A stretch of 64,000 bases of DNA from Rhodospirillaceae bacterium. GTDB lineage: Bacteria; Pseudomonadota; Alphaproteobacteria; SHVZ01. Positions 1-64,000 of the stretch are shown piece by piece. Made by a program: the position numbers and the translations under genes. The stretch is taken from positions 1 to 64,000 of the forward strand of contig JAEULB010000122.1 of the NCBI GenBank assembly GCA_016792585.1, read 5' to 3'. Each line of letters begins with the position of its first letter. The first letter of the stretch is position 1. The notes below the pieces were generated by a model. That model searched no databases and was not told the DNA's origin. It saw nothing but the letters and a program-made list of their open reading frames with translations.

Positions 1-2512
1 CGCCGCCTACGGGCTAGGCATCGACTCGCTGCGCACGACGATCAATGCCGCCAACACCAACAGCGCCAAGGGCAGCTTCGACGGCACGACGCGCGCCTAC
101 ACGATCAATGCCAACGACCAGCTGCTGAGCGTCGACGACTACCGGAACCTGATCATTGCCTACCGCAACGACGCGCCGATCCGGCTCTCGGCGGTCGCCA
201 ACGTCGTCGATGGCGCTGAAAACAAGTGGCTCGGCGCCTGGGCGGACACGACGCCGGCGATCATCATGAACGTCCAGCGCCAGCCCGGCGCCAACGTCAT
301 CGCCACCGTGGATGCGATCAAGGCGCTGCTGCCGGAGCTGCAGCGCTCGCTGCCGGCCGGCGTCAGGGTCGCCGTCCTCTCCGACCGCACCACCGGCATC
401 CGCGCCTCGGTCCGCGACGTCGAGCTCGAGCTGGCGCTGGCGGTGGTGCTGGTCGTGCTGGTGATCTTCTTCTTCCTGCACTCGATCCAGGCGACGATCA
501 TCGCCAGCCTCGCGGTGCCGATCTCGCTGATCGGCACGCTGGGGGCGATGTACCTCCTGGGCTACAGCATCAACAACCTGACCCTGATGGCGCTGACGAT
601 CGCGACCGGGTTCGTCGTCGACGACGCGATCGTCGTGATCGAGAACATCGCGCGATACCTCCGCGAAGGGAACTCGCCGGCGCAGGCGGCGCTCAAGGGC
701 TCGAAGCAGATCGGCTTCACCATCATCTCGCTGACGGTCTCGCTGATCGCGGTCCTGATCCCGCTCCTGTTCATGGGCGACGTGATCGGGCGCCTCTTCC
801 GCGAGTTCGCGGTGACCTTGGCGATCACCATCGTGATCTCGGCCGTCGTGTCGCTGACCCTGACGCCGATGCTGTCGGCGCGCTGGCTCCGACAAGAGAA
901 AGAGCCCGGCACCAAGGCCGGTCGCCGTTCGCAGAGCCTGTTCGAGCGGATCATCGCCTCCTACGACCGCGGCCTCGGGGTGGTCTTGAGGCGCCAGGGC
1001 CTGACGCTGGTGGTCGCCGCCGCCACCTTGGCGCTGACCGTGGCGCTTTACGTCTACATCCCGAAGGGCCTGTTCCCGACCCAGGACACCGGCGAGCTGC
1101 AGGCCGAGATCCATGTGGCCCGCACCGTCTCCTACACCCGCATGGCCGAGGTGCAGCAGGAGGTGGCGAAGGCGATCCTCGCCGACCCGGACGTTCGCTC
1201 TCTCTCGTCGTTCATCGGCGTCGACGGATCCAACACGACGCTGCTCGGCGTCGGACGGATGCTGATCAATCTCAAGGACGCGCGCACGACACGGCAGCCG
1301 GAGACGATGGCGCGGCTGAAAGAGCGCGCCGAGGCCATTCCCGGCATCACCTTCTATGTCCAGCCGGTGCAGGATCTGACCATCGATGCCGAAGGCGGGC
1401 CGACCCAATACCGCCTGTCGCTCTCCGGCGTCGACCAGTCGGCGGTCGATGAGTGGGCCCAGCGGCTGACCGAAGCTCTGGCCCAGGTCGATGCCGTCCG
1501 CAACCCGACGACCGAGGCCGGCGTCCTGGGCTACACCGCCTATGTCGAGGTCGACCGCGACGCTGCCGCCCGCGTCAACATCACCCTCTCGACCCTGGAC
1601 GAGACCCTCTACAGCGCCTTCGGCCAGCGGATCGTCTCGACCATCTTCACCGAGACCAACCAGTACCGGGTGATCCTGGAGGCGAGGCCCGGCCTCTTCT
1701 CCAAGCCGGAGGATCTCGGCCAGCTTCGCGTGCCCACGGTCGGCGGCAACACCACGCCGCTGTCGGTGGTGACCAAGATCCGCGAGCGCGCCGCCCCGCT
1801 CCAGATCACCCATGTGGCGCAGTTCCCCGCCGCCACGATCGGCTTCGACACGGCACCGGGCGTCTCGCTCGGTGGCGCGGTCGACGCGATCCGCACCACC
1901 GCCCAGGCGATCGGGATGCCCAACAGCATCGGCCTCACCTTCATCGGCGCCGCCAACGCCTACCAGGCCTCGCTCAAGAACGAGCTGTGGCTCATCCTGG
2001 CGGCGATCGTCTGCGTCTACATCGTGCTGGGCGTGCTCTACGAGAGCTTCATCCACCCGCTGACGATCCTCTCGACGCTGCCGTCCGCCGGCGTCGGCGC
2101 GCTGCTGGCGCTGATGATGACCGGATCCGACCTGGGCATCATCGGCATCATCGGCATCATCCTCTTGATCGGCATCGTCAAGAAGAACGCGATCATGATG
2201 ATCGACTTCGCGATCGACGCCGAGCGCAACGAGGGCAAGTCGCCCGAGGAGGCGATCCGCCAGGCCGCACTCCTCCGCTTCCGCCCGATCCTGATGACGA
2301 CGCTGGCGGCCCTTTTCGCCGCGGTGCCGCTGATGCTGGGCTGGGGCCACGGCTCGGAGCTGCGCAACCCGCTCGGCGTCTCGATCTTCGGCGGCCTGGT
2401 CTTGAGCCAGATCCTGACGCTGTACACGACCCCGGTGATCTACCTCGCCTTCGATCGGATGCTGAAGCGCCCGGAGGTGCCGCGTGCGCCGAAGGAGGCC
2501 GCAGCGCCGTGA
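1..2512 (+). CDS. RND multidrug efflux permease, MdtB/AcrB type (5' end outside window)
   Basis: Inner-membrane drug/proton antiporter of the HAE1 RND family. The reading frame is already open at base 2, so the start and roughly the first 200 residues lie upstream. The visible part includes the periplasmic porter region, the TM4 motif GFVVDDAIVVIEN with the paired aspartates of the proton relay, the TM10 motif GIVKKNA with its conserved lysine, and the usual C-terminal membrane block. It stops with TGA overlapping the GTG start of the next permease. Tandem RND permeases followed by an outer-membrane factor resemble mdtBC, in which the two proteins form a heterotrimer. The matching mdtA-type adaptor would be expected just upstream. 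Substrate cannot be read from sequence. Confidence 0.93.
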   Translation, partial: AAYGLGIDSLRTTINAANTNSAKGSFDGTTRAYTINANDQLLSVDDYRNLIIAYRNDAPIRLSAVANVVDGAENKWLGAWADTTPAIIMNVQRQPGANVIATVDAIKALLPELQRSLPAGVRVAVLSDRTTGIRASVRDVELELALAVVLVVLVIFFFLHSIQATIIASLAVPISLIGTLGAMYLLGYSINNLTLMALTIATGFVVDDAIVVIENIARYLREGNSPAQAALKGSKQIGFTIISLTVSLIAVLIPLLFMGDVIGRLFREFAVTLAITIVISAVVSLTLTPMLSARWLRQEKEPGTKAGRRSQSLFERIIASYDRGLGVVLRRQGLTLVVAAATLALTVALYVYIPKGLFPTQDTGELQAEIHVARTVSYTRMAEVQQEVAKAILADPDVRSLSSFIGVDGSNTTLLGVGRMLINLKDARTTRQPETMARLKERAEAIPGITFYVQPVQDLTIDAEGGPTQYRLSLSGVDQSAVDEWAQRLTEALAQVDAVRNPTTEAGVLGYTAYVEVDRDAAARVNITLSTLDETLYSAFGQRIVSTIFTETNQYRVILEARPGLFSKPEDLGQLRVPTVGGNTTPLSVVTKIRERAAPLQITHVAQFPAATIGFDTAPGVSLGGAVDAIRTTAQAIGMPNSIGLTFIGAANAYQASLKNELWLILAAIVCVYIVLGVLYESFIHPLTILSTLPSAGVGALLALMMTGSDLGIIGIIGIILLIGIVKKNAIMMIDFAIDAERNEGKSPEEAIRQAALLRFRPILMTTLAALFAAVPLMLGWGHGSELRNPLGVSIFGGLVLSQILTLYTTPVIYLAFDRMLKRPEVPRAPKEAAAP
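2135..2161 (+). repeat. Three perfect tandem copies of a 9-bp unit (GGCATCATC) inside the RND permease gene
   Basis: The 9-base unit GGCATCATC occurs three times without mismatch and encodes Gly-Ile-Ile three times in a transmembrane helix just before the GIVKKNA motif. The neighbouring permease has a non-repetitive helix at the same place. It is probably chance within a hydrophobic helix, but perfect 9-mers could change copy number without shifting the frame. Confidence 0.6.
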
Positions 2513-5500
2513 ACCTCTCGGAACCCTTCGTCCGGCGGCCGGTCGGCACCACGCTCTTGACCGTCGCCGTCGCGCTCGCCGGCATCGCCGCCTATTTCGC
2601 GCTGCCGGTCTCGCCGCTGCCGTCGGTCGACATCCCGACCATCTCGGTCCGCGCCAGCATTCCCGGCGCCAGCCCCGAGACCATGGCTTCCAGCGTCGCC
2701 ACGCCGCTCGAGCGCCGGCTCGGCGTGATCGCCGACGTGACCGAGATGACCTCGTCCAGCGGCGCCGGCTCCACCGGCGTCACGCTGCAGTTCAAGCTCT
2801 CCCGCGACATCGACGGCGCCGCCCGCGACGTGATGGCGGCGATCAACGCGGCGCGCGGCGACCTGCCCTCGACGCTCCGCAGCAACCCCACCTACCGCAA
2901 GTTCAACCCCGCCGACGCGCCGATCATGATCCTGGCGCTGACCTCGGCCAGCATGACCCGCGGCCAGATCTACGAGGCGGCCGCGAACGTCGTGCAGCAG
3001 AGGCTCTCGCAGGTGTCGGGGGTCGGCGACGTCGAGATCGGCGGAAGCTCGCTGCCGGCGGTCCGAGTCGAGCTCCAGCCCTACTCGCTCTCGAAATACG
3101 GGATCAGCCTCGAGGACGTGCGCGCCGCGATTGCCGCCGCCAACCCCAACCGGCCCAAGGGAGCGATCGAAAGCGATGGGCGCCGCTATCAGGTCTACAC
3201 CAACGACGCCAGCGCGCTGGTGGCATCCGACTTCCGCGACCTGATCGTCGCCTGGCGCGACGGCGCGCCGGTCCGGCTCCGCAACGTCGCCGAGGTGATC
3301 GACAGCGTCGAGGACACCCGCACGCTGGGACTGGTCAATGGCCAGCCTTCGGTGGTGGCGATCATCAGCCGCCAGCCGAACGCCAACATCATCGAGACGG
3401 TCGATGCGATCAAGGCGGAGCTGCCGGAGCTCAAGGCCGAGCTTCCCGGTATCGACCTGACCATCGCTTCCGACCGCACGCGCACGATCCGGGCCTCGCT
3501 GAACGAAGTCGGCCTGACTCTGATCATCTCGATCGTGCTCGTCATCGCCGTGGTCGCGCTGTTCCTTAGGAGCTGGCGGGCCACGGCGATCCCGGCGATC
3601 TCGACCGTGGTCTCGATCCTGGGCGGGCTGGCGGTGATGTACGCGGCCGGATTCAGCCTCAACAACCTGAGCCTGATGGCGCTGACGGTGGCGACCGGCT
3701 TCGTCGTCGACGACGCGATCGTCGTGCTGGAGAACACCAGCCGCCACCTCGAGCAGGGCATGAGCCGCTTCAAGGCGGCGTTGCTGGGTGCGCGCGAGGT
3801 CGGATTCACCGTGCTGTCGATCAGCCTGTCGCTGGTCGCGGTGTTCATCCCGCTGCTGTTCATGGGCGGCATCGTCGGCCGGCTCTTTCGCGAGTTTGCG
3901 GTCACGCTGTCGGCGGCAGTGATGATCTCGCTGGTGATCTCGCTGACGACGACGCCGATGATGTGCGCCTACCTGCTGACGCCCGAAGGCGACGGCAAGC
4001 CGGGTCGCATCTCGCGCTGGCTGGAGGGCGGATACCGGTTCGTCGTCCGGACCTATGGCCGAAGCCTCGACTGGGCGCTCGACAACGCACCGCTGATGCT
4101 CTTCGTGTTCGTCTTCGTGATCGGGCTCAACGTCTGGCTGTTCACCGCCGTGCCGAAGGGCTTCTTCCCGCAGCAGGACACCGGCCAGCTCAACGGGTTC
4201 CTCCGCGCCGACCAAAGCATCTCGTTCGAGGCGATGCGCGGCAAGCTGACCGAGATCGTCGAGGTCATAAGGCGCGACCCGGCCGTCGACACCGTGGTGG
4301 GCTTCACCGGCGGCAGCCGCGCCGGCTCGGGCTTCCTCTTCGTCACCCTCAAGCCGAAGCCGGGGCGCACCGAGTCGAGCCAGCAGGTGATTGCCCGGCT
4401 CAGGCCGCAGCTGGCGCAGATCACCGGTGCTGCCCTGTTCCTCAACCCGGTGCAGGACGTGCGCGCCGGCGGCCGCGGCGGCAACGCCAGCTACCAGTAC
4501 ACGCTGAAGAGCGACAACCTGGCCGACCTCCGGCTCTGGGCCGCGCGGCTCGCCGACGAGATGAAGAGCCAGCCCGAGCTGATCGACGTCGACACCGACC
4601 AGCAGGACCGCGGCGTCGAGACCTTCCTCACTGTCGACCGCGACGCCGCGACAAGGCTCGGCGTCTCCTCGCGCGACGTCGACAACGCGCTCTACAACGC
4701 CTTCGGCCAGCGCCGGGTCACCACGCTCTACAAGGACCTCAACCAGTACCACGTGATCATGGAGGTGGCGCCCCACCTCGCCCGCGATCCCTCGGCGCTG
4801 CGCGACGTCTATGTGCCGGCCGGTACCACGAGTACGACGCAAACCGCGACGGCCACCACCCGCGATCCCTCGACCGGATCGGCGCTGACCCGGGCGCCGC
4901 GCAACATGGTGCCGCTCTCGGCCATCGCCCGCTATGCCGACGGCTCGACCCCGACCGCGATCAACCACCAGGACATGGCGATCTCGACCACGGTCTCGTT
5001 CAACGTCGCCGACGGCTATTCGCTGAGCGACGCGCAGCTGGCGATCTCGCGCTCGGAAGCGAACATCCGGATGCCGACGACGCTTCGCGGCAGCTACCAG
5101 GGAACGGCACGCGCCTACCAGGACTCGCTCCGCGACCAGCCGCTGCTGATCCTGGCGGCGATCCTGACCATCTACATCGTGCTGGGCGTGCTCTACGAGA
5201 GCTACGTCCATCCCGTGACGGTGCTCTCGACGCTCCCCTCGGCCGGCGTCGGCGCGCTGATCGCCCTTCTGTTGACCCGGATGGAGTTCTCGATCATCGC
5301 GCTGATCGGCCTCATCCTCCTGATCGGCATCGTCAAGAAGAACGCGATCCTGATCATCGACTTCGCGATCGACGCGCAGCGCGCCCGCGGCCTGACCGCG
5401 CGCGAAGCGATCCACGAGGCATCCATCCTCCGTTTCCGGCCGATCCTGATGACCACATTGGCCGCCATCCTCGGCGCGGTTCCGCTGGCGATCGGCTTCG

Positions 5501-5664
5501 GCGAAGGCGCCGAGTTGCGCCGCCCGCTCGGCGTCGCGATCATCGGCGGCCTGATCGCCAGCCAAGTGATCACACTGCTGACAACGCCGGTCATTTACCT
5601 CTACATGGACAAGCTCACGCGGCGGCGCCGCGACGAGCGACTGCTCGCCCGCGGATCTTCATGA
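2509..5664 (+). CDS. RND multidrug efflux permease, MdtC/AcrB type
   Basis: Full-length inner-membrane RND antiporter of 1051 residues, the normal size for the family. It begins at a GTG that overlaps the upstream stop (GTGA), giving V-N-L-S-E-P-F-V-R-R-P-V, a typical RND N-terminus. Visible landmarks are the N-terminal TM1, the periplasmic porter domains, GFVVDDAIVVLEN in TM4 with the proton-relay aspartates, and GIVKKNAILI in TM10. A Thr/Ser-rich stretch at about residues 771-797 interrupts the second periplasmic half and looks like an inserted flexible loop. It most likely pairs with the preceding permease and with the outer-membrane factor whose start overlaps its stop. Confidence 0.95.
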   Translation: MNLSEPFVRRPVGTTLLTVAVALAGIAAYFALPVSPLPSVDIPTISVRASIPGASPETMASSVATPLERRLGVIADVTEMTSSSGAGSTGVTLQFKLSRDIDGAARDVMAAINAARGDLPSTLRSNPTYRKFNPADAPIMILALTSASMTRGQIYEAAANVVQQRLSQVSGVGDVEIGGSSLPAVRVELQPYSLSKYGISLEDVRAAIAAANPNRPKGAIESDGRRYQVYTNDASALVASDFRDLIVAWRDGAPVRLRNVAEVIDSVEDTRTLGLVNGQPSVVAIISRQPNANIIETVDAIKAELPELKAELPGIDLTIASDRTRTIRASLNEVGLTLIISIVLVIAVVALFLRSWRATAIPAISTVVSILGGLAVMYAAGFSLNNLSLMALTVATGFVVDDAIVVLENTSRHLEQGMSRFKAALLGAREVGFTVLSISLSLVAVFIPLLFMGGIVGRLFREFAVTLSAAVMISLVISLTTTPMMCAYLLTPEGDGKPGRISRWLEGGYRFVVRTYGRSLDWALDNAPLMLFVFVFVIGLNVWLFTAVPKGFFPQQDTGQLNGFLRADQSISFEAMRGKLTEIVEVIRRDPAVDTVVGFTGGSRAGSGFLFVTLKPKPGRTESSQQVIARLRPQLAQITGAALFLNPVQDVRAGGRGGNASYQYTLKSDNLADLRLWAARLADEMKSQPELIDVDTDQQDRGVETFLTVDRDAATRLGVSSRDVDNALYNAFGQRRVTTLYKDLNQYHVIMEVAPHLARDPSALRDVYVPAGTTSTTQTATATTRDPSTGSALTRAPRNMVPLSAIARYADGSTPTAINHQDMAISTTVSFNVADGYSLSDAQLAISRSEANIRMPTTLRGSYQGTARAYQDSLRDQPLLILAAILTIYIVLGVLYESYVHPVTVLSTLPSAGVGALIALLLTRMEFSIIALIGLILLIGIVKKNAILIIDFAIDAQRARGLTAREAIHEASILRFRPILMTTLAAILGAVPLAIGFGEGAELRRPLGVAIIGGLIASQVITLLTTPVIYLYMDKLTRRRRDERLLARGSS

Positions 5665-7070
5665 AGACCTCTCGCCTCCTTTTGGCCTTCCTCGCCCTGC
5701 AGCTCGCCGGATGTGCCCGCGGCCGCGAACATGTGGTGCCGACCGCGCCGATGGCATCCGCCTACAAGGAGACGCCGCCAGGCTGGAAAGTCGCCGCGCC
5801 CGCCGACGTGCTCGATCGCGGTCCGTGGTGGATGCTGTTCAACGACCCGCTCCTGGACGAGCTCGAGCGCAGGGTCGAGGTGTCGAACCAGACGCTGGCG
5901 GAGGCCGAGGCGCGCTACCGCTCCGCCCGCGCGCTGGTGCAGGAGCAGCGCTCGGCCCTGTTCCCGACCGTCGACATCTCCGGAAGCGGCCAGCGCGCGC
6001 AGTCCTCGGCCGGCTCGTCGGGATTCCGGCCGCCCGCGTCGACCGCCTATCGCATCGCCATCGGCGGCACCTGGGAGCCCGACGTCTGGGGCCGGATCCG
6101 CTCGACCGTCACCGCCGCCGAGGCCTCGGCGGAGGCAAGCGCTGCCGATCTCGCCGCCGCACGGCTCTCGGTCCAGGGCGAGCTCGCGACCAACTATCTC
6201 CAGCTCCGCAACGTCGACTCCCTGATCGCGCTGCTGGTCGCGACCGTCGATGCGTATGAGGAAGCGCTCCGCATCACGCAGAACCGCTTCGATGCCGGTA
6301 TCGCGCCCCGCAGCGACGTGCTGCAGGCAGAGACCCAGCTCGCCAGCGCCCAAGCCGACCTCGAAGGGCTCGACCGCCAGCGCGCCCAGCTCGAGCATGC
6401 GATCGCGGTGCTGATCGGCGAGGCGCCGGGCAACTTCTCGCTCGCGGTTGCGCTCCAGACCGATCCGGTCGTGCCGGTGGTGCCGCCGGGAATTCCGTCC
6501 CAGCTTCTGCTTCGTCGCCCCGACATCGCCGCCGCCGAGCGCCGCGTCGCCTCGGCCAATGCCTCGATCGGTGCCGCGGAGGCGGCGTTCTTCCCCGACT
6601 TCTCGCTGACCGGCACCTACGGCTTCTCAGGGCCCGAGCTCGGCCGGCTGATCAGCGCCTCGCAGTCGCTGTGGTCGCTCGGCCTCGCGGTCGCGCAGAC
6701 CGTCTTCGACGGCGGCGCTCGCACCGCCCGTGCCGATCAGGCCAAGGCCGAGTACGACCGTACCGTCGCCAATTATCGCCAGACGGCGCTCACCGCCTTC
6801 GGCGACGTCGAGGACCAGCTTGCCGCCGCCCGCGTGCTCGAGCGACAGCAGGAGCTGCGCCAGCAGGCCTCGCGTGCCGCCGACGAGGCGGAGCGACTCG
6901 CAATCAACCAGTACCAGGCCGGACGGCTCGGATACGCCGACGTGATCGTGGCCCAAGTCGCGGCGTTCAACGCCCGCCGCCAGCTCGCCCAGGTGATCGC
7001 CGACCGCCAGACCTCGGCCGTCGCGCTGATCCAGGCGCTCGGCGGCGGCTGGAGCGCACCCGGGAAATAG
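5661..7070 (+). CDS. Outer-membrane efflux lipoprotein, NodT/OprM family
   Basis: TolC-like outer-membrane channel of 469 residues, the usual NodT-family length. The start ATG overlaps the upstream TGA (ATGA). The N-terminus is a lipoprotein signal with lipobox L-A-G-C, placing the acylated cysteine at residue 18. Two repeated outer-membrane-efflux halves follow, with characteristic pieces such as WWMLFNDPLLDEL near the N-terminus, RPDIAAAERR in the middle and long alpha-helical hairpins rich in Ala, Gln and Arg. It is the only outer-membrane factor in this operon, so it probably serves both the RND pair upstream and the MacAB pair downstream. Confidence 0.95.
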   Translation: MKTSRLLLAFLALQLAGCARGREHVVPTAPMASAYKETPPGWKVAAPADVLDRGPWWMLFNDPLLDELERRVEVSNQTLAEAEARYRSARALVQEQRSALFPTVDISGSGQRAQSSAGSSGFRPPASTAYRIAIGGTWEPDVWGRIRSTVTAAEASAEASAADLAAARLSVQGELATNYLQLRNVDSLIALLVATVDAYEEALRITQNRFDAGIAPRSDVLQAETQLASAQADLEGLDRQRAQLEHAIAVLIGEAPGNFSLAVALQTDPVVPVVPPGIPSQLLLRRPDIAAAERRVASANASIGAAEAAFFPDFSLTGTYGFSGPELGRLISASQSLWSLGLAVAQTVFDGGARTARADQAKAEYDRTVANYRQTALTAFGDVEDQLAAARVLERQQELRQQASRAADEAERLAINQYQAGRLGYADVIVAQVAAFNARRQLAQVIADRQTSAVALIQALGGGWSAPGK

Positions 7071-7102
7071 CGGGCCGTCGCCGGCTGGGATATCGTAGAG
7101 GC

Positions 7103-8241
7103 ATGGGGAGTCGCACAAAGTGGACGACGCTCGGCCTCGCCGCTGCCGCCGCGATCGGCTGCGCCTGGTGGCTATTCTCGGCCCGGGCCGATACGCGCCC
7201 GCCCTATCGCGTTCACACGGTCGCGCTCGGCAGCGTCGAGAACACGGTCTCGGCCGTCGGCGTCCTCCAGCCGCTCAACTACGTCGATGTCGGCACCCAG
7301 GTCTCCGGCCAGCTCAAGAAGATCCTCGTCGACAACGGCGCCAAGGTCAAAGAAGGCCAGCTCATTGCGCAGATCGACCCGACCGTCTTCGAGGCGAGGG
7401 TCGCAGCGTCCGAGGCCCAGCTTCTCAACTACCGGGCCCAGATCACGGACAAGCAGGTCCAGCTCGACCTGGCACGCCTCCAGTTCGAGCGCCAGCGCCG
7501 GCTGATGACCGACCGGGCGACGAGCCAGGAGGCGTTCGAGATCGCCGATGCGCAGCGGAAGTCGCTGGGCGCCCAGATCGCCGTCCTCGAGGCCCAGGTC
7601 AAGCAGACGGAATCGACGCTGAAGGCCGACCGGGCCAATCTGAGCTACACCAACATCTACGCGCCGATGGCGGGTACCGTCGTCGACATCATCGCCCGCC
7701 AGGGCGGCATGCTGAACGCCAACCAGCAGGCGCCGATCGTGCTCCGGATCGCCGACCTCGACACCATGACCGTGAAGTCCCAGGTGTCGGAGGCCGACGT
7801 TCCGAAGCTCGCCGTCGACATGCCCGTCTACTTCACCACCCTCGGTCAGCCCGATCGACGGCGCGCCGGCAAGCTGCGCCAGATCCTGCCGACGCCGGAG
7901 GTGGTCAACAACGTGGTGCTCTATTCGGCGCTCTTCGACGTCGAGAATCCGACGCATGACCTGCTACCGCAGATGAGCGCGCAGGTCTTCTTCGTGGTGG
8001 GGCAGGTCCGCGACGTGCCGGTGGTCCCGATGTCGGCGATCAAGCCGGTGCCCCGCATGCAGGGCCGCTATGTCGCGCGCGTGGTCGAGGTCGACGGCCC
8101 GGCCGAGCGCCAGATCGAGATCGGCGTCACTGACCGGATCCTGGGCGAGGTGAAGTCCGGCCTCGCGGTCGGCGACGAGATCGCCATCGATGCCGGCGCC
8201 GGCGCGCGTGGGCCGGGCGGCTTCTGGCGACTGCTGCGCCT

Positions 8242-8245
<4 letters not shown>
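7103..8245 (+). CDS. macA: Periplasmic adaptor protein, MacA/HlyD family
   Basis: Membrane-fusion protein of 380 residues that would link the MacB ATPase in the inner membrane to the outer-membrane channel. The N-terminus has one membrane anchor or uncleaved signal (about residues 8-26). Then come a biotinyl-lipoyl half ([20 protein letters not shown]), a coiled-coil hairpin (about residues 90-165), the second lipoyl half ([15 protein letters not shown]) and a beta-barrel domain. The ATG at 7103 fits the first hydrophobic segment. The stop overlaps the GTG of macB, which supports a MacAB pair. An adaptor for the RND pair would normally lie upstream of the two permeases, so this one is assigned to MacB. 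Confidence 0.9.
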
Positions 8246-10236
<1,991 letters not shown>

Positions 10237-10239
10237 GCG

Positions 10240-10995
10240 CTAGCTGCGCCCGCCGTCGACCGAGATGATCTGGCCGGTGATCCACTCCGCCTGGTCGGAT
10301 GCCAGCCACAGCACCGCATTGGCGATGTCCTCGGGCTTGCCGAGACGCCGGGTGTGCGTGTTCTCGACCAGCCGCTTCTGGCCTTCGGGGCCGTAGCTGT
10401 CCCATTGCTTCTGGGTCGAGGGGTTCGAGATCACGAAGCCCGGCGCCACGCTGTTGACGGTGATGCCGTGAGGCGCCAGCTCCCACGAGAGCTGGCGCGT
10501 GATGCCGACCACCGCGTGCTTGGCCGCGGCATAGCCCTGGATGCCGGTCAGGCTCGGGCGCAATCCGGCGCCCGACGAGATCGTGACGACGCGGCCCTTC
10601 TTCTGACGCTTCATGATCGGCGCCACCGCCTGGATGCACCAGAAGGCGCTGTCGGCATTCGCCTTGAACAGCACGTGCCACTTTTCCTCGTCGATCTCCT
10701 CGATCGGCCGGTTGACCTGGCCGCGGACGCCTCCCGCCGCCATCGCCAGGATGTCGATGCCGCCCTCAGCCTCGGCAATCTTGTTGATCGTCGCCTGCAC
10801 GGCGGCGCGGTCGGAGAGGTCGAGCGAGGCGGTGCCGACGGCGCCGGCCGCCGTCGCGCCCTTCAATCCCTCGGGATCGAGGTCGAGCGCATGGACGCGG
10901 GCACCGGAATTGGCAAAGGCCTGGACGATGCCGCGGCCGATGCCTTGGGCGGCGCCGGTGACGACTACGCGGCGGCCGGAGAAGTCGAGCTGCAT
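10240..10995 (-). CDS. Short-chain dehydrogenase/reductase
   Basis: Classical SDR of 251 residues, cytoplasmic and NAD(P)-dependent. The N-terminus carries the cofactor motif TGAAQGIGRG; Asp in LDLDPEG at the end of beta-2 suggests NAD rather than NADP. The catalytic serine is in TISSGAG and the YxxxK pair is in GYAAAKHAV. The C-terminus ends with the common VDGGRS. Its start lies 31 bases inside the upstream ketopantoate-reductase-like gene, so the two are translationally linked. It is the last gene of a three-gene operon with a creatininase-family protein. The substrate is unknown; a hydroxy-acid or amide-derived alcohol would fit the context. The gene converges on macB with only three bases between stops. 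Confidence 0.92.
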   Translation of the reverse strand: MQLDFSGRRVVVTGAAQGIGRGIVQAFANSGARVHALDLDPEGLKGATAAGAVGTASLDLSDRAAVQATINKIAEAEGGIDILAMAAGGVRGQVNRPIEEIDEEKWHVLFKANADSAFWCIQAVAPIMKRQKKGRVVTISSGAGLRPSLTGIQGYAAAKHAVVGITRQLSWELAPHGITVNSVAPGFVISNPSTQKQWDSYGPEGQKRLVENTHTRRLGKPEDIANAVLWLASDQAEWITGQIISVDGGRS

Positions 10996-12005
10996 GTTTC
11001 GAGCAACCTATCCAGAGTTTCCCAGGATTGTTGGCGGCGGCCGTCCTCGATGTCGTGGATCAGCTCGACCAGCCGGTCGATCACCGGCGTCGTCATGCCC
11101 ATCTCTCGGGCGATCAGTGAAACGACGGCGATCTGAGAGTCGACCTCGGTCTTGCGCTTCCTGACCGCGAGGTCGCGCCAGACGCCGGAATGGGTCTTGG
11201 CGCCGTGCCGGTTGAACTCGGCCATGTCGGCGACCGACTTCCTGGCCCCGGCTTCGGGCGCGCCCGGCAGATAGGCCGCAGGCTCGAAGCCGTTGAAGCC
11301 GAGCGGCCTGACGCCGCGCCTGGATGCCACCGCCATCACCTCGCGCGCGAGGCGGTGGAAGACCGGAAAGTGGCGCTTGGACTCGAAGTTCTCGGTCATC
11401 GAGCCCATCGTCAGCGCGGTCGCGAACAGCTGCGCGCCGTAGCCAAGCTTGCCCCAGAGATAGCCCCAGATGTTGTCGGTCGCGATCGCGTTCGGATCGA
11501 GGATCGAGAAGAGACGGTGCATCTCCTTGAGCCTCGGCGTCATCTTGCCGTCGAGCTCGCCGATCGCGATGAAGCCCCGGTTGCCGTAGAGGATCTGCCC
11601 CGGTCCGTGCCAGTCGGCGCCGTAGTTGACGAAGCAGCCCATGGTCCGCTTCTCGCCGGCGAGCTTCGAGATCGCGATCTCGTTGAGACCGTTCTGAGCC
11701 GAGACGATGAAGCCGTCGGCCGCCAGATGCGGCAGCAGCGCCCTGGTCGCGGCCTCGGTGTGGTGCGCCTTCACCGCAAGCACGACGCGGTCATAGGTGC
11801 CCTTGAGCTCGCCCGGCGTCGTCGCCTTGACCTTCTGGCGAAAAGTCTCGACCGGCCCCTCGATCGAGAGACCGTTGGCGTTCATCGCCTTCACATGCTC
11901 CTCGACGACGTCGACCAGCAGGACGTCCTCGCCGGCGCGGGCGAGATAGGCCCCCAGCGTGCCACCGATGGCACCGGCCCCCCAGATGACGATGGGCGTG
12001 CTCAT
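10965..12005 (-). CDS. Ketopantoate reductase (PanE/ApbA)-family oxidoreductase
   Basis: NAD(P)-dependent 2-ketoacid reductase-like protein of 346 residues. The N-terminal Rossmann fold has IVIWGAGAIGGTLGAYL and an acidic residue after beta-2 (LLVDV). The middle has VKAHHTEAA, matching the family VKxxxT signature, and a C-terminal helical ApbA_C domain follows. I chose the ATG at 12005, which overlaps the upstream stop (ATGA), rather than the GTG two codons earlier. Lying between a creatininase-family hydrolase and an SDR, it is more likely a catabolic 2-keto or 2-hydroxy acid enzyme than the pantothenate enzyme itself. That is inference from context. Confidence 0.88.
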   Translation of the reverse strand: MSTPIVIWGAGAIGGTLGAYLARAGEDVLLVDVVEEHVKAMNANGLSIEGPVETFRQKVKATTPGELKGTYDRVVLAVKAHHTEAATRALLPHLAADGFIVSAQNGLNEIAISKLAGEKRTMGCFVNYGADWHGPGQILYGNRGFIAIGELDGKMTPRLKEMHRLFSILDPNAIATDNIWGYLWGKLGYGAQLFATALTMGSMTENFESKRHFPVFHRLAREVMAVASRRGVRPLGFNGFEPAAYLPGAPEAGARKSVADMAEFNRHGAKTHSGVWRDLAVRKRKTEVDSQIAVVSLIAREMGMTTPVIDRLVELIHDIEDGRRQQSWETLDRLLETCSSTSPAAA

Positions 12006-12706
12006 TCCCACACGCTCCCAGTCATCAGCGCGCGCGTCTCTTCCACCGCGACGTCCCAGATCGCCTGCATCTCCTTGTCATCGCGCTGGTAGTAGCCGCC
12101 ATAGTTGCCGTCGCCGATCACCTGGCGCACGCCGTCGGGGCCGCGGTCCTTGATCTTGGACATGTCGACCATGGGCTTGCGCTGTGTCGGCATCTCGACA
12201 CCGGGAAGCCGCGTCCAGGGAAAGTTCTCGAGCCACGAGGCGTGGGTCGCGATCGGATCGATCTCCAGCACCTTCTTCCAGGTCTTCGGCGCGTTGTACC
12301 AGTTGTGGAAGCGCGCGCGCGTTCCCGGATGGTCGCTCATCCACTCCATCGTCACCGCCATCGCCGGCGAGTTGCCGCCATGGCCGTTGACGATCAGCAC
12401 CCGGCGAAAGCCGGTCTTGTAGAGGCTCTCCAGCAGGTCGCGGATCAGCGCCATGTACGTGGACGCCCTGACCGACATCGTGCCCGGGAACGAGAGGTAA
12501 TAGGGCGTGATGCCGTAAGGAAGCACCGGGAAGACCGGGACGCCGAGCGGCTCGGCCGCCTCGACCGAGACGCGCTCGGACAGGATCGCGTCGACCGAGA
12601 GGCTGAGATAGCCGTGCTGCTCGGTCGAGCCGATCGGCAGCACGCAGCGATCGTCGCCCTTCAGATACTCCTCGACGATCGACCAGTTGGCGTCGCTGAT
12701 CCGCAT
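12002..12706 (-). CDS. Creatininase-family amidohydrolase (first paralogue)
   Basis: Metal-dependent amidohydrolase-like protein of 234 residues; the family includes creatininase and enzymes opening cyclic amides or acting on formamides. Signature pieces are LPIGSTEQHGYLSLSVD near the N-terminus, with the E-Q-H metal ligands and a downstream Asp, and the NGHGGN motif in the centre. I chose the ATG at 12706 because AAGGG lies seven bases before it; a TTG five codons further upstream is also open. The residues after EQHG read YLSL instead of the usual PHLP, so the pocket differs from creatininase. It leads a minus-strand operon and is divergent from a peptide-type binding protein. Confidence 0.88.
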   Translation of the reverse strand: MRISDANWSIVEEYLKGDDRCVLPIGSTEQHGYLSLSVDAILSERVSVEAAEPLGVPVFPVLPYGITPYYLSFPGTMSVRASTYMALIRDLLESLYKTGFRRVLIVNGHGGNSPAMAVTMEWMSDHPGTRARFHNWYNAPKTWKKVLEIDPIATHASWLENFPWTRLPGVEMPTQRKPMVDMSKIKDRGPDGVRQVIGDGNYGGYYQRDDKEMQAIWDVAVEETRALMTGSVWE

Positions 12707-12786
12707 GCGGGGGCCCTTCAACGTCCGTTCAGGCCGGCCACGCTACGCCGCGCGCGGGCCTCCACGCCAGAGCGAGTTTCCGTGCG

Positions 12787-12847
12787 CCGAAACAAGTGCA
12801 TTTCGGTAGACAGCCCCCCTCTTGCCGATAAGATAAGTTTTGCCGAT
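12787..12847. promoter_or_regulatory. Inverted and direct repeats in a divergent intergenic region (candidate operator)
   Basis: The roughly 215-base gap between the creatininase operon and the first binding-protein gene holds two repeat structures. CCGAAA and TTTCGG form an inverted repeat at 12787-12806 with an 8-base spacer. The octamer TTGCCGAT occurs twice, at 12822-12829 and 12840-12847, 18 bases apart centre to centre, separated by an AT-rich stretch. This is the kind of spacing a dimeric regulator could use on one DNA face. No promoter could be fixed with confidence. Confidence 0.35.
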
Positions 12848-12921
12848 CCGAGAAATCGCCTGCCCGAACGGGCCATGACTGGTCTCGTCCGCCTTCCGAA
12901 AACCACCCCCAGGAGGCTTCC

Positions 12922-14466
12922 ATGACGACGTACCGCCTGCCGCTTTCCGCCGGTCTCATCGTTGCGCTCGCGCTCGCCTCGGGCGCAGCGCTCGCCCAGA
13001 AGAAGGGCGGCGACATGATCATGGCGCAGCCCGCCGGAACCAACACGCTCGACCCGCATTTCACCGCCTCGGCCGCGGCGCGCAACATGATGCTCGGCAT
13101 GTACGAGACGCTGATGGCGATCGACGAGAACACCGCGCCGATCCCGCACCTCGCCGAGAAGGTTTCCGTCGCCGAGGACGGCCTCACCTACACCTTCGCG
13201 CTCCGCAAGGGCGTCAAGTTCCACACCGGCAAGGAGATGACGTCTGCCGACGTCAAGGCGTCGTTCGACCGCTTCGGGCAGCTGAGCCCGGAGAAGACGA
13301 CGATGGCGTCGGTCGACCGCATCGACACGCCCGATCCCTACACCGTCGTCTTCAAGATGAAGGCGCTCGACACCTCTTTCCTCGACCGCCTGGCCTCGCC
13401 CGCCTCGCCGACGACGATCATCCCCGCCGAGGAAGCGGTGAAGCCGGTCAACAAGACCAACAACATCTCGACCGGTCCCTACCAGTTCGTCGAGTGGGAG
13501 CCCGACACCCACCTCAAGGTGAAGCGCTTCGACGGCTACGCCGCGGCGCCCGGCAAGGCCGCCGACGGTCTCGGCGGCAAGAAGACCGCCTATTTCGACA
13601 CGGTGACCGTCCGCATCATCCGCGAGGCCTCGGCGCGCGTCGCCGCGCTCGAAGCCGGGCAGGTCCAGTACGTCGAGGACGTGCCGGTGCTGGCCGCCCA
13701 GCGTCTTGCCGGCAACGCCAAGCTCAAGGTCGTGGACCTGCTTCCGGCAGCTCAGCCGGTGATGCTGATCAACTCGGTGCAGGCGCCGACCAACAACGCG
13801 AAGCTCCGCCAGGCGATGCAGGCCGCGATCGACATGAAGGAGGTCATGACCGCGGCGACCGACGGCAACTTCAAGCTCAACCACTCCTTCGTCTATCCGA
13901 ACAACCCCTACTTCAACGACGCCGGGAAGCCGTACTACAGCGTCAACGACTCCAAGAAGGCGAAGCAGCTGCTGGCCGAGTCCGGTTACAAGGGTGAGCC
14001 GATCGTCATGCTCACCAACAAGGACTACCAGTACATGTACAAGTCGGCGCTGGTGATGTCCGAGCAGCTGAAGGACCTCGGCATCAACATCAAGCTGGAG
14101 GTCCTGGACTGGCCGACCATGGCGGACCTCTCGCGCAAGCGCGAAGGCTGGAACATGGCGGCCTCGGGCCTGGCGATCCAGCCCTTCGTCGGCCCCTACA
14201 GCTTCATGAAGCTGTTCTGGGGGGCGACGCACATCGCCTTCGCCGACAAGGACCCGGTCCTCGAGGAGGCGTGGACCAGGTTCAACAAGTCGCTCAAGCT
14301 CGAGGACCGCAAGGCGGCATGGACCCAGATCGAGGGTCGCATGGCCGACCAGGCCTATGTCTTCAAGCTCGGCGACTCCGGCAACAAGCTCGCCATGACG
14401 AAGAACCTCGGCGGCTTCAAACCCTATGCCGGCGCCGTCCGCATGTGGGACGTCTGGTTCGAGTAG
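12922..14466 (+). CDS. Peptide-type ABC transporter substrate-binding protein, class A (copy 1)
   Basis: Periplasmic extracytoplasmic binding protein of SBP family 5 (DppA/OppA fold), 514 residues. A Sec signal ends near ALA-QKKGG (about residue 27). Family landmarks include TLDPH, DGLTYTFALRKGVKFH and TSADVKASF, and the C-terminus ends MWDVWFE. An AGGAGG ribosome site precedes the ATG by eight bases. The mature protein shows no cysteine. It is clearly related to the binding protein at 20950 and is followed by its own DppB and DppC permeases. The ligand may be a di- or oligopeptide or another amine-containing compound; the family is too broad to say. Confidence 0.93.
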   Translation: MTTYRLPLSAGLIVALALASGAALAQKKGGDMIMAQPAGTNTLDPHFTASAAARNMMLGMYETLMAIDENTAPIPHLAEKVSVAEDGLTYTFALRKGVKFHTGKEMTSADVKASFDRFGQLSPEKTTMASVDRIDTPDPYTVVFKMKALDTSFLDRLASPASPTTIIPAEEAVKPVNKTNNISTGPYQFVEWEPDTHLKVKRFDGYAAAPGKAADGLGGKKTAYFDTVTVRIIREASARVAALEAGQVQYVEDVPVLAAQRLAGNAKLKVVDLLPAAQPVMLINSVQAPTNNAKLRQAMQAAIDMKEVMTAATDGNFKLNHSFVYPNNPYFNDAGKPYYSVNDSKKAKQLLAESGYKGEPIVMLTNKDYQYMYKSALVMSEQLKDLGINIKLEVLDWPTMADLSRKREGWNMAASGLAIQPFVGPYSFMKLFWGATHIAFADKDPVLEEAWTRFNKSLKLEDRKAAWTQIEGRMADQAYVFKLGDSGNKLAMTKNLGGFKPYAGAVRMWDVWFE

Positions 14467-14473
14467 CCGACAT

Positions 14474-14503
14474 GGCCGCGGCGTCCGACCCGGCGCCGCG
14501 GCC
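14474..14503 (+). promoter_or_regulatory. Intercistronic hairpin between binding-protein and permease genes
   Basis: GGCCGCGGCG and CGCCGCGGCC form a perfect 10-bp stem with a 10-base loop, starting eight bases after the binding-protein stop codon. There is no T-run after it, so it is more likely an mRNA-stabilising or attenuating hairpin than a full terminator. Such structures commonly keep binding-protein mRNA in excess over permease mRNA. Confidence 0.5.
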
Positions 14504-14525
14504 GCCTTCGGGAGCATCCTTCTAG

Positions 14526-15470
14526 ATGGGTGCGTTCATCGTCCGCCGGCTGCTGGTGACCATTGTCGTCCTGCTGCTGGTGAGCCTGATCTCCTTCTCC
14601 ATCATGCAGCTCGTTCCCGGCGACCCGGCCGTGGTGATGGCCGGCCTCGCCGCGACCGCCGACCAGATCCAGGCGATCCGCGTGCAGTTCGGCCTGGACA
14701 AGCCTTTTCACGTCCAGCTCGTCCGCTGGTACGCCGGCATCGCCGTCGGCGACATGGGCCAGTCGATGACGCTCGGCCGCGCCGTCGGCCAAGCGCTGAT
14801 CGAGCGCCTGCCGGCAACGATCGGGCTCGCACTGGTCGCCTTCGCGATGACGATCGTCATCGGTCTCAGCGCCGGCATCCTTGCCGCGATCCGTCAGAAC
14901 ACCTGGATCGACCAGCTGATCATGACGCTGGCCGTGGTCGGCGTCTCGGTGCCGTCGTTCTGGCTGGGGCTGATCCTCATCATCGTCTTCGCCGTCACTT
15001 TCGATCTCCTGCCGGCCGGCGGCTACGTCGCGTTCGCCCAGAGCCCGCGCGACTGGCTGGTGAGCCTGCTGCTGCCTGCCTTCTCGCTGGCGCTCCTGCA
15101 GGTGGGCCTGCTCGCCCGCATCACCCGCTCGGCCATGGTCGAGACGCTGCGCCAGGACTTCATCCGGACCGCCAAGGCCAAGGGCCTGCCGACCTGGATG
15201 GTGATCTGCAAGCACGCGCTGATGAACGTCATGGTGATGGTTGTGACGATCATCGGCATCGTCTTCAGCCTGATGCTGTCGGGCTCGGTGGTGATCGAGA
15301 CCGTGTTCTCGATCCCCGGCCTCGGCCGCCTGATGGCGAGCGCGATCCTGACCCGCGACTACCCGCTGATCCAGGGCGGGCTCCTGCTGACCGCGGCGAT
15401 GTTCGTGCTGATCAACCTGGTGGTCGACGTGCTCTACGCCTATCTCGACCCGCGCATCCGGTACGACTGA
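14526..15470 (+). CDS. Peptide-type ABC permease, DppB family (copy 1)
   Basis: Inner-membrane permease subunit of 314 residues with about six transmembrane helices. The N-terminus (IVRRLLVTIVVLLLVSLISF, then LVPGDPA) is typical of DppB/OppB. The cytoplasmic EAA-like coupling loop is seen around FIRTAKAKGL, and the C-terminus LLTAAMFVLINLVVDVLYAY-LDPR is the family ending. It has the same length as, and close similarity to, the permease at 22593. Its stop codon overlaps the start of the DppC partner (TGATG). It imports whatever the class A binding protein delivers. Confidence 0.95.
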   Translation: MGAFIVRRLLVTIVVLLLVSLISFSIMQLVPGDPAVVMAGLAATADQIQAIRVQFGLDKPFHVQLVRWYAGIAVGDMGQSMTLGRAVGQALIERLPATIGLALVAFAMTIVIGLSAGILAAIRQNTWIDQLIMTLAVVGVSVPSFWLGLILIIVFAVTFDLLPAGGYVAFAQSPRDWLVSLLLPAFSLALLQVGLLARITRSAMVETLRQDFIRTAKAKGLPTWMVICKHALMNVMVMVVTIIGIVFSLMLSGSVVIETVFSIPGLGRLMASAILTRDYPLIQGGLLLTAAMFVLINLVVDVLYAYLDPRIRYD

Positions 15471-16333
15471 TGGCCGCGACCTCGACCGCCCCGCTGGCAA
15501 ACGCGCCCTGGCGCCGGTATCTGCGCCACCCGATGTTCCTCACCGGCGCCATCCTCTGCCTCTCGGTAGTCCTGCTGGCGGTCTTCGCCGACCTGATCAC
15601 CACGCGCGCGCCGGAGCGCACGCGGGTCAGCCAGGCTTTCACGCCGCCCGGTGAGTCCTACCTGATGGGCGCGGACAATCTGGGCCGCGACGTCTGGAGC
15701 CGTGTCGCCTTCGGCTCGCGCGTCTCGATCGCGATCGGCTTCGCGACCGTGGTGCTCGCCGGCGTCGCCGGGACGCTGATCGGCCTGCTCTCGGGCTACT
15801 ACCGCAAGCTCGACGAGCCGCTGATGCGGGCGATGGACGCGCTGATGTCGTTCCCCGCCATCCTGCTCGCGGTCGGCATCACTGCGGCACTCGGGCCGTC
15901 GGCGACCAACGCGGTGATCGCGCTCGCCGTCGTCTATGCGCCGCGCACCGCCCGCATCGTCCGTGCCTCGACGCTGGTGCTGCGCGAGATGGACTTCGTC
16001 GCCGGTGCCAGGGCGGCCGGCGCGACCGACGCCCGCATCCTGCTCCGCCACCTGTTGCCGAACTGCCTCGGCCCGCTTGTGGTCCAGCTCACCTTCGTCT
16101 TCGCCTATGCGGTCCTGGCCGAAGCTGCGCTCAGCTTCCTCGGCATGGGGCCGCCGCCGCCTGCACCGACCTGGGGCAACATCATCGCCGACGGCCGCGA
16201 CTACCTGCGCGAGGCGGCCTGGATCTGCCTGTTTCCGGGAATGGCGATCTCGATCACCGTGCTCGGCCTCAACCTGCTCGGCGACGGGCTCCGTGACCTG
16301 CTCGACCCGCGCATGAAGATCCAGGAGTCCTGA
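15470..16333 (+). CDS. Peptide-type ABC permease, DppC family (copy 1)
   Basis: Second inner-membrane permease subunit, 287 residues. The ATG overlaps the stop of the DppB partner. DppC landmarks are the N-terminal HPMFLTGAIL helix, LMGADNLGRDVWSRVAFGSR before TM2, the coupling loop DFVAGARAAGATDARIL, and SFLGMGPPPPAPTWG near the end. The C-terminus is GLRDLLDPRMK. It pairs with the DppB at 14526. No ATPase gene follows; a second, four-cysteine binding protein comes next after 50 bases, so this permease pair must borrow ATPase subunits from another gene. Confidence 0.95.
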   Translation: MAATSTAPLANAPWRRYLRHPMFLTGAILCLSVVLLAVFADLITTRAPERTRVSQAFTPPGESYLMGADNLGRDVWSRVAFGSRVSIAIGFATVVLAGVAGTLIGLLSGYYRKLDEPLMRAMDALMSFPAILLAVGITAALGPSATNAVIALAVVYAPRTARIVRASTLVLREMDFVAGARAAGATDARILLRHLLPNCLGPLVVQLTFVFAYAVLAEAALSFLGMGPPPPAPTWGNIIADGRDYLREAAWICLFPGMAISITVLGLNLLGDGLRDLLDPRMKIQES

Positions 16334-16383
16334 TCCGGGAGCGTGCTACAGTTTGACATAAACAAAATGAAGGGGAGGCAAAC

Positions 16384-17949
16384 GTGCTTAGAGGAGCAAA
16401 GCTTGCGGGGGCCCTAGCCCTCCTCACCACCATCGCGTTCGCACCTGGCTACGCCCAGACCCTCAAGGTCGTGCCGCACGCCGACCTCCGCGTGCTCGAC
16501 CCGCATCTGGCCACGCCGCTGATCACCAAGATGCATGGCGCCGCAGTCTACGAGACGCTGCTCGCCTGGGACTCCAAGCTCAACATCAAGCCGGTCGCGG
16601 CCCAGTCGCTGTCGGTGTCGCCGGACCGGCTGACCTACACCTTCACGATGCGTCCGGGCGCAAAGTTCCATGACGGCTCGCCGGTCAGAGCGCAGGACGC
16701 GATCGCGTCGCTGAAGCGCTGGATGACGCGCGACTCCCTCGGCCGCCGGCTGAACGGCCTCGTCGCCGCCTACGAGGTGGTGAACGACCAGACCTTCCAC
16801 ATCAAGCTGAAGGAACCCGACTCCTTCGTCGAGTTCACGCTGGGCGCCACCGGCGCGCTCTTGCCGCAGATCATGCGCGAGAAGGAGGCGACGACCGACT
16901 CGGCGACGGCGGTCACCGAGATCATCGGCTCCGGCCCCTTCAAGTTCGTGAAGGGCGAGTACGTGCCGGGTGCGAAGGTCGTCTATGAGAAGAACAGGGA
17001 CTACGTGCCGCGCACCGAGGCGCCCGACGGGCTCACGGGCGCCCGCGTGGTCAAGGTCGACCGCGTCGAATGGACGATCATCCCCGATCCGGCGACGGCC
17101 GCCGCCGCGCTCAGCAAGGGCGAGGTCGACTACTGGGATACGGTCGCGCTCGACCAGCTTCCGGTGCTGGCCAAGAGCCCCGACGTCGTCACCGGCAAGC
17201 TGGTGCCGCTGCCCTATGTCGCCAACATCCGGATGAACCAGATCCAGCCGCCCTTCGACAACGTCAAGGTCCGCCAGGCGGTGGCGCATCTGCTCGACCA
17301 GAACGAGCTGATGCAGGCGGCCGTCGGCGATCCCGCCTGGTACGCGACCTGTTATGCCTACTTCGTCTGCGGCTCGCCCAACGCCACGCTGGCCGGCAGC
17401 GAGCCCTATTCGAAGCCGAGCGTCGCCAAGGCCAAGGAAGCGCTCGCCGCTTCCGGCTACAAGGGCGAGAAGGTCGTGATCCTCGGCACCAAGGAGCTGG
17501 CGCCGATCGGCGGCATGGTCGAGGTGCTGAACCAGCGCATGAAGGAGGCCGGCTTCAACGTCGAGCTCCGGATGATGGCCTGGGGCGTGCTGACCACGCT
17601 GATCAACAAGCATCCACCGGAAGCCGACAGCTGGCACATCTTCGCCACGTACTCGACCGGCGGCGTGATGCACCATCCGCTGACCAACATCTTCGCCGAC
17701 ATGGACTGCAACGCGAAGAACGTCGCCGGCTGGCCCTGCGACCAGGAGCAGATGAAGCTGAAGGCCGCATATCTCAAGGCATCCGGCGACGCGCAGAAGC
17801 CGGCGCTCGACGCGCTTCACAAGAAGCTCTGGGAGCAGGTCGTCTATGTACCGGGCGGCCAGTTCGACGCGCCCTTCGCCTGGCGGAAGAACCTCGAAGG
17901 CGTCGCACCCGCGGCGCTGCCGGTGTTCTGGAACATCACCAAGAAATAG
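16384..17949 (+). CDS. Peptide-type ABC substrate-binding protein, class B with four cysteines (copy 1)
   Basis: Family-5 periplasmic binding protein of 521 residues, started at GTG behind AAGGGGAGG. The Sec signal ends near GYAQ (about residue 23). The mature protein begins TLKVVPHADLRVLDPH. It differs from the class A proteins and matches the one at 27526 along its length. The shared features include two cysteine pairs: C-x5-C in TCYAYFVCG and C-x9-C in DCNAKNVAGWPC. These are the only cysteines in the mature chain, so two disulfide bonds are likely in the periplasm. It follows a DppBC pair with a 50-base gap and may use those permeases. Confidence 0.92.
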   Translation: MLRGAKLAGALALLTTIAFAPGYAQTLKVVPHADLRVLDPHLATPLITKMHGAAVYETLLAWDSKLNIKPVAAQSLSVSPDRLTYTFTMRPGAKFHDGSPVRAQDAIASLKRWMTRDSLGRRLNGLVAAYEVVNDQTFHIKLKEPDSFVEFTLGATGALLPQIMREKEATTDSATAVTEIIGSGPFKFVKGEYVPGAKVVYEKNRDYVPRTEAPDGLTGARVVKVDRVEWTIIPDPATAAAALSKGEVDYWDTVALDQLPVLAKSPDVVTGKLVPLPYVANIRMNQIQPPFDNVKVRQAVAHLLDQNELMQAAVGDPAWYATCYAYFVCGSPNATLAGSEPYSKPSVAKAKEALAASGYKGEKVVILGTKELAPIGGMVEVLNQRMKEAGFNVELRMMAWGVLTTLINKHPPEADSWHIFATYSTGGVMHHPLTNIFADMDCNAKNVAGWPCDQEQMKLKAAYLKASGDAQKPALDALHKKLWEQVVYVPGGQFDAPFAWRKNLEGVAPAALPVFWNITKK

Positions 17950-17974
17950 GCTCAACTGTTCTCCCACCTCCGAG

Positions 17975-18004
17975 GGGCCGGCTCTAGAGCCGGCCCTTCC
18001 TTCC
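17975..18004 (+). terminator. Rho-independent-type terminator after the class B binding protein
   Basis: GGGCCGGCTC-TA-GAGCCGGCCC is a perfect 22-base palindrome starting 25 bases past the stop codon and followed by the pyrimidine-rich TTCCTTCC. It would end or attenuate transcription before the dehydrogenase gene that starts at 18018. Confidence 0.65.
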
Positions 18005-18017
18005 TCGGCTTCGATCC

Positions 18018-19094
18018 ATGACCGACATCGTCGTCTCATCCGACGGCCTCAACGCCGCGATCCGCGCCATCCTGGCCGGCGCCGGCAGCAACGAGCGCGA
18101 GCAGAAGCTGGTCGCCGACCACCTGGTGCTCGCCAACCTCACCGGCCACGACTCCCACGGCGTCGGCATGCTGCCGAACTACATCGCCTCCGCCCGCGAG
18201 GGCCGGCACAAGGTCAACGGCAAGGCCGAGCTGGTGGTCGACGCCGGCGCGCTGATGACCTTCGACGGCGGCACCTCCTACGGTCAGGTCGTCGCCTTCG
18301 AGGCAATGACGCTCGCGATCGAGCGGGTGCGCCAGCACGGCGTCGCCGTCGTCTCGATCCGTAATTCCAACCATGTCGGGCGCATCGGCCATTGGGCCGA
18401 GCAATGCGCCGCGGCCGGCCTGGTCTCGATCCATTTCACCTGCGGCTTCGCCAACCGGACGCTGGTCGCACCCTTCGGCGGAACCGACGCCCGCTTCGGC
18501 ACCAACCCGTTCTGCGCCGGCTTCCCGCGCCCGGGCGAGGAACCGATCATCCTCGATTTCGCCACCTCGAAGATCGCCGCCGGCAAGGTCCGGGTCGCGA
18601 TGAACAAGGGCGAGACCTTGCCCGACGAGGTCCTGCTGAACGCCAAGGGCAAGCCGACGACCGATCCCAAGGACCTCTACGTGCCGCCGACCGGCGCGCT
18701 GCTGCCGATCGGCGGCCATAAGGGCTATGGGCTCGCGGTGATCTGCGAGCTGTTCGGCGGCGCTCTCTCCGGCGGCGGCACATGGACCAAGGCCAAGCTC
18801 GGCCGCAAGGTCAACGTCAACAACATGTTCTCTATCGTCGTCGATCCTGCCCGGCTTGGCGGCTCCGAGGTGATGGCCGAGGAGGCGCGGAATTTCGTCG
18901 AATGGGTCACCGCTTCGCCGCCGGCCGACGGCGTCGAGCGCGTGCTGCTGCCGGGCGAGCCCGAACGCCAGCGCAAGAGGAAGCGCCTCGCCGAAGGCAT
19001 CCCGATCGATCCCAACACCTGGGGCGAGGTCCTAGCCGCGGCCGAGTCCGTCGGCGTCGCCCGTACCCGCATCGGACAAGTCGCAGGACTCTGA
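18018..19094 (+). CDS. Malate/L-lactate/ureidoglycolate dehydrogenase-family oxidoreductase (Ldh_2)
   Basis: NAD(P)-dependent 2-hydroxyacid dehydrogenase of the Ldh_2 family, 358 residues, a fold unrelated to classical LDH. The typical N-terminal pieces are ADHLVLANLTGHDSHGVGMLP, and the middle has IRNSNHVGRIGHWAEQCA, the conserved catalytic and cofactor region. Members oxidise or reduce malate, lactate, ureidoglycolate or sulfolactate and dehydrogenate imines of cyclic amino acids, so the substrate is open. It is followed closely (10 bases) by an aldolase and then a D-2-hydroxyacid dehydrogenase. The three look like one module acting on keto- and hydroxy-acids. Confidence 0.92.
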   Translation: MTDIVVSSDGLNAAIRAILAGAGSNEREQKLVADHLVLANLTGHDSHGVGMLPNYIASAREGRHKVNGKAELVVDAGALMTFDGGTSYGQVVAFEAMTLAIERVRQHGVAVVSIRNSNHVGRIGHWAEQCAAAGLVSIHFTCGFANRTLVAPFGGTDARFGTNPFCAGFPRPGEEPIILDFATSKIAAGKVRVAMNKGETLPDEVLLNAKGKPTTDPKDLYVPPTGALLPIGGHKGYGLAVICELFGGALSGGGTWTKAKLGRKVNVNNMFSIVVDPARLGGSEVMAEEARNFVEWVTASPPADGVERVLLPGEPERQRKRKRLAEGIPIDPNTWGEVLAAAESVGVARTRIGQVAGL

Positions 19095-19104
19095 GGAGAG
19101 AAGA

Positions 19105-19878
19105 ATGCGCGAGAACCGCGTCAAGACGATCTGGAAGAAGGGCGGCATCGTGCTCGCCGGCAGCGTCAACCTCGACAGCCCCTACCTCGCCGAGCTGATC
19201 GCTCAAGTGGGCTTCGATTCGATCATTGTCGACATGCAGCACGCCCCGCTCGACTACAAGGGCATGCTCGCGAACCTGCAGGCGATCTCGACCACGCCTG
19301 CGATCCCGATCGTCCGCGTGCCGTGGAACCACCCGCCGCTGATCATGCAGGTGCTGGATGCCGGCGCCTATGGGGTGATCTGCCCGATGGTGAACAGCCG
19401 CGCCGATTGCCAGGCCTTCGTCGATGCCTGCTACTACGCGCCCAAGGGCATGCGCAGCTGGGGGCCGATCCGCGGCACGCTCTATGGTGGCCCCGACTAT
19501 TTCGAGCAGGCCAACGACACGATCCTGCCGATGATCCAGATCGAGACGATCCAGGCGATCGAGCGCATCGACGAGATCCTGAGCGTGCCGGGCCTGGGCG
19601 GCATCTATTTCGGGCCCGGTGACATGTCGATCACCCTCGGCCTTCACCCGCAGAAGAGCTACGAGAATCCGAAGCTGCTCAACGCGGTCGAGACGGCGAT
19701 GAAGGCCTGCCGCAAGCATGGCGTGCTCGCCGGGATCATGACGCCGAACGCGGAGTTCGCGAAGCAGGCGATCGCCTGGGGGGCGCAGCTGGTCACGCCC
19801 GGCTCCGACATCGGCTGGATCCGCGCCGGCTCGGCCAAGGCGCTGGCCGACTTCCGCGCCTTCGTCCCCGCTTCCTGA
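19105..19878 (+). CDS. HpcH/HpaI-family class II aldolase
   Basis: Metal-dependent aldolase of 257 residues that splits or forms 2-keto-3-deoxy acids, yielding pyruvate or a similar ketoacid. Metal ligands are seen as Glu in MIQIET and Asp in FGPGDMS; the substrate-binding arginine is in PIVRVPW. The TIM-barrel start SPYLAELIAQVGFDSIIVDMQH is characteristic. A GAGGAGAGAAG ribosome site precedes the ATG. It lies between an Ldh_2-type and a D-hydroxyacid dehydrogenase with 8-10 base gaps, so the three are almost certainly cotranscribed. The real aldol substrate cannot be told from 2-keto-3-deoxy-sugar acid or 4-hydroxy-2-oxoacid types. Confidence 0.92.
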   Translation: MRENRVKTIWKKGGIVLAGSVNLDSPYLAELIAQVGFDSIIVDMQHAPLDYKGMLANLQAISTTPAIPIVRVPWNHPPLIMQVLDAGAYGVICPMVNSRADCQAFVDACYYAPKGMRSWGPIRGTLYGGPDYFEQANDTILPMIQIETIQAIERIDEILSVPGLGGIYFGPGDMSITLGLHPQKSYENPKLLNAVETAMKACRKHGVLAGIMTPNAEFAKQAIAWGAQLVTPGSDIGWIRAGSAKALADFRAFVPAS

Positions 19879-19886
19879 GAGAGCCC

Positions 19887-20879
19887 ATGTCCAAGCCCAA
19901 GATCCTGATCTCGCCCTACCGCCTCAACAACTCGGCGCATCCCGAGCTTCAGCGCCTGAAGGCGGCCGGGCTCGACCTCGTGTTCAACCCTAACGGCCGC
20001 AACTTCACCCCCGACGAGCTGGCCAAGGCGCTCGATGGCTGCATCGGGACGATGGCCGGTGCGGAGAAGTACATCGAGCCGGTGTTCGAGGCAGCCAAGG
20101 ACCTGAAGGTGATCGCCCGCCTCGGCGTCGGCTGGGACGCGGTCGACGTCGACGCCGCGACCAGCCACGGTGTCGTGCTGGCGATGGCCTTCGGCTCCAA
20201 CCACGAGTCGGTCGCGGATCTCGCCTTCTCGATGATGGGGGCGCTGATGACGCGCCTCTTTGCCTACCAGGCGCAGATCACCGGCGGCGGCTGGCAGGCG
20301 CAGACCCACGACTCCCTGTGGAAGTCGACGATCGGCATCATCGGCCTCGGGCGCATCGGCAAGGCGGTCGCCCGCCGCGCCAAGGCCTTCGAGATGCGGA
20401 TCCTGGTCGACGACATCAAGCCGGACCATGCCTTCATCAAGGCGAACGGGCTCGAGTTGGTCGACAAGGACACGATCTTCCGCGAATCCGACATCGTGAC
20501 GCTCCACTGCTCGGCCAATGCCGAGACCGCCGACCTGATCAACGCCCGCACGCTCGGCCTGATGAAGCCATCGGCATTTCTAATTAACGCCGCCCGCGGC
20601 AGCATGGTCGACGAGCCGGCGCTGACCGAGGCGCTCGATTCCGGACGCATCGCCGGCGCCGGGCTCGACGTCTTCAAGAAGGAGCCGCCGGTCGGATCGC
20701 CCCTGATCAAGGCGAAGAACGCGATCTTCACGCCGCACGCGGCCGGCGGGAACAAGCGGGCCTTCGATGCGGCGATGACCATCTCGGTCGACAACATCCT
20801 GGCCGTCGCCGGCGGCGGGCGGCCGCGCGAGGACCTGGTGGTCAACCCTGAGGTGTGGCAGCGACCGCGCCGTCCCTAA
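19887..20879 (+). CDS. D-2-hydroxyacid dehydrogenase (phosphoglycerate dehydrogenase-like)
   Basis: NAD-dependent D-isomer-specific 2-hydroxyacid dehydrogenase of 330 residues. The Rossmann motif is GIIGLGRIGKAVA. The catalytic triad is visible as Arg in NAARGSMVDE, Glu in VFKKEPP and His in FTPHAAGG. It lacks the C-terminal ACT domain of biosynthetic SerA, so it is more likely a catabolic or detoxifying hydroxyacid enzyme. It closes the dehydrogenase-aldolase-dehydrogenase module; the next gene, a class A binding protein, starts 70 bases later behind an AT-richer leader. It could reduce the ketoacid product of the aldolase to a D-hydroxyacid, or run in reverse. Confidence 0.93.
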   Translation: MSKPKILISPYRLNNSAHPELQRLKAAGLDLVFNPNGRNFTPDELAKALDGCIGTMAGAEKYIEPVFEAAKDLKVIARLGVGWDAVDVDAATSHGVVLAMAFGSNHESVADLAFSMMGALMTRLFAYQAQITGGGWQAQTHDSLWKSTIGIIGLGRIGKAVARRAKAFEMRILVDDIKPDHAFIKANGLELVDKDTIFRESDIVTLHCSANAETADLINARTLGLMKPSAFLINAARGSMVDEPALTEALDSGRIAGAGLDVFKKEPPVGSPLIKAKNAIFTPHAAGGNKRAFDAAMTISVDNILAVAGGGRPREDLVVNPEVWQRPRRP

Positions 20880-20949
20880 ACGGGCTGGCATGGCGGGCCG
20901 CCGGAAATTTCGTATAGGATAACCCATCCGAATCCAGGGGAGGTGCCAC

Positions 20950-22512
20950 ATGACCGTCCGTCGACTTTCCGCGTGTTTCAGAACCGCGACCGCGATCGCG
21001 GCCCTCGTCGCCGTCGGCCTCGCGGCCGAGCCGGCCTTCGCCCAGAAGAAGGGCGGGACCGCGGTGATCGCCCAGGAGGCGGGGCCGCCGACTCTCGACA
21101 TGCATTTTTCGACCAACATCGCCGTCCGCAACGTGGTGATGCAGGTCTACGAACAGCTGGTCACGCGCGACGAGACCAACGCGCCGATGATGGAGCTCGC
21201 CGAAAGCTTCGCCGAGTCGACCGACGGTCTCACCTATACCTTCAAGATCCGCAAGGGGATCAAGTTTCACAACGGAAAGGCGATGACGTCGGCCGACGTG
21301 CTGGCCTCCTACCAGCGTTTCGCGCGCGTCGGCGTGCAGCGCGGCTTCTTCGAGCAGATCGCCGAGATGTCGGCACCGGACGCCGATACCTTCGTGATCA
21401 AGATGCGGAAGAGAATGCCGGTCGCGATCGAGGAGTTCAGCCAGTTCGGCAACCCGGTCGTGATCTATCCGGCCGAGCAGAAGGACCGCGAAGGCGGCAA
21501 GGCCGATCCGATCGGCACCGGACCCTTCCAGTACGTCGAGTGGGTCGCCGACAGCCACGTGAAGCTCAAGCGATTCGACGGATACGTGCCGGACACTCGT
21601 CACAAGGGCACCAACGGCTTCGGCGGCCACAAGGTAGCCTGGCTCGACGAGCTCGACTTCCGCTACGTCAAGGAGCCGGTCGCCCGTGTCGCTGGCATGG
21701 AAACCGGTCAGTTCCATCTGACCGAGGACATCCCGACCAAGGCCGCCAAGCGCCTCAAGGACAACAAGGCGCTGACGCTCTACCCGGTGCAGCGCTGGTG
21801 GATCCACGGCGCCTGGGTCAACCAGACCAACCCGCCGTTCAACAACAGGGACATCCGGCGCGCGATGCAGATCGGTCTCGACATGGACGAGATCATGGAT
21901 GTCGCGACCGACGGCGCTTTCGACCTGCAGCCGGGATTCCAGTACCCCGGCAACCCGTACTACACCGACGCCGGCAAGCAGTACTACAACGTCAAGGACG
22001 TCAAGAAGGCGCAGGAGCTGCTGAAGACCGCCGGCTACAAGGGCGAGGAGATCGTCCTGATGACGCTCCCGGCCTACCAGAGCATGTACGACGCGGCGGT
22101 CGTCATGGTCGAGCAGATGAAGGCCATCGGCTTCAAGGTCCGCCTCGATCCAGTCGACCTTCCGACCGGTGCGGCGCGCCAACGCAAGCCCGACAGCGGC
22201 TGGCACCTCTCCTTCACCGGCCTCGGCACCGGCCCGGCGGTCGGCCCCTTCGGCGCCACCGTGCTTCTGGTCGGCCCGAATACGCTGAGCCAGGTCCAGG
22301 ACCCGACCTTCGACAAGCTCTACGAGGAGATGCAGACCGGCGCCACGCTCGACGCCCGAAAGGCGACCTTCGCCAAGCTGCAGGAGCGCATCTACGAGGA
22401 TGTGAAAATGCTTAAGATGGGCGACCTGACCAAGGTCATGGCCGCCCGTTCCAACGTGAAGGGTTTCATCCCGTTCCGGATTCCGCGCCTTTGGAACGTC
22501 TGGCTGGAGTAG
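20950..22512 (+). CDS. Peptide-type ABC substrate-binding protein, class A (copy 2)
   Basis: Periplasmic family-5 binding protein of 520 residues with a Sec signal ending near AFA-QKKGG. It is a paralogue of the protein at 12922. The two share QKKGG at the mature start, DGLTYTF and TSADV motifs, a GTGPFQYVEW/STGPYQFVEW block, a YPxNPY(Y/F)xDAGKxYY block, and a C-terminus ending W-N-V-W-L-E. The ATG follows CAGGGGAGG. The leader contains TATAGGAT, which could be a -10 element, but no good -35 partner was found. It is followed, after a strong hairpin, by its own DppB and DppC permeases. Confidence 0.93.
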   Translation: MTVRRLSACFRTATAIAALVAVGLAAEPAFAQKKGGTAVIAQEAGPPTLDMHFSTNIAVRNVVMQVYEQLVTRDETNAPMMELAESFAESTDGLTYTFKIRKGIKFHNGKAMTSADVLASYQRFARVGVQRGFFEQIAEMSAPDADTFVIKMRKRMPVAIEEFSQFGNPVVIYPAEQKDREGGKADPIGTGPFQYVEWVADSHVKLKRFDGYVPDTRHKGTNGFGGHKVAWLDELDFRYVKEPVARVAGMETGQFHLTEDIPTKAAKRLKDNKALTLYPVQRWWIHGAWVNQTNPPFNNRDIRRAMQIGLDMDEIMDVATDGAFDLQPGFQYPGNPYYTDAGKQYYNVKDVKKAQELLKTAGYKGEEIVLMTLPAYQSMYDAAVVMVEQMKAIGFKVRLDPVDLPTGAARQRKPDSGWHLSFTGLGTGPAVGPFGATVLLVGPNTLSQVQDPTFDKLYEEMQTGATLDARKATFAKLQERIYEDVKMLKMGDLTKVMAARSNVKGFIPFRIPRLWNVWLE

Positions 22513-22531
22513 TCGTCGGTTGACATGATGG

Positions 22532-22572
22532 AGCCCCGCTCGGGCGGCGACGTCCGGGCGGGGCTTCTGCTT
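22532..22572 (+). terminator. Hairpin with pyrimidine tail between binding-protein and permease genes
   Basis: AGCCCCGC at 22532-22539 pairs with GCGGGGCT at 22558-22565, and TCTGCTT follows. It begins about 20 bases after the binding-protein stop. It is probably a partial terminator or stabiliser that lowers permease expression relative to the binding protein, as at the equivalent junction at 14474. Confidence 0.5.
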
Positions 22573-22592
22573 TCGGTATCCTTCGGGGGTTC

Positions 22593-23529
<937 letters not shown>

Positions 23530-23537
<8 letters not shown>

Positions 23538-24420
23538 GACCACGGCTCCCGGGCTGGTTCACGTCGCGGCACCGCTGCGCAAGCGCAAGACCACGCTCCG
23601 GCGTCTGCTCGAGCATCGCCTGTTCATGACCGGGTTGGTGCTGTTCATGCTGATGGTGATCATGGCGGTCTTCGCCGACTGGATCGCCACCCACAACCCG
23701 GTGCAGGTGCGTGCCCGCTTCCGCTTCCGCGCGCCGGGCCTCGACAACTTCTTCGGCACCGACAATTTCGGCCGCGACATCTTCACCCGCGTCGTCTACG
23801 GCGCCCGGCTCTCGATCTCGATCGGCTTCGCCACCGTGGCGCTGACCGCACTGGTCGGCACCAGCATCGGCCTGCTGGCCGGGTACTTCCGGAAGCTCGA
23901 CAACATCCTGATGCGCTTCATGGACGCGCTGATGGCGTTCCCGACGATCCTGCTGGCCCTCGCGCTGGCCGCAGCACTCGGGCCGTCGGCGGTCAACATC
24001 GTGGTGGCGCTGTCGGCCGTCTACATCCCGCGCGTAGCGCGCGTCGTCCGCGCCTCGGTGCTGGTCGTGCGCGAGGCCGATTACGTGCACGCGGCGCATG
24101 CGGTCGGCGCCAGCAACTTCCGCATCATGGTCGAGCACATCCTGCCCAACAGCATGGCGCCGCTGATGGTGCAGCTTACCTTCGTCTTCGCCTATGCGGT
24201 GATCGCCGAGGCCGTATTGAGCTTCCTCGGCGTGGGTCCGCCGCCGCCGACGCCGAGCTGGGGCAACATCATCGCCGAGGGCAAGGACTACATCCGCGAG
24301 GCGGCGTGGATCACGCTGTTCCCGGGCATCGCGATCGCGATGACCGTGCTCGGCCTCAACCTGCTCGGCGACGGGCTCCGCGACGTGCTTGACCCGCGCA
24401 TGAACGTGGACAACCGATGA
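23530..24420 (+). CDS. Peptide-type ABC permease, DppC family (copy 2)
   Basis: Partner permease of 296 residues. DppC features are the N-terminal cytoplasmic basic stretch, [15 protein letters not shown] (TM1), [20 protein letters not shown], the coupling loop [17 protein letters not shown], and [16 protein letters not shown]. It resembles the DppC at 15470 over the whole length (for example IGFATV, YFRKLD, LMRxMDALMxFPxIL, LGPSA). It overlaps both neighbours: its start lies inside DppB and its stop is in the ATGA shared with the DppF ATPase. This copy, unlike the first, is directly joined to an ATPase gene. Confidence 0.95.
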
Positions 24421-25397
24421 CCGGTGTCGACAACCTCGTCGAGGTCGAGAACCTGGTGAAGCACTTCCCGGTCAGGAAGGGCTTCCTCAGCTCGCGCGTC
24501 ACCGGCCAGGTCCGCGCGGTCGACGACATCAGCTTCACGGTCGCTCGCGGCGAGACTCTGGGCCTGGTCGGCGAATCCGGCTGCGGCAAGTCGACGACCG
24601 GACGGTTGCTGATCCGGCTGCTCGACCCGACCTCGGGCTCGATCCGGCTCAATGGCGACGACATCGCCAAGATCCCGGACAAGGAGCTGCGCTCGCGGCG
24701 CCGCGACGTACAGATCATCTTCCAGGACCCGTTCTCCTCGCTCAATCCGCGAAAGACGGTGGAAGGCATCATCTCCGAGCCGCTGATCGTGCACAGGATC
24801 GGCACCACGGCAGAGCGGAAGGCGCGGGTCGCCGAGCTGCTCAAGCTGGTCGGCATGGCGCCCGACTATGCCCGCCGCTATCCGCACGAGTTCTCCGGCG
24901 GCCAGCGCCAGCGCATCGGCATCGCCCGCGCGCTCGCGCTCAATCCGAAGTTCATCGTCTGCGACGAGCCGGTCTCCGCCCTCGATGTCTCGATCCAGGC
25001 CCAGGTGATCAACCTGATGCGCGACCTGCAGCGCGAGCTGGGCCTGACATACCTCTTCATCAGCCACAACCTCGCGGTCGTCCGCCACATCGCCGACCGG
25101 GTCGCGGTCATGTATCTCGGCAAGATCGTCGAGATGACCGACAAGAACGCGCTCTACGAGAACCCTCGTCACCCCTACACCAAGGCGCTGCTGTCGGCGA
25201 TCCCGATGACCAATCCGGACCAGCGCCGCCAGCGCGTCGTTCTGACCGGCGACGTGCCGAGCCCGATGTCGCCGCCCAAGGGCTGCCGATTCAACACTCG
25301 CTGCCCGGTCGCGGTCGCCAGCTGCCGCGAGATCGAGCCGCCCCTGGTCGATGTCGGCCGGGGCCACCAGGTCGCCTGCCACCTCGTCACGCCGTAA
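24417..25397 (+). CDS. Peptide-type ABC transporter ATPase, DppF/OppF family
   Basis: Cytoplasmic ATPase subunit of 326 residues. Walker A is GESGCGKST, the signature FSGGQRQR and Walker [13 protein letters not shown]. The C-terminal oligopeptide/dipeptide domain carries the usual cysteines in [15 protein letters not shown] and VACHL, which in this family can hold an iron-sulfur cluster. The N-terminus [25 protein letters not shown] is of the DppF/OppF type. Peptide importers normally use a DppD/DppF heterodimer, but no DppD gene lies in this cluster. It may work as a homodimer, serve both permease pairs, or pair with a remote subunit. Confidence 0.95.
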
Positions 25398-25409
25398 AGA
25401 GGAGTCTCC

Positions 25410-26522
25410 ATGCCGCCGGTCGCTTGTTTCTTCTCCTCTTCCTATTCCGAGGCCCGCGAGAAGTTCCTGAAGGCGGCCGAGTCCGCCGGCGCGCATCTGG
25501 TCGAAAGCTACCCGCATCCGTTGAAGGGCCCGGACGGTGGCGACCTCGCCACCGACCTCGCCTGGCTTGGGCCCAGGGACGCGAAGAAGCTGCTGGTCAT
25601 GACGTCCTCGACCCACGGCATCGAAGGCTATTGCGGCTCAGGCTGCCAGATCTCGTTCCTCGAGAACCGCCACTATCACCGCGACGGCAGTCCCGACACC
25701 GCGGTGCTGCTGGTGCACGCGATCAATCCGCACGGCTTTGCCCATGGCCGCCGCGTGACCGAGGACAATGTCGACCTCAACCGCAACTTCGTCGACTTCT
25801 CCGAGCCGCTGCCGGAGAACAAGGACTACGAGAAGCTGCAGGATCACGCCAATCCGAAGGTGTGGACGCCGGAGTCGATCGCCAAGGCGGACGCCGCGAT
25901 CTCGGCCTTCTACAACATGCCGAACAACACCGACTTCGTGCCGAAGGCGATCCACTCGGGGCAATACGTCAACGCCAAGGGCACGTTCTACGGCGGCTCG
26001 AAGCCGACCTGGTCGCGCCGCACCTTCGAGAGCATCACCCAGGAGTGGATGAAGGGTGCCACCGACCTCTGCCTCGTCGACTATCACACGGGTCTGGGTC
26101 CGCTCGGCTTCGGTGACCTCTATTACGGCGGCAGCGAGGGAGAAGGCATGGCGCGGAAGTGGTTCGACCACGTGACGCCGACCCTCGAGCAGATCGAGGA
26201 AGCCAAGAAGGACAAATCCAAGCACATTCCCGGCGGCGTGAAGGGCACGCTGTCACGCTCGCTGGTGAAGACGCTGCCGGGCACGCGCTGCACGGTGGGC
26301 GGCATCGAGTACGGGACCCACCCGGTGCGCGAGGTGCTGGGCTCGCTCCGCGCCGACAACTGGCTCTACGCCTGGGGCGATCCCAAGTCCGCGCAGGGCA
26401 AGGAGATCAAGGCCAGGGTCCGCGAGGCGTTCTATCCCTCGATCTTCGAGTGGAAGATCATGGTGACCAGCCGCTCGAACGACGTGCTGCGCCAGGCGCT
26501 GGCGGGCCTGGCGAGGGCCTAG
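25410..26522 (+). CDS. DUF2817 (M14-like) zinc peptidase-family protein
   Basis: Protein of 370 residues of the DUF2817 family, related to M14 zinc carboxypeptidases. The zinc-site pattern is recognisable: His and Glu in SSTHGIEGYCGSG, the substrate-binding VDLNRNF, and a third His in LVDYHTGLG. No signal peptide is seen, so it should be cytoplasmic. AAGAGGAG precedes the ATG, which lies 12 bases after the DppF stop, making it part of the importer operon. A role in trimming the imported peptide or deacylating an imported amide fits, but DUF2817 proteins have little characterised biochemistry. The stop TAG overlaps that of the convergent neighbour. Confidence 0.88.
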   Translation: MPPVACFFSSSYSEAREKFLKAAESAGAHLVESYPHPLKGPDGGDLATDLAWLGPRDAKKLLVMTSSTHGIEGYCGSGCQISFLENRHYHRDGSPDTAVLLVHAINPHGFAHGRRVTEDNVDLNRNFVDFSEPLPENKDYEKLQDHANPKVWTPESIAKADAAISAFYNMPNNTDFVPKAIHSGQYVNAKGTFYGGSKPTWSRRTFESITQEWMKGATDLCLVDYHTGLGPLGFGDLYYGGSEGEGMARKWFDHVTPTLEQIEEAKKDKSKHIPGGVKGTLSRSLVKTLPGTRCTVGGIEYGTHPVREVLGSLRADNWLYAWGDPKSAQGKEIKARVREAFYPSIFEWKIMVTSRSNDVLRQALAGLARA

Positions 26523-27406
26523 CGCTTTCCCAGCGCCCGGGCGAGGCCGGCGACGGCGTCCTCCATCGTCTTCCCCTGGGTACGGTCCTCGGTGCGCTCG
26601 GCACCGAGCGGCGACTGGCCGACGAAACGATAGACGTCGGCGGCGCCCTGCAGCATGCCGGGCGGCAAGCCCACCGCGGCGAAGGTATGGGCGATCTCCT
26701 CCATCTCCCCGGTCCAGCGATAGGCCTTGGGCGGCATCGAGGGGATCGCACGGCTGGCGTAGTCGAGCAGCGCCGGAAGGGTCGACGAGAGCTCGCCACG
26801 CAGCGGATCGGCGACGCCGAGCAGGCGTGCGGCGATCAGCGCCTCGGTCGCGAGCGCGGTCACGCCCTTGCTCATCGCGGCGAAACACATCTTGAGCGCA
26901 GAAGCCTGGCCGATCTCCGCGCCGACGACGCGGATGTCGAGACCGTGCGCGCCAAGCTCGGCGAAGGCGGATGCGTCGGTGCCTGACGCATAGAAGCGCG
27001 GCTGCGCGCCGCCCGGCTTCGGCGGCAGGCCGATGATACCGGCATCGACGAAGCGACCGCCGGCTTCCTCGATCACCGCCCCGATCGCCTTCACGGTCTC
27101 CGGCGAGACAGCATTGCAATCGACATAGAGCATCGGTTTCCGCACGGCATTGAGGCATGAAGCGACCTCGCCGGCGAGGTCGAGCGCGAGCATCGGCGGC
27201 AGGATCGACAGGAAGGCGTCGGCCTGATGGACGACCGCCTGCAGGTTGGACAAGGCCACCATGCCGGCCCTGTTGGCACGGGCGACGCTGTCGGGGCCGC
27301 GGCCGGCCAGCGTCGTCACGACGCGAAGCCCGCCCCGCCTCAGAACGTCGGCGACAGCATGGCCCATGTCGCCCGGCGCCACGACCGCAACCGTCTCGAT
27401 CGGCAT
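26519..27406 (-). CDS. 6-phosphogluconate dehydrogenase/beta-hydroxyacid dehydrogenase-like protein (DUF1932 type)
   Basis: NAD(P)-binding oxidoreductase of 295 residues. The N-terminal Rossmann domain starts VAVVAPGDMGHAVADVL, where the usual GxGxxG reads APGDMG. DCNAVSPET is the substrate-binding region, and a C-terminal helical DUF1932-type domain follows (roughly residues 190-265). Characterised relatives act on beta-hydroxyacids. GGAGG precedes the ATG. It is a single minus-strand gene between two importer segments, sharing a CTAG with the DUF2817 stop. It is divergent from the second class B binding protein, so the two may share control. Confidence 0.85.
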   Translation of the reverse strand: MPIETVAVVAPGDMGHAVADVLRRGGLRVVTTLAGRGPDSVARANRAGMVALSNLQAVVHQADAFLSILPPMLALDLAGEVASCLNAVRKPMLYVDCNAVSPETVKAIGAVIEEAGGRFVDAGIIGLPPKPGGAQPRFYASGTDASAFAELGAHGLDIRVVGAEIGQASALKMCFAAMSKGVTALATEALIAARLLGVADPLRGELSSTLPALLDYASRAIPSMPPKAYRWTGEMEEIAHTFAAVGLPPGMLQGAADVYRFVGQSPLGAERTEDRTQGKTMEDAVAGLARALGKR

Positions 27407-27525
27407 CGCAACCTCCGGCCATCACTATACGCCCCTCGGACATGAACGGCACGTCATGCCCCCTTTGCACGGCACGGCCAAAGTGCTTTCCTTTCGGAAA
27501 GGTGTGCTGCCAGGGAGGTTGCATC
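27407..27525. promoter_or_regulatory. Divergent intergenic region with small hairpin and weak promoter match
   Basis: On the minus strand TATAGT (27424-27429) is a good -10 match upstream of the dehydrogenase, but its -35 partner is weak. On the plus strand a short palindrome CCTTT-CGG-AAAGG (27490-27502) lies 23 bases before the ATG of the binding-protein gene. Either could contribute to control of the divergent pair; neither is conclusive. Confidence 0.3.
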
Positions 27526-29103
27526 ATGCGTTCCCAGCTCGCGTCCCGCCTTGCCTTCGGCCTGATCCTCGGAACCCTCGCCTTGGCGCCGCCGGCTTCG
27601 GCGCAGAAGGTGCTTCGCGTCGTGCCCAACGCCGACCTCAAGGTCCTGGACCCGTTCCAGACCACGGCGATGATCACCAAGATGCATTCGGCGCTGATCT
27701 ACGATCAGCTGTTCGGGTGGGACGACGCGATGGCGGCGAAGCCGCAGATGGTCGAGACCTACACGGTCTCCCCCGACGGCCTGAAATACACCCTCACGCT
27801 CCGCCCGGGGCTCAGGTTCCACGACGGCACGCCGGTCACGACCAAGGACGTGATCCCGTCGATCAAGCGCACCTTCGCCACCGATACGCTGGCGCAGAAG
27901 GTCGCCGCGGTGACGGCCTCGCTGGAGGCCGTCAACGAGCGCACCTTCACGCTGACGCTGAAGGAGCCCTATCCCTGGGTCGAGTTCTCGCTGGCCGGCG
28001 TGCACAACACCACCGGCATCATGCGCGAGAAGGAAGCGATCATCGACCCGGCGACGCAGGTGACCGAGACCATCGGCTCCGGCCCCTTCATCTTCAACAA
28101 GGCCGAGTGGGTTCCCGGCGCCAAGGTCGTCTACGACAAGAACAAGGACTACGCGCCCCGGTCCGAACCTGTCTCGGGCAACGCCGGCGGCAAGGTCGCG
28201 AAGATCGACCGGCTGCAATACGTGATCATCCCGGATCCCGCGACGCAAGTCAGCGCGCTGGGCCGCGGCGAGGTCGACATGCTCGACTCGCCCTCGCTGG
28301 ACCTGATCCCGATTCTTACCAAGCAGCAGGACGTCATCGTCGGCGAGATCTTCCCGCTGGGATTCTTCGGCGTTATCCGGCCGAACGCGCTGCACCCGCC
28401 CTTCAACAACGTGAAGGCGCGCCAGGCGCTGGCGCTGATGGTCGACCAGAAAGAGCACGGAACCGCCGCTTATGGCGATCCCAAGTTCTGGCGCGAGTGC
28501 TACTCGTTCTGGATCTGCGGCGGCCCCAACGGCTCCGAAGCCGGGTCGGAAGCCTATCGCAGGCCCAACATCGAGCGCGCCAGGCAGCTTCTCGCCGAGT
28601 CCGGCTACAAGGGCGAGAAGATCATCGTCATGAGCGGCACAGACCAGCCGATCTACCATGCGCTGACGCAGGTCACGGTCGAGCGCATGAAGCAGATCGG
28701 CTTCAACGTCGACCTGCAGGCGATGGATTGGGGCAGCGTCACCACGCGCCGCGCCAAGAAGGACCCGCCGGACCAGGGCGGCTGGCATATCTTCCATACC
28801 ACGACCGGCGCCGCGCCAATGGCGAGCCCGCTCACCAGCGTCGTCACCAGCCTCACCTGCGACGGCAAGAACTGGGTCGGCTGGCCCTGCGACGAAGCCG
28901 CGGAGAAACTGCGCGACGAGTTCGTGCGCGAGCGCGACGAGGCCAGGCGCAAGGCGATCCTGGACAAGCTGAACGCGCGGCTCTGGGAGGTCGTCCCTCT
29001 GGTCCCGCTCGGCCAGTACAGCCAGCCCTTCGCCTGGCGAAAGAACGTTACCGGCGTGCTGAAGACCAGCATCCCGGTGTTCTGGAACATCGACAAGAGC
29101 TGA
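27526..29103 (+). CDS. Peptide-type ABC substrate-binding protein, class B with four cysteines (copy 2)
   Basis: Periplasmic family-5 binding protein of 525 residues, paralogous to the one at 16384. The ATG at 27526 follows GGGAGG and opens a clear Sec signal ending near ASA-QKVLR; the frame is open further upstream but that part is not protein-like. The mature protein begins VLRVVPNADLKVLDPF. The four cysteines match those of the paralogue: ECYSFWICGGP and TCDGKNWVGWPCD. It has no permease beside it and is followed seven bases later by an alpha/beta hydrolase, so it probably shares permeases with the modules upstream. Confidence 0.93.
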   Translation: MRSQLASRLAFGLILGTLALAPPASAQKVLRVVPNADLKVLDPFQTTAMITKMHSALIYDQLFGWDDAMAAKPQMVETYTVSPDGLKYTLTLRPGLRFHDGTPVTTKDVIPSIKRTFATDTLAQKVAAVTASLEAVNERTFTLTLKEPYPWVEFSLAGVHNTTGIMREKEAIIDPATQVTETIGSGPFIFNKAEWVPGAKVVYDKNKDYAPRSEPVSGNAGGKVAKIDRLQYVIIPDPATQVSALGRGEVDMLDSPSLDLIPILTKQQDVIVGEIFPLGFFGVIRPNALHPPFNNVKARQALALMVDQKEHGTAAYGDPKFWRECYSFWICGGPNGSEAGSEAYRRPNIERARQLLAESGYKGEKIIVMSGTDQPIYHALTQVTVERMKQIGFNVDLQAMDWGSVTTRRAKKDPPDQGGWHIFHTTTGAAPMASPLTSVVTSLTCDGKNWVGWPCDEAAEKLRDEFVRERDEARRKAILDKLNARLWEVVPLVPLGQYSQPFAWRKNVTGVLKTSIPVFWNIDKS

Positions 29104-29110
29104 CCATCCC

Positions 29111-29908
29111 ATGAAAGACTTCCAGGTTGTCCGCGCCTCGAACGGCGAGGCGCGGATCAGGGCGTTCGCGCTCGGGTCCGGGCCGCTGGTGGTGATGATG
29201 CCGGGCCTCGGCCGCGCGCCGGACGACGTGGTGCCCCTGGCCCGCACGGTCGCACAGACGGGCTTCCGCGTGCTCCTGCCGGAAACGCGCGGCATCGGCG
29301 AGAGCGTGGGCAAGATGGAAGGGTTGACGCTGCGCGACCTCGCCAAGGACGTCGTGGCGGCGATCGATGCCGCCGGAGGGACAAAGGCCATCCTGGTCGG
29401 CCACGCCTTCGGCAACCGCGTCGCCCGCGCGGTCGCGGCATATCACCCCGATCGAGCCATCGCGGTCGTCTGCCTCGGCGCCAGCGGCAAGGTCGGGCCG
29501 ACGCCGGAGATCCAGAAGGCGATCGATGCCGGCAAAGACAAGGGCGCCACCCGCGAGCAGCGGGCCGCAGCGCTCCGCATCGCCTCCTTCGGGCCTGGGC
29601 GCGACCCGACGCCCTGGATCGACGGCTGGAACGAGACGGTGATGAAGACCTGCCTCGCCGCCGCGAACGCGACCCCGATGCCCGAGTGGTGGACCGCCGG
29701 CTCAGCGCCGGTGCTGATCATCCAGGGCCTTGCCGACGTCGCCGCCCCGCCCGCCAACGGCCGCATGCTGGTCGAGGAGCTGGGTGCCCGCGGCAAGCTG
29801 GTCGAGCTCGAGGGCGTCGGCCACTCGATCCCGGTCGAGGCGCCGGAGGAGACCGCGGCGGCGCTGCTTCCGTTCCTCAAGGAACAGGCCGGGCGGAAAT
29901 CAGCCTAG
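29111..29908 (+). CDS. Alpha/beta-hydrolase-fold protein with alanine at the nucleophile position
   Basis: Protein of 265 residues with the alpha/beta-hydrolase layout. An oxyanion-hole strand reads VVMMPGLGR, and ETRGIGES matches the usual DxRGxGxS. The nucleophile elbow is G-H-A-F-G at 97-101, with Ala99 instead of the expected Ser. The acid (Asp209 in IIQGLADVAAP) and histidine (His238 in GVGHSI) are still present. It may therefore be a non-hydrolytic member (lyase, binding or dioxygenase-like) or use another nucleophile. It starts seven bases after a binding-protein gene and its stop shares CTAG with the convergent S9 peptidase. Confidence 0.85.
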   Translation: MKDFQVVRASNGEARIRAFALGSGPLVVMMPGLGRAPDDVVPLARTVAQTGFRVLLPETRGIGESVGKMEGLTLRDLAKDVVAAIDAAGGTKAILVGHAFGNRVARAVAAYHPDRAIAVVCLGASGKVGPTPEIQKAIDAGKDKGATREQRAAALRIASFGPGRDPTPWIDGWNETVMKTCLAAANATPMPEWWTAGSAPVLIIQGLADVAAPPANGRMLVEELGARGKLVELEGVGHSIPVEAPEETAAALLPFLKEQAGRKSA

Positions 29909-31704
29909 TCGTTCTTCGCAAGCTGGCGGTCGAGGAACTCGCGCACGCCGTCATAGGCGCGCCTGCGGTTGTCGGGGCGCCAGTAGCCGTGGCCCTCGTA
30001 CTCGATCTCCTGGTACTCGACCGGCTTTCCTCGGCTCTTGAGAAAGGTCACGATCTGGTCGGACTCGCTCTTCGGCACGCGCGGGTCGCGGTCGCCGTGG
30101 CTGACGAACAGCGGCGCCTTGATGCGGTCGGCGCGGCTGATCGGCGAGAGCCAGCGCATCAGATCGGGATCAGCCTTGGGATCGCCATACTCGGTCGCGC
30201 GATGGCCGCGGCGCCACGGGCCGGTGTCGCGCAGCAGCGTGTCGAAGTTGACCACGCCGAAGATGTCGACCCCGGCCTGCCAGAGCTCCGGCTGCTCGGC
30301 GAGCGCCGACAGCACCATGAAGCCGCCATAGCTCTCGCCCCAGATCGCCATGCGCTTCGGATCGAACCCCGGCTGGCGCTTCAGCCATTCGCCGCAGACG
30401 CCGAGGTCGCGGACGCTGTCCATGCGCCGCTCGCGGTCGTCCAGGCCGGCGTAGCGCCGGCCGTAGCCGGTGCTGCCGCGGACGTTGGGCGCGAAAACGA
30501 CGTAGCCGGCCTCGACCAGCACCTGCAGGTCGAAGCGCCAGTTGGCCTTGGTCTGCCCTTCCGGTCCGCCATGGACGAACATGACGACGGGCCAGCCACG
30601 CACCGGCGCCGTTCCCCGCGGGCGGAACAGGAAGCCCGACAGCGGCACGCCATCGAAGCTCTCGAACTTCACCAGCTCGGGCTCGGCCAACGTGCCGACC
30701 AGGCGCCCGGCGGTCTCGCCCGCGATCGGTGCGGTCACCGTGCCGGACGCGACGTCGACGAGGCGGATCCGGCTGCCGGCGGTCGGCGTCGAGAAGGCGA
30801 AGGCAAGACGCTTGCCGTCCGGAGACCAGGACATCTCCGAGACGACGCCGCCCGGCTCGACCGAGAGCGGCAGCGGCCTGCCCTCGGGCGACAGCAGCAC
30901 GAGCCGGCTGTAGCCGTCGCGGTTCACGTTGGCGGCGAGCCGGCCATCGCCAGCCAGCGCAAAGCCGTCGATGTCGGCCTCCGGCGTGTAGAGCCAATCG
31001 ACCTCGCCGCCGGCGAGCGTGTAGCGGCCGATGCCGAGGAAGTCGCGTTCGCCGTCGGCGAGGAAATAGATCGCGCTGCCGTCCTTGTTCCAGCGGAAGC
31101 CGCTGGCCTTCACGGTGCGCGACGCGAGCTTGATCGAGCGGCGCTCACCGGACTTGAGGTCGAACAGACTGATGCCGATGTTGAAGGTCGAATGATCCTC
31201 GGTCAGCACGATCAGGCTGCCGCCGGGCTGGACGCCGGAGGTCTGGAAGGTCTCGCCCTTCTCCGCCAGCGTCTCGACCTTGCCGTTGGCCAGGGTCATC
31301 CGGTGGAGGTCGTAGCGCGCCTTGTCGCGGCCATTGGCGGCATACACGATCGCGGACCCGTCCGGGATCCAGGTGCCGAAGGTATGGATCGTCTCCGGCG
31401 CGTTCACCAGCCGCTTCGCCTCGCCGCCCGATATGGGCACCAGCCAGAGCTGCGAATGCTCGTCGCCGCCGGCATCGACGGAGAGGATCGCCTGCTTTCC
31501 GTCCGGCGACGCACGCACCGACATGCAGCGCTCGCCCGGCACGAAGGAGAGCCGCCTCGGCGCCGTGCCGTCGAGCGGCACGACCCAGGCCTGCGCCACG
31601 CCGTCGCCCGGGCCGAGGCAGAGAAGCGCCGAGCCGTCGGGCAGGAACGCGGGCGCGGTGAGGCCGTCGAGAGCGATCAGCTCGTCGGTCGAGACACGGG
31701 TCAT
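29905..31704 (-). CDS. Prolyl-oligopeptidase (S9) family serine peptidase
   Basis: Serine peptidase of 599 residues, the length of acylaminoacyl-peptidase/DPP-type S9 enzymes. The N-terminal half is a beta-propeller with repeated P-D-G strands (for example FLPDGSALLCLG, SPDGKQAIL, SPDGKRLAF). The C-terminal catalytic domain has the nucleophile in GESYGGFMV, an Asp in SHGDRDPRVP and a His in YEGHGYWRP. No signal peptide is visible, so it should act in the cytoplasm on imported peptides or acylated amino acids. It lies 59 bases after the ammonia-lyase gene on the same strand and is probably the last gene of that operon. Confidence 0.93.
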   Translation of the reverse strand: MTRVSTDELIALDGLTAPAFLPDGSALLCLGPGDGVAQAWVVPLDGTAPRRLSFVPGERCMSVRASPDGKQAILSVDAGGDEHSQLWLVPISGGEAKRLVNAPETIHTFGTWIPDGSAIVYAANGRDKARYDLHRMTLANGKVETLAEKGETFQTSGVQPGGSLIVLTEDHSTFNIGISLFDLKSGERRSIKLASRTVKASGFRWNKDGSAIYFLADGERDFLGIGRYTLAGGEVDWLYTPEADIDGFALAGDGRLAANVNRDGYSRLVLLSPEGRPLPLSVEPGGVVSEMSWSPDGKRLAFAFSTPTAGSRIRLVDVASGTVTAPIAGETAGRLVGTLAEPELVKFESFDGVPLSGFLFRPRGTAPVRGWPVVMFVHGGPEGQTKANWRFDLQVLVEAGYVVFAPNVRGSTGYGRRYAGLDDRERRMDSVRDLGVCGEWLKRQPGFDPKRMAIWGESYGGFMVLSALAEQPELWQAGVDIFGVVNFDTLLRDTGPWRRGHRATEYGDPKADPDLMRWLSPISRADRIKAPLFVSHGDRDPRVPKSESDQIVTFLKSRGKPVEYQEIEYEGHGYWRPDNRRRAYDGVREFLDRQLAKND

Positions 31705-31763
31705 GGGAGGTCCGGGGAACGGTAGCAGGGGAACGTCGGGAAGCCGAGCATGACGCAGGAAGG

Positions 31764-32903
31764 TTACGGCCGGAAGAGCTGGCCGCGCACGGAATCGGCG
31801 CTGCGCCCGACGATCTTCGCATAGAGCGCAGGATCGGTGTCACCCTCGGTCGAGAACAGCAGGACCCGGCTCGATCCGTCGAGGCCGAGGCGCAAGCGCA
31901 CATCCTCCGAGGCCATCGCCGCGATCAGGCCCGCCAGCCCGGCGACGCCGGACTCACCGGCAACCATCGGCGTGTCGCCGTCGGCGCCGTCTGCCAAAAG
32001 GCGCATCGTATCCGGTACGCCGCCATCCGGGATCGACAGGAACGCATCCGCGGCGGTGCGGAGAACGGCCCAGGCCGGCGCCGAGGCGAGGCCGCAGGAG
32101 AGGCCTCCCATCACCGTCTCGAGGTCGCCGGGGAATTGCGCGATGTGCCCCTGCTCGGCGGCAAGCATGAGGCAGGCCGCCTTCTCGGGCTCGACGACGA
32201 CGAGGCGCGGCCTGGCGGCGCCCCAGCGCGCCTCGGCATGCGCCGCGACCGCGCAGGCGAGGCCGCCCACCCCCGCCTGGGCGAAGATGTGGGTCGGCGG
32301 CTCAATCATCTGCCCGGCCGCCTCGTCGATCACGACGAGGTAGCCCTCCATGATCAGGTTCGGAACCTCGTCATGGGCGTTCTCGCTGGTGTCGGCGATC
32401 ACGGTCCAGCCGCGCGCGGCTGCGTTGCGGGCGCACTCGGCCACCGCCTCGTCGTAGGTGCCCTCGGTGCGGACGATCTCGGCGCCGAAATCGGCGATCG
32501 CCTGGATGCGGCCCTCGCTGACGCCCGAGGGCACGTAGATCACCGCGCGGCAGCCGAGCCGGGAGGCACCCCAGGCGACGGCGCGGCCGTGGTTGCCGTC
32601 GGTCGCAGAGGTGAAGACGCGATCCTTCGCCCCGTCCCGGGCCGCGATCCGGGCGATCGCATAAGGCCCGCCCATCGCCTTGAACGACTTGAGGTGGAAA
32701 CGCTGACCTTCATCCTTGATGCGGAGCGTGCCGATGCCGAGGCCGCGGGCGAGGCCGGGAAGATCGGCAAGCGGCGTCGGCCGGTATCCGTCCCACCGAG
32801 AGATCTCGGCCTTGGCCACGGCTAGGCGAGCGGCCGAAAGATAGGGCGCAGCCGCGGCCAGCGCCCCGGTCGGCCGCGCGGCCGGATTGATCAGCAGACG
32901 CAT
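31764..32903 (-). CDS. dpaL: Diaminopropionate ammonia-lyase-like PLP enzyme
   Basis: PLP-dependent fold-type II enzyme of 379 residues. The cofactor lysine is Lys75 in LKSFKAMGG, and the glycine-rich phosphate site lies in the C-terminal half. The block VFTSATDGNHGRAVAWGA is typical of diaminopropionate ammonia-lyase, which converts 2,3-diaminopropionate to pyruvate and ammonia. It is somewhat shorter than E. coli YgeX (about 398). Threonine dehydratase-like specificity cannot be ruled out. It starts seven bases after the AstE-like deacylase, suggesting that the deacylase frees an amino group on a substrate which this enzyme then breaks down. Confidence 0.85.
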   Translation of the reverse strand: MRLLINPAARPTGALAAAAPYLSAARLAVAKAEISRWDGYRPTPLADLPGLARGLGIGTLRIKDEGQRFHLKSFKAMGGPYAIARIAARDGAKDRVFTSATDGNHGRAVAWGASRLGCRAVIYVPSGVSEGRIQAIADFGAEIVRTEGTYDEAVAECARNAAARGWTVIADTSENAHDEVPNLIMEGYLVVIDEAAGQMIEPPTHIFAQAGVGGLACAVAAHAEARWGAARPRLVVVEPEKAACLMLAAEQGHIAQFPGDLETVMGGLSCGLASAPAWAVLRTAADAFLSIPDGGVPDTMRLLADGADGDTPMVAGESGVAGLAGLIAAMASEDVRLRLGLDGSSRVLLFSTEGDTDPALYAKIVGRSADSVRGQLFRP

Positions 32904-32910
32904 ATGAGGC

Positions 32911-33861
32911 TCAGTCGCTGGGCTTCGCGAAGCGGAGCGCGCGGTCGCCCTTCTTCGCCCCGTGGTTCGGCATCACCAGGTAGCAGTCGTCGTGCGGCGT
33001 GGTGACGGTCTCGTCGCCATCCTGGGCGATCGGCGACCCGGCCTTGGCGAAATGCTCGAGACCCGTGAAGTCCTTCACGAACTTGAAGCGATCGGTCTTG
33101 GCGGTATAGCCGCCGGAGACGTCGACCATCGTCTGCGGCTTCGGCGACTTGACGTGCACGTGCGCCATCATCGTAGCCTCGTCGATCGCGCCGGTGGCGG
33201 CGAGGAAGCGGAGCGTGGTGTCGAGCGCGACCTTGGCGGCGTTGGCTTCCCAGTGCTGGCCGCATTCGACCAGGATCGCGGTCTTCGCGTTGGAGCGGTC
33301 GTTGAACGGCGTGTACTCGATCAGGCGCTTGCCCTGGATGTGGCCCTGGCCGGCGACGATCCAGGGCGGAACGGCGACCTGGCGGGCGAGCCTCCGCTCC
33401 TTGTCGAGGCCGTGCACGATCATCAGCGGCGCTGACGGCGTACCCATCGAGTGAATGTCGAGCAGGTAGTCGGCCTGGTCGAAAACGGGGCGCAGCTCGC
33501 GGGCGCGGGTCAGCTCGGCCGATTTCTCCGGGCCATCGAGGCGGCTCTCGACCCAGACCCGGTTGAAGTCCTCGTCGACATAACGTGAGCCATTCGGCTT
33601 CGCCGGGTCGAAGCGTTTGAAAGCCCCGACGTTGACGAAGACCAGTGACAGCTTGCCCTGCTTCGGCTTGAGTCCCAACGAGAAGATCGTCTCGAGCGCG
33701 ATCGCGCCGCAGATCTCGTTGCCGTGGGTCAAGGCGTTGACCATCACATGCGGACCGGGCTTGCCGGAATCGAAGGTGTGGACGTAGGGCACGCCGTTGG
33801 TTCCGCGGGCGAAGCGGGAGATGTCTGGGGCCTTCAGCTCGACCGGATGATGCGTCGTCAT
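32911..33861 (-). CDS. Succinylglutamate desuccinylase/aspartoacylase-family (M14) deacylase
   Basis: Zinc-dependent amidohydrolase of 316 residues in the AstE/AspA branch of M14. Zinc ligands are seen as His and Glu in NALTHGNEICG and His in LLDIHSMG; the general-base Glu is in AILVECGQHW; RVW after DEDFN matches the substrate-binding segment. These enzymes cleave N-acyl amino acids, releasing the free amino acid. Downstream genes encode an ammonia-lyase-like enzyme and an S9 peptidase; upstream is an enolase-superfamily gene. A pathway that deacylates an unusual amino acid and then deaminates it is a reasonable inference. Confidence 0.9.
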   Translation of the reverse strand: MTTHHPVELKAPDISRFARGTNGVPYVHTFDSGKPGPHVMVNALTHGNEICGAIALETIFSLGLKPKQGKLSLVFVNVGAFKRFDPAKPNGSRYVDEDFNRVWVESRLDGPEKSAELTRARELRPVFDQADYLLDIHSMGTPSAPLMIVHGLDKERRLARQVAVPPWIVAGQGHIQGKRLIEYTPFNDRSNAKTAILVECGQHWEANAAKVALDTTLRFLAATGAIDEATMMAHVHVKSPKPQTMVDVSGGYTAKTDRFKFVKDFTGLEHFAKAGSPIAQDGDETVTTPHDDCYLVMPNHGAKKGDRALRFAKPSD

Positions 33862-33875
33862 GTGATCTCGATATT

Positions 33876-33911
33876 CGGGGACAGGAGGTCCCCGACTTTA
33901 TCAAGTCCCCG
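33876..33911 (-). promoter_or_regulatory. Mutually exclusive hairpins (possible attenuator) before the AstE-like gene
   Basis: On the plus strand CGGGGAC (33876-33882) can pair perfectly with GTCCCCG at 33888-33894 or with a second copy of GTCCCCG at 33905-33911. GACTT/AAGTC between the two copies can form a third small stem. The element fills the gap between the enolase-superfamily stop and the deacylase start, so competing structures could tune expression within the operon. Confidence 0.4.
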
Positions 33912-33913
33912 GC

Positions 33914-35092
33914 TCAGGCGAACAGCGACTTCGGATTCTCGGTGTAGCGGGCGAGCTTCCTCGGATCGATCTCGATGCCGAGGCCGGGGCTGTCCGGGAT
34001 CTGGAGCCAGCCTTCCTTGTCCAGCTTGAACGGCTCGACCGTGATGCCGTCGACATAGGGGCTGCCGCCGATGAACTCGACCAGGTCGGTCTCGGGGAAG
34101 GCCGTCGCCATCTGCAGGTCGGCGGCAACGCCGAGCGCGGTGTTCCAGCCGTGACCGATGTATTTCACGCCGAAGTCGTAGGCCATCCAGGCGATACGCC
34201 GCTGCTCGGAGATGCCGCCGACCTTGGTCACGTCCGGCTGCACGATGTCGAAGGCGCCGCGCGTCAGCCACGGGATGAAGGCCTGGCGGCGGGTCAGCAC
34301 CTCGCCGCCGGCGATCGGCACCGGGCTCTTGCGGCGGAGCTCGCAGAAGTCGTCGATCGCGTCCGGCCGCAGCGCCTCCTCGAACCAGCCGACCTCGAAG
34401 TCCTTCAGCATCTCGGCGGTGCGCATCGCCCACTTGAGACCATGCGGCCAGTACGCGTCGCTGGCGCCGGCGTCGACGAACAGCTTCGACTTCGGTCCCG
34501 CCCCCTCCCGCGCCGCCTTCACGATCGCCTCGTCGAGCTTGTGGTCGAGCGCCCGGCCGAACGGACCCCAGCCGATCTTGAACGCGGTGAAGCCTTTCGC
34601 CTTATACGAGGCGACGACGTCCTTCATCTTCTTCGGCTCTTCCATCAGCAGCGAGCAGTAGGGCTGCACGCGCTCGCGATGGCGACCGCCGAGCAGACGG
34701 CTGACCGAGAGCCCCGTCACCTTGCCGAGGATGTCCCAGAGCGCGATGTCGATGCCGCTGATCGTGTGGGTCAGCGACCCGCCTCGGCCCATCCAGAAGG
34801 TGTTCTGGTGCAGCTTCTCGGACACGCGCTCGGGCTGCAGCGCATCCTCGCCGGCATAGAGCGGTTCCAACACCTTGAGCGCGGCAGCGACCAGGCGGGC
34901 ATCGGTGAAGACGCTGCCGAAGCCGGTGATGCCGGCATCGGTGTGGACCGCGATCAGCGCATGGATCGAGTCCTCGGGCTCGATCTCGGCCGACCAGCCT
35001 CCCTTGGGGCTCTCCCCGAACAGCGGCGCGGACCGGATCGAGGTGATCCTGACCTTGGGCGCGCTGCCCGCCTTCGACTTCCTCGCGCTCAT
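33914..35092 (-). CDS. Mandelate racemase/muconate-lactonizing-family (enolase superfamily) enzyme
   Basis: Enolase-superfamily enzyme of 392 residues. The N-terminal capping domain is followed by a barrel with metal ligands Asp in LFVDAG, Glu in WFEEAL and Glu in AGGEVL. QPDVTKVGG and IGHGWNT look like the Asp-His dyad of the mandelate racemase subgroup. The position of the KxK motif reads A-F-K-I-G, so only the second lysine is kept. That points to an acid-sugar dehydratase- or epimerase-like activity, not true mandelate racemase. It appears to be the first gene of a minus-strand operon with a deacylase, an ammonia-lyase-like enzyme and a peptidase. Confidence 0.9.
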   Translation of the reverse strand: MSARKSKAGSAPKVRITSIRSAPLFGESPKGGWSAEIEPEDSIHALIAVHTDAGITGFGSVFTDARLVAAALKVLEPLYAGEDALQPERVSEKLHQNTFWMGRGGSLTHTISGIDIALWDILGKVTGLSVSRLLGGRHRERVQPYCSLLMEEPKKMKDVVASYKAKGFTAFKIGWGPFGRALDHKLDEAIVKAAREGAGPKSKLFVDAGASDAYWPHGLKWAMRTAEMLKDFEVGWFEEALRPDAIDDFCELRRKSPVPIAGGEVLTRRQAFIPWLTRGAFDIVQPDVTKVGGISEQRRIAWMAYDFGVKYIGHGWNTALGVAADLQMATAFPETDLVEFIGGSPYVDGITVEPFKLDKEGWLQIPDSPGLGIEIDPRKLARYTENPKSLFA

Positions 35093-35195
35093 GCCCGCCT
35101 CCCCCGGATGTCCCGGCCACGAGCGTCGTCATCCGCGGTGCGCGGCGCAAGTCAAACGAGCGGGCAGAGGAACGCCGGCCGCGAGGCCGTCCGGC

Positions 35196-37883
35196 TCAGA
35201 AGGCGGCGACCTTGCCCTGGGCGATCACGGCGCGAACCGCGGCGCCGATCTCTTCCGGGAGCACCGGCTTCGAGATCACCGAGTTGATGCCGCTCTTGCG
35301 GAGCGAGACGTCTTCCTCGGCCGAGATGAAACCGCTCAGCATAAGGATCGGGAGGTTCGGGCGGATGCCCTTCATCTCCTTGGCCAGCTGCTCTCCGGGC
35401 ACCCTCGGCATCGCGCGGTCGGTGATGACGAGATCCCAGCCATTCGGCTTCTCGCGGAAGGCTGCCAGTGCCAGCAGCGGCTCGGCGAACGCGTCGACCG
35501 AATAGCCAAGGCGCATCAGGATGTCCTTGGTGACCGCCAGCAGGGCCCGGTCGTCGTCGACCAGCAGGATCCGCTCCTTGCCGGCGACCGACAGCGTGCT
35601 CGGCCTCTGCTCCTTCGACGGCAGCGCCTGCCCGTCGATCGTCGGCAGGTAGGTCGAGAACGACGTACCAACCCCCGGCACGCTCTCTATCGTGACGACG
35701 CCCTCGTGGTTGCGGACGATGCCCTGGACCGCGGCGAGGCCGAGGCCGGTGCCTTCGCCGACCTCCTTGGTCGTGAAGAAAGGCTCGAAGATGCGCGGCA
35801 TCGTCTCTTCGTCGATGCCGCCACCGGTGTCGCGAACGCTGATGCGGGCGTAGCGCCCATCGGTCAGCGAGCCCGACTGGCCGCGAACCGGCGCCTTCGG
35901 CCAGGGATCGCCGCCGACATCGCGGCCTTCGGTGCCGCGCACCTGGACCGACTTGACCGAGACCTTGATCGCGCCTTCTCTGGGGCCGATCGCTTGTGCC
36001 GCGTTGAGGCAGAGGTTGAGCAGGACCTGATGGATCTGGGTGGCGTCGCCCGAGACCAGGCACTCGTCCATCTGCTCGACCTGGAGCGAGACGTTGGACG
36101 GCATCAGCGGGTTGACGATGGTCAGGCTGTCCTTGACCACCGAGCCCAGTTCCAGCGGCTTCCGCTCGGATTCCGCATTGCGGCTGTAAGTCAGGATCTG
36201 GCGCACGAGGTCGCGGGCGCGGGTGCCTGACTCGATGATCTGGCGCAGCCGCTCGTAGCCCGGATCCTCCTTCGGCGTATCGATCATCAGGAGCGAGCAG
36301 TTGCCGAGGATGCTGCCGATGATGTTGTTGAAGTCATGCGCAATGCCGCCGGCGAGCGTGCCGAGGGCCTGCGTCTTCTGCGCGGCGTGGTACTTCTCCG
36401 TCAGCTGGGCCCGCTCGGCCTCGGAGCGCACGCGCTCGGTGATATCCTCGTAGGTCTTGACGAAGCCGCCGGTCGGAAGCGCCGTCACCAGCGTCTCGAC
36501 GATGCGGCCGTCCGGCAGGCGCCGCTGCTGGCGGAAGCTGCCCTTCTTGTCGCGGAGCAGCTGCGAGATCGCACCGACCTGGGAGGCCACCAGCGCATCG
36601 GCCTCGCCCGGGCCGAAGTCGCCGCGGAGTGCCGAGAAGCGGGCCAGATCCTGGTACTTCCGGCGAGGATAGACGAAGCCGTCCGGGTACTTGTTGACCT
36701 CGATGTAGCGGTCGTTGAACAGCACCAGCGAGAAGTCGGCATCGAACACGACGATGCCCTGCTTCATGTTGTCGAGCGTCGTCTGCAGCAGCGCCGACTT
36801 CTGATTGATCAGATGCTCACGCTCTTTGAGCTCGGTGATGTCGGTGTGGACGCCGACGATGCGCCCGTCGCTGGTTCGGCGCTCGCTGATCTTCAGCCAC
36901 TTGCCGAAGGCGAGCTCGCTTTCGAAGGTGGAGTCGGCCTCGCGGCGCTGGCGGAGACAGGACTGGATCCAGGATTCGACCTGGTCCGGCGGGATCGAGA
37001 TGCCGCCGTTGCGGACCGAGGCCAGCAGCAGCTCGCGGAAATGGACGCCGACGGCGAAGACTTCGGCCTGGAGCGGATGCAGCTCGACATAGCGCTTGTT
37101 GAACAGCGCCACCGTGTCATCCGGATTGTAGATGATGAAGCCTTCGGAAATGCTGTTGATCGCCAGCTCGAGCTCGTTGCGCGCCTGGATCGCGGCCTCG
37201 GCCGAGGTCGCCGCGGCGACGACCGCGCGATGGGTCCTCACCGTCTGGATGAACAGCATGACGAAGACCGCGAGGCCGCCCGCCAGCGTCAGGACGAAGA
37301 GGCCGAGAAGCTGGAGGTAGAGCTCGCTGTGGCGGTTGCGGGCGCCGCTCACCTCGTTGGATTCGTACAGCAGCGCGTAGCGCACGAGGTCCTGCAAGGG
37401 ACCGCGGAACTCGTCGAGCTTATCGTCGACCTTGGCCAGAGCCTCGGGCGCGATGTTCGGCATCCGGTTGAGTTCCGGCTCGATCTCCTCGAGCGAGCGG
37501 ATCATCGAGCGGACCGACGGGACTACGCCCTCGATCTCGCGGAGGCCTGCGTTCTGCGGCCCGCTGAGCAGCGGCGTCAGCCGGCTCCAGAAGATCTCGA
37601 AGCGCTCCTTGGCCTCGTCGGCGTTCGATTTGGTCGGAGCGATCGTAAAGGTCTTGAGAGACTCGCTCAGGCGGAGAAACTCGATCTCCGCCTGCGCGAC
37701 GAACCAGATGGCGATCCGGCTCTCCTTCTCGATCAGCGCCCGCTGCTGGATGAGGCCCTGGAAGATGAAGAAGACGCCGATGAGGAACGCGCAGAACGCG
37801 ACGACCAGCGCGCCATAGCGGATCAGAGGCCATCTGACCTCTTCCATGCCGCCGACCGGAGCAGTGGTCGTCGCCGTAGACAT
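35196..37883 (-). CDS. Membrane-bound hybrid histidine kinase with PAS domains and C-terminal receiver
   Basis: Sensor kinase of 895 residues. Two TM helices (about 21-43 and 190-213) flank an all-helical periplasmic sensor region. Two PAS-like domains follow (about 235-355 and 365-485). The HisKA H-box is GGIAHDFNN with His516. The ATPase domain has its N-box at NAAQAI (Asn627), DTGGGID and GTGLGLA. A receiver spans about 770-890 with VDDD, Asp822 in VITDRAMP and Lys872 in ISKPV. All catalytic residues are present. It lies 38 bases after a small periplasmic SUOX-fold gene, which could be its ligand-binding partner. No output domain is attached, so phosphate must pass on, perhaps via the Hpt protein at 40918. 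Confidence 0.94.
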   Translation of the reverse strand: MSTATTTAPVGGMEEVRWPLIRYGALVVAFCAFLIGVFFIFQGLIQQRALIEKESRIAIWFVAQAEIEFLRLSESLKTFTIAPTKSNADEAKERFEIFWSRLTPLLSGPQNAGLREIEGVVPSVRSMIRSLEEIEPELNRMPNIAPEALAKVDDKLDEFRGPLQDLVRYALLYESNEVSGARNRHSELYLQLLGLFVLTLAGGLAVFVMLFIQTVRTHRAVVAAATSAEAAIQARNELELAINSISEGFIIYNPDDTVALFNKRYVELHPLQAEVFAVGVHFRELLLASVRNGGISIPPDQVESWIQSCLRQRREADSTFESELAFGKWLKISERRTSDGRIVGVHTDITELKEREHLINQKSALLQTTLDNMKQGIVVFDADFSLVLFNDRYIEVNKYPDGFVYPRRKYQDLARFSALRGDFGPGEADALVASQVGAISQLLRDKKGSFRQQRRLPDGRIVETLVTALPTGGFVKTYEDITERVRSEAERAQLTEKYHAAQKTQALGTLAGGIAHDFNNIIGSILGNCSLLMIDTPKEDPGYERLRQIIESGTRARDLVRQILTYSRNAESERKPLELGSVVKDSLTIVNPLMPSNVSLQVEQMDECLVSGDATQIHQVLLNLCLNAAQAIGPREGAIKVSVKSVQVRGTEGRDVGGDPWPKAPVRGQSGSLTDGRYARISVRDTGGGIDEETMPRIFEPFFTTKEVGEGTGLGLAAVQGIVRNHEGVVTIESVPGVGTSFSTYLPTIDGQALPSKEQRPSTLSVAGKERILLVDDDRALLAVTKDILMRLGYSVDAFAEPLLALAAFREKPNGWDLVITDRAMPRVPGEQLAKEMKGIRPNLPILMLSGFISAEEDVSLRKSGINSVISKPVLPEEIGAAVRAVIAQGKVAAF

Positions 37884-37921
37884 TCAGGCTTTCGTGCGCC
37901 GTCGAATGCGGGGCAGCGCTT

Positions 37922-38443
37922 CTATCGAACCCGCAGTTCCTTGACCTGCCAGACCCACTTCGCCTGGGTCTCCTTGTTCTTCAGCGCCGGGAAGTCGTCC
38001 TGCGGGTAGATGATCCACAGCGGCCCCTTCTCGCGCACCTTCAGGAGCTCGCCGTTCATCCGGTAAGCCAGGATCACCGGATAGCGCTGGAAGTCAGCCA
38101 TCGGGATCTCGACCTTGTAGTCGTTGAGCGCGACCGCGGTGACGGTGTCGCCGGAGGCGCCCAGGCGCTCGAGCAGCGCCTTCAGGTTCACGCCCTCGAA
38201 CTCGGGCGTACCTTCGGTCCAGGCGGTCGAGGTCTTGGTCTTGGCCTTGCCGACGCTCTCGAGCAGCGCCAGGTCGAAAGCGGCCTTGTCGCCGTCGTTG
38301 GTGACCTTGATCTTGCCGGTCACCTCGAGCAGCGGACGCTCGGCCGGCTTCGCCAGCGGCTGGGCGAGAGCCGGAACGGCGGCGAGGACCACGATCGAGG
38401 CGGCCCAGGCGAATGCGCCGATTGCCTTGCGGATGAGTGACAT
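37922..38443 (-). CDS. Periplasmic SUOX-fold (molybdopterin-binding oxidoreductase-like) protein without cysteine
   Basis: Small exported protein of 173 residues. The ATG at 38443 has GGAGAAG before it and opens a Sec signal ending near ALA-QP. The mature part matches the C-terminal half of the oxidoreductase molybdopterin-binding fold: FEGVNLKALLERLGA, then ALNDYKVEIPMADF, ending GPLWIIYPQDDFP and WVWQVKELRV. The mature chain has no cysteine, so the usual Mo-coordinating residue is missing and enzymatic activity is unlikely. Because it is cotranscribed with a membrane kinase that has a periplasmic sensor region, it may act as a ligand-binding or redox-state partner of that kinase. Confidence 0.8.
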   Translation of the reverse strand: MSLIRKAIGAFAWAASIVVLAAVPALAQPLAKPAERPLLEVTGKIKVTNDGDKAAFDLALLESVGKAKTKTSTAWTEGTPEFEGVNLKALLERLGASGDTVTAVALNDYKVEIPMADFQRYPVILAYRMNGELLKVREKGPLWIIYPQDDFPALKNKETQAKWVWQVKELRVR

Positions 38444-38520
38444 CGAACTTCTCCGTTTCATTATTGGGATGATAGTGCCGTTTCCGACGACTCTTTCCCC
38501 CGACAAGACCCCTTCGCGGC

Positions 38521-39831
38521 CTATTTGTCGCCCTTCGCGGGCGGCTCGGGCGCCCGATGATAGATAGCCGCGGCAAGCAGCGTCAAAACGCCCAGAAGTA
38601 GAAAGAATGCCGCATATCCCGGAGCCGCGCTACCGGCCCAGCCCTGGACCAGGCGGATCACCTCGCCAGAACCGATCTGCAGGATCGCGGTGCCGCCCAT
38701 CAGCACGAAATTGAGCGTCGTCGTGCCGCGCCCTGCCAGGGCCGGAGGCACCAGCGCCACGCCATGGGCCATCAGGACGACGCTATAGGCACCGACGAAG
38801 CAGATCGCGATCAGGAGTGGCACCGTGAACCAGATCGGGGCGGTCGAGACCGCCGCCAGGATGACCATCAGCGCCGCCGAGGCGATGCCGCCGAGGACGA
38901 CCACGGGACGGAAGCCGCCGGCCCGCTGCTGGATCGGTCCGTAGGCGAGCGTGCCGAGGATCATCGCGACCGCCATCACCGAGAGGAGGTTGCCGCGGGC
39001 GACGCCGTCGATGCCGTAGACGTCGTGCAGGTAGGGTCCACCCCAGAGGCCGACGATGGTCACGATCGACGAGTAGCCGATGCCGATCATCGGCATCACA
39101 TGAAGAAGGCCCGGCGTGCGGAACACCTCCCTCATGCCGCCGATCGCGGCTGCCAGCGTCAGCGGCTGCGCCGGGCGCGTAGCACCTTCCGGGTAGTCGC
39201 GGACGAGCATGGCGAAGATCACGCCGATCAGGCCGGTAGCGATGCCGAGCACGACGAAGGTCGTGCGCCAGCCGACCCACTCGTTCGCGGCGGCAAGCGG
39301 CAGTGTCGCAAGCAGGCTGCCGACATTCGCCATCGCGAACAGCAGCGTCATCGCGCGGGTGAACTTGGACGGCTCGTTCCAGCGCGACAGCACGACCAGC
39401 GAGCCGGTCATGCCGCCGGCGAAGCCGAGGCCAATCAGGAAGCGGCCAGCGACGAGGGGGCCGATCGACTCGGCGACCGCGAAGAGGAGCGAGCCGATCA
39501 CGGCGAAGACCAGCATGGAAGAGACCACGAGGCGCACGCCGTAGCGGTCGAAGAGCACGCCGATCGGAATCTGCAGAAGGGCGAAGATGACGAAGAAGGA
39601 ACCAGACGACCATCCGATGTCGCCGGCATCGATGCCGAGCTCGCTCATCAGCTCCGGTGCGATGACGCCGTTCGACGAGCGGAAGAACTGGCTCATGATC
39701 GCAAGCGCGATCATCACGGCCAGCATCAGAGTCACGTGACGTATCTGTCGCACGGCGGCGCCAAAATTCCCGATGGTGATCGATGATGCGGCTTCGACAG
39801 GGTCCGGAAGACGATTCTCGGCTGCCTTCAT
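38521..39831 (-). CDS. Major facilitator superfamily transporter
   Basis: Inner-membrane transporter with 12 predicted TM helices, 436 residues from the ATG at 39831. The open frame continues 40 codons further upstream, but that part is not membrane-like. The MFS loop-2/3 signature is seen as GVLFDRYGVRLV, and GRFLIGLGFAGG is in TM4. It resembles nitrate/nitrite-porter-like or organic-anion MFS members, but the substrate is not evident. No strong ribosome site precedes the ATG. It stands between signalling genes on the same strand, with a palindromic element in its upstream region that could be an operator. Confidence 0.88.
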   Translation of the reverse strand: MKAAENRLPDPVEAASSITIGNFGAAVRQIRHVTLMLAVMIALAIMSQFFRSSNGVIAPELMSELGIDAGDIGWSSGSFFVIFALLQIPIGVLFDRYGVRLVVSSMLVFAVIGSLLFAVAESIGPLVAGRFLIGLGFAGGMTGSLVVLSRWNEPSKFTRAMTLLFAMANVGSLLATLPLAAANEWVGWRTTFVVLGIATGLIGVIFAMLVRDYPEGATRPAQPLTLAAAIGGMREVFRTPGLLHVMPMIGIGYSSIVTIVGLWGGPYLHDVYGIDGVARGNLLSVMAVAMILGTLAYGPIQQRAGGFRPVVVLGGIASAALMVILAAVSTAPIWFTVPLLIAICFVGAYSVVLMAHGVALVPPALAGRGTTTLNFVLMGGTAILQIGSGEVIRLVQGWAGSAAPGYAAFFLLLGVLTLLAAAIYHRAPEPPAKGDK

Positions 39832-39887
39832 GGAGCGGACTTTTCCAGAGACCTTCTGCTCGTAGTGGACGCGCACACTTGAGATGG

Positions 39888-39908
39888 TTTCGTTACAACT
39901 AAACGAAA
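39888..39908. promoter_or_regulatory. 21-bp inverted repeat upstream of the MFS gene (candidate operator)
   Basis: TTTCGTT-ACAACTA-AACGAAA is a perfect 7-bp inverted repeat with a 7-base spacer, set in the most AT-rich stretch of the 213-base gap and 57 bases before the MFS start codon. The 14-base centre spacing suits a dimeric DNA-binding protein. Confidence 0.45.
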
Positions 39909-40009
39909 AATACGGTTTTCCGGCGCGCACTCTAGGTACTTCGCCCAGCACCTGCCATCCAGAAATTGGCTCAAAATAGTTAACGAAGTCTTAGCGTCGC
40001 GGAGTTGTG

Positions 40010-40027
40010 GGCGGCTTTCGAGCCGCC
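40010..40027 (-). terminator. Stem-loop with TTCG tetraloop after the response-regulator gene
   Basis: GGCGGCT-TTCG-AGCCGCC is a perfect 7-bp stem with a four-base loop, 17 bases past the stop of the response-regulator gene on the minus strand. No T-run follows in the direction of transcription, so it may be an mRNA end-protecting hairpin instead of an efficient terminator. Confidence 0.45.
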
Positions 40028-40044
40028 GCCGAAAGGGGACGCTC

Positions 40045-40917
40045 TTACGTTGCCGGACCTGCCTCGGCATACGCCGATAGGCTGCGCGGCGCATGCCGAT
40101 CGGTCTTCCAGCTCTGATAGTCGGATTCGCCGCTCTTGCCGGCCGCTTCGAAGGTCGCCTGTCCGTAAAAGGAGTACCAGGAGTCGACCAGGTCATCGAC
40201 GTCGTCCGAATCTAGCACGCCCGACCAGTACAGGGTCGCCTTCAGGTAGTCGAGGAACCTGATCTTCAGCATCATGCTGGAATTGGCGACGAAGTTAACG
40301 ACGCCGGCGATGTATCCCAGGATGTAGAGCTTCTGGTCGACGGTCCGTCCGAAGCCGTTCGGCGCCTGGGCCCGCGCCGCCTTGATGAAGTGAGTCAGCG
40401 TCTCGACCACCTCGTCGCTCTCCGGCGTGAGCGTCCGCCAGCTCTTCTCCGGCGCCGCCGCATTCTGCGTCTTGGGCGCTTCCACCCGGATCGCCGTCTG
40501 CACGTTCTTGAGGATGCTGTCGCGCTGGCCCGGCTGCAGGGTCCGGGCCGGTGCGTGCATCCAGTAGCTCACCCGCTCGAGCACGCCGTTGATCGTCACG
40601 CCCTTGATCAGGAAGTCGTCGCCACCGGCCTCGATGCACTCGTGCAGGATCTCGAGGCGGTCGTTGCTGGTGATGAAGATGATGGTGACCGACTTGCCGT
40701 GCTGGCGGCGGATGCGTCTGCATACCTCGGTACCGCCGATCCCCGGGAGATTGACGTCGAGGATCACCAGCCGCGGCATGTACTGCGGGAAGAGCCGCGA
40801 GGCCTCCTCGCCCGTCGAGGCCCCGACTACCAGGAAGCCGCGGGACTTGAGCGCCTCGACATAGGCCCGGCGCTGCGTCGGCTCGTCCTCGACGACCAGG
40901 ATCAGTCCGCTCGGCAT
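40045..40917 (-). CDS. Response regulator with receiver and unrecognised C-terminal domain
   Basis: Protein of 290 residues. The N-terminal receiver is complete: VVEDE (acid pocket), Asp54 in VILDVNLPGI, FITSND and Lys105 in FLIKG. After a linker (about residues 120-150), the remaining 140 residues form a mostly helical region containing VDQKLYILGYIAGVVNFV and RFLDYLKATLYWSGVLD. I recognise it as no DNA-binding, GGDEF, EAL or methylesterase domain. The output is therefore unknown, perhaps protein-protein interaction. The gene follows the receiver-Hpt gene with no gap, so the two are cotranscribed. It probably receives phosphate from the nearby hybrid kinase. Confidence 0.88.
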   Translation of the reverse strand: MPSGLILVVEDEPTQRRAYVEALKSRGFLVVGASTGEEASRLFPQYMPRLVILDVNLPGIGGTEVCRRIRRQHGKSVTIIFITSNDRLEILHECIEAGGDDFLIKGVTINGVLERVSYWMHAPARTLQPGQRDSILKNVQTAIRVEAPKTQNAAAPEKSWRTLTPESDEVVETLTHFIKAARAQAPNGFGRTVDQKLYILGYIAGVVNFVANSSMMLKIRFLDYLKATLYWSGVLDSDDVDDLVDSWYSFYGQATFEAAGKSGESDYQSWKTDRHAPRSLSAYAEAGPAT

Positions 40918-41682
40918 CTAGCGCGAAAGCTCCTGGGCTTGGCGGCGCCGGTCGGCGAGCGTCACCAGCACCTGCTGAAGCTCAGCCTTGGTCTCGGGCA
41001 CCAGCCGCTTCACCGACTCACGCTCGGACTCGATGCAGGCGCTCTCGACCGAGCGCGCGATCCGGCTGAGGTCCATGAAGCCGAGGTTCGCCGCGGAGCC
41101 GCTCAAGTCGTGGGCATATCCGCGAAGCCGCACGAGATCGCCGGCCGCGGCGGCGCGCTCGATATCCGCCATCCGGAGCGTCGAGCCGGCGATGAAGTCG
41201 TCGACGATCGGGGCCAGGGTCTCGGCGGCGAGCCCGCCGGCAAGGCCGCCCAGGCGCTCCGAGGTTGCGGCGACCGGCTCGGAGGCGCGATCGGCCAGCG
41301 CCGGCACGCGCGAGCGCGACCACCTGGCGACGGCTTCCGCCAGCATGGTCGGCGAAACCGGCTTCGGCAGGTGGCCGTTCATGCCGGCGGCAAGGCAGCG
41401 TTCGGCGATGTCTCCCTCGACGTCGCCGCTGATCGCCACGATCGGAACATCCCCCTGGCGCCCGCCGAGCGCCCGAATCTTGGTTGCCGCGGCGAGCCCG
41501 TCCATATCCGCCATCTGGATGTCCATCAGGACGAGGTCGTACGGCAAAAGCCGGCATCCTTCCACAGCCTCGCGCCCGCTGCCCGCCTCGTCGATGCGGT
41601 GGCCATCGGCCTCCAGGACGGCAGCAAGGAGCTTGCGGTTCACACGGTTGTCGTCGACGAGAAGGATCCTGGCCCGGCGCAT
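40918..41682 (-). CDS. Receiver-Hpt phosphotransfer protein
   Basis: Protein of 254 residues from the ATG at 41682; ATGs at 41712 and 41745 are also in frame, but the receiver fold starts at once after the chosen codon. The receiver has VDDN, Asp54 in VLMDIQMADMDG and Lys107 in LPKPVS. The C-terminal Hpt domain (about 150-254) has the phospho-histidine His191 in YAHDLSGSAANLG. Such proteins are intermediates of multi-step phosphorelays. It lies directly before the receiver protein at 40045 and divergent from a DHp-like protein, so the cluster contains the parts for a kinase, Hpt and receiver chain. Confidence 0.88.
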   Translation of the reverse strand: MRRARILLVDDNRVNRKLLAAVLEADGHRIDEAGSGREAVEGCRLLPYDLVLMDIQMADMDGLAAATKIRALGGRQGDVPIVAISGDVEGDIAERCLAAGMNGHLPKPVSPTMLAEAVARWSRSRVPALADRASEPVAATSERLGGLAGGLAAETLAPIVDDFIAGSTLRMADIERAAAAGDLVRLRGYAHDLSGSAANLGFMDLSRIARSVESACIESERESVKRLVPETKAELQQVLVTLADRRRQAQELSR

Positions 41683-41855
41683 GAAACGTCCGCTACGCGC
41701 GAAAGGCGGCATCCTAGCAGGGTGTTTGTCCGCATGCGCGGACATGTTGATCCAGGCTTCGCCGCACCCGCGAATTCGGTCGGCTTGCGAGTTGACTTGT
41801 CGTTGGCGGCGGGGTCACCCTGACCGCCGGAACAAACGGGAAAGGATGGGGTCGC

Positions 41856-42524
41856 TTGAGCGATCAACCGAACGAAGACGTGCGCGACCGGCTCAAGAAA
41901 TGCACGCATGACCTGAACAATGTGCTCGGCCAAGTCCTGGGCTTCAGTTCGCTTCTCGTCCGCGACATCGGCGACGCCAATGCAACCGGCCGTTTGCCGC
42001 CTGGCGTCCTCGACTACGCCCAGGAGTTGCTGGCCGCCGGCCTCCGCGGCGAGGTCATCGCCAGGCAGCTGACCCAGATCGTCCGCCAGCTCCCCGCCTT
42101 GCCGGGAAGCGCCCCCCAGGCTCCCGCCGCGGCGGCTGCGCCGGAAGGGCCGGCGCGACGTCTGCTGATCGCCGGCGTCGGCGACGGCGTCGCCGACCCG
42201 CGCGCCACGGGCTTCGTCGAGCTCGGCTGGCAGGTAGAGAGCCACCGCTCCGGCGCCGACGCGCTCCGCCGCTTCCGTTCCAGCACCAAGCCGTTCGATG
42301 CGGTCATCGCCTATCCGTCGGCCCCGGAGATCCCGGGCACCGACCTGATCGCCGCGATCAAGGCCCTTAAGCCGAAGACCGTCTGCCTCCTGGTCCTCGG
42401 CGACGGCATCGCCGACGAGGCGGCGGCGAAGCTCGCCGGCGCCGACGGCGGAATCGCCGGCCAGACCTCGGGGCCGTCGGCCGCGGCGATGGTCGAGACC
42501 CTGCTTCGACAGAAGGGCGCCTAG
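41856..42524 (+). CDS. Histidine-kinase-like H-box protein with degenerate receiver, no ATPase domain
   Basis: Protein of 222 residues from a TTG start behind AAAGGA. Residues 8-80 resemble a HisKA dimerisation helix pair: THDLNNVLGQVLGFSSLLV, with His18, aligns with the H-box HDFNNIIGSILGNCSLLM of the hybrid kinase at 35196. No N-box, DxGxG or GxGLG follows, so there is no ATPase domain. After an Ala/Pro linker (82-98), residues 100-222 have a receiver-like pattern. The phosphoacceptor Asp is replaced by Tyr153 (FDAVIAYPSAP) and the conserved Lys is absent. It may act as a histidine phosphotransfer or decoy protein. This interpretation is inference. Confidence 0.72.
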   Translation: MSDQPNEDVRDRLKKCTHDLNNVLGQVLGFSSLLVRDIGDANATGRLPPGVLDYAQELLAAGLRGEVIARQLTQIVRQLPALPGSAPQAPAAAAAPEGPARRLLIAGVGDGVADPRATGFVELGWQVESHRSGADALRRFRSSTKPFDAVIAYPSAPEIPGTDLIAAIKALKPKTVCLLVLGDGIADEAAAKLAGADGGIAGQTSGPSAAAMVETLLRQKGA

Positions 42525-43999
42525 GCGGCGAAGGGATCGGCCACCAGCGGCCAGAGCGGCCGCGCGATCTTCGTGTAGGGAACGTCGCGGACGTTCAACG
42601 TCAGCGGCCCCGGTCCACCGGTATAGAGAACCGCCCGCGCGATCGGCCGGAAGGCCGCGTTGAAATGCGTGAACGACTTCACGATCACGATCCGCTTGCC
42701 GGCCGGATCGATGCCGAGGCCCGAGAACAGGTCCAGCCCCAGCGCCTGGGTCCGCGTCGAGATCAGCACGACCGCCAGCCCCTTGTGATCGAGAAGCTCG
42801 ATGGACGCGGCATCACCGAGCTCGTCGCGGGCGCCGGCGAAGGTCTGGGTGGCGCCGCGGACGCAGCGGATCACCCGGACGCGCGCATCGATCGGCCGGC
42901 CCGAGGTCGGCCCCATCTTGCCGGCGAAGCGGAGCGCGAAGACGCCACCCTCGCCCGCGGCGAGACACTGCCTGACCGCGATCGGGTCCCAGACCGGGCC
43001 GACCGCGACGCCCTCGATGCCGCGCTCGATCACACGATCCATGAAGTAGGTTGAGTCCGACGGCGCGCCGCCACCGGCATTGTCGGCGCGGTCGGCGATG
43101 ACGACCGGTCCCTTCCCCGGTTCCGCCAGCAGCCTTTCCGCCTCGTCGAGCGCGTCGTCCATGCGGGCGCTTTCGGGGAACAGCGCGTCCTTCAGCGCGT
43201 AGAGCTCGCGCCCGAGCCGCTCGGCCAGGCGATCACCCTTCTCTTTCGCATCGTCGGTGATGACGACGATCTTGACGCCGAGATCGGCGACGTCGCCCAG
43301 CGTGTAGCCGTGCACGATCGAGATCGAGAGCACGCCATCCTTGCCCTCGAGCGCTTTCACCCTGTCGACGAAGCTTCGCATCGGCTCGTCGACCGTCGGC
43401 ATGAACTGGATCATCCGGCAGTCGTAGACCGAGGTCGCCGGCTTGATCTTCTTTCGCGCGCAGTCCGCGATGATGTCGACCAGCTCCTCGCCACGCTCGA
43501 GGTAGTCGGTGTGCGGCGACTCCTTGAAGCAGATCAGCGCATCGGCGCTTTTCGTCATCGTCTCGGTCAGGTGACAATGCGGATCGAGCTCGGCGCCGAC
43601 CGGGACATCGCGGCCGACGATAGCGCGCACCCGCGCCAGAAGATCGCCCTCGCAGTCGTCGTAGCCGTCGGCGACCATCGCCCCGTGCAGGCCGAGCACC
43701 ACCATGTCGACCGGCATCGCCGAGCGGAGCTGATCCAGGATCTCGTCGCGGAACAGCTCGTAGGCGGCGCGGGTGACGGTGCCGGCAGGCTGGGCGAAAG
43801 TGCAGGTACCCTCGATCACCTCCCAGTTGGCGGCGCGGCCGCGCTTGCGCGCGGCGATCAAGGGACCGGCGAAAAGGCGCGGCTCGTCGCCGAAAGCGCC
43901 GGGCCCGGCATAGAACGAGGTGCGGAAGTCGGCCTCGCCCGTCACCATCGGCGAGAAGGTATCGGTCTCGGTCGCGAGCGAGGCGGTGAAGACGCGCAT
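42521..43999 (-). CDS. M81-family (MlrC-like) metallopeptidase
   Basis: Zinc metallohydrolase of 492 residues in family M81, named for microcystinase MlrC. The N-terminal DUF1485 domain starts RVFTASLATETDTFSP and contains VLGLHGAMVADGYDDCEGDLL. The metal-site segment GAELDPHCHLT gives Asp and two His. The C-terminal MlrC domain includes VIADRADNAGGGAPSDST. MlrC hydrolyses linear microcystin products, but most members lie in non-microcystin bacteria, and natural substrates are unknown. It is the last gene of the minus-strand importer operon, 15 bases after a creatininase-family gene. Its stop overlaps the convergent signalling gene in CTAG. Confidence 0.93.
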   Translation of the reverse strand: MRVFTASLATETDTFSPMVTGEADFRTSFYAGPGAFGDEPRLFAGPLIAARKRGRAANWEVIEGTCTFAQPAGTVTRAAYELFRDEILDQLRSAMPVDMVVLGLHGAMVADGYDDCEGDLLARVRAIVGRDVPVGAELDPHCHLTETMTKSADALICFKESPHTDYLERGEELVDIIADCARKKIKPATSVYDCRMIQFMPTVDEPMRSFVDRVKALEGKDGVLSISIVHGYTLGDVADLGVKIVVITDDAKEKGDRLAERLGRELYALKDALFPESARMDDALDEAERLLAEPGKGPVVIADRADNAGGGAPSDSTYFMDRVIERGIEGVAVGPVWDPIAVRQCLAAGEGGVFALRFAGKMGPTSGRPIDARVRVIRCVRGATQTFAGARDELGDAASIELLDHKGLAVVLISTRTQALGLDLFSGLGIDPAGKRIVIVKSFTHFNAAFRPIARAVLYTGGPGPLTLNVRDVPYTKIARPLWPLVADPFAA

Positions 44000-44014
44000 G
44001 TCTTGGGTGAACCT

Positions 44015-44839
44015 CTAGGCCGGAACGCGATCGGCATAATGCTTGACGAAGCGCGCGCAGACATCGGTCAGCTGCTCGGCGAGTGCCGCGCCCGTCTCCT
44101 TCGAGGAGAGGTTCGGGTCGCCCTTGCCGACGCCCTGGTTGTAGACCTGATCGTATTCGTTCGGCATCGCCACCTCGTGGCCCTCGAAGCTGGCGGCGCC
44201 GAGCGCGGTGAACTGCAATCCCAGCAGCGGGTCCTTCTTGACCGGCGCGCCCTTCGGCATCTGGTCGGGGCGCATGATCTCGGGGAAGAGATGCAGGCCG
44301 ATGCTGGTCAGCGGATCGGCGCCGTGGCCGGAGACCGCCTTCGACTTCTCGGGTCCGACGATGCCCGGCAACAGGCCGTAGCCGATACGCCAGAGATAGA
44401 GGCTGGGGAAGAGGATCTTCTTCTCGCGCCAGAGGACGCGCGCCACCTCGGCGATCGGCCCGACATTGCCGCCATGGCCATTGATGACGATCAGCCGCGT
44501 GAGGCCGTTGCGATGAAGGGACTTCACCATGTCCCAGATCACGGTGGTCAGCGTCGACTGCTCGATGGTGATGCCGCCGATCATCGAGCCGAACCAGTCG
44601 CCGCCGCCATAGGGCAGAACCGGCGCCACTACGGTCCGCGTGCCGTTCTGGGTTGCCCGCAGCGCGATCATCTCGGCGATCTTCTCGGCGAGCAGGTAGT
44701 CGCCCATCGGCGCGTGCGGACCCTGGTCCTCGTGGCTGCCCATAGGCAGCAGGATGATCGGGTTCTTGGCGTAAAGCTCGCGCGCCTCCCCACCGGTGAT
44801 CTGCCCCATATGGACCTTGGGCGTCGTGTTCCAGACCAT
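44015..44839 (-). CDS. Creatininase-family protein (second paralogue, altered metal-site motif)
   Basis: Protein of 274 residues with creatininase-family landmarks: LPMGSHEDQGPHAPMGDYLLAE near the N-terminus and INGHGGNVGPIAEVAR in the centre. In creatininase the first motif reads E-Q-H-G-P-H and both Glu and the first His bind metal. Here it reads E-D-Q-G-P-H, so that His is replaced by Gln. The second His, the Asp and NGHGG are kept. Metal content or activity may therefore differ from creatininase. It lies between the importer ATPase (30-base gap) and the M81 peptidase (15 bases), so it likely acts on the imported compound or its product. Confidence 0.88.
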   Translation of the reverse strand: MVWNTTPKVHMGQITGGEARELYAKNPIILLPMGSHEDQGPHAPMGDYLLAEKIAEMIALRATQNGTRTVVAPVLPYGGGDWFGSMIGGITIEQSTLTTVIWDMVKSLHRNGLTRLIVINGHGGNVGPIAEVARVLWREKKILFPSLYLWRIGYGLLPGIVGPEKSKAVSGHGADPLTSIGLHLFPEIMRPDQMPKGAPVKKDPLLGLQFTALGAASFEGHEVAMPNEYDQVYNQGVGKGDPNLSSKETGAALAEQLTDVCARFVKHYADRVPA

Positions 44840-44869
44840 GGTTCGTCCTTCCAGAAGTATCTTTGAAGT

Positions 44870-45841
44870 CTAGGCGATTTCCTCGGCGCGGATGCAGGCA
44901 ACCCGTCGCGCCTCGCCGAACGCCCGCAACGCCGGCACCGCTCCGGCGCAGGCCTCGATCGCGTGTGCGCAGCGGGTGCGGAAGACGCAGCCCGACGGCG
45001 GATCCGACGGGCTCGGCGGATCGCCGGGAAGCAGGATCCGCTTGGTCCGCTTGCCCGGATCGAGCCTCGGCGTCGCCGAGATCAAGGCGCGGGTGTAGGG
45101 ATGTGCCGGCTCGGCGAAGACGCGCTCGGCCGGCCCCTCCTCCATGACGCGGCCGAGATACATCACCACGACCCGGTCGCAGAGATGGCGGACGACCGGC
45201 AAGTCGTGGCTGATGAACAGCAGCGCCAGTTTCAGATCGCGTCGAAGCTCGCCCAGGAGCTGGAGGATCTGCGCCTGGATCGAGACGTCGAGCGAGCTCA
45301 CGGGCTCGTCAGCGACCAGGAAGTCGGGGCTGGTCGCGAGCGCGCGGGCAATGCCGACGCGCTGACGCTGGCCGCCGGAGAACTCGTGCGGGAAGCGCTT
45401 GGCCTGCAGCGGGTCGAGCCCGACCATGGTCAGGAGCTCGCCGACGCGGCGGCCCTGCTCGCCCGCCGGCACCAGGCCGTGGATCGCGAGCCCGTCGGCG
45501 ATCTGCGCGCCGACCCGCCGGCGCGGATCGAGACTGCCGTACGGATCCTGGAAGACGATCTGCATCCGCCGGCGAAGCGTCCGCCACTCGGCGCGCGGAA
45601 TTTTGTCGAGCGTCCGCCCGTCGAAGCGCACCGTGCCTTCGGTCGCCGGCAGCAGCCCCAGCATCAGGCGGCCGAGCGTCGACTTGCCCGATCCGGACTC
45701 GCCGACGACGCCGACCGCCTCGCCGCCGGCAAGCGCCACGTCGACCTGGCGGACCGCCTGCACCGCGCGTCCGCGCTTGAAGACGCCGCGGCTGGTGAAG
45801 GTCTTGGATAGACCTGTCGCCTCGATCAGCGGCGCGCTCAT
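44870..45841 (-). CDS. Peptide-type ABC transporter ATPase, DppF/OppF family
   Basis: ATPase of 323 residues starting at the ATG that overlaps the stop of the upstream fusion gene (ATGA). Walker A is GESGSGKST, the signature FSGGQRQR and Walker B FLVADEPVSSLD. The C-terminal oligopeptide domain has its cysteines in GCVFRTRCAHAIEAC and VACI. The N-terminus FTSRGVFKRGRAVQAVRQVDV fits the DppF type. It completes a full importer with the ATPase half of the fusion protein at 45838 as its DppD partner. The open frame extends 38 codons upstream, but that stretch lies inside the fusion gene and is not protein-like. Confidence 0.95.
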   Translation of the reverse strand: MSAPLIEATGLSKTFTSRGVFKRGRAVQAVRQVDVALAGGEAVGVVGESGSGKSTLGRLMLGLLPATEGTVRFDGRTLDKIPRAEWRTLRRRMQIVFQDPYGSLDPRRRVGAQIADGLAIHGLVPAGEQGRRVGELLTMVGLDPLQAKRFPHEFSGGQRQRVGIARALATSPDFLVADEPVSSLDVSIQAQILQLLGELRRDLKLALLFISHDLPVVRHLCDRVVVMYLGRVMEEGPAERVFAEPAHPYTRALISATPRLDPGKRTKRILLPGDPPSPSDPPSGCVFRTRCAHAIEACAGAVPALRAFGEARRVACIRAEEIA

Positions 45842-47679
45842 GCGGCCTTCGCCCCCGCGAGGTCGGTCCAGCGGATGCAGCGGACCAGGCGACCCTCGGC
45901 TGCCTCTTCCAGCGGCGGCGGCGCCGCGCTGCAGGCGGCGATGGCATGCGCGCAACGCGGTGCGAAGCGGCAGCCCGTCGGAAACGCGTGCGGCTGCGGC
46001 ACGACACCGGGAATGCCGACCGGGGCGGCATCGGACTCGTGCACGGCGCCGAGCAGCGCCCGCGTATAGGGATGGAGCGGCGTGCCGAACACCTGGGCGA
46101 CCGGCCCCTGCTCGACCACCTGCCCCGCATACATCACCGTCACCCGGTCGGCGATCTCGGCGACCACCGCGAGGCTGTGGGTGATGAAGATCAGCGCCGT
46201 GCCGGTCTCGCGCTTGAGCTCGGCGAGCAGGTCGAGTATCTGCGCCTGGACGGTCACGTCGAGCGCGGTGGTCGGCTCGTCGGCGATCAGCAGCCGCGGC
46301 CGGTTGGCCAGCGCCATCGCGATCATCACCCGCTGACGCATGCCGCCCGAAAGCTCGTGCGGATAGGCGTTGAGCCGGCGTTCGGGATCGGCGATTCCGA
46401 CACGACGGAAGAGATCGAGGGCGCGCGCCTTGGCATCGGCGACGCTGACCTCCTGGTGAGCGCGGATCGCCTCGGCCACCTGGTCGCCGGCGCGATGCAC
46501 CGGGTTCAGGCTGCTCATCGGATCCTGGAAGACCATCGCGACGGCGCCACCGCGAAGACGCCGCAGCTCCGGCTCGGAGAGGCGCAGTAGGTCGCGGTCA
46601 CCGAACCACGCGGCACCGGCCGCGGGTCGCGCGGCAGGCGGCAGCAGGCCCATCACCGCCGTCGCAGTCAGCGACTTGCCCGAGCCGCTCTCGCCGACTA
46701 GCGCCACGGTCTCGCCGGCGCGCACGCTCAGCGACACGTCCTCGACCGGCTTGATCGCGCCCAAGGGTGTTTCGATCTCGACCGTGAGGCCGCTGACATC
46801 GAGGACCGTCTCGGGCTTCGGCTCTGCCGGCGGCAGCAAGCCGGGCAACAGGCGGTCGACGAGCCGAAGCCGCGGGCGCCTCGCCGGCGTGCGCGGATCG
46901 ACCCAGTCACGGAGCGCATCGCAGAGCAGGTTCATCGCGAGGATGGTCAAGGTCAGCGCGGCGCAGGGCCAGAGCAGCATCAACGGCGCCTGCTCCATCG
47001 TCGCCCTGGCACCGCGGATCATCAGGCCCCAGGAGGGTGCCGGCGGCACCACGCCAAGGCCAAGGAACGAGAGCCCGCTCTCGACCACCACCGCCGCGGC
47101 AACCGCGAGCGAGAACTGCACCAACACGGGGCCTGCGATGTTCGGCAGCACAGTCCGCAGCAGGATGCGTCCCGTCGGCGCGCCGAGCGCCCGCACCGCC
47201 TCGACATAGTCGTTGCTGCGCGCCGACAGCACCTCGGCATAGGCGACACGCGCGAAGCCCGGCACGTAGAGGACGGAGAGAACCAGGATCAGCGTCGCCG
47301 CACCCGGCCCGAGCAAGGTCACGACCAGGAGCGCCAGCAGGATCGGCGGGAAGCAGAGGATCACGTCGACCAGACGGACCGTCAGCAACTCGCCAATCCC
47401 CCGGAACCAGCCGCCGACGAGACCGATCATCGTGCCGATCGCGCCCGCGATCAGCGCTGAGGCGAATGCGACGCCGAGGCTGGTGCGCGCGCCCCAGATG
47501 AGCCGCGAGAGCACGTCGCGGCCGAACTCGTCGCGCCCCAGCGGCGATCCGGGGATTGGGCCCGAGAGCCGCCGGGCGATGTCCTGGCGGATCGGGTTGG
47601 GCAGATCGAGCAGCGGCGCCAGGAGGGCGATCAGCAGGATCGCCGCGACGAAGCCGCCCGGGAGCCAGAGCCGCTTCAA
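45838..47679 (-). CDS. Fused DppC permease and DppD ATPase of a peptide-type ABC importer
   Basis: Single polypeptide of 613 residues. Residues 1-270 form a DppC-type permease with [19 protein letters not shown], the coupling loop [17 protein letters not shown] and [15 protein letters not shown]. Residues 290-613 form a DppD-type ATPase with Walker [11 protein letters not shown], signature LSGGMRQR, Walker [13 protein letters not shown] and C-terminal cysteines in [15 protein letters not shown]. Such permease-ATPase fusions are known in some peptide/nickel importers. Its start overlaps the DppB stop and its stop overlaps the DppF start, so all subunits would be made in step. The fusion is in one uninterrupted frame. 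Confidence 0.95.
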
Positions 47680-48626
47680 GCCGCGCGTACCCTGGGGTCG
47701 AGTGCGGCATAGACCAGATCCATGATCAGGTTGATCAGCAGGAACAGCCCCGAGATCGTCAGCACGATGCCGACCACCATCGGGTAGTCGCGGGCCTCGA
47801 CCGCGCGCAGCAGCGGCGTCGACAAGCCCGGCCAGTTGAACACGTACTCGACCAGCACGGTGCCGCCGAGCAGCGTCCCCATGTGCAGCCCGAGCACGGT
47901 GACCACCGGCGTCAGCGAGTTGCGGATCACGTGACGGAGCAGCACGCGCGAGGGCGCCAGGCCCTTGGCGCGGGCGGTGCGGACGAAGTCCTTGGACAGC
48001 GCATCGAGCACCGAGGCGCGGGTCATGCGGAAGACGACCGCGGCAAGGCTCTTGGCGATCGCGATCGCCGGCAGGGTCAACAGGGTCAGGTGCTTCGCCG
48101 GATCCTGAGCGAAGGCGACGTAGCCGCCGGCGGGCATCAGCTTGAGCATCTGCGCCAAGACCAGCACGAGCAGCGTGCCGACGACGAAGACCGGGATCGC
48201 CAGCAGCAACGCGGCGGCACCCGAGACGATCCGGTCGAAGAGTCCGCCGCGATGGAGCGCCGCATAGGTTCCGGCCGGGATTCCGAGCACGACGGCGAGC
48301 AGCGTGCCGGCGAGGATGAGCTCGAGCGTCCTCGGCAGGCGGAGCGCGATTTCCTTCGTCACCGGGAACTCGTCGACGAGCGAGGTGCCGAGGTCGCCGC
48401 GCGCGACGCCGCCGAGAAAGCTCAGGTACTGGTCAAGGATCGGCCGCTCCAGGCCGAGCTTGATCCTGAGCTCCTTGACCGCCACCGGATCGGCCGCGAT
48501 CCCGCCGGTCGACAGCAGCAGCTCGGCCGGATCGCCCGGCACGATATGCAGCGTCATGAACACGACCAGCGAGACGGCCCAGGCCAGCACCAGGCAGGTG
48601 GCGATGCGCCTAAAGAACCAGCGCAT
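47676..48626 (-). CDS. Peptide-type ABC permease, DppB family (third system)
   Basis: Permease of 316 residues from the ATG at 48626, which overlaps the stop of the binding-protein gene (TGATG). The N-terminus MRWFFRRIATCLVLAWAVSL followed by IVPGDPAELLL is the DppB type. The coupling loop is FVRTARAKGLAPSRVL, and the C-terminus LVYAALDPRVR is the family ending. It is clearly more distant from the two plus-strand DppB copies than they are from each other, so this is a separate importer. The frame remains open upstream into the binding-protein gene but without protein-like content. Confidence 0.95.
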   Translation of the reverse strand: MRWFFRRIATCLVLAWAVSLVVFMTLHIVPGDPAELLLSTGGIAADPVAVKELRIKLGLERPILDQYLSFLGGVARGDLGTSLVDEFPVTKEIALRLPRTLELILAGTLLAVVLGIPAGTYAALHRGGLFDRIVSGAAALLLAIPVFVVGTLLVLVLAQMLKLMPAGGYVAFAQDPAKHLTLLTLPAIAIAKSLAAVVFRMTRASVLDALSKDFVRTARAKGLAPSRVLLRHVIRNSLTPVVTVLGLHMGTLLGGTVLVEYVFNWPGLSTPLLRAVEARDYPMVVGIVLTISGLFLLINLIMDLVYAALDPRVRAA

Positions 48627-50146
48627 CAGCCGAACGACACCTCGTCGAGCAGCGCGCCCGAGGCGGTGGTCAAGGCGCCGGGCAGGGTCTTGAAGCCCTG
48701 CACGCGCTTGTCCATGCCGTAGCCCTGGCTGCGCCAGGCGAGCCCGATGATCGGCACCTCTTCGAGCGCCGCCCGCTGCATCTCCTTGTAGATCTCGACG
48801 CGCTTGGCGTGGTCGAACTCGGCCCGGCCCTTGGCGAAGGCCGCGGACGTGCGCGGCGCCTTCAGGCCGAAGGAGCGGCTGTAGGTGGGCGACAGCGAGG
48901 TATCCATGACGACCGAAAGGCCGTCCGGATCGTTGTTGTCGCCGGAGACGCCGTGGATCGAGATCTCGTACTGGCCGCGCGATCCCATCGCGACGCGGGT
49001 CGACCAGTCGGGGAGCTGCAGCTCGCACTGGATGCCGACCTGCGCCAGGTGCTGCTGCACGACCTCGGCGGTGTCCTTGTGCATGCCGAACTGCGCGGTC
49101 GCCAGCATCTTGCAGGAGAAGCCCTTGGCGAGGTTCGCCTGGGACAGAAGCGCCTTGGCGCGTTCCGGATCGTAGTTCCAGCCCTTCGCCAGTTCCTTGT
49201 CGTACCAGGGCGTGCCCTCGACGATCGGCACGCCCTCGAGTGCGCGTCCACGACCGAAGAAGGCGGCCTTGACGATATCCTCGCGGCGGACGGCGTGTGC
49301 CACCGCGCGGCGCACGCGCGGATCGGCGAACGGCCCCTGCGTCGCGTTGAACAGCACGTCCATGAACGGGCCGTCCTCGGCATCGAGCTTGAGGCGCGGG
49401 TCCTTCTCGGTCGTCTCCATCGACTGCCAGGGGACGTACTCGATCATGTCCATGTCGCCGGACTGCAGCGCCGCGAAGCGCAGGTTCTCGTCGGCATAGA
49501 CGACGAACTTGATGCCCTTCAGCTTCGGCATGCCCGACTTGTGGTGCTTATCGAAGGCGACGAGATCGAGCGAGGTGCCGCGCTCCTGGCCGGCGAGCTT
49601 GAACGGCCCGGCGCCGATCGGGTTGGCGGCATCCGACTTCCTGGAGATCACGCCCATGTTGTAGTTGCCGAACCAGTGCGGCAGCGTCGCCACCGGCTCC
49701 TTGGTGTGCAGCCGCACCGTGTGCGGGTCGGGCGTGTCGATCTTGCTGACCATCTGGAACTGGGCGCGCATGTAGGCGGTCGACTTCTCGCCGGCGATCT
49801 GCTCGATCATCCACTTGATGTCTTCGGAGGTGACCGGGTCGCCGTTGTGGAAGAAGGCATTGCGCTTGAGCTTAAACACCCAGGCGCCGTCGGCCGGATC
49901 GCGCGCGAAGGACTCGGCAATCTCGCCGGCAAGCTCGCCCTTCTTGTCGTATCCCACCAGTCGGCCGTAGGTGAGCATCTTGACCGTGCCGGCGGAGGCA
50001 CCGGTCGAGACCCAGGGCTGCAGGTTCGGCGGCCAGGCCGAGAGCCCGCAGCGGAGGATGTTCGCCTGCGGCTGGGCGTGAAGCGGCGACGGCAGCAGCG
50101 AGAGCGCGGCGCCGGCCTTGATCAGCGTGCGACGGGAGAATTGCAT
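48626..50146 (-). CDS. Peptide-type ABC substrate-binding protein with Tat signal
   Basis: Family-5 periplasmic binding protein of 506 residues. The N-terminus MQFSRRTLIKAGAALSLLP has a twin-arginine motif (S-R-R-T-L-I), so it is probably exported folded by Tat and cleaved near LHA-QP. Family blocks are TYGRLVGYD, FKLKRNAFFHNGDPVTSEDI and GAGPFKL. It leads a six-gene minus-strand operon with DppB, a DppC-D fusion, DppF, a creatininase-family protein and an M81 peptidase. GGAGGCGAT precedes the ATG. This context suggests a ligand that is hydrolysed by amidases after uptake. The ligand itself is unknown. Confidence 0.93.
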   Translation of the reverse strand: MQFSRRTLIKAGAALSLLPSPLHAQPQANILRCGLSAWPPNLQPWVSTGASAGTVKMLTYGRLVGYDKKGELAGEIAESFARDPADGAWVFKLKRNAFFHNGDPVTSEDIKWMIEQIAGEKSTAYMRAQFQMVSKIDTPDPHTVRLHTKEPVATLPHWFGNYNMGVISRKSDAANPIGAGPFKLAGQERGTSLDLVAFDKHHKSGMPKLKGIKFVVYADENLRFAALQSGDMDMIEYVPWQSMETTEKDPRLKLDAEDGPFMDVLFNATQGPFADPRVRRAVAHAVRREDIVKAAFFGRGRALEGVPIVEGTPWYDKELAKGWNYDPERAKALLSQANLAKGFSCKMLATAQFGMHKDTAEVVQQHLAQVGIQCELQLPDWSTRVAMGSRGQYEISIHGVSGDNNDPDGLSVVMDTSLSPTYSRSFGLKAPRTSAAFAKGRAEFDHAKRVEIYKEMQRAALEEVPIIGLAWRSQGYGMDKRVQGFKTLPGALTTASGALLDEVSFG

Positions 50147-50276
50147 TGGATCGCCTCCTGGCTCGGATGACCGCTTCTTCGCGGCTTTTCTCTAGGCCAA
50201 GAGTGACCCGCCCGACCTGGGCTGGCAAGGCCGGCTTGCGTTTCGGCCGCCCATACCCAATATCCCTCGGCATCCC

Positions 50277-51392
50277 ATGAAAACATTCGGCAAGAAGCCC
50301 GAGGGGCTCCGTCTCGAACGGATAAAATCATCGTCCCGCTGGACGGGCGAGCGCTTCCGCAATCTGCACCCGATCCTGCCGGGCCTCCGCGACCTCACCG
50401 CGTCGCCGCCGACCTTGGGCGACTTTCTCCGCAACGGCGACCGCCGCCTGCCAAGCGGCCCCCTCCCGTCGGTGAGTCCGCTCGATTCCTGGGCACGTGC
50501 GACCGACAGCGGGCTCCGCGTCACCTGGCTCGGGCATTCGACGCTGCTCGTCGAGATCGACGGCTATCGCGTGCTGACCGATCCGGTCTGGGGCAAACGC
50601 GCCTCGCCGTTCAGCCTCGTCGGGCCGAAGCGGTTCCAGCCGGTGCCGGTACCGCTGAAGGCGCTGCCGCCGATCGACCTCGTGATCGTCTCGCACGACC
50701 ACTACGACCATCTCGACTATCCGACGATCCGCGACCTCGCGAAGACCGGCGTCCCGTTCGCGACCTCGCTCGGCGTCGGTGCGCATCTGGAGGCCTTCGG
50801 CGTCGCCGCCGACCGCATCACCGAACTCGACTGGTGGGAAGCGCACCGGCTTCGCGGCCTCGAGGTGACGGCGGCGCCCTCGCAGCATTTCTCCGGCCGC
50901 GGCCTCAAGGACCGCAACACGACGCTGTGGTCGTCCTTCGTGCTGCGGACGGACCGGCACACGGTCTTTTTCAGCGGCGACACCGGGCTCACCACCGAGT
51001 ACGAGCGGATCCGCGACCGGCTAGGTCCCTTCGACCTGGTGATGCTCGAGGTCGGCGGCCTCCATCCGTCATGGGGCGACATGCATCTGGGGCCCGAGAA
51101 CGCGCTCGATGCCGCGAGCATGCTCGGCGGCGGCGCTTTCCTCCCTGTTCATTGGGGCACCTTCAGCCTGGCGATGCATGCCTGGGACCAGCCGGCGGAG
51201 GTGCTGTTCGAACAGGCGCCGAAGACCGGCGTGCGGCTCCTGATGCCGCGCCTCGGGCAGCCGGTCGAGCCGGATCAGGCGAACGGTGTCGATCCCTGGT
51301 GGCGGGCGGTAGATACGGTCGTACCGAAACCCCAGCACGGCACCACCGGCGCGATCATCGCATCGAGGGCGATGGCGGAGCCGATCGACTAG
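50277..51392 (+). CDS. MBL-fold metal-dependent hydrolase (UlaG/NAPE-PLD-like)
   Basis: Metallo-beta-lactamase-fold protein of 371 residues. The metal site is visible as SHDHYDHLD (HxHxDH) with another His in HWGTFSLAMH. The N-terminal strand TWLGHSTLLVEIDGYRVLTDPVWG and a later FSGDTGLT fit the L-ascorbate-6-phosphate lactonase/NAPE-phospholipase D branch. About 75 residues precede the fold, as in NAPE-PLD-like bacterial proteins. No signal peptide is seen. It is divergent from the importer operon, and an SDR gene follows after 17 bases. Possible substrates are phosphodiesters, lactones or N-acyl lipids; the sequence does not decide. Confidence 0.9.
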   Translation: MKTFGKKPEGLRLERIKSSSRWTGERFRNLHPILPGLRDLTASPPTLGDFLRNGDRRLPSGPLPSVSPLDSWARATDSGLRVTWLGHSTLLVEIDGYRVLTDPVWGKRASPFSLVGPKRFQPVPVPLKALPPIDLVIVSHDHYDHLDYPTIRDLAKTGVPFATSLGVGAHLEAFGVAADRITELDWWEAHRLRGLEVTAAPSQHFSGRGLKDRNTTLWSSFVLRTDRHTVFFSGDTGLTTEYERIRDRLGPFDLVMLEVGGLHPSWGDMHLGPENALDAASMLGGGAFLPVHWGTFSLAMHAWDQPAEVLFEQAPKTGVRLLMPRLGQPVEPDQANGVDPWWRAVDTVVPKPQHGTTGAIIASRAMAEPID

Positions 51393-51409
51393 CACGAAAG
51401 AGAGATTCA

Positions 51410-52165
51410 ATGCGCTTCGAGGATCGGACCGCGGTCGTGACCGGCGGCGGCAGCGGCATCGGCAGGGCGATCGCCGAGGGGCTCGCCGCCGAGGGCGCGC
51501 GTGTCGCGATCGTCGACATCGATGCCGGCCGCGCCGAAACGGCCGCGCGCGAGCTCAGCGCCGTCGCGATCCAGGCCGATGTCAGCCGGCCGGAAGACGC
51601 TGTCCGCCTCGCCGCCGAGGCCGCACGTCAGCTCGGCAAGATCGACATCCTGATTCACAGCGCCGGCGTCGGCGCCGAGCGCAGCTTCCTCGACACGACG
51701 CCGGACGAGTGGCGGCGGATCATCGACATCGACCTGTCCGGCACCTTCTACACCTGCCAGGCGGTGGCCAAGGTGATGGCCGGGCAGCGTTACGGCCGCA
51801 TCGTGACGCTCGCCTCGACTGCCGGCATCCGCGGCGGCACCGGCCGCACCGCCTATGGCGCGGCCAAGGGCGGCGTCATCACGCTCACCAAGGTCATGGC
51901 GGTCGAGCTGGCGCCGTTGGGGATCACCGCCAACACGCTGGCGCCCGGCGCCATCGAGACCGAGCTGGTCAAGAAGATGCACTCAGCCGAAACGAGGGTC
52001 GTCTACCGGCGCGGGATCCCGCTCGACCGCTATGGCGTGCCCGAGGAGGTGGCGGCGGCCGCACTGTTCCTCGCCAGCGACGAAGCGCGCTATGTCACCG
52101 GCGCCGTGCTAGCGGTCGACGGCGGCTTCCTCGCCGCAGGCGTGATGCACGCCAAGCCCGGATGA
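51410..52165 (+). CDS. Short-chain dehydrogenase/reductase (FabG-like)
   Basis: Classical SDR of 251 residues. The cofactor site is VVTGGGSGIGRA, with Asp in IVDIDAG suggesting NAD. The catalytic set is the Ser in LASTAG and YGAAKGG (YxxxK). The C-terminal pattern is GAVLAVDGGFLAAG. The ATG at 51410 has AAAGAGAGAT before it. It follows an MBL-fold hydrolase and probably shares its promoter; the tRNA-Phe gene converges on it. FabG-like sequence alone does not imply fatty-acid synthesis, and many such SDRs act on hydroxy-acids or sugars. Confidence 0.92.
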   Translation: MRFEDRTAVVTGGGSGIGRAIAEGLAAEGARVAIVDIDAGRAETAARELSAVAIQADVSRPEDAVRLAAEAARQLGKIDILIHSAGVGAERSFLDTTPDEWRRIIDIDLSGTFYTCQAVAKVMAGQRYGRIVTLASTAGIRGGTGRTAYGAAKGGVITLTKVMAVELAPLGITANTLAPGAIETELVKKMHSAETRVVYRRGIPLDRYGVPEEVAAAALFLASDEARYVTGAVLAVDGGFLAAGVMHAKPG

Positions 52166-52184
52166 CATTTCTGGGGGAGGTCGA

Positions 52185-52260
52185 TGGTGCCCAGGGACGG
52201 AATTGAACCGCCGACACTGCGATTTTCAGTCGCATGCTCTACCAACTGAGCTACCTGGGC
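52185..52260 (-). tRNA. tRNA-Phe (anticodon GAA)
   Basis: A 76-base cloverleaf reads on the minus strand. The acceptor stem is GCCCAGG/CCTGGGC, the D-arm GCTC-AGTTGGTA-GAGC, the anticodon stem TGCGA/TCGCA with loop CTGAAAA, and the T-arm GGCGG-TTCAATT-CCGTC. The 3' CCA is encoded. The loop places GAA as anticodon, which reads phenylalanine codons. No integrase or duplicated 3' end is seen nearby, so there is no sign that it is used as an attachment site. Confidence 0.97.
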
Positions 52261-52277
52261 GCCCGTCGAGCGCGAGG

Positions 52278-52307
52278 CTTATAGAACGATCGGGTCGGGG
52301 CTGTCCA
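52278..52307 (-). promoter_or_regulatory. Sigma-70-type promoter of tRNA-Phe
   Basis: On the minus strand TGGACA (-35, 52302-52307) and TATAAG (-10, 52278-52283) are separated by 18 bases. The predicted start of transcription is about ten bases before the tRNA 5' end. Both hexamers are close to consensus and the placement is right for a short tRNA leader. The promoter lies just past the stop of the nitrile-hydratase-like alpha gene, so the tRNA need not depend on that operon. Confidence 0.72.
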
Positions 52308-52318
52308 CCCTTTGCCGT

Positions 52319-52966
52319 TCAGGAAGCCCGTGCTTCGGCGACCCCGATCATGGTGTCGCGGGTGACGATGGCGGCCAGCTTCTCCTCGCTCCAGCCCTCG
52401 GTCCCCTTCGGCCGCTTCGGCAGCACCAGGTAGCGCATGTCGGCGGTCGAGTCGTGGACGCGGACCGTGGTGTCGTCCGGAACCTCGAGCCCAAACTCGG
52501 CCATCACCTGGCGCGGCTCGCGGACGGCGCGGCTGCGGTAGGCGCGGCTCTTGTACCAGTCCGGCGGCAATCCTAGGACCGCGCGCGGATAGCAGGAGCA
52601 GAGCGTGCAGACGACGAGATTGTGGACCTTGTCGGTGTTCTCGACCACGACCAGCTTGTAGAGCCCGACCTCGACGCCGACCTGGTTCAGCGCCTTGCTC
52701 GGGTCGCTCATCAGCAGCTGCTTGTAGGCAGGATCGTTCCAGGCACGGGCGACGACCTTGGCGCCGCCGGCCGGCGAGCGCGCGTCCATCGCCTCGACGG
52801 TGCGCCGGACCTCGTCGGCCGAGAGAATGCCCTTCTCGATCATCAGCTCGCGGATCGCGATCTCGAGCTTCTGGTGGTAGGTCAGCGGCCCGTCGATGTC
52901 CGGCTGGGTCGGATGCGCGTGGTCGTGGTGATCGTGGTCATGATCGTGATGGTGATGCGTGCTCAT
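52319..52966 (-). CDS. Nitrile hydratase alpha / thiocyanate hydrolase gamma-like subunit (cobalt type)
   Basis: Metal-bearing subunit of 215 residues. The metal claw is V-C-T-L-C-S-C (Cys120, Cys123, Cys125); threonine at the second place marks the non-corrin cobalt type rather than the iron type (serine). The downstream CYPRAVLGLPPDWYKS and the C-terminal WSEEKLAAIVTRDTMIGV are standard for the family. The true start is the ATG at 52966. The first 19 residues hold ten histidines, which could bind or store metal. Enzymes of this family convert nitriles to amides, or thiocyanate to carbonyl sulfide and ammonia. The split beta chain just upstream resembles the thiocyanate-hydrolase gene layout. 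Confidence 0.92.
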   Translation of the reverse strand: MSTHHHHDHDHDHHDHAHPTQPDIDGPLTYHQKLEIAIRELMIEKGILSADEVRRTVEAMDARSPAGGAKVVARAWNDPAYKQLLMSDPSKALNQVGVEVGLYKLVVVENTDKVHNLVVCTLCSCYPRAVLGLPPDWYKSRAYRSRAVREPRQVMAEFGLEVPDDTTVRVHDSTADMRYLVLPKRPKGTEGWSEEKLAAIVTRDTMIGVAEARAS

Positions 52967-52973
52967 GATGCCC

Positions 52974-53261
52974 TCACGCCCTCTCGAGCCAGTGCTCGTA
53001 GATCTCGACGTCGATCGTGTCGCCGGCCGGGCCGGCATAGTCTGGCCAAACCTTCTTCTGGGCGAAGCGCACGCGGTAGAGCGCCCGCTTCGGCAGACCG
53101 TGGCGGTTGAAGGCCAGCTCTTCCGGATTGGCGAAGAAGCCGCAGATGCGCTCGACCTCGCCCTCGTGGCCGCGGATGTACCAGGGCGTGCGCAGGTGAC
53201 CCGGCACGTCGGCCTTCATGACCTTCACCCGGTCGCCAGGCTGGAAGCGTGCCGGCGTCAC
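52974..53261 (-). CDS. Nitrile hydratase beta C-terminal domain protein (thiocyanate hydrolase alpha-like)
   Basis: Protein of 95 residues corresponding to the SH3-like C-terminal half of the nitrile hydratase beta subunit: FQPGDRVKVMKADVPGHLRTP, then YRVRFAQKKVWP and the ending DTIDVEIYEHWLERA. It starts at a GTG that overlaps the stop of the gene for the N-terminal half (GTGA). In thiocyanate hydrolase these two halves are separate subunits encoded in the same order before the metal-bearing subunit. The domain packs against the metal subunit and helps shape the active site. The alpha-like gene follows after seven bases. Confidence 0.88.
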   Translation of the reverse strand: MTPARFQPGDRVKVMKADVPGHLRTPWYIRGHEGEVERICGFFANPEELAFNRHGLPKRALYRVRFAQKKVWPDYAGPAGDTIDVEIYEHWLERA

Positions 53262-53575
53262 AGGAGGCCGGCCTTCTCGCGCCGCTCGACGTCGGCGATC
53301 TTCTTCGCGAGCTCGTCGGACGAGATCACGCCGCGCTGTAGCAGCGTCGAGGTGATCGATGTGATCCAGCGTTCGTAATAGGTCATCTTGTCGTAGGCAT
53401 CGGGGCCGATCGCCTCGATGTTCTTCCTGAGCTCGTCGACCCTCATCAGGCTGCGCTCCCGGTCGGAGAGCAGCACCATCAGCGCGTCGACCCGCTTCTC
53501 CCACGGCGCATAGTCGTGCTCGGTCGGCTCGACCTTGCCCGCCGTCTCTCCGCCCATGTCGTGATGCGACCGCAT
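53258..53575 (-). CDS. Nitrile hydratase beta N-terminal domain protein (thiocyanate hydrolase beta-like)
   Basis: Protein of 105 residues matching the N-terminal helical half of nitrile hydratase beta: HHDMGG at the start, APWEKRVDALMVLL, then ELRKNIEAIGPDAYDKMTYYERW and LLQRGVISSDEL. It stops at TGA overlapping the GTG of the C-terminal-half gene. A single-base frameshift in one ordinary beta gene would look similar, but the clean four-base overlap and the complete domain ends favour a real two-gene arrangement. Small nitrile hydratase accessory proteins are also related to this region, so an activator role is an alternative. It starts four bases after the GST stop. Confidence 0.85.
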   Translation of the reverse strand: MRSHHDMGGETAGKVEPTEHDYAPWEKRVDALMVLLSDRERSLMRVDELRKNIEAIGPDAYDKMTYYERWITSITSTLLQRGVISSDELAKKIADVERREKAGLL

Positions 53576-53579
53576 CGCC

Positions 53580-54272
53580 TCACCTCTTCGCGTATTGAGC
53601 CTTGCCGAACAGGTTCTCGCGCGACTTCTCGTCGATCGGGCCTTGGCGCTGGCGGTCGGCGAGGACGGCTACGCCCTTCTTGACCGCCGGGCGCTCGGCA
53701 ATCGCTTCGAACCAGCGCTTGAAGTTGGGGATCTCGTCCATCTTCTGGCCGTGACGCTCCCAGCCTCTGGACCACGGGAACACCGCCATGTCGGCGACGC
53801 CGTAGTCACCCGCCAGATACTCGGACTCGCTTAAGCGCTTGTCGAGGACGCGATAGAGACGGCTCGCCTCGTTCGAATAGCGGTCGATCGCGTAAGGCAG
53901 CGGCACGGGCGCGTAGTTCTTGAAGTGGCCGAGCTGGCCCAGCATCGGGCCGAAGCCGGCCATCTGCCACATGACCCACTGGACCGCGGTCCAGTAGCCG
54001 GGCTTGTCCTTTGGGATGAACCTGCCGGTCTTTTCGGCGAGGTAGAGCAGGATCGCGCCGGATTCGAACAGCGAGATCGGCTTGCCGCCGGGACCGTCGG
54101 TATCGACGAGCGCCGGCATCTTGTTGTTGGGGCTGATCTTGAGGAAGTCCGGCTTGAACTGGTCGCCGGCGCCGATGTTGATGGCATGCACGTTGTAGGG
54201 CATGCCGAGCTCTTCCAGCATGATCGAGACCTTGAATCCGTTCGGCGTCGGCCAGGTATAGAGCTCGATCAT
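53580..54272 (-). CDS. Glutathione S-transferase, YfcG/Ure2-like
   Basis: Cytoplasmic GST of 230 residues. The N-terminal thioredoxin fold starts IELYTWPTPNGFKVSIMLEEL; the Thr and Asn of TPNG take the place of the catalytic Ser/Cys in the YfcG/YghU group. Glutathione-binding pieces are NNKMPALVD and LFESGAILLYLAE. A helical C-terminal domain follows. YfcG-type enzymes act mainly as disulfide-bond oxidoreductases or peroxidases. It lies between gshA (13 bases) and the nitrile-hydratase-like genes (4 bases) on one strand, so glutathione synthesis, this GST and the hydratase appear to be one transcription unit. Confidence 0.92.
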   Translation of the reverse strand: MIELYTWPTPNGFKVSIMLEELGMPYNVHAINIGAGDQFKPDFLKISPNNKMPALVDTDGPGGKPISLFESGAILLYLAEKTGRFIPKDKPGYWTAVQWVMWQMAGFGPMLGQLGHFKNYAPVPLPYAIDRYSNEASRLYRVLDKRLSESEYLAGDYGVADMAVFPWSRGWERHGQKMDEIPNFKRWFEAIAERPAVKKGVAVLADRQRQGPIDEKSRENLFGKAQYAKR

Positions 54273-54285
54273 CGGAAGTCTCTCC

Positions 54286-55650
54286 CTAGTAGGCCTGCTC
54301 GGCGAAGACCGGATCGACCGAGCCCTTCCAGCGTGTCCCGAACGCCTCGAGCATCTCGTCCGAGGCCGTCCGGCCGGACTCGGCGATACGCTCCAGCGGC
54401 TCGAGGAAATGCGCCTCGTCGATGCCGGCCTTGTTCAGACGTCGGCGTGCGATCAGGCCCCGCCGCGCGATCTTCAGCACGTCGATCGCGACGTCCTGCA
54501 CCGTCCGGCCGCGGAACTTGGTCTGGAGCGCGGAGCGCGGAACCTCGCGGCGAAGCAGCTCGTGGTCCGGCAGCTTCCACTCGCGGATCAGCTCGCTCGC
54601 CTGGTCGAGCGCGCCGGAATCGTAGAGGAGCCCGACCCACAGGGCTGGAAGCGCCACGAGGCGGTCGAGGGGTCCTGAGTCCGCGCCGCGCATCTCGAGG
54701 TAGCGTTTGAGGCGGACTTCGGGAAACACCGTCGTCGTGTGATCGACGAAGTCGGTGATCCGGGGCTCGTCCTTGAGCTCGTTGTGGAAACGGCCGGCCA
54801 TGAAGTCGCGGAACGAGCGGCCGGAGAAGTCGAGATACTCGTTGTTGCGGTAGGCGAAATACATCGGCACGTCGAGCAGATAGTCGACGTAGCGCTCGTA
54901 GCCCATGCCGTCTTCGAAGACGAAGGGAAGTATGCCGCAGCGGTCGGGATCGGTGTCGGTCCAGATATGGCTGCGGAAGGTCTGGAAGCCGTTGGGCTTG
55001 CCCTCGGTGAAGGGCGAGTTGGCGAAAAGCGCGGTGGCGATCGGCTGGAGAGCGAGGCTGACCCGGAACTTCCGGACCATGTCGGCCTCATCGGCGAAGT
55101 CGAGATTGGTCTGCACCGTACAGGTGCGCGTCATCATGTCGAGGCCGAGCGAGCCCTTCTTCGGCATGTAGGCGCGCATGATCTTGTAGCGGCCCTTCGG
55201 CATCCAGGGGATGTCCTCGCGCTTCCACTTCGGATTGAAGCCAAGGCCCATCAGGCCGACCCCGAGGCCCTCGCCGACCTTCTTCACATGCGCGATGTGC
55301 TCGGCCGTCTCGTCGTAGGTCTCGTGGATCGTCTCGATCGGCGCGCCCGACAGCTCGAACTGGCCGCCCGGCTCCAACGTGATCGCACCCTGGCCCTTCG
55401 CCAGCGCGATCGTCTTGCCGTTCTCCTGGACGCGCTCCCAGCCGAACTGGGTCATGCCTTCGAGCAGCGCGCCGATGCCGTCCCGTCCCTCGTAAGGAAC
55501 GGTCTTCAGGTCGCCGTAGCGGAAGACGAACTTCTCGTGCTCGGTGCCGATCCGCCACGCGTCCTTCGGTTTCTCGCCTTTTACGAAGTACTCGACCAGC
55601 TGGCGCTTCGATGTGATCGGAGCGCCCTGAGCCTCAGGCGGACGGGACAT
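54286..55650 (-). CDS. gshA: Glutamate-cysteine ligase, plant/alphaproteobacterial type
   Basis: First enzyme of glutathione synthesis: ATP + glutamate + cysteine gives gamma-glutamylcysteine. At 454 residues it is the length of the plant-type (GCS2) family, not the E. coli type. Features include the N-terminal ITSKRQLVEYFVKGEKPKDAWRIGTEHEKF, the GAITLEPGGQFELSGAP core, and FNPKWKREDIPWMPKGRYKIM. It ends DPVFAEQAY. It follows rsmE by 45 bases on the same strand, an order common in alphaproteobacteria. A GST gene starts 13 bases after its stop. Confidence 0.96.
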   Translation of the reverse strand: MSRPPEAQGAPITSKRQLVEYFVKGEKPKDAWRIGTEHEKFVFRYGDLKTVPYEGRDGIGALLEGMTQFGWERVQENGKTIALAKGQGAITLEPGGQFELSGAPIETIHETYDETAEHIAHVKKVGEGLGVGLMGLGFNPKWKREDIPWMPKGRYKIMRAYMPKKGSLGLDMMTRTCTVQTNLDFADEADMVRKFRVSLALQPIATALFANSPFTEGKPNGFQTFRSHIWTDTDPDRCGILPFVFEDGMGYERYVDYLLDVPMYFAYRNNEYLDFSGRSFRDFMAGRFHNELKDEPRITDFVDHTTTVFPEVRLKRYLEMRGADSGPLDRLVALPALWVGLLYDSGALDQASELIREWKLPDHELLRREVPRSALQTKFRGRTVQDVAIDVLKIARRGLIARRRLNKAGIDEAHFLEPLERIAESGRTASDEMLEAFGTRWKGSVDPVFAEQAY

Positions 55651-55695
55651 GCTGCGGGGATTCCAGCGGTTGGAAAGTTTCCAGGCGATATGGGC

Positions 55696-56442
55696 CTAGG
55701 CCCGTCGATCGGCAAGGGGAGGTTGCGCGAGCGCCTGCCAGAGCGCCATCGCCGCCGCCGCCGCCGTGTCAGCCCGCAGGATGCGGGGACCCAGGCCGAC
55801 CAGTGTAGCGAAGCCGAGTTGGGCCAAGTGGTCAAGCTCGGCCGGTTCGAAGCCGCCTTCCGGGCCGATCAGGATCGCCGCCGGAACACCATCGGCTCGA
55901 ATCGCCTCGGCCATCGGCGGCACGCCGCGCCGCTCCGCCGCGACATAGAGGCGGCGTTCCTTCGGCCAGCGGTCCATCACGTCTCCGAGAGACCTGGCTT
56001 CGCGCACCGGCGGAACCGAGAGCCGTTCGCATTGCTCCGCCGCCTCGGTCGCATGCGCCTGCAGGCGGTCGAGATTGACGCGCGAGACCACGGTGCGCCG
56101 CGTGATGACCGGATGAATCTCCGTGGCGCCGAGCTCGGTCGCCTTCTCGACGATCCAGTCGAGACGCGGTCCCTTGATCGGCGCGAACAGAAGCCAGATG
56201 TCGGGCTCGGTCGTCTGCTCGCGCAGCCGATCTTCCACGGAGACCGTGATGGACTTCTTGGCGACCGCCGAAAGCGTGGCCCGCCATTCGCCGTCGCGGC
56301 CGTTGAAGACCGCGATCGCATCGCCGGCCTCCAGCCGCAGCACGGCACGGAGCTGATGCGCCTGATGCTCGCCGAGCAGGACCTCGGCGCCGGCATCGAG
56401 CGGCGCGTCGACGAAGAGGCGGGTGGCGAGCGGACGCGGCAT
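55696..56442 (-). CDS. rsmE: 16S rRNA (uracil-1498-N3)-methyltransferase RsmE
   Basis: SPOUT-class RNA methyltransferase of 248 residues that modifies U1498 in the 30S decoding region. The N-terminal PUA-like part starts RLFVDAPLDAGAEVLL. The trefoil-knot SAM-binding part has IVEKATELGATEI, LIGPEGGFEPAEL and LGPRILRADTAA, which are the family signatures. Length is normal. It is divergent from ubiA across about 50 bases and upstream of gshA, an arrangement frequent in alphaproteobacteria, which supports the assignment. Confidence 0.96.
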   Translation of the reverse strand: MPRPLATRLFVDAPLDAGAEVLLGEHQAHQLRAVLRLEAGDAIAVFNGRDGEWRATLSAVAKKSITVSVEDRLREQTTEPDIWLLFAPIKGPRLDWIVEKATELGATEIHPVITRRTVVSRVNLDRLQAHATEAAEQCERLSVPPVREARSLGDVMDRWPKERRLYVAAERRGVPPMAEAIRADGVPAAILIGPEGGFEPAELDHLAQLGFATLVGLGPRILRADTAAAAAMALWQALAQPPLADRRA

Positions 56443-56493
56443 TCTTGGAGCTTACCGGTTGCGCCGCCGCCCGTCGTGCTTTACGGCGCTCCG

Positions 56494-57387
56494 GTGAGCC
56501 AAGCTTCCGACATCCGTGCCGGCGACTGGGTCGACCGCCACCTTCCCCGGCCGATGCGCCCTTACGCTCGGCTCGCCCGCTTCGACCGGCCGATCGGCAC
56601 CTGGCTGCTGTTGCTGCCCTGCTGGTGGTCGACGGCGCTGGCCGCGCGCGATGAGATGCGCTGGGACCTGTTCATGCTGTTCGCGATCGGCGCGCTCTCG
56701 ATGCGCGGCGCCGGCTGCGTGATCAACGACTTCTGGGACCGCGACATCGACGCCAAGGTCGCGCGGACGGCGGACCGGCCGCTGGCCTCCGGCGCCATCG
56801 GCGTGCCAGCGGCACTCGTCTATCTCTGCCTGCTGCTGCTGATCGGCCTCGGCGTGCTGATGCAGCTCAACTGGTCGGCGATCGTCACCGGCTTCGCGGT
56901 CATGGGCGTCGTCGTTCTCTATCCGCTGGCCAAGCGCGTGACCTTCTGGCCGCAATTCGTGCTGGGCATCGCCTTCAACTGGGGGGCGCTGGTCGGATGG
57001 GCCGCGGTGCGCGGCACCGTCGAGTCGCCGGCGATCCTGCTTTATGCCGCCGGCATCCTCTGGACGCTCGGCTACGACACGATCTACGCGCATCAGGACA
57101 AGGAAGACGACGCGAAGATCGGCGTCCGGTCGACGGCGCTGCTGTTCGGCGCGAGCACCAAGCCGTGGCTATCGGCCTTCTATGCCGGCGCCGTCGCGCT
57201 CATGATCGCGGCCGGCATCGCCGCAGACGCCAAGTGGTCCTACTACGCCGCCCTCGCCGCGGCGGCGCTGCATTTTGTGTGGCAGGTGCGGACCCTGGAT
57301 CTCGACGATCCCAAGGACTGCCTCGCCAAGTTCAAGAGCAACCGCGACGCCGGCCTCGCGATCACGCTTGCCTGCCTGATCGCATGA
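56494..57387 (+). CDS. ubiA: 4-hydroxybenzoate octaprenyltransferase
   Basis: Integral membrane prenyltransferase of ubiquinone synthesis, 297 residues with about eight TM helices. The two Asp-rich magnesium/diphosphate motifs are NDFWDRDID and DTIYAHQDKEDD. The N-terminal block LRxARFDRPIGTWLLLxPCWW is seen as YARLARFDRPIGTWLLLLPC. I chose the GTG at 56494, giving the usual short lead-in before WVDRHLP; a GTG at 56476 is also possible, and the longer upstream frame is antisense to rsmE and gshA. Its stop overlaps the ATG of the methyltransferase gene. Confidence 0.95.
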   Translation: MSQASDIRAGDWVDRHLPRPMRPYARLARFDRPIGTWLLLLPCWWSTALAARDEMRWDLFMLFAIGALSMRGAGCVINDFWDRDIDAKVARTADRPLASGAIGVPAALVYLCLLLLIGLGVLMQLNWSAIVTGFAVMGVVVLYPLAKRVTFWPQFVLGIAFNWGALVGWAAVRGTVESPAILLYAAGILWTLGYDTIYAHQDKEDDAKIGVRSTALLFGASTKPWLSAFYAGAVALMIAAGIAADAKWSYYAALAAAALHFVWQVRTLDLDDPKDCLAKFKSNRDAGLAITLACLIA

Positions 57388-58028
57388 CCGACCCGGTCGC
57401 GTTCATCCGCGCCAACACCGAGGTGACGGCCGCATCGCTGGTGCCGGAGATCCGGCTCCATCTCGCGACCGAGGTCGTGCCGCTGTGGCAGGCGACCGAG
57501 GCGAGCCTGGAGAAGGCCGGGTTGCCGCCGCCCTACTGGGCCTTCGCCTGGCCAGGAGGACAGGCCTGCGCGCGCCACGTGCTCGACAATCCGAGGCTGG
57601 TGGCAGGACGCCGCGTGCTCGACCTTGCCGCGGGCTGCGGCGTCGCCGCGGTCGCGGCGGCGAAGTTGGGAGCGCGCGCGTCGGCCAGCGAGATCGATCG
57701 TTTTGCTTTGGCCGCCATCGCCCTCAATGCGGCGCTCAACGGTGTCGAGGTAGCGCCGATCGATCGCGACGTGCTCGATGATCCGCCCGGCGACTGGGAT
57801 ACGGTCCTGGCCGGAGACCTCTGCTACGAGCGGCCGATGGCCGACCGGGTGGCATCCTGGATCAAGGCCCAGGCGCGAGCCGGCGTGACGGTGCTGATGG
57901 GAGATCCGGGCCGGGCCTACAAGCCGGCCGACGGACTGGCCGAGGTCGCACGCTATGTGGTGCCGACCTCGAGGGATCTGGAAGACCGGGAGACGCGCGA
58001 GACGATTCTCTGGCGCGTGCTGGGCTAG
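57384..58028 (+). CDS. Protein lysine methyltransferase, ETF-beta (METTL20/ETFBKMT-like) family
   Basis: SAM-dependent methyltransferase of 214 residues. PPPYWAFAWPGGQACARHVLDNP followed by VLDLAAGCGVAAVAAAKLGA is the hallmark of the family-16 enzymes that methylate the electron-transfer flavoprotein beta subunit; the post-motif is LAGDLCYE. Bacterial homologues exist in alphaproteobacteria. Methylation of ETF-beta lysines lowers electron transfer from acyl-CoA dehydrogenases in the known cases. The ATG overlaps the ubiA stop, so quinone synthesis and this enzyme are coexpressed. A ribosomal protein L11-type target (PrmA-like) is the main alternative. Its stop shares CTAG with the convergent DUF4170 gene. 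Confidence 0.85.
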   Translation: MTDPVAFIRANTEVTAASLVPEIRLHLATEVVPLWQATEASLEKAGLPPPYWAFAWPGGQACARHVLDNPRLVAGRRVLDLAAGCGVAAVAAAKLGARASASEIDRFALAAIALNAALNGVEVAPIDRDVLDDPPGDWDTVLAGDLCYERPMADRVASWIKAQARAGVTVLMGDPGRAYKPADGLAEVARYVVPTSRDLEDRETRETILWRVLG

Positions 58029-58213
58029 GCCGCGTCCTCGACAATCCGGTAGCGGACCAGGCAGTGGTCGATGGTCGAGAAGGCGCGGCTGGCCCAGGCG
58101 TCGCGGGCCTCCTTGAAAGTCCCGTAGGGGCCGAGCTTCTCCTCGACCTTCCCAGGCGTCACCTTCTTGAAATCGGTATCCGTATATTCGCCGCCGACAA
58201 CCCAGTAGTTCAT
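58025..58213 (-). CDS. DUF4170 small protein
   Basis: Small soluble protein of 62 residues of the DUF4170 family, found mainly in alphaproteobacteria. It begins [17 protein letters not shown], contains [20 protein letters not shown] and ends CLVRYRIVE. The function is unknown. The ATG is preceded by AAGGA at nine bases, and a plausible promoter lies upstream. Its TAG stop overlaps the stop of the methyltransferase gene on the other strand. Confidence 0.88.
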
Positions 58214-58239
58214 CTGATCGATTCCTTAGGCTTTTTAAG

Positions 58240-58268
58240 GATATAGGCTCCGGATCCGGTGCCCGCAA
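58240..58268 (-). promoter_or_regulatory. Sigma-70-type promoter of the DUF4170 gene
   Basis: On the minus strand TTGCGG (-35, 58263-58268) and TATATC (-10, 58240-58245) are 17 bases apart and end 26 bases before the start codon. An AAGGA ribosome site lies in between. It sits in the divergent gap shared with ubiD. Confidence 0.5.
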
Positions 58269-58317
58269 GGCGTGCGACAGGTTGACAGAGCCCGCCGCCG
58301 ACAAGACTAATCCGCCA

Positions 58318-59826
58318 ATGGTTTACGCAAGCTTACGCGACTTCATGGACCGGCTCGAAGCAGCCGGAAGGCTGAGACGGGTTGCCGCACCCGTGACGCC
58401 GGTGCTGGAGATGACCGAGATCCAGACGCGCCTCCTGGCCGAGCAGGGGCCGGCGGTGCTGTTCGAGGACGTGCGGCGCCCCGATGGCAGCCGCTACGAC
58501 ATGCCGGTGCTGGTGAATCTGTTCGGCACGGTCGAGCGGGTCGCCTGGGGCATGGGCCGCGAGCCGAGCGAGCTCCGGCAGATCGGCGAGACGCTGGCGT
58601 TCCTGAAGCAGCCGGAGCCGCCGGGCGGCTGGCGCGAGGCGCTGGAGATGCTGCCGCTCCTGAAGACCGTGATGGCGATGCGCCCGCGCACGGTCTCCCG
58701 CGCGCCATGCCAGGAAGTCGTCCTTCAGGGCAACGACATCGACCTTGGCGCGCTCCCGATCCAGACCTGCTGGCCCGGCGAGCCGGCGCCGCTGATCACC
58801 TGGCCGCTGGTCGTGACCAAGGGCCCGAGCTCCCGGCGCGAGGACGCCTTCAACCTCGGCATCTACCGGATGCAGGTGACGGGCCGCAACACGACGCTGA
58901 TGCGCTGGCTCAAGCATCGCGGCGGCGCCCAGCATCACGCGCGCTGGTCGAAGGAGAAGGCGGAGCCGCTGCCGGCGGCCGCGGTGATCGGCGCCGATCC
59001 GGGAACGATCCTGGCGGCGGTGACGCCGGTGCCGGATACGCTCTCGGAGTACCAGTTCGCGGGCCTGCTGCGCGGCACCAAGGTCGACCTCGTCGACTGC
59101 GTGACCCAGCCGCTCAAGGTGCCTGCCGAGGCCGAAATCGTGCTCGAAGGCACCGTGTCGCTCTCCGACTACGGCGACGAAGGGCCTTACGGCGACCACA
59201 CCGGCTACTACAACTCGGTCGAGCCCTTCCCCGTCTTCACCGTCACCGCGATCACGCGGCGGCGACAGCCGATCTATCTCTCGACCTTCACCGGCCGTCC
59301 GCCGGACGAGCCCTCGGTGCTGGGCGAGGCCCTGAACGAGGTGTTCATCCCCCTCCTCAGCCAGCAGTTCCCGGAGATCGTCGACTTCTGGCTGCCGCCG
59401 GAAGGGTGCAGCTATCGGATCGCGGTCGTCTCGATCCGGAAGGCCTACGCCGGACACGCCAAGCGCGTGATGATGGGCGTGTGGTCGTTCCTCCGTCAGT
59501 TCGTCTACACGAAGTTCGTCATCGTCGTGGACGACGACATCGACGCGCGCGACTGGAAGGACGTGATGTGGGCGATGTCGACGCGCATGGACCCGGCCCG
59601 CGACATCACCGTGGTCGAGAACACGCCGATCGACTATCTCGACTTCGCCTCGCCGGAGAGCGGACTCGGCGGCAAGATCGGCCTGGACGCCACCAACAAA
59701 TGGCCGCCCGAGACGAAGCGCGAATGGGGCCGCAAGATCCGCATGGCCGACGACGTGATCGAGCAGGTCACCAGGCGGTGGGGCGAGTACGGCCTCCCCG
59801 GCTCGGGCAAGCCGATCTGGAAGTAA
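58318..59826 (+). CDS. ubiD: UbiD-family decarboxylase (3-octaprenyl-4-hydroxybenzoate carboxy-lyase)
   Basis: Prenylated-FMN-dependent decarboxylase of 502 residues. The ATG at 58318 gives [19 protein letters not shown], matching the UbiD start; a TTG twelve codons earlier is open but unneeded. Core pieces are [69 protein letters not shown] and [21 protein letters not shown]. With ubiA close by, the ubiquinone-pathway role is likely. The cofactor prenyltransferase UbiX is not seen in the window. Confidence 0.94.
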
Positions 59827-59830
59827 GCCG

Positions 59831-60310
59831 GTGCTGAAGAACCTCCAATACGGGCTGGGGTTCCTGATCGGCTGCTTCGCCACGCTGACGCTGTCGATCG
59901 GCATGATCGCCGGCATCGAGGCGATGACCGGTGTTCCGATCCCGTTCAAGATCGCGATCGTGCCGCTGGCCGCGATCGGCGTCGGCATTCTCGTCGCCCG
60001 CTGGATCGGCCGCCTCGATCTTGCGCGCTACTTCACCGCCCGCGATCCCGAGCCGAAGGCGCCGCCGCCTCCCCGCCCGGCCAGGGCGCCGAAGCAGAAG
60101 CGCCCCTGGAGCTTCCACCTGGTCGGCACCCTGATCGCCTTCTGGGCGATCTCGCTGGTCGGGATCATCGTGCTATTCGGCCCCTTCGGCTTCGCCGACG
60201 ACCCATCGGTCTCCATCCGCCTGCTCAAGATCGCCGCCTGCACCGTCGCCATCGCCGGTCTCGGCGGCTTCCTCTTGCGGAAAGAGTTCGCGAAGCTCAT
60301 GTCACGTTGA
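59831..60310 (+). CDS. Small integral membrane protein of unknown function
   Basis: Protein of 159 residues started at GTG four bases after the ubiD stop. Four hydrophobic segments are likely (about 7-29, 38-58, 97-119 and 130-148). A proline- and lysine-rich hydrophilic loop (about 72-95, with PPPPRPARAPKQKRP) lies between the second and third. I recognise no family. The positive loop suggests both termini and the loop face the cytoplasm. It is probably cotranscribed with ubiD and is followed by pmbA after 24 bases. Confidence 0.75.
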   Translation: MLKNLQYGLGFLIGCFATLTLSIGMIAGIEAMTGVPIPFKIAIVPLAAIGVGILVARWIGRLDLARYFTARDPEPKAPPPPRPARAPKQKRPWSFHLVGTLIAFWAISLVGIIVLFGPFGFADDPSVSIRLLKIAACTVAIAGLGGFLLRKEFAKLMSR

Positions 60311-60334
60311 GACAAGGTACAGTTTGGAACCGTC

Positions 60335-61669
60335 ATGGCCGCTTCCCTCGACCTCCTGATCGATCTCGTTTCCAAGGCCCGCAGGGCCGGCGCCGACTCG
60401 GCCGACGCCGTGATGTTCAAGTCGGCGCATCTCGGATTGCGCCAGCGGCTCGGCAAGCCGGAGATGCTTGAGCGCTCCGAATCCCAGGACCTGGGTCTCC
60501 GCGTCATGGTCGGCAAGCGCCAGGCCTCCGTCTCCTCGACCGATCCGTCGCCGCGGGCGCTGGCCGAGCTGGTCGAACGCGCGGTGGCGATGGCGAGGAT
60601 CGCGCCGGAGGATCCCTATTGCGGCATCGCCGATCCGGACGCGATCGCGAAGGGCCTCCCCGACCTCGACCTCAACGATCCGGCCGAGCCGGCGCCTGAG
60701 GCGCTGGAGAATCGCGCCAAGGAGACCGAGGACGCCGCCCGAGCTGTCCCCGGCATCACCAACTCCGAGGGTGCCGAGGCGACATGGTCGCGATCGGAGA
60801 TCGCGATCGCCGCCTCCAACGGCTTCGCCGGCAGCTATGCCCGCTCGGGCCACGGCGTCAGCGTCTCGGTCGTCGCCGGCGAAGGTGCCGGCATGGAGAC
60901 CGACTACGACTATGCGAGCTCGGTCTACGGTCGCGACCTCGAAGCGGCCGCGACCGTCGGCCGCCGCGCCGGCGAGCGCACGGTCAGGCGCCTCAACCCG
61001 AAGAAGGCGGAGACCGCGAAGGTGCCGGTGGTCTTCGACCCGCGCGTCTCGGCCTCGCTGATCTCGCACCTCGCCGGCGGCATCACCGGCCCGTCGGTCG
61101 CGCGCAAGGTCAGCTTCCTGAAGGACCAGATGGGGAAGCAGGTCCTGGCGTCGGGACTCAACGTGATCGACGATGCGCTGAAGCCGCGCGGGCTCCGCTC
61201 GCGTCCCTTCGACGGCGAAGGCATCGCCGCGAGGCGCTGGACGCTGGTCGAGGACGGCGTGCTCAAGACCTGGCTGCTCGACCTGGCGTCGGCCCGCCAG
61301 CTTGGCCTCGTCACCACCGGGCACGCGGCGCGCGGCACCTCGGGCCCTCCCGGCCCGTCGGCGACCAACCTCTATCTCGAAGCCGGCAAGATGACGCCCG
61401 ACGAGCTGATGGCCGACATCAAGAGCGGCTTCTACATCACCAGCCTGATGGGAAGCGGCGTCAACATGGTGACCGGCGACTACAGCCGCGGCGCCGCCGG
61501 CTTCTGGATCGAGAACGGCAAGGTGGCCTATCCGGTCAGCGAGGTGACCGTCGCCGGAAACCTCAAGGACATGTTCCTCCAGATGACGCCGGCCAACGAC
61601 CTCGCGTTCAAGATGGCCGTCAACGCCCCGACGATCCGCGTCGAAGGCATGACCGTCGCCGGACGATAG
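60335..61669 (+). CDS. pmbA: Metalloprotease subunit PmbA/TldE
   Basis: TldE-type partner of the TldD/TldE zinc protease, 444 residues. In E. coli the complex matures microcin B17 and degrades CcdA. The start LDLLIDLVSKARRAGADSADAV and the blocks ERSESQDLGLRVMVGKRQASVSSTD and GVLKTWLLDLASARQLG are characteristic; the segment GHAARGTSGPPGPSATNLYLE is typical of the PmbA branch. It lacks the HExxxH zinc motif, as expected for TldE. No tldD is in the window. An FMN-binding protein gene follows after nine bases. Confidence 0.94.
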   Translation: MAASLDLLIDLVSKARRAGADSADAVMFKSAHLGLRQRLGKPEMLERSESQDLGLRVMVGKRQASVSSTDPSPRALAELVERAVAMARIAPEDPYCGIADPDAIAKGLPDLDLNDPAEPAPEALENRAKETEDAARAVPGITNSEGAEATWSRSEIAIAASNGFAGSYARSGHGVSVSVVAGEGAGMETDYDYASSVYGRDLEAAATVGRRAGERTVRRLNPKKAETAKVPVVFDPRVSASLISHLAGGITGPSVARKVSFLKDQMGKQVLASGLNVIDDALKPRGLRSRPFDGEGIAARRWTLVEDGVLKTWLLDLASARQLGLVTTGHAARGTSGPPGPSATNLYLEAGKMTPDELMADIKSGFYITSLMGSGVNMVTGDYSRGAAGFWIENGKVAYPVSEVTVAGNLKDMFLQMTPANDLAFKMAVNAPTIRVEGMTVAGR

Positions 61670-61678
61670 GAGATTCAG

Positions 61679-62359
61679 ATGCCCGACAGCGCCGCGCCCT
61701 CGCCTGTTCTTCTCGACGCCGACGCGGCACGCGCGCTGGTCGAGAAGACCTATCCGCAGCCCTCCGCAGTGGTGATCGCTAAGGACATCGGCCACATCGA
61801 CGGGTATCTGAAGCGCTTCATCGAGACCGCGCCGTTCTATTGCATGGCGACAGCCGACGCGGCAGGCAACCAGGACGTGACGCCGAGAGGCGATCCGCCC
61901 GGCACCTTCAAGGTCCTGGGACCGCATACGCTGGCGCTGCCGGACCGGCCGGGGAACAACCGGCTGGATGCGATCCGCAACCTCGTCGAGAACCCGCATA
62001 TCGGGCTGCTCTTCATCATCCCGGGCGTCGAGGAGACGGTGCGGATCAACGGCACCGCGCGCTTGAGCGTCGATCCCGACCTGCTCGCCTCGATGGCAGT
62101 CGAAGGCAACCTCCCGCGCTCGGCCATCGTGGTGCAGGTAAGCGAGGCGTTCCTCCATTGCGCCAAGGCCTTCAAGCGCTCGAAGCTCTGGGATCCGTCG
62201 GCGCAGGTGCCGCGCACCTCGCTGCCGAGCCTCGGCACTATGCTCGCCGATCACGTGAAGATGACGCCCGAGCAGAAGCAGTACGCCGACGAGCGGATTG
62301 AACTCTCCTATCGCACCCTCTGGGGCGCGATGAAGCCGGATACGACCAAGCTCAAGTAG
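61679..62359 (+). CDS. Pyridoxamine 5'-phosphate oxidase-like FMN-binding protein
   Basis: Split-barrel flavin-binding protein of 226 residues, of the PPOX-like subgroup related to MSMEG_1061/DR2398. Landmarks are FIETAPFYCMATADAAGNQDVTPRGDPPG, then TLALPDRPGNNRLDAIRNLVENPHIGLLFIIPG and ETVRINGTARL. These bind FMN and the substrate in relatives. It is not the vitamin B6 enzyme itself. A TAGGAGA ribosome site precedes the ATG, nine bases after pmbA. The physiological substrate is unknown; some relatives reduce F420- or flavin-linked compounds. Confidence 0.9.
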   Translation: MPDSAAPSPVLLDADAARALVEKTYPQPSAVVIAKDIGHIDGYLKRFIETAPFYCMATADAAGNQDVTPRGDPPGTFKVLGPHTLALPDRPGNNRLDAIRNLVENPHIGLLFIIPGVEETVRINGTARLSVDPDLLASMAVEGNLPRSAIVVQVSEAFLHCAKAFKRSKLWDPSAQVPRTSLPSLGTMLADHVKMTPEQKQYADERIELSYRTLWGAMKPDTTKLK

Positions 62360-62363
62360 CTAG

Positions 62364-62696
62364 TCAGAGCATCTTCCCCTCGAACGGGTGACGGCCCTTC
62401 GGGTCGTCGACCTCCAGCACCCAGAGATCGGAATCGTATTTGATCTGGCGGGCGATATAGGCGTCCGCCTCGGCTTCCGGCACGAGGTTGCCGCCTAAGG
62501 CCGCCATCCATCCGGGCTCGCCGTCGGGGCCGGTCATCCGGGTCATCACCCGGCAGCCCTGGCCCGCGAGATAGAGCTTCACGACGACCGCGCCGCCGAG
62601 CGGATCGCCCTTCCTCACCACCGTGGCGCCGATGCCGTCGACGGCGCAGCGCCGCACATGGGCGGCGATCCAGAGATCGGTGGTGAGCGTCGCCAC
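62364..62696 (-). CDS. DUF1491 protein
   Basis: Protein of 110 residues of the alphaproteobacterial DUF1491 family. It starts LTTDLWIAAHVRRCAVDGIGATVVRKGDPLGGAVVVKL and ends YDSDLWVLEVDDPKGRHPFEGKML. No catalytic motif or membrane segment is seen, and the function is unknown. It lies 14 bases after the M20 peptidase gene on the same strand, and its stop is four bases from the convergent FMN-protein stop. Confidence 0.88.
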   Translation of the reverse strand: MATLTTDLWIAAHVRRCAVDGIGATVVRKGDPLGGAVVVKLYLAGQGCRVMTRMTGPDGEPGWMAALGGNLVPEAEADAYIARQIKYDSDLWVLEVDDPKGRHPFEGKML

Positions 62697-62710
62697 TTAC
62701 TCGCCCGCAC

Positions 62711-63859
62711 CTATTCCAAGGTCTCGAAGAGCCTGACCCACATCTTCGCGCGCGGCTCGAGCGAGGAGAAATAGATCTGCTCGTAGTCGGTATGTGCGCC
62801 CTTGCCGTCGGCGCCGAGGCCGTCGAGGGTCGGAACGCCCAAGGCCGCGGTGAAGTTGCCGTCGCTGCCACCGCCGGTCAGCTTCACGTCCTGGAGGTCG
62901 AGGCCGAACTCCGAGCAGACCTTCTTCGCGTGGTCGAACAGCGCCGTGATCTTGGCGTCCTTGGTGTAGGGCGGGCGGTTGAGGCCGCCGGTCACGGTCA
63001 GCTTCACGTCGGGGTCGACCGCCTTCAGGCCCAGGATCTTCGCGCACATCTCGTCGGCGGTCGCCTGGTCGGGCACGCGCATGTCGATCTCGGCCGAGCA
63101 GAACTGCGGAATCACGTTCACGCCGGTGCCGCCGGTGACGAGCCCGACCGAGGTGGTGATCTGGCGCGTGTAGTCGGTCATCGCCTCCACCGCCAGGATC
63201 TGGCGCGCCATCTCCTTGATCGCGCTGCGGCCGTCCTCGTGGCGGGCACCGGCATGGGCGGGCCGGCCCTCGGTCTTCATCACGAAGCGGGCGACGCCCT
63301 TGCGGCTGGTGACGACCTTGCCGCCGTCGCGCGCCGGCTCGGTCACCAGCACGTACTTGGCGTTCCGCGCCTCCTTCTCGATCAGCGCGCGGCTGGTCGG
63401 GCTCCCGACCTCCTCCTCCGGCACGAACAGGAAGCGGATCGGGAGCTTGGTCTTCTGGCCCATCCGGATCAGGTGGCGATAGGCGTAGTAGGCGAGATAG
63501 GCGCCGGCCTTCATGTCGTAGATGCCGGGACCGTAGACGACGTCGCCCTCGCGCTTGAACGGCAGCGTGTCCTTGATGAAGCCGATCGGATGCACGGTGT
63601 CGATGTGCGAGAGCACCAGGATGCCGGGTCCGTCGCCGCCCCAGGGGCTCCTCGCCGTCAGGATGTCGCCGAAGCCGTCGCGGCCGGGAATCCGATCGGT
63701 CAGGCAGCCGACCTCCTTCATCGTGCCTTCCACCTCGCTGACCATCCGGTTGACGGCGACGGCATCGTGCGAGGGCGACTCGATCTCGATCCAGCGCTGG
63801 ACGCCGGCCAGGATCTCCTCGCCGTCGATCTTCGGCTGGTTGGTCAGGCTTTCGGCCAT
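62711..63859 (-). CDS. M20-family metallopeptidase (glutamate carboxypeptidase-like)
   Basis: Di-zinc peptidase of 382 residues. The metal ligands are visible: His in VLSHIDTVHP, bridging Asp in GPGIYDMKAG, the catalytic Glu pair in VPEEEVGS and His near the C-terminus in GAHTDYEQIY. The dimerisation domain includes HAGARHEDGRSAIKEMA. The closest relatives by pattern are carboxypeptidase G2-type enzymes that release C-terminal glutamate. I chose the ATG at 63859, preceded by AAGGA; 32 upstream codons are open but lie in the divergent promoter region. No signal peptide is seen, so it should act in the cytoplasm. Confidence 0.93.
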   Translation of the reverse strand: MAESLTNQPKIDGEEILAGVQRWIEIESPSHDAVAVNRMVSEVEGTMKEVGCLTDRIPGRDGFGDILTARSPWGGDGPGILVLSHIDTVHPIGFIKDTLPFKREGDVVYGPGIYDMKAGAYLAYYAYRHLIRMGQKTKLPIRFLFVPEEEVGSPTSRALIEKEARNAKYVLVTEPARDGGKVVTSRKGVARFVMKTEGRPAHAGARHEDGRSAIKEMARQILAVEAMTDYTRQITTSVGLVTGGTGVNVIPQFCSAEIDMRVPDQATADEMCAKILGLKAVDPDVKLTVTGGLNRPPYTKDAKITALFDHAKKVCSEFGLDLQDVKLTGGGSDGNFTAALGVPTLDGLGADGKGAHTDYEQIYFSSLEPRAKMWVRLFETLE

Positions 63860-63892
63860 GTCGGCAAATCCTTGGAATGCGGAAAGGCGGTG

Positions 63893-63922
63893 ATTTAGGC
63901 TCGGATCGGCAACCGGGGTCAA
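63893..63922 (-). promoter_or_regulatory. Candidate promoter of the M20 peptidase gene overlapped by a palindrome
   Basis: On the minus strand TTGACC (-35, 63917-63922) and CTAAAT (-10, 63893-63898) are 18 bases apart. ACCGGG-GTCAA-CCCGGT (63912-63928) is an inverted repeat covering the -35 element, so a repressor could bind there. The gap is shared with the divergent gene at 63954. Confidence 0.4.
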
Positions 63923-63953
63923 CCCGGTGCCGAGCACTTCAAGGGAGACGCCC

Positions 63954-64000
63954 ATGCGTGGCCGGATGATGGATTGGCCGCTGCTGATCTCAAGCCTGAT
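63954..64000 (+). CDS. Start of a probable acyl-CoA synthetase gene (cut by the window end)
   Basis: An ATG with AAGGGAG eight bases upstream opens a frame of 15 full codons to the window edge, reading MRGRMMDWPLLISSL. This matches the conserved N-terminus of fatty-acid/3-methylthiopropionate-type AMP-forming CoA ligases, which begin with a short M-x-x-M-M/Q lead and PLLISSLI. Only the first residues are visible, so the assignment rests on that short pattern. Confidence 0.55.
   Translation, partial: MRGRMMDWPLLISSL

Follow-up and report, generated by a model that had tools for sequence, protein, structure and literature searches.

A PruR-like gene paired with a DTB-type hybrid histidine kinase gene in a Rhodospirillaceae bacterium

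PruR is described as a secreted, cysteine-less, pterin-binding protein of about 170 aa whose gene lies upstream of the DcpA gene, and the two proteins interact in the periplasm; these and the other published statements on PruR given here come from the accessible portions of a 2026 review (PMC13259868). Agrobacterium tumefaciens PruR favours tetrahydromonapterin over dihydromonapterin, and its pterin-site residues are N102, Y104, and W160. In PruR-DTB pairs, the partner is a sensor kinase whose periplasmic domain carries WX7E. The same portions of the review state that FolE opens pterin synthesis, that a pteridine reductase is absent from some PruR bearers, and that neither a pterin efflux system nor the route of pterins to the periplasm is known. 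NosP-NahK (PMC13259868, accessible portions) offers an analogy only: in both cases a kinase answers to a ligand-binding protein encoded apart from it, but the proteins and the ligand differ. The locus described here lies in the window, a 64,000-nt stretch of Rhodospirillaceae bacterium DNA (GCA_016792585.1, contig JAEULB010000122.1, positions 1 to 64,000), and is a new member of the already described PruR-DTB (kinase) systems rather than a new system. It resembles the PruR-DTB pairs as the review portions present them (PMC13259868) in gene order, in its cysteine-less SUOX-fold periplasmic protein, in the WX7E domain, and in the PAS/HisKA/HATPase/receiver kinase. It differs in that the kinase has two PAS_7 stretches and in that its clade has an MFS gene directly upstream, with a FolE gene downstream in two relatives.

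The pruR-like gene occupies 37922..38443 on the minus strand, with its ATG at 38443 and its stop ending at 37922, as the first-pass annotation had placed it. It encodes 173 aa and looks exported, with a likely signal peptide at residues 1-27 (38363..38443, minus strand) recognised by eye. The AlphaFold2 model, built on 44 rows, has a pLDDT of 90.4 overall, and its low-pLDDT part is residues 1-30. The protein scores 38.3 bits against Pfam PF00174 (Oxidored_molyb; cut-off 24), in agreement with the earlier statement that the molybdopterin-oxidoreductase fold pattern is kept. Its best solved relatives are pterin-binding proteins. The phmmer E-values are 2.8e-37 for 7rkb and 8.7e-36 for 7kos, both entitled 'Pterin Binding Protein', followed by 2e-22 for 7kom and 2.7e-21 for 7kp2. 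Foldseek comparison of the model gave TM-scores of 0.82/0.97 with 7rkb, which is Klebsiella pneumoniae PruR with neopterin (0.82 being the value for the full-length model), and 0.81/0.93 with 7kos, the A. tumefaciens PruR (42-44% identity). By sequence and modelled fold, the small protein is identified as a predicted PruR, a periplasmic pterin-binding protein.

There is no cysteine in the entire 173-aa chain, and thus none in the mature part, as the first-pass annotation had noted. That annotation concluded that the protein cannot ligate Mo through the usual cysteine. The lack of this cysteine is real, and it is a family-wide trait: the SUOX Cys column, fixed by aligning a SUOX protein from the same genome that has this cysteine (L001), holds a Cys in 0 of 76 PruR-like sequences (5 of 81 were under 140 aa and were dropped). 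A second SUOX protein of the genome (L002) aligns poorly at the column and adds nothing there. Cys occurs elsewhere in the aligned mature part in 6 of the 76 relatives. Thr71 of the small protein stands opposite the SUOX Cys, with Thr there in 65/76 relatives, unlike the Trp that the accessible text of PMC13259868 gives for this position. The small protein shares the SUOX fold and PF00174 with the sulfite oxidase and MsrP (YedY) family, but it is short and single-domain and has no Mo-ligating Cys. The Pfam match, together with Foldseek hits to sulfite oxidases, including Cys mutants (TM about 0.6), would suit a minimal active Mo-cofactor oxidoreductase that holds its metal by the dithiolene alone next to an unrelated kinase gene. 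We regard this as highly improbable: the PruR structures, one with neopterin, match far better than the sulfite oxidases, the chain lacks Cys, the pairing with the sensor domain recurs (see below), and the larger Mo cofactor likely does not fit the PruR pocket according to PMC13259868.

The pocket positions point to a pterin ligand. N107, Y109, and W165 correspond by motif spacing to the reported pterin-site positions, the N-x-Y and Y+56=W spacing being the same as that of N102, Y104, and W160 in A. tumefaciens PruR (PMC13259868, accessible portions). N107 and W165 are invariant in the 44-row alignment and Y109 is present in at least 90% of rows. Among the 76 relatives, 73 have Trp at column 165; column 109 holds Tyr (69) or Phe (7), and column 107 holds Asn (59) or Asp (17). 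The N/D position may tune specificity, according to PMC13259868, and its variation would be compatible with a change of small ligand in this lineage, the protein retaining only the fold and the docking surface. All three pocket residues are kept here, and relatives of this lineage carry an extra FolE gene in the cluster, which makes a different ligand improbable.

The partner gene (35196..37883, minus strand) encodes an 895-aa hybrid histidine kinase of the DTB type. The small gene lies upstream on the same strand, and the 38 nt between it and the kinase ATG (37884-37921) reproduce the spacing recorded before. Hydropathy places TM helix 1 at about residues 24-46 (37746..37814) and TM helix 2 at about residues 190-212 (37248..37316), each inside a longer hydrophobic stretch (around residues 18-51 and around 187-216, respectively). 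The segment between the two stretches was modelled as all-helix with a pLDDT of 90.7, and hydropathy and model thus agree with the earlier description of a helical periplasmic domain between two TM helices. The model's best PDB match is 4k0d, a histidine-kinase periplasmic sensor domain, at an E-value of only 5.6e-3. The sensor domain covers about residues 47-189 (37317..37745) and includes the WX7E motif from W60 to E68 (37680..37706). Pfam places the best PAS_7 stretch at residues 370-488 (36420..36776), with a second stretch that also passes, HisKA with the phospho-acceptor at residues 507-569 (36177..36365), HATPase_c at residues 612-747 (35643..36050), and the C-terminal receiver domain at residues 772-883 (35235..35570), all on the minus strand. 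With regard to the cotranscription proposed in the first-pass annotation, 37700-40100 showed no site resembling a terminator on the minus strand, but there is one sigma-70-like promoter upstream of pruR (38557..38586, minus strand), a consensus match only.

The sensor domain is conserved behind PruR in other genomes. An iterative search of downstream proteins with kinase residues 16-225 as the query found it in the ORFs downstream of PruR at 73/80 named loci and 63/76 class-sample places (4 of 80 without a usable downstream ORF were left out); the two sets overlap in some genomes, for example L135 = G178 and L136 = G351. A kinase domain was found in 67/80 and 58/76, respectively. W60 is kept in 123 of the 137 sensor rows, Q64 in 112, S100 in 124, and R101 in 131. 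E68 is kept in 95 rows and jointly with W60 in 87, and position 68 is Ala in 21/137 and Asp in 11/137. A WX7E motif within the first 130 aa occurs in 91 of 136 proteins, compared with a mean of 16 and a maximum of 26 in shuffles. At three loci (L189, L051, and L109), the same domain follows PruR on GGDEF-type proteins, which is the DcpA arrangement. The DcpA-type label used for the sensor draws on the WX7E motif and on this domain common to GGDEF-type PruR partners. PruR and the logic of the sensor domain are alike in the two systems, but the output here is a histidine kinase and in A. tumefaciens PruR-DcpA a diguanylate cyclase/phosphodiesterase.

Adjacency was examined reciprocally in 385 genomes of the class. 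A partner was counted if it lay on the same strand at a distance of up to 600 nt, and the 92 PruR-like rows used were those with an E-value of 7.1e-7 or better. The sensor domain accompanies 67/92 listed PruR-like places, and a PruR-like place accompanies 68/91 sensor places. Both occur in 58 genomes, PruR only in 12, and the sensor only in 10 (of 385, with PruR taken from the 92 listed rows); the genomes are related to one another, and a Fisher p-value for this co-occurrence is not literal. The pair therefore recurs across genomes, which was the check proposed with the first-pass annotation. No sensor is near 25/92 listed PruR-like places and no PruR is near 23/91 sensor places, so the pairing, though strong, is not obligatory. 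One of the PruR-less DcpA/DTB-type sensors is at G028:C1:2542993. No common periplasmic partner was seen upstream of PruR-less sensors at 20 of the 23 places, where the mechanical calling of ORFs has probably produced some spurious ones. A second PruR and sensor pair at G351:C256:3046-4011 has in-frame stops and is apparently decaying.

The PruR-DTB identity of the locus rests on homology, fold, pocket residues, sensor motif, and adjacency, and the locus is very probably a two-gene signalling unit that senses a pterin as described for this family. The small protein would be exported to the periplasm, where its cysteine-free pocket would hold a small pterin in place of the molybdenum cofactor, a ligand assigned by extension from Agrobacterium PruR-DcpA. 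On the same model, PruR that has bound a reduced pterin in the periplasm would dock on the helical periplasmic domain of the kinase, and conservation places the docking site probably around W60, Q64, E68, S100, and R101. Docking would shift the balance between kinase and phosphatase output through PAS, HisKA, and the receiver, with ligand-dependent switching again modelled on PruR-DcpA. The first-pass annotation had read the small protein as a retired enzyme turned into the periplasmic sensing partner of the kinase. PruR homology, the WX7E sensor, recurrent adjacency, and the published PruR-DcpA interaction (PMC13259868, accessible portions) uphold the partner role; that reading missed the known family and its reported pterin ligand.

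The pair may instead report periplasmic oxidants through the oxidation state of the pterin (tetrahydro, dihydro, or oxidised) rather than pterin abundance, a possible but doubtful refinement of the pterin-sensing explanation and not its opposite. A protein free of Cys excludes thiol sensing, so the ligand would have to supply any redox signal, and the preference of A. tumefaciens PruR for the tetrahydro form (PMC13259868) is in keeping with this; the available text of the review reports no evidence that a pterin reacts within PruR. A PruA/FolM pteridine reductase was not recognised in the genome that holds the window, a weak test at 88.8% completeness. Many SDRs of this genome matched TIGR02685 and NF006598, all below cut-offs. 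Among 13 SDR loci (L114-L126), none of those with a readable motif had the Arg variant TGX3RXG, and a genome-wide pattern restricted to CGN arginine codons gave 8 matches, none PruA, compared with 10 in a reversed control; one of the 8 sits in an epimerase-like frame.

A gene for an MFS transporter (38521..39951, minus strand) lies directly upstream of pruR at a distance of 77 nt. PruR is closest in ten loci, namely the window, G178/L135, G351/L136, G056, and L137 to L142, and in 7 of the 10 this MFS gene is directly upstream of pruR on the same strand. The fetched flanks of L138 (a short one), L139, and L142 did not show it, and none of the 72 other named loci has it. At the order level, 4 of 7 genomes have a close PruR and the same four have a close MFS. 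MFS, PruR, and kinase stay together in G056, L137, and L140, and the MFS gene is still present in L141, beside a divergent kinase of 623 aa that is 35% identical over residues 24-356. The MR_MLE, AstE, receiver, and receiver-Hpt genes of the window were not seen as such beside the G056, L137, and L140 clusters, where there are generic receiver-domain matches only. The best named models for the transporter are weak and of mixed substrates, and the gene neighbourhood alone gives no substrate. The transporter is a candidate for the unknown pterin exporter. Interruption of the MFS gene in BAL199 (L137), where its parts flank an ORF at 2568-3845 labelled transposase-like by eye, counts against export. 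Retention of the MFS gene beside the PruR-kinase pair as other neighbours change, together with the spare FolE of two relatives (see below), makes the gap in pterin export genetically testable.

GTP cyclohydrolase I (FolE) genes accompany the cluster in two relatives. The kinase gene in L137 and L140 is followed on the same strand by a single-receiver gene and then by FolE (L137 8999-9658; L140 8916-9590); the two genomes have 2 and 3 FolE copies, respectively, and the cluster copies are extra. The genome that holds the window has one FolE, on a different contig. In G060, outside the clade, PruR-kinase is followed by a FolE gene that runs off the end of the contig. FolE within the fetched flanks was found at 2/80 named loci and 1/80 class-sample places, thus only 3 cases near PruR in 160 loci, two of them related. 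Since FolE opens pterin synthesis, the spare copy in the cluster independently points to a pterin as the ligand in this lineage.

With the PruR-kinase pair, a signalling family that is young and widespread now includes a lineage of alphaproteobacteria that are for the most part uncultured, and what makes the locus interesting is its linkage to MFS and FolE genes. A self-contained circuit, in which FolE (in the relatives) would make the pterin, the MFS protein would export it, and PruR and the kinase would read it in the periplasm, is unlikely on present evidence; if true, the MFS protein would be the first known pterin exporter. Neither the MFS gene directly upstream of pruR nor the FolE gene downstream in two relatives was found described in the literature. 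Among the papers listed by a search, PruR and folE appeared together only in PMC13259868, and on pterin exporters the search returned only the statement in its accessible portions that none is known, the rest concerning Leishmania and related protozoa or plant folates.

Beyond the MFS gene, window 40045-42524 holds a receiver gene (40045-40917), a receiver plus Hpt gene (40918-41745), and, in the opposite orientation, a HisKA-like ORF that has no Pfam match; the three occur together in G178. The receiver and receiver-Hpt proteins were considered as phosphorelay partners of the kinase but are not proposed as such: the pair is beside the cluster in G178, whereas L137, L140, and L217 did not show it in this form. 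AstE/AspA-like, mandelate-racemase-like, M81/MlrC peptidase, and creatininase-like genes lie in window 32911-35092 and 42521-45955, and a further gene of this set was labelled by eye as ABC-transporter ATPase-like.
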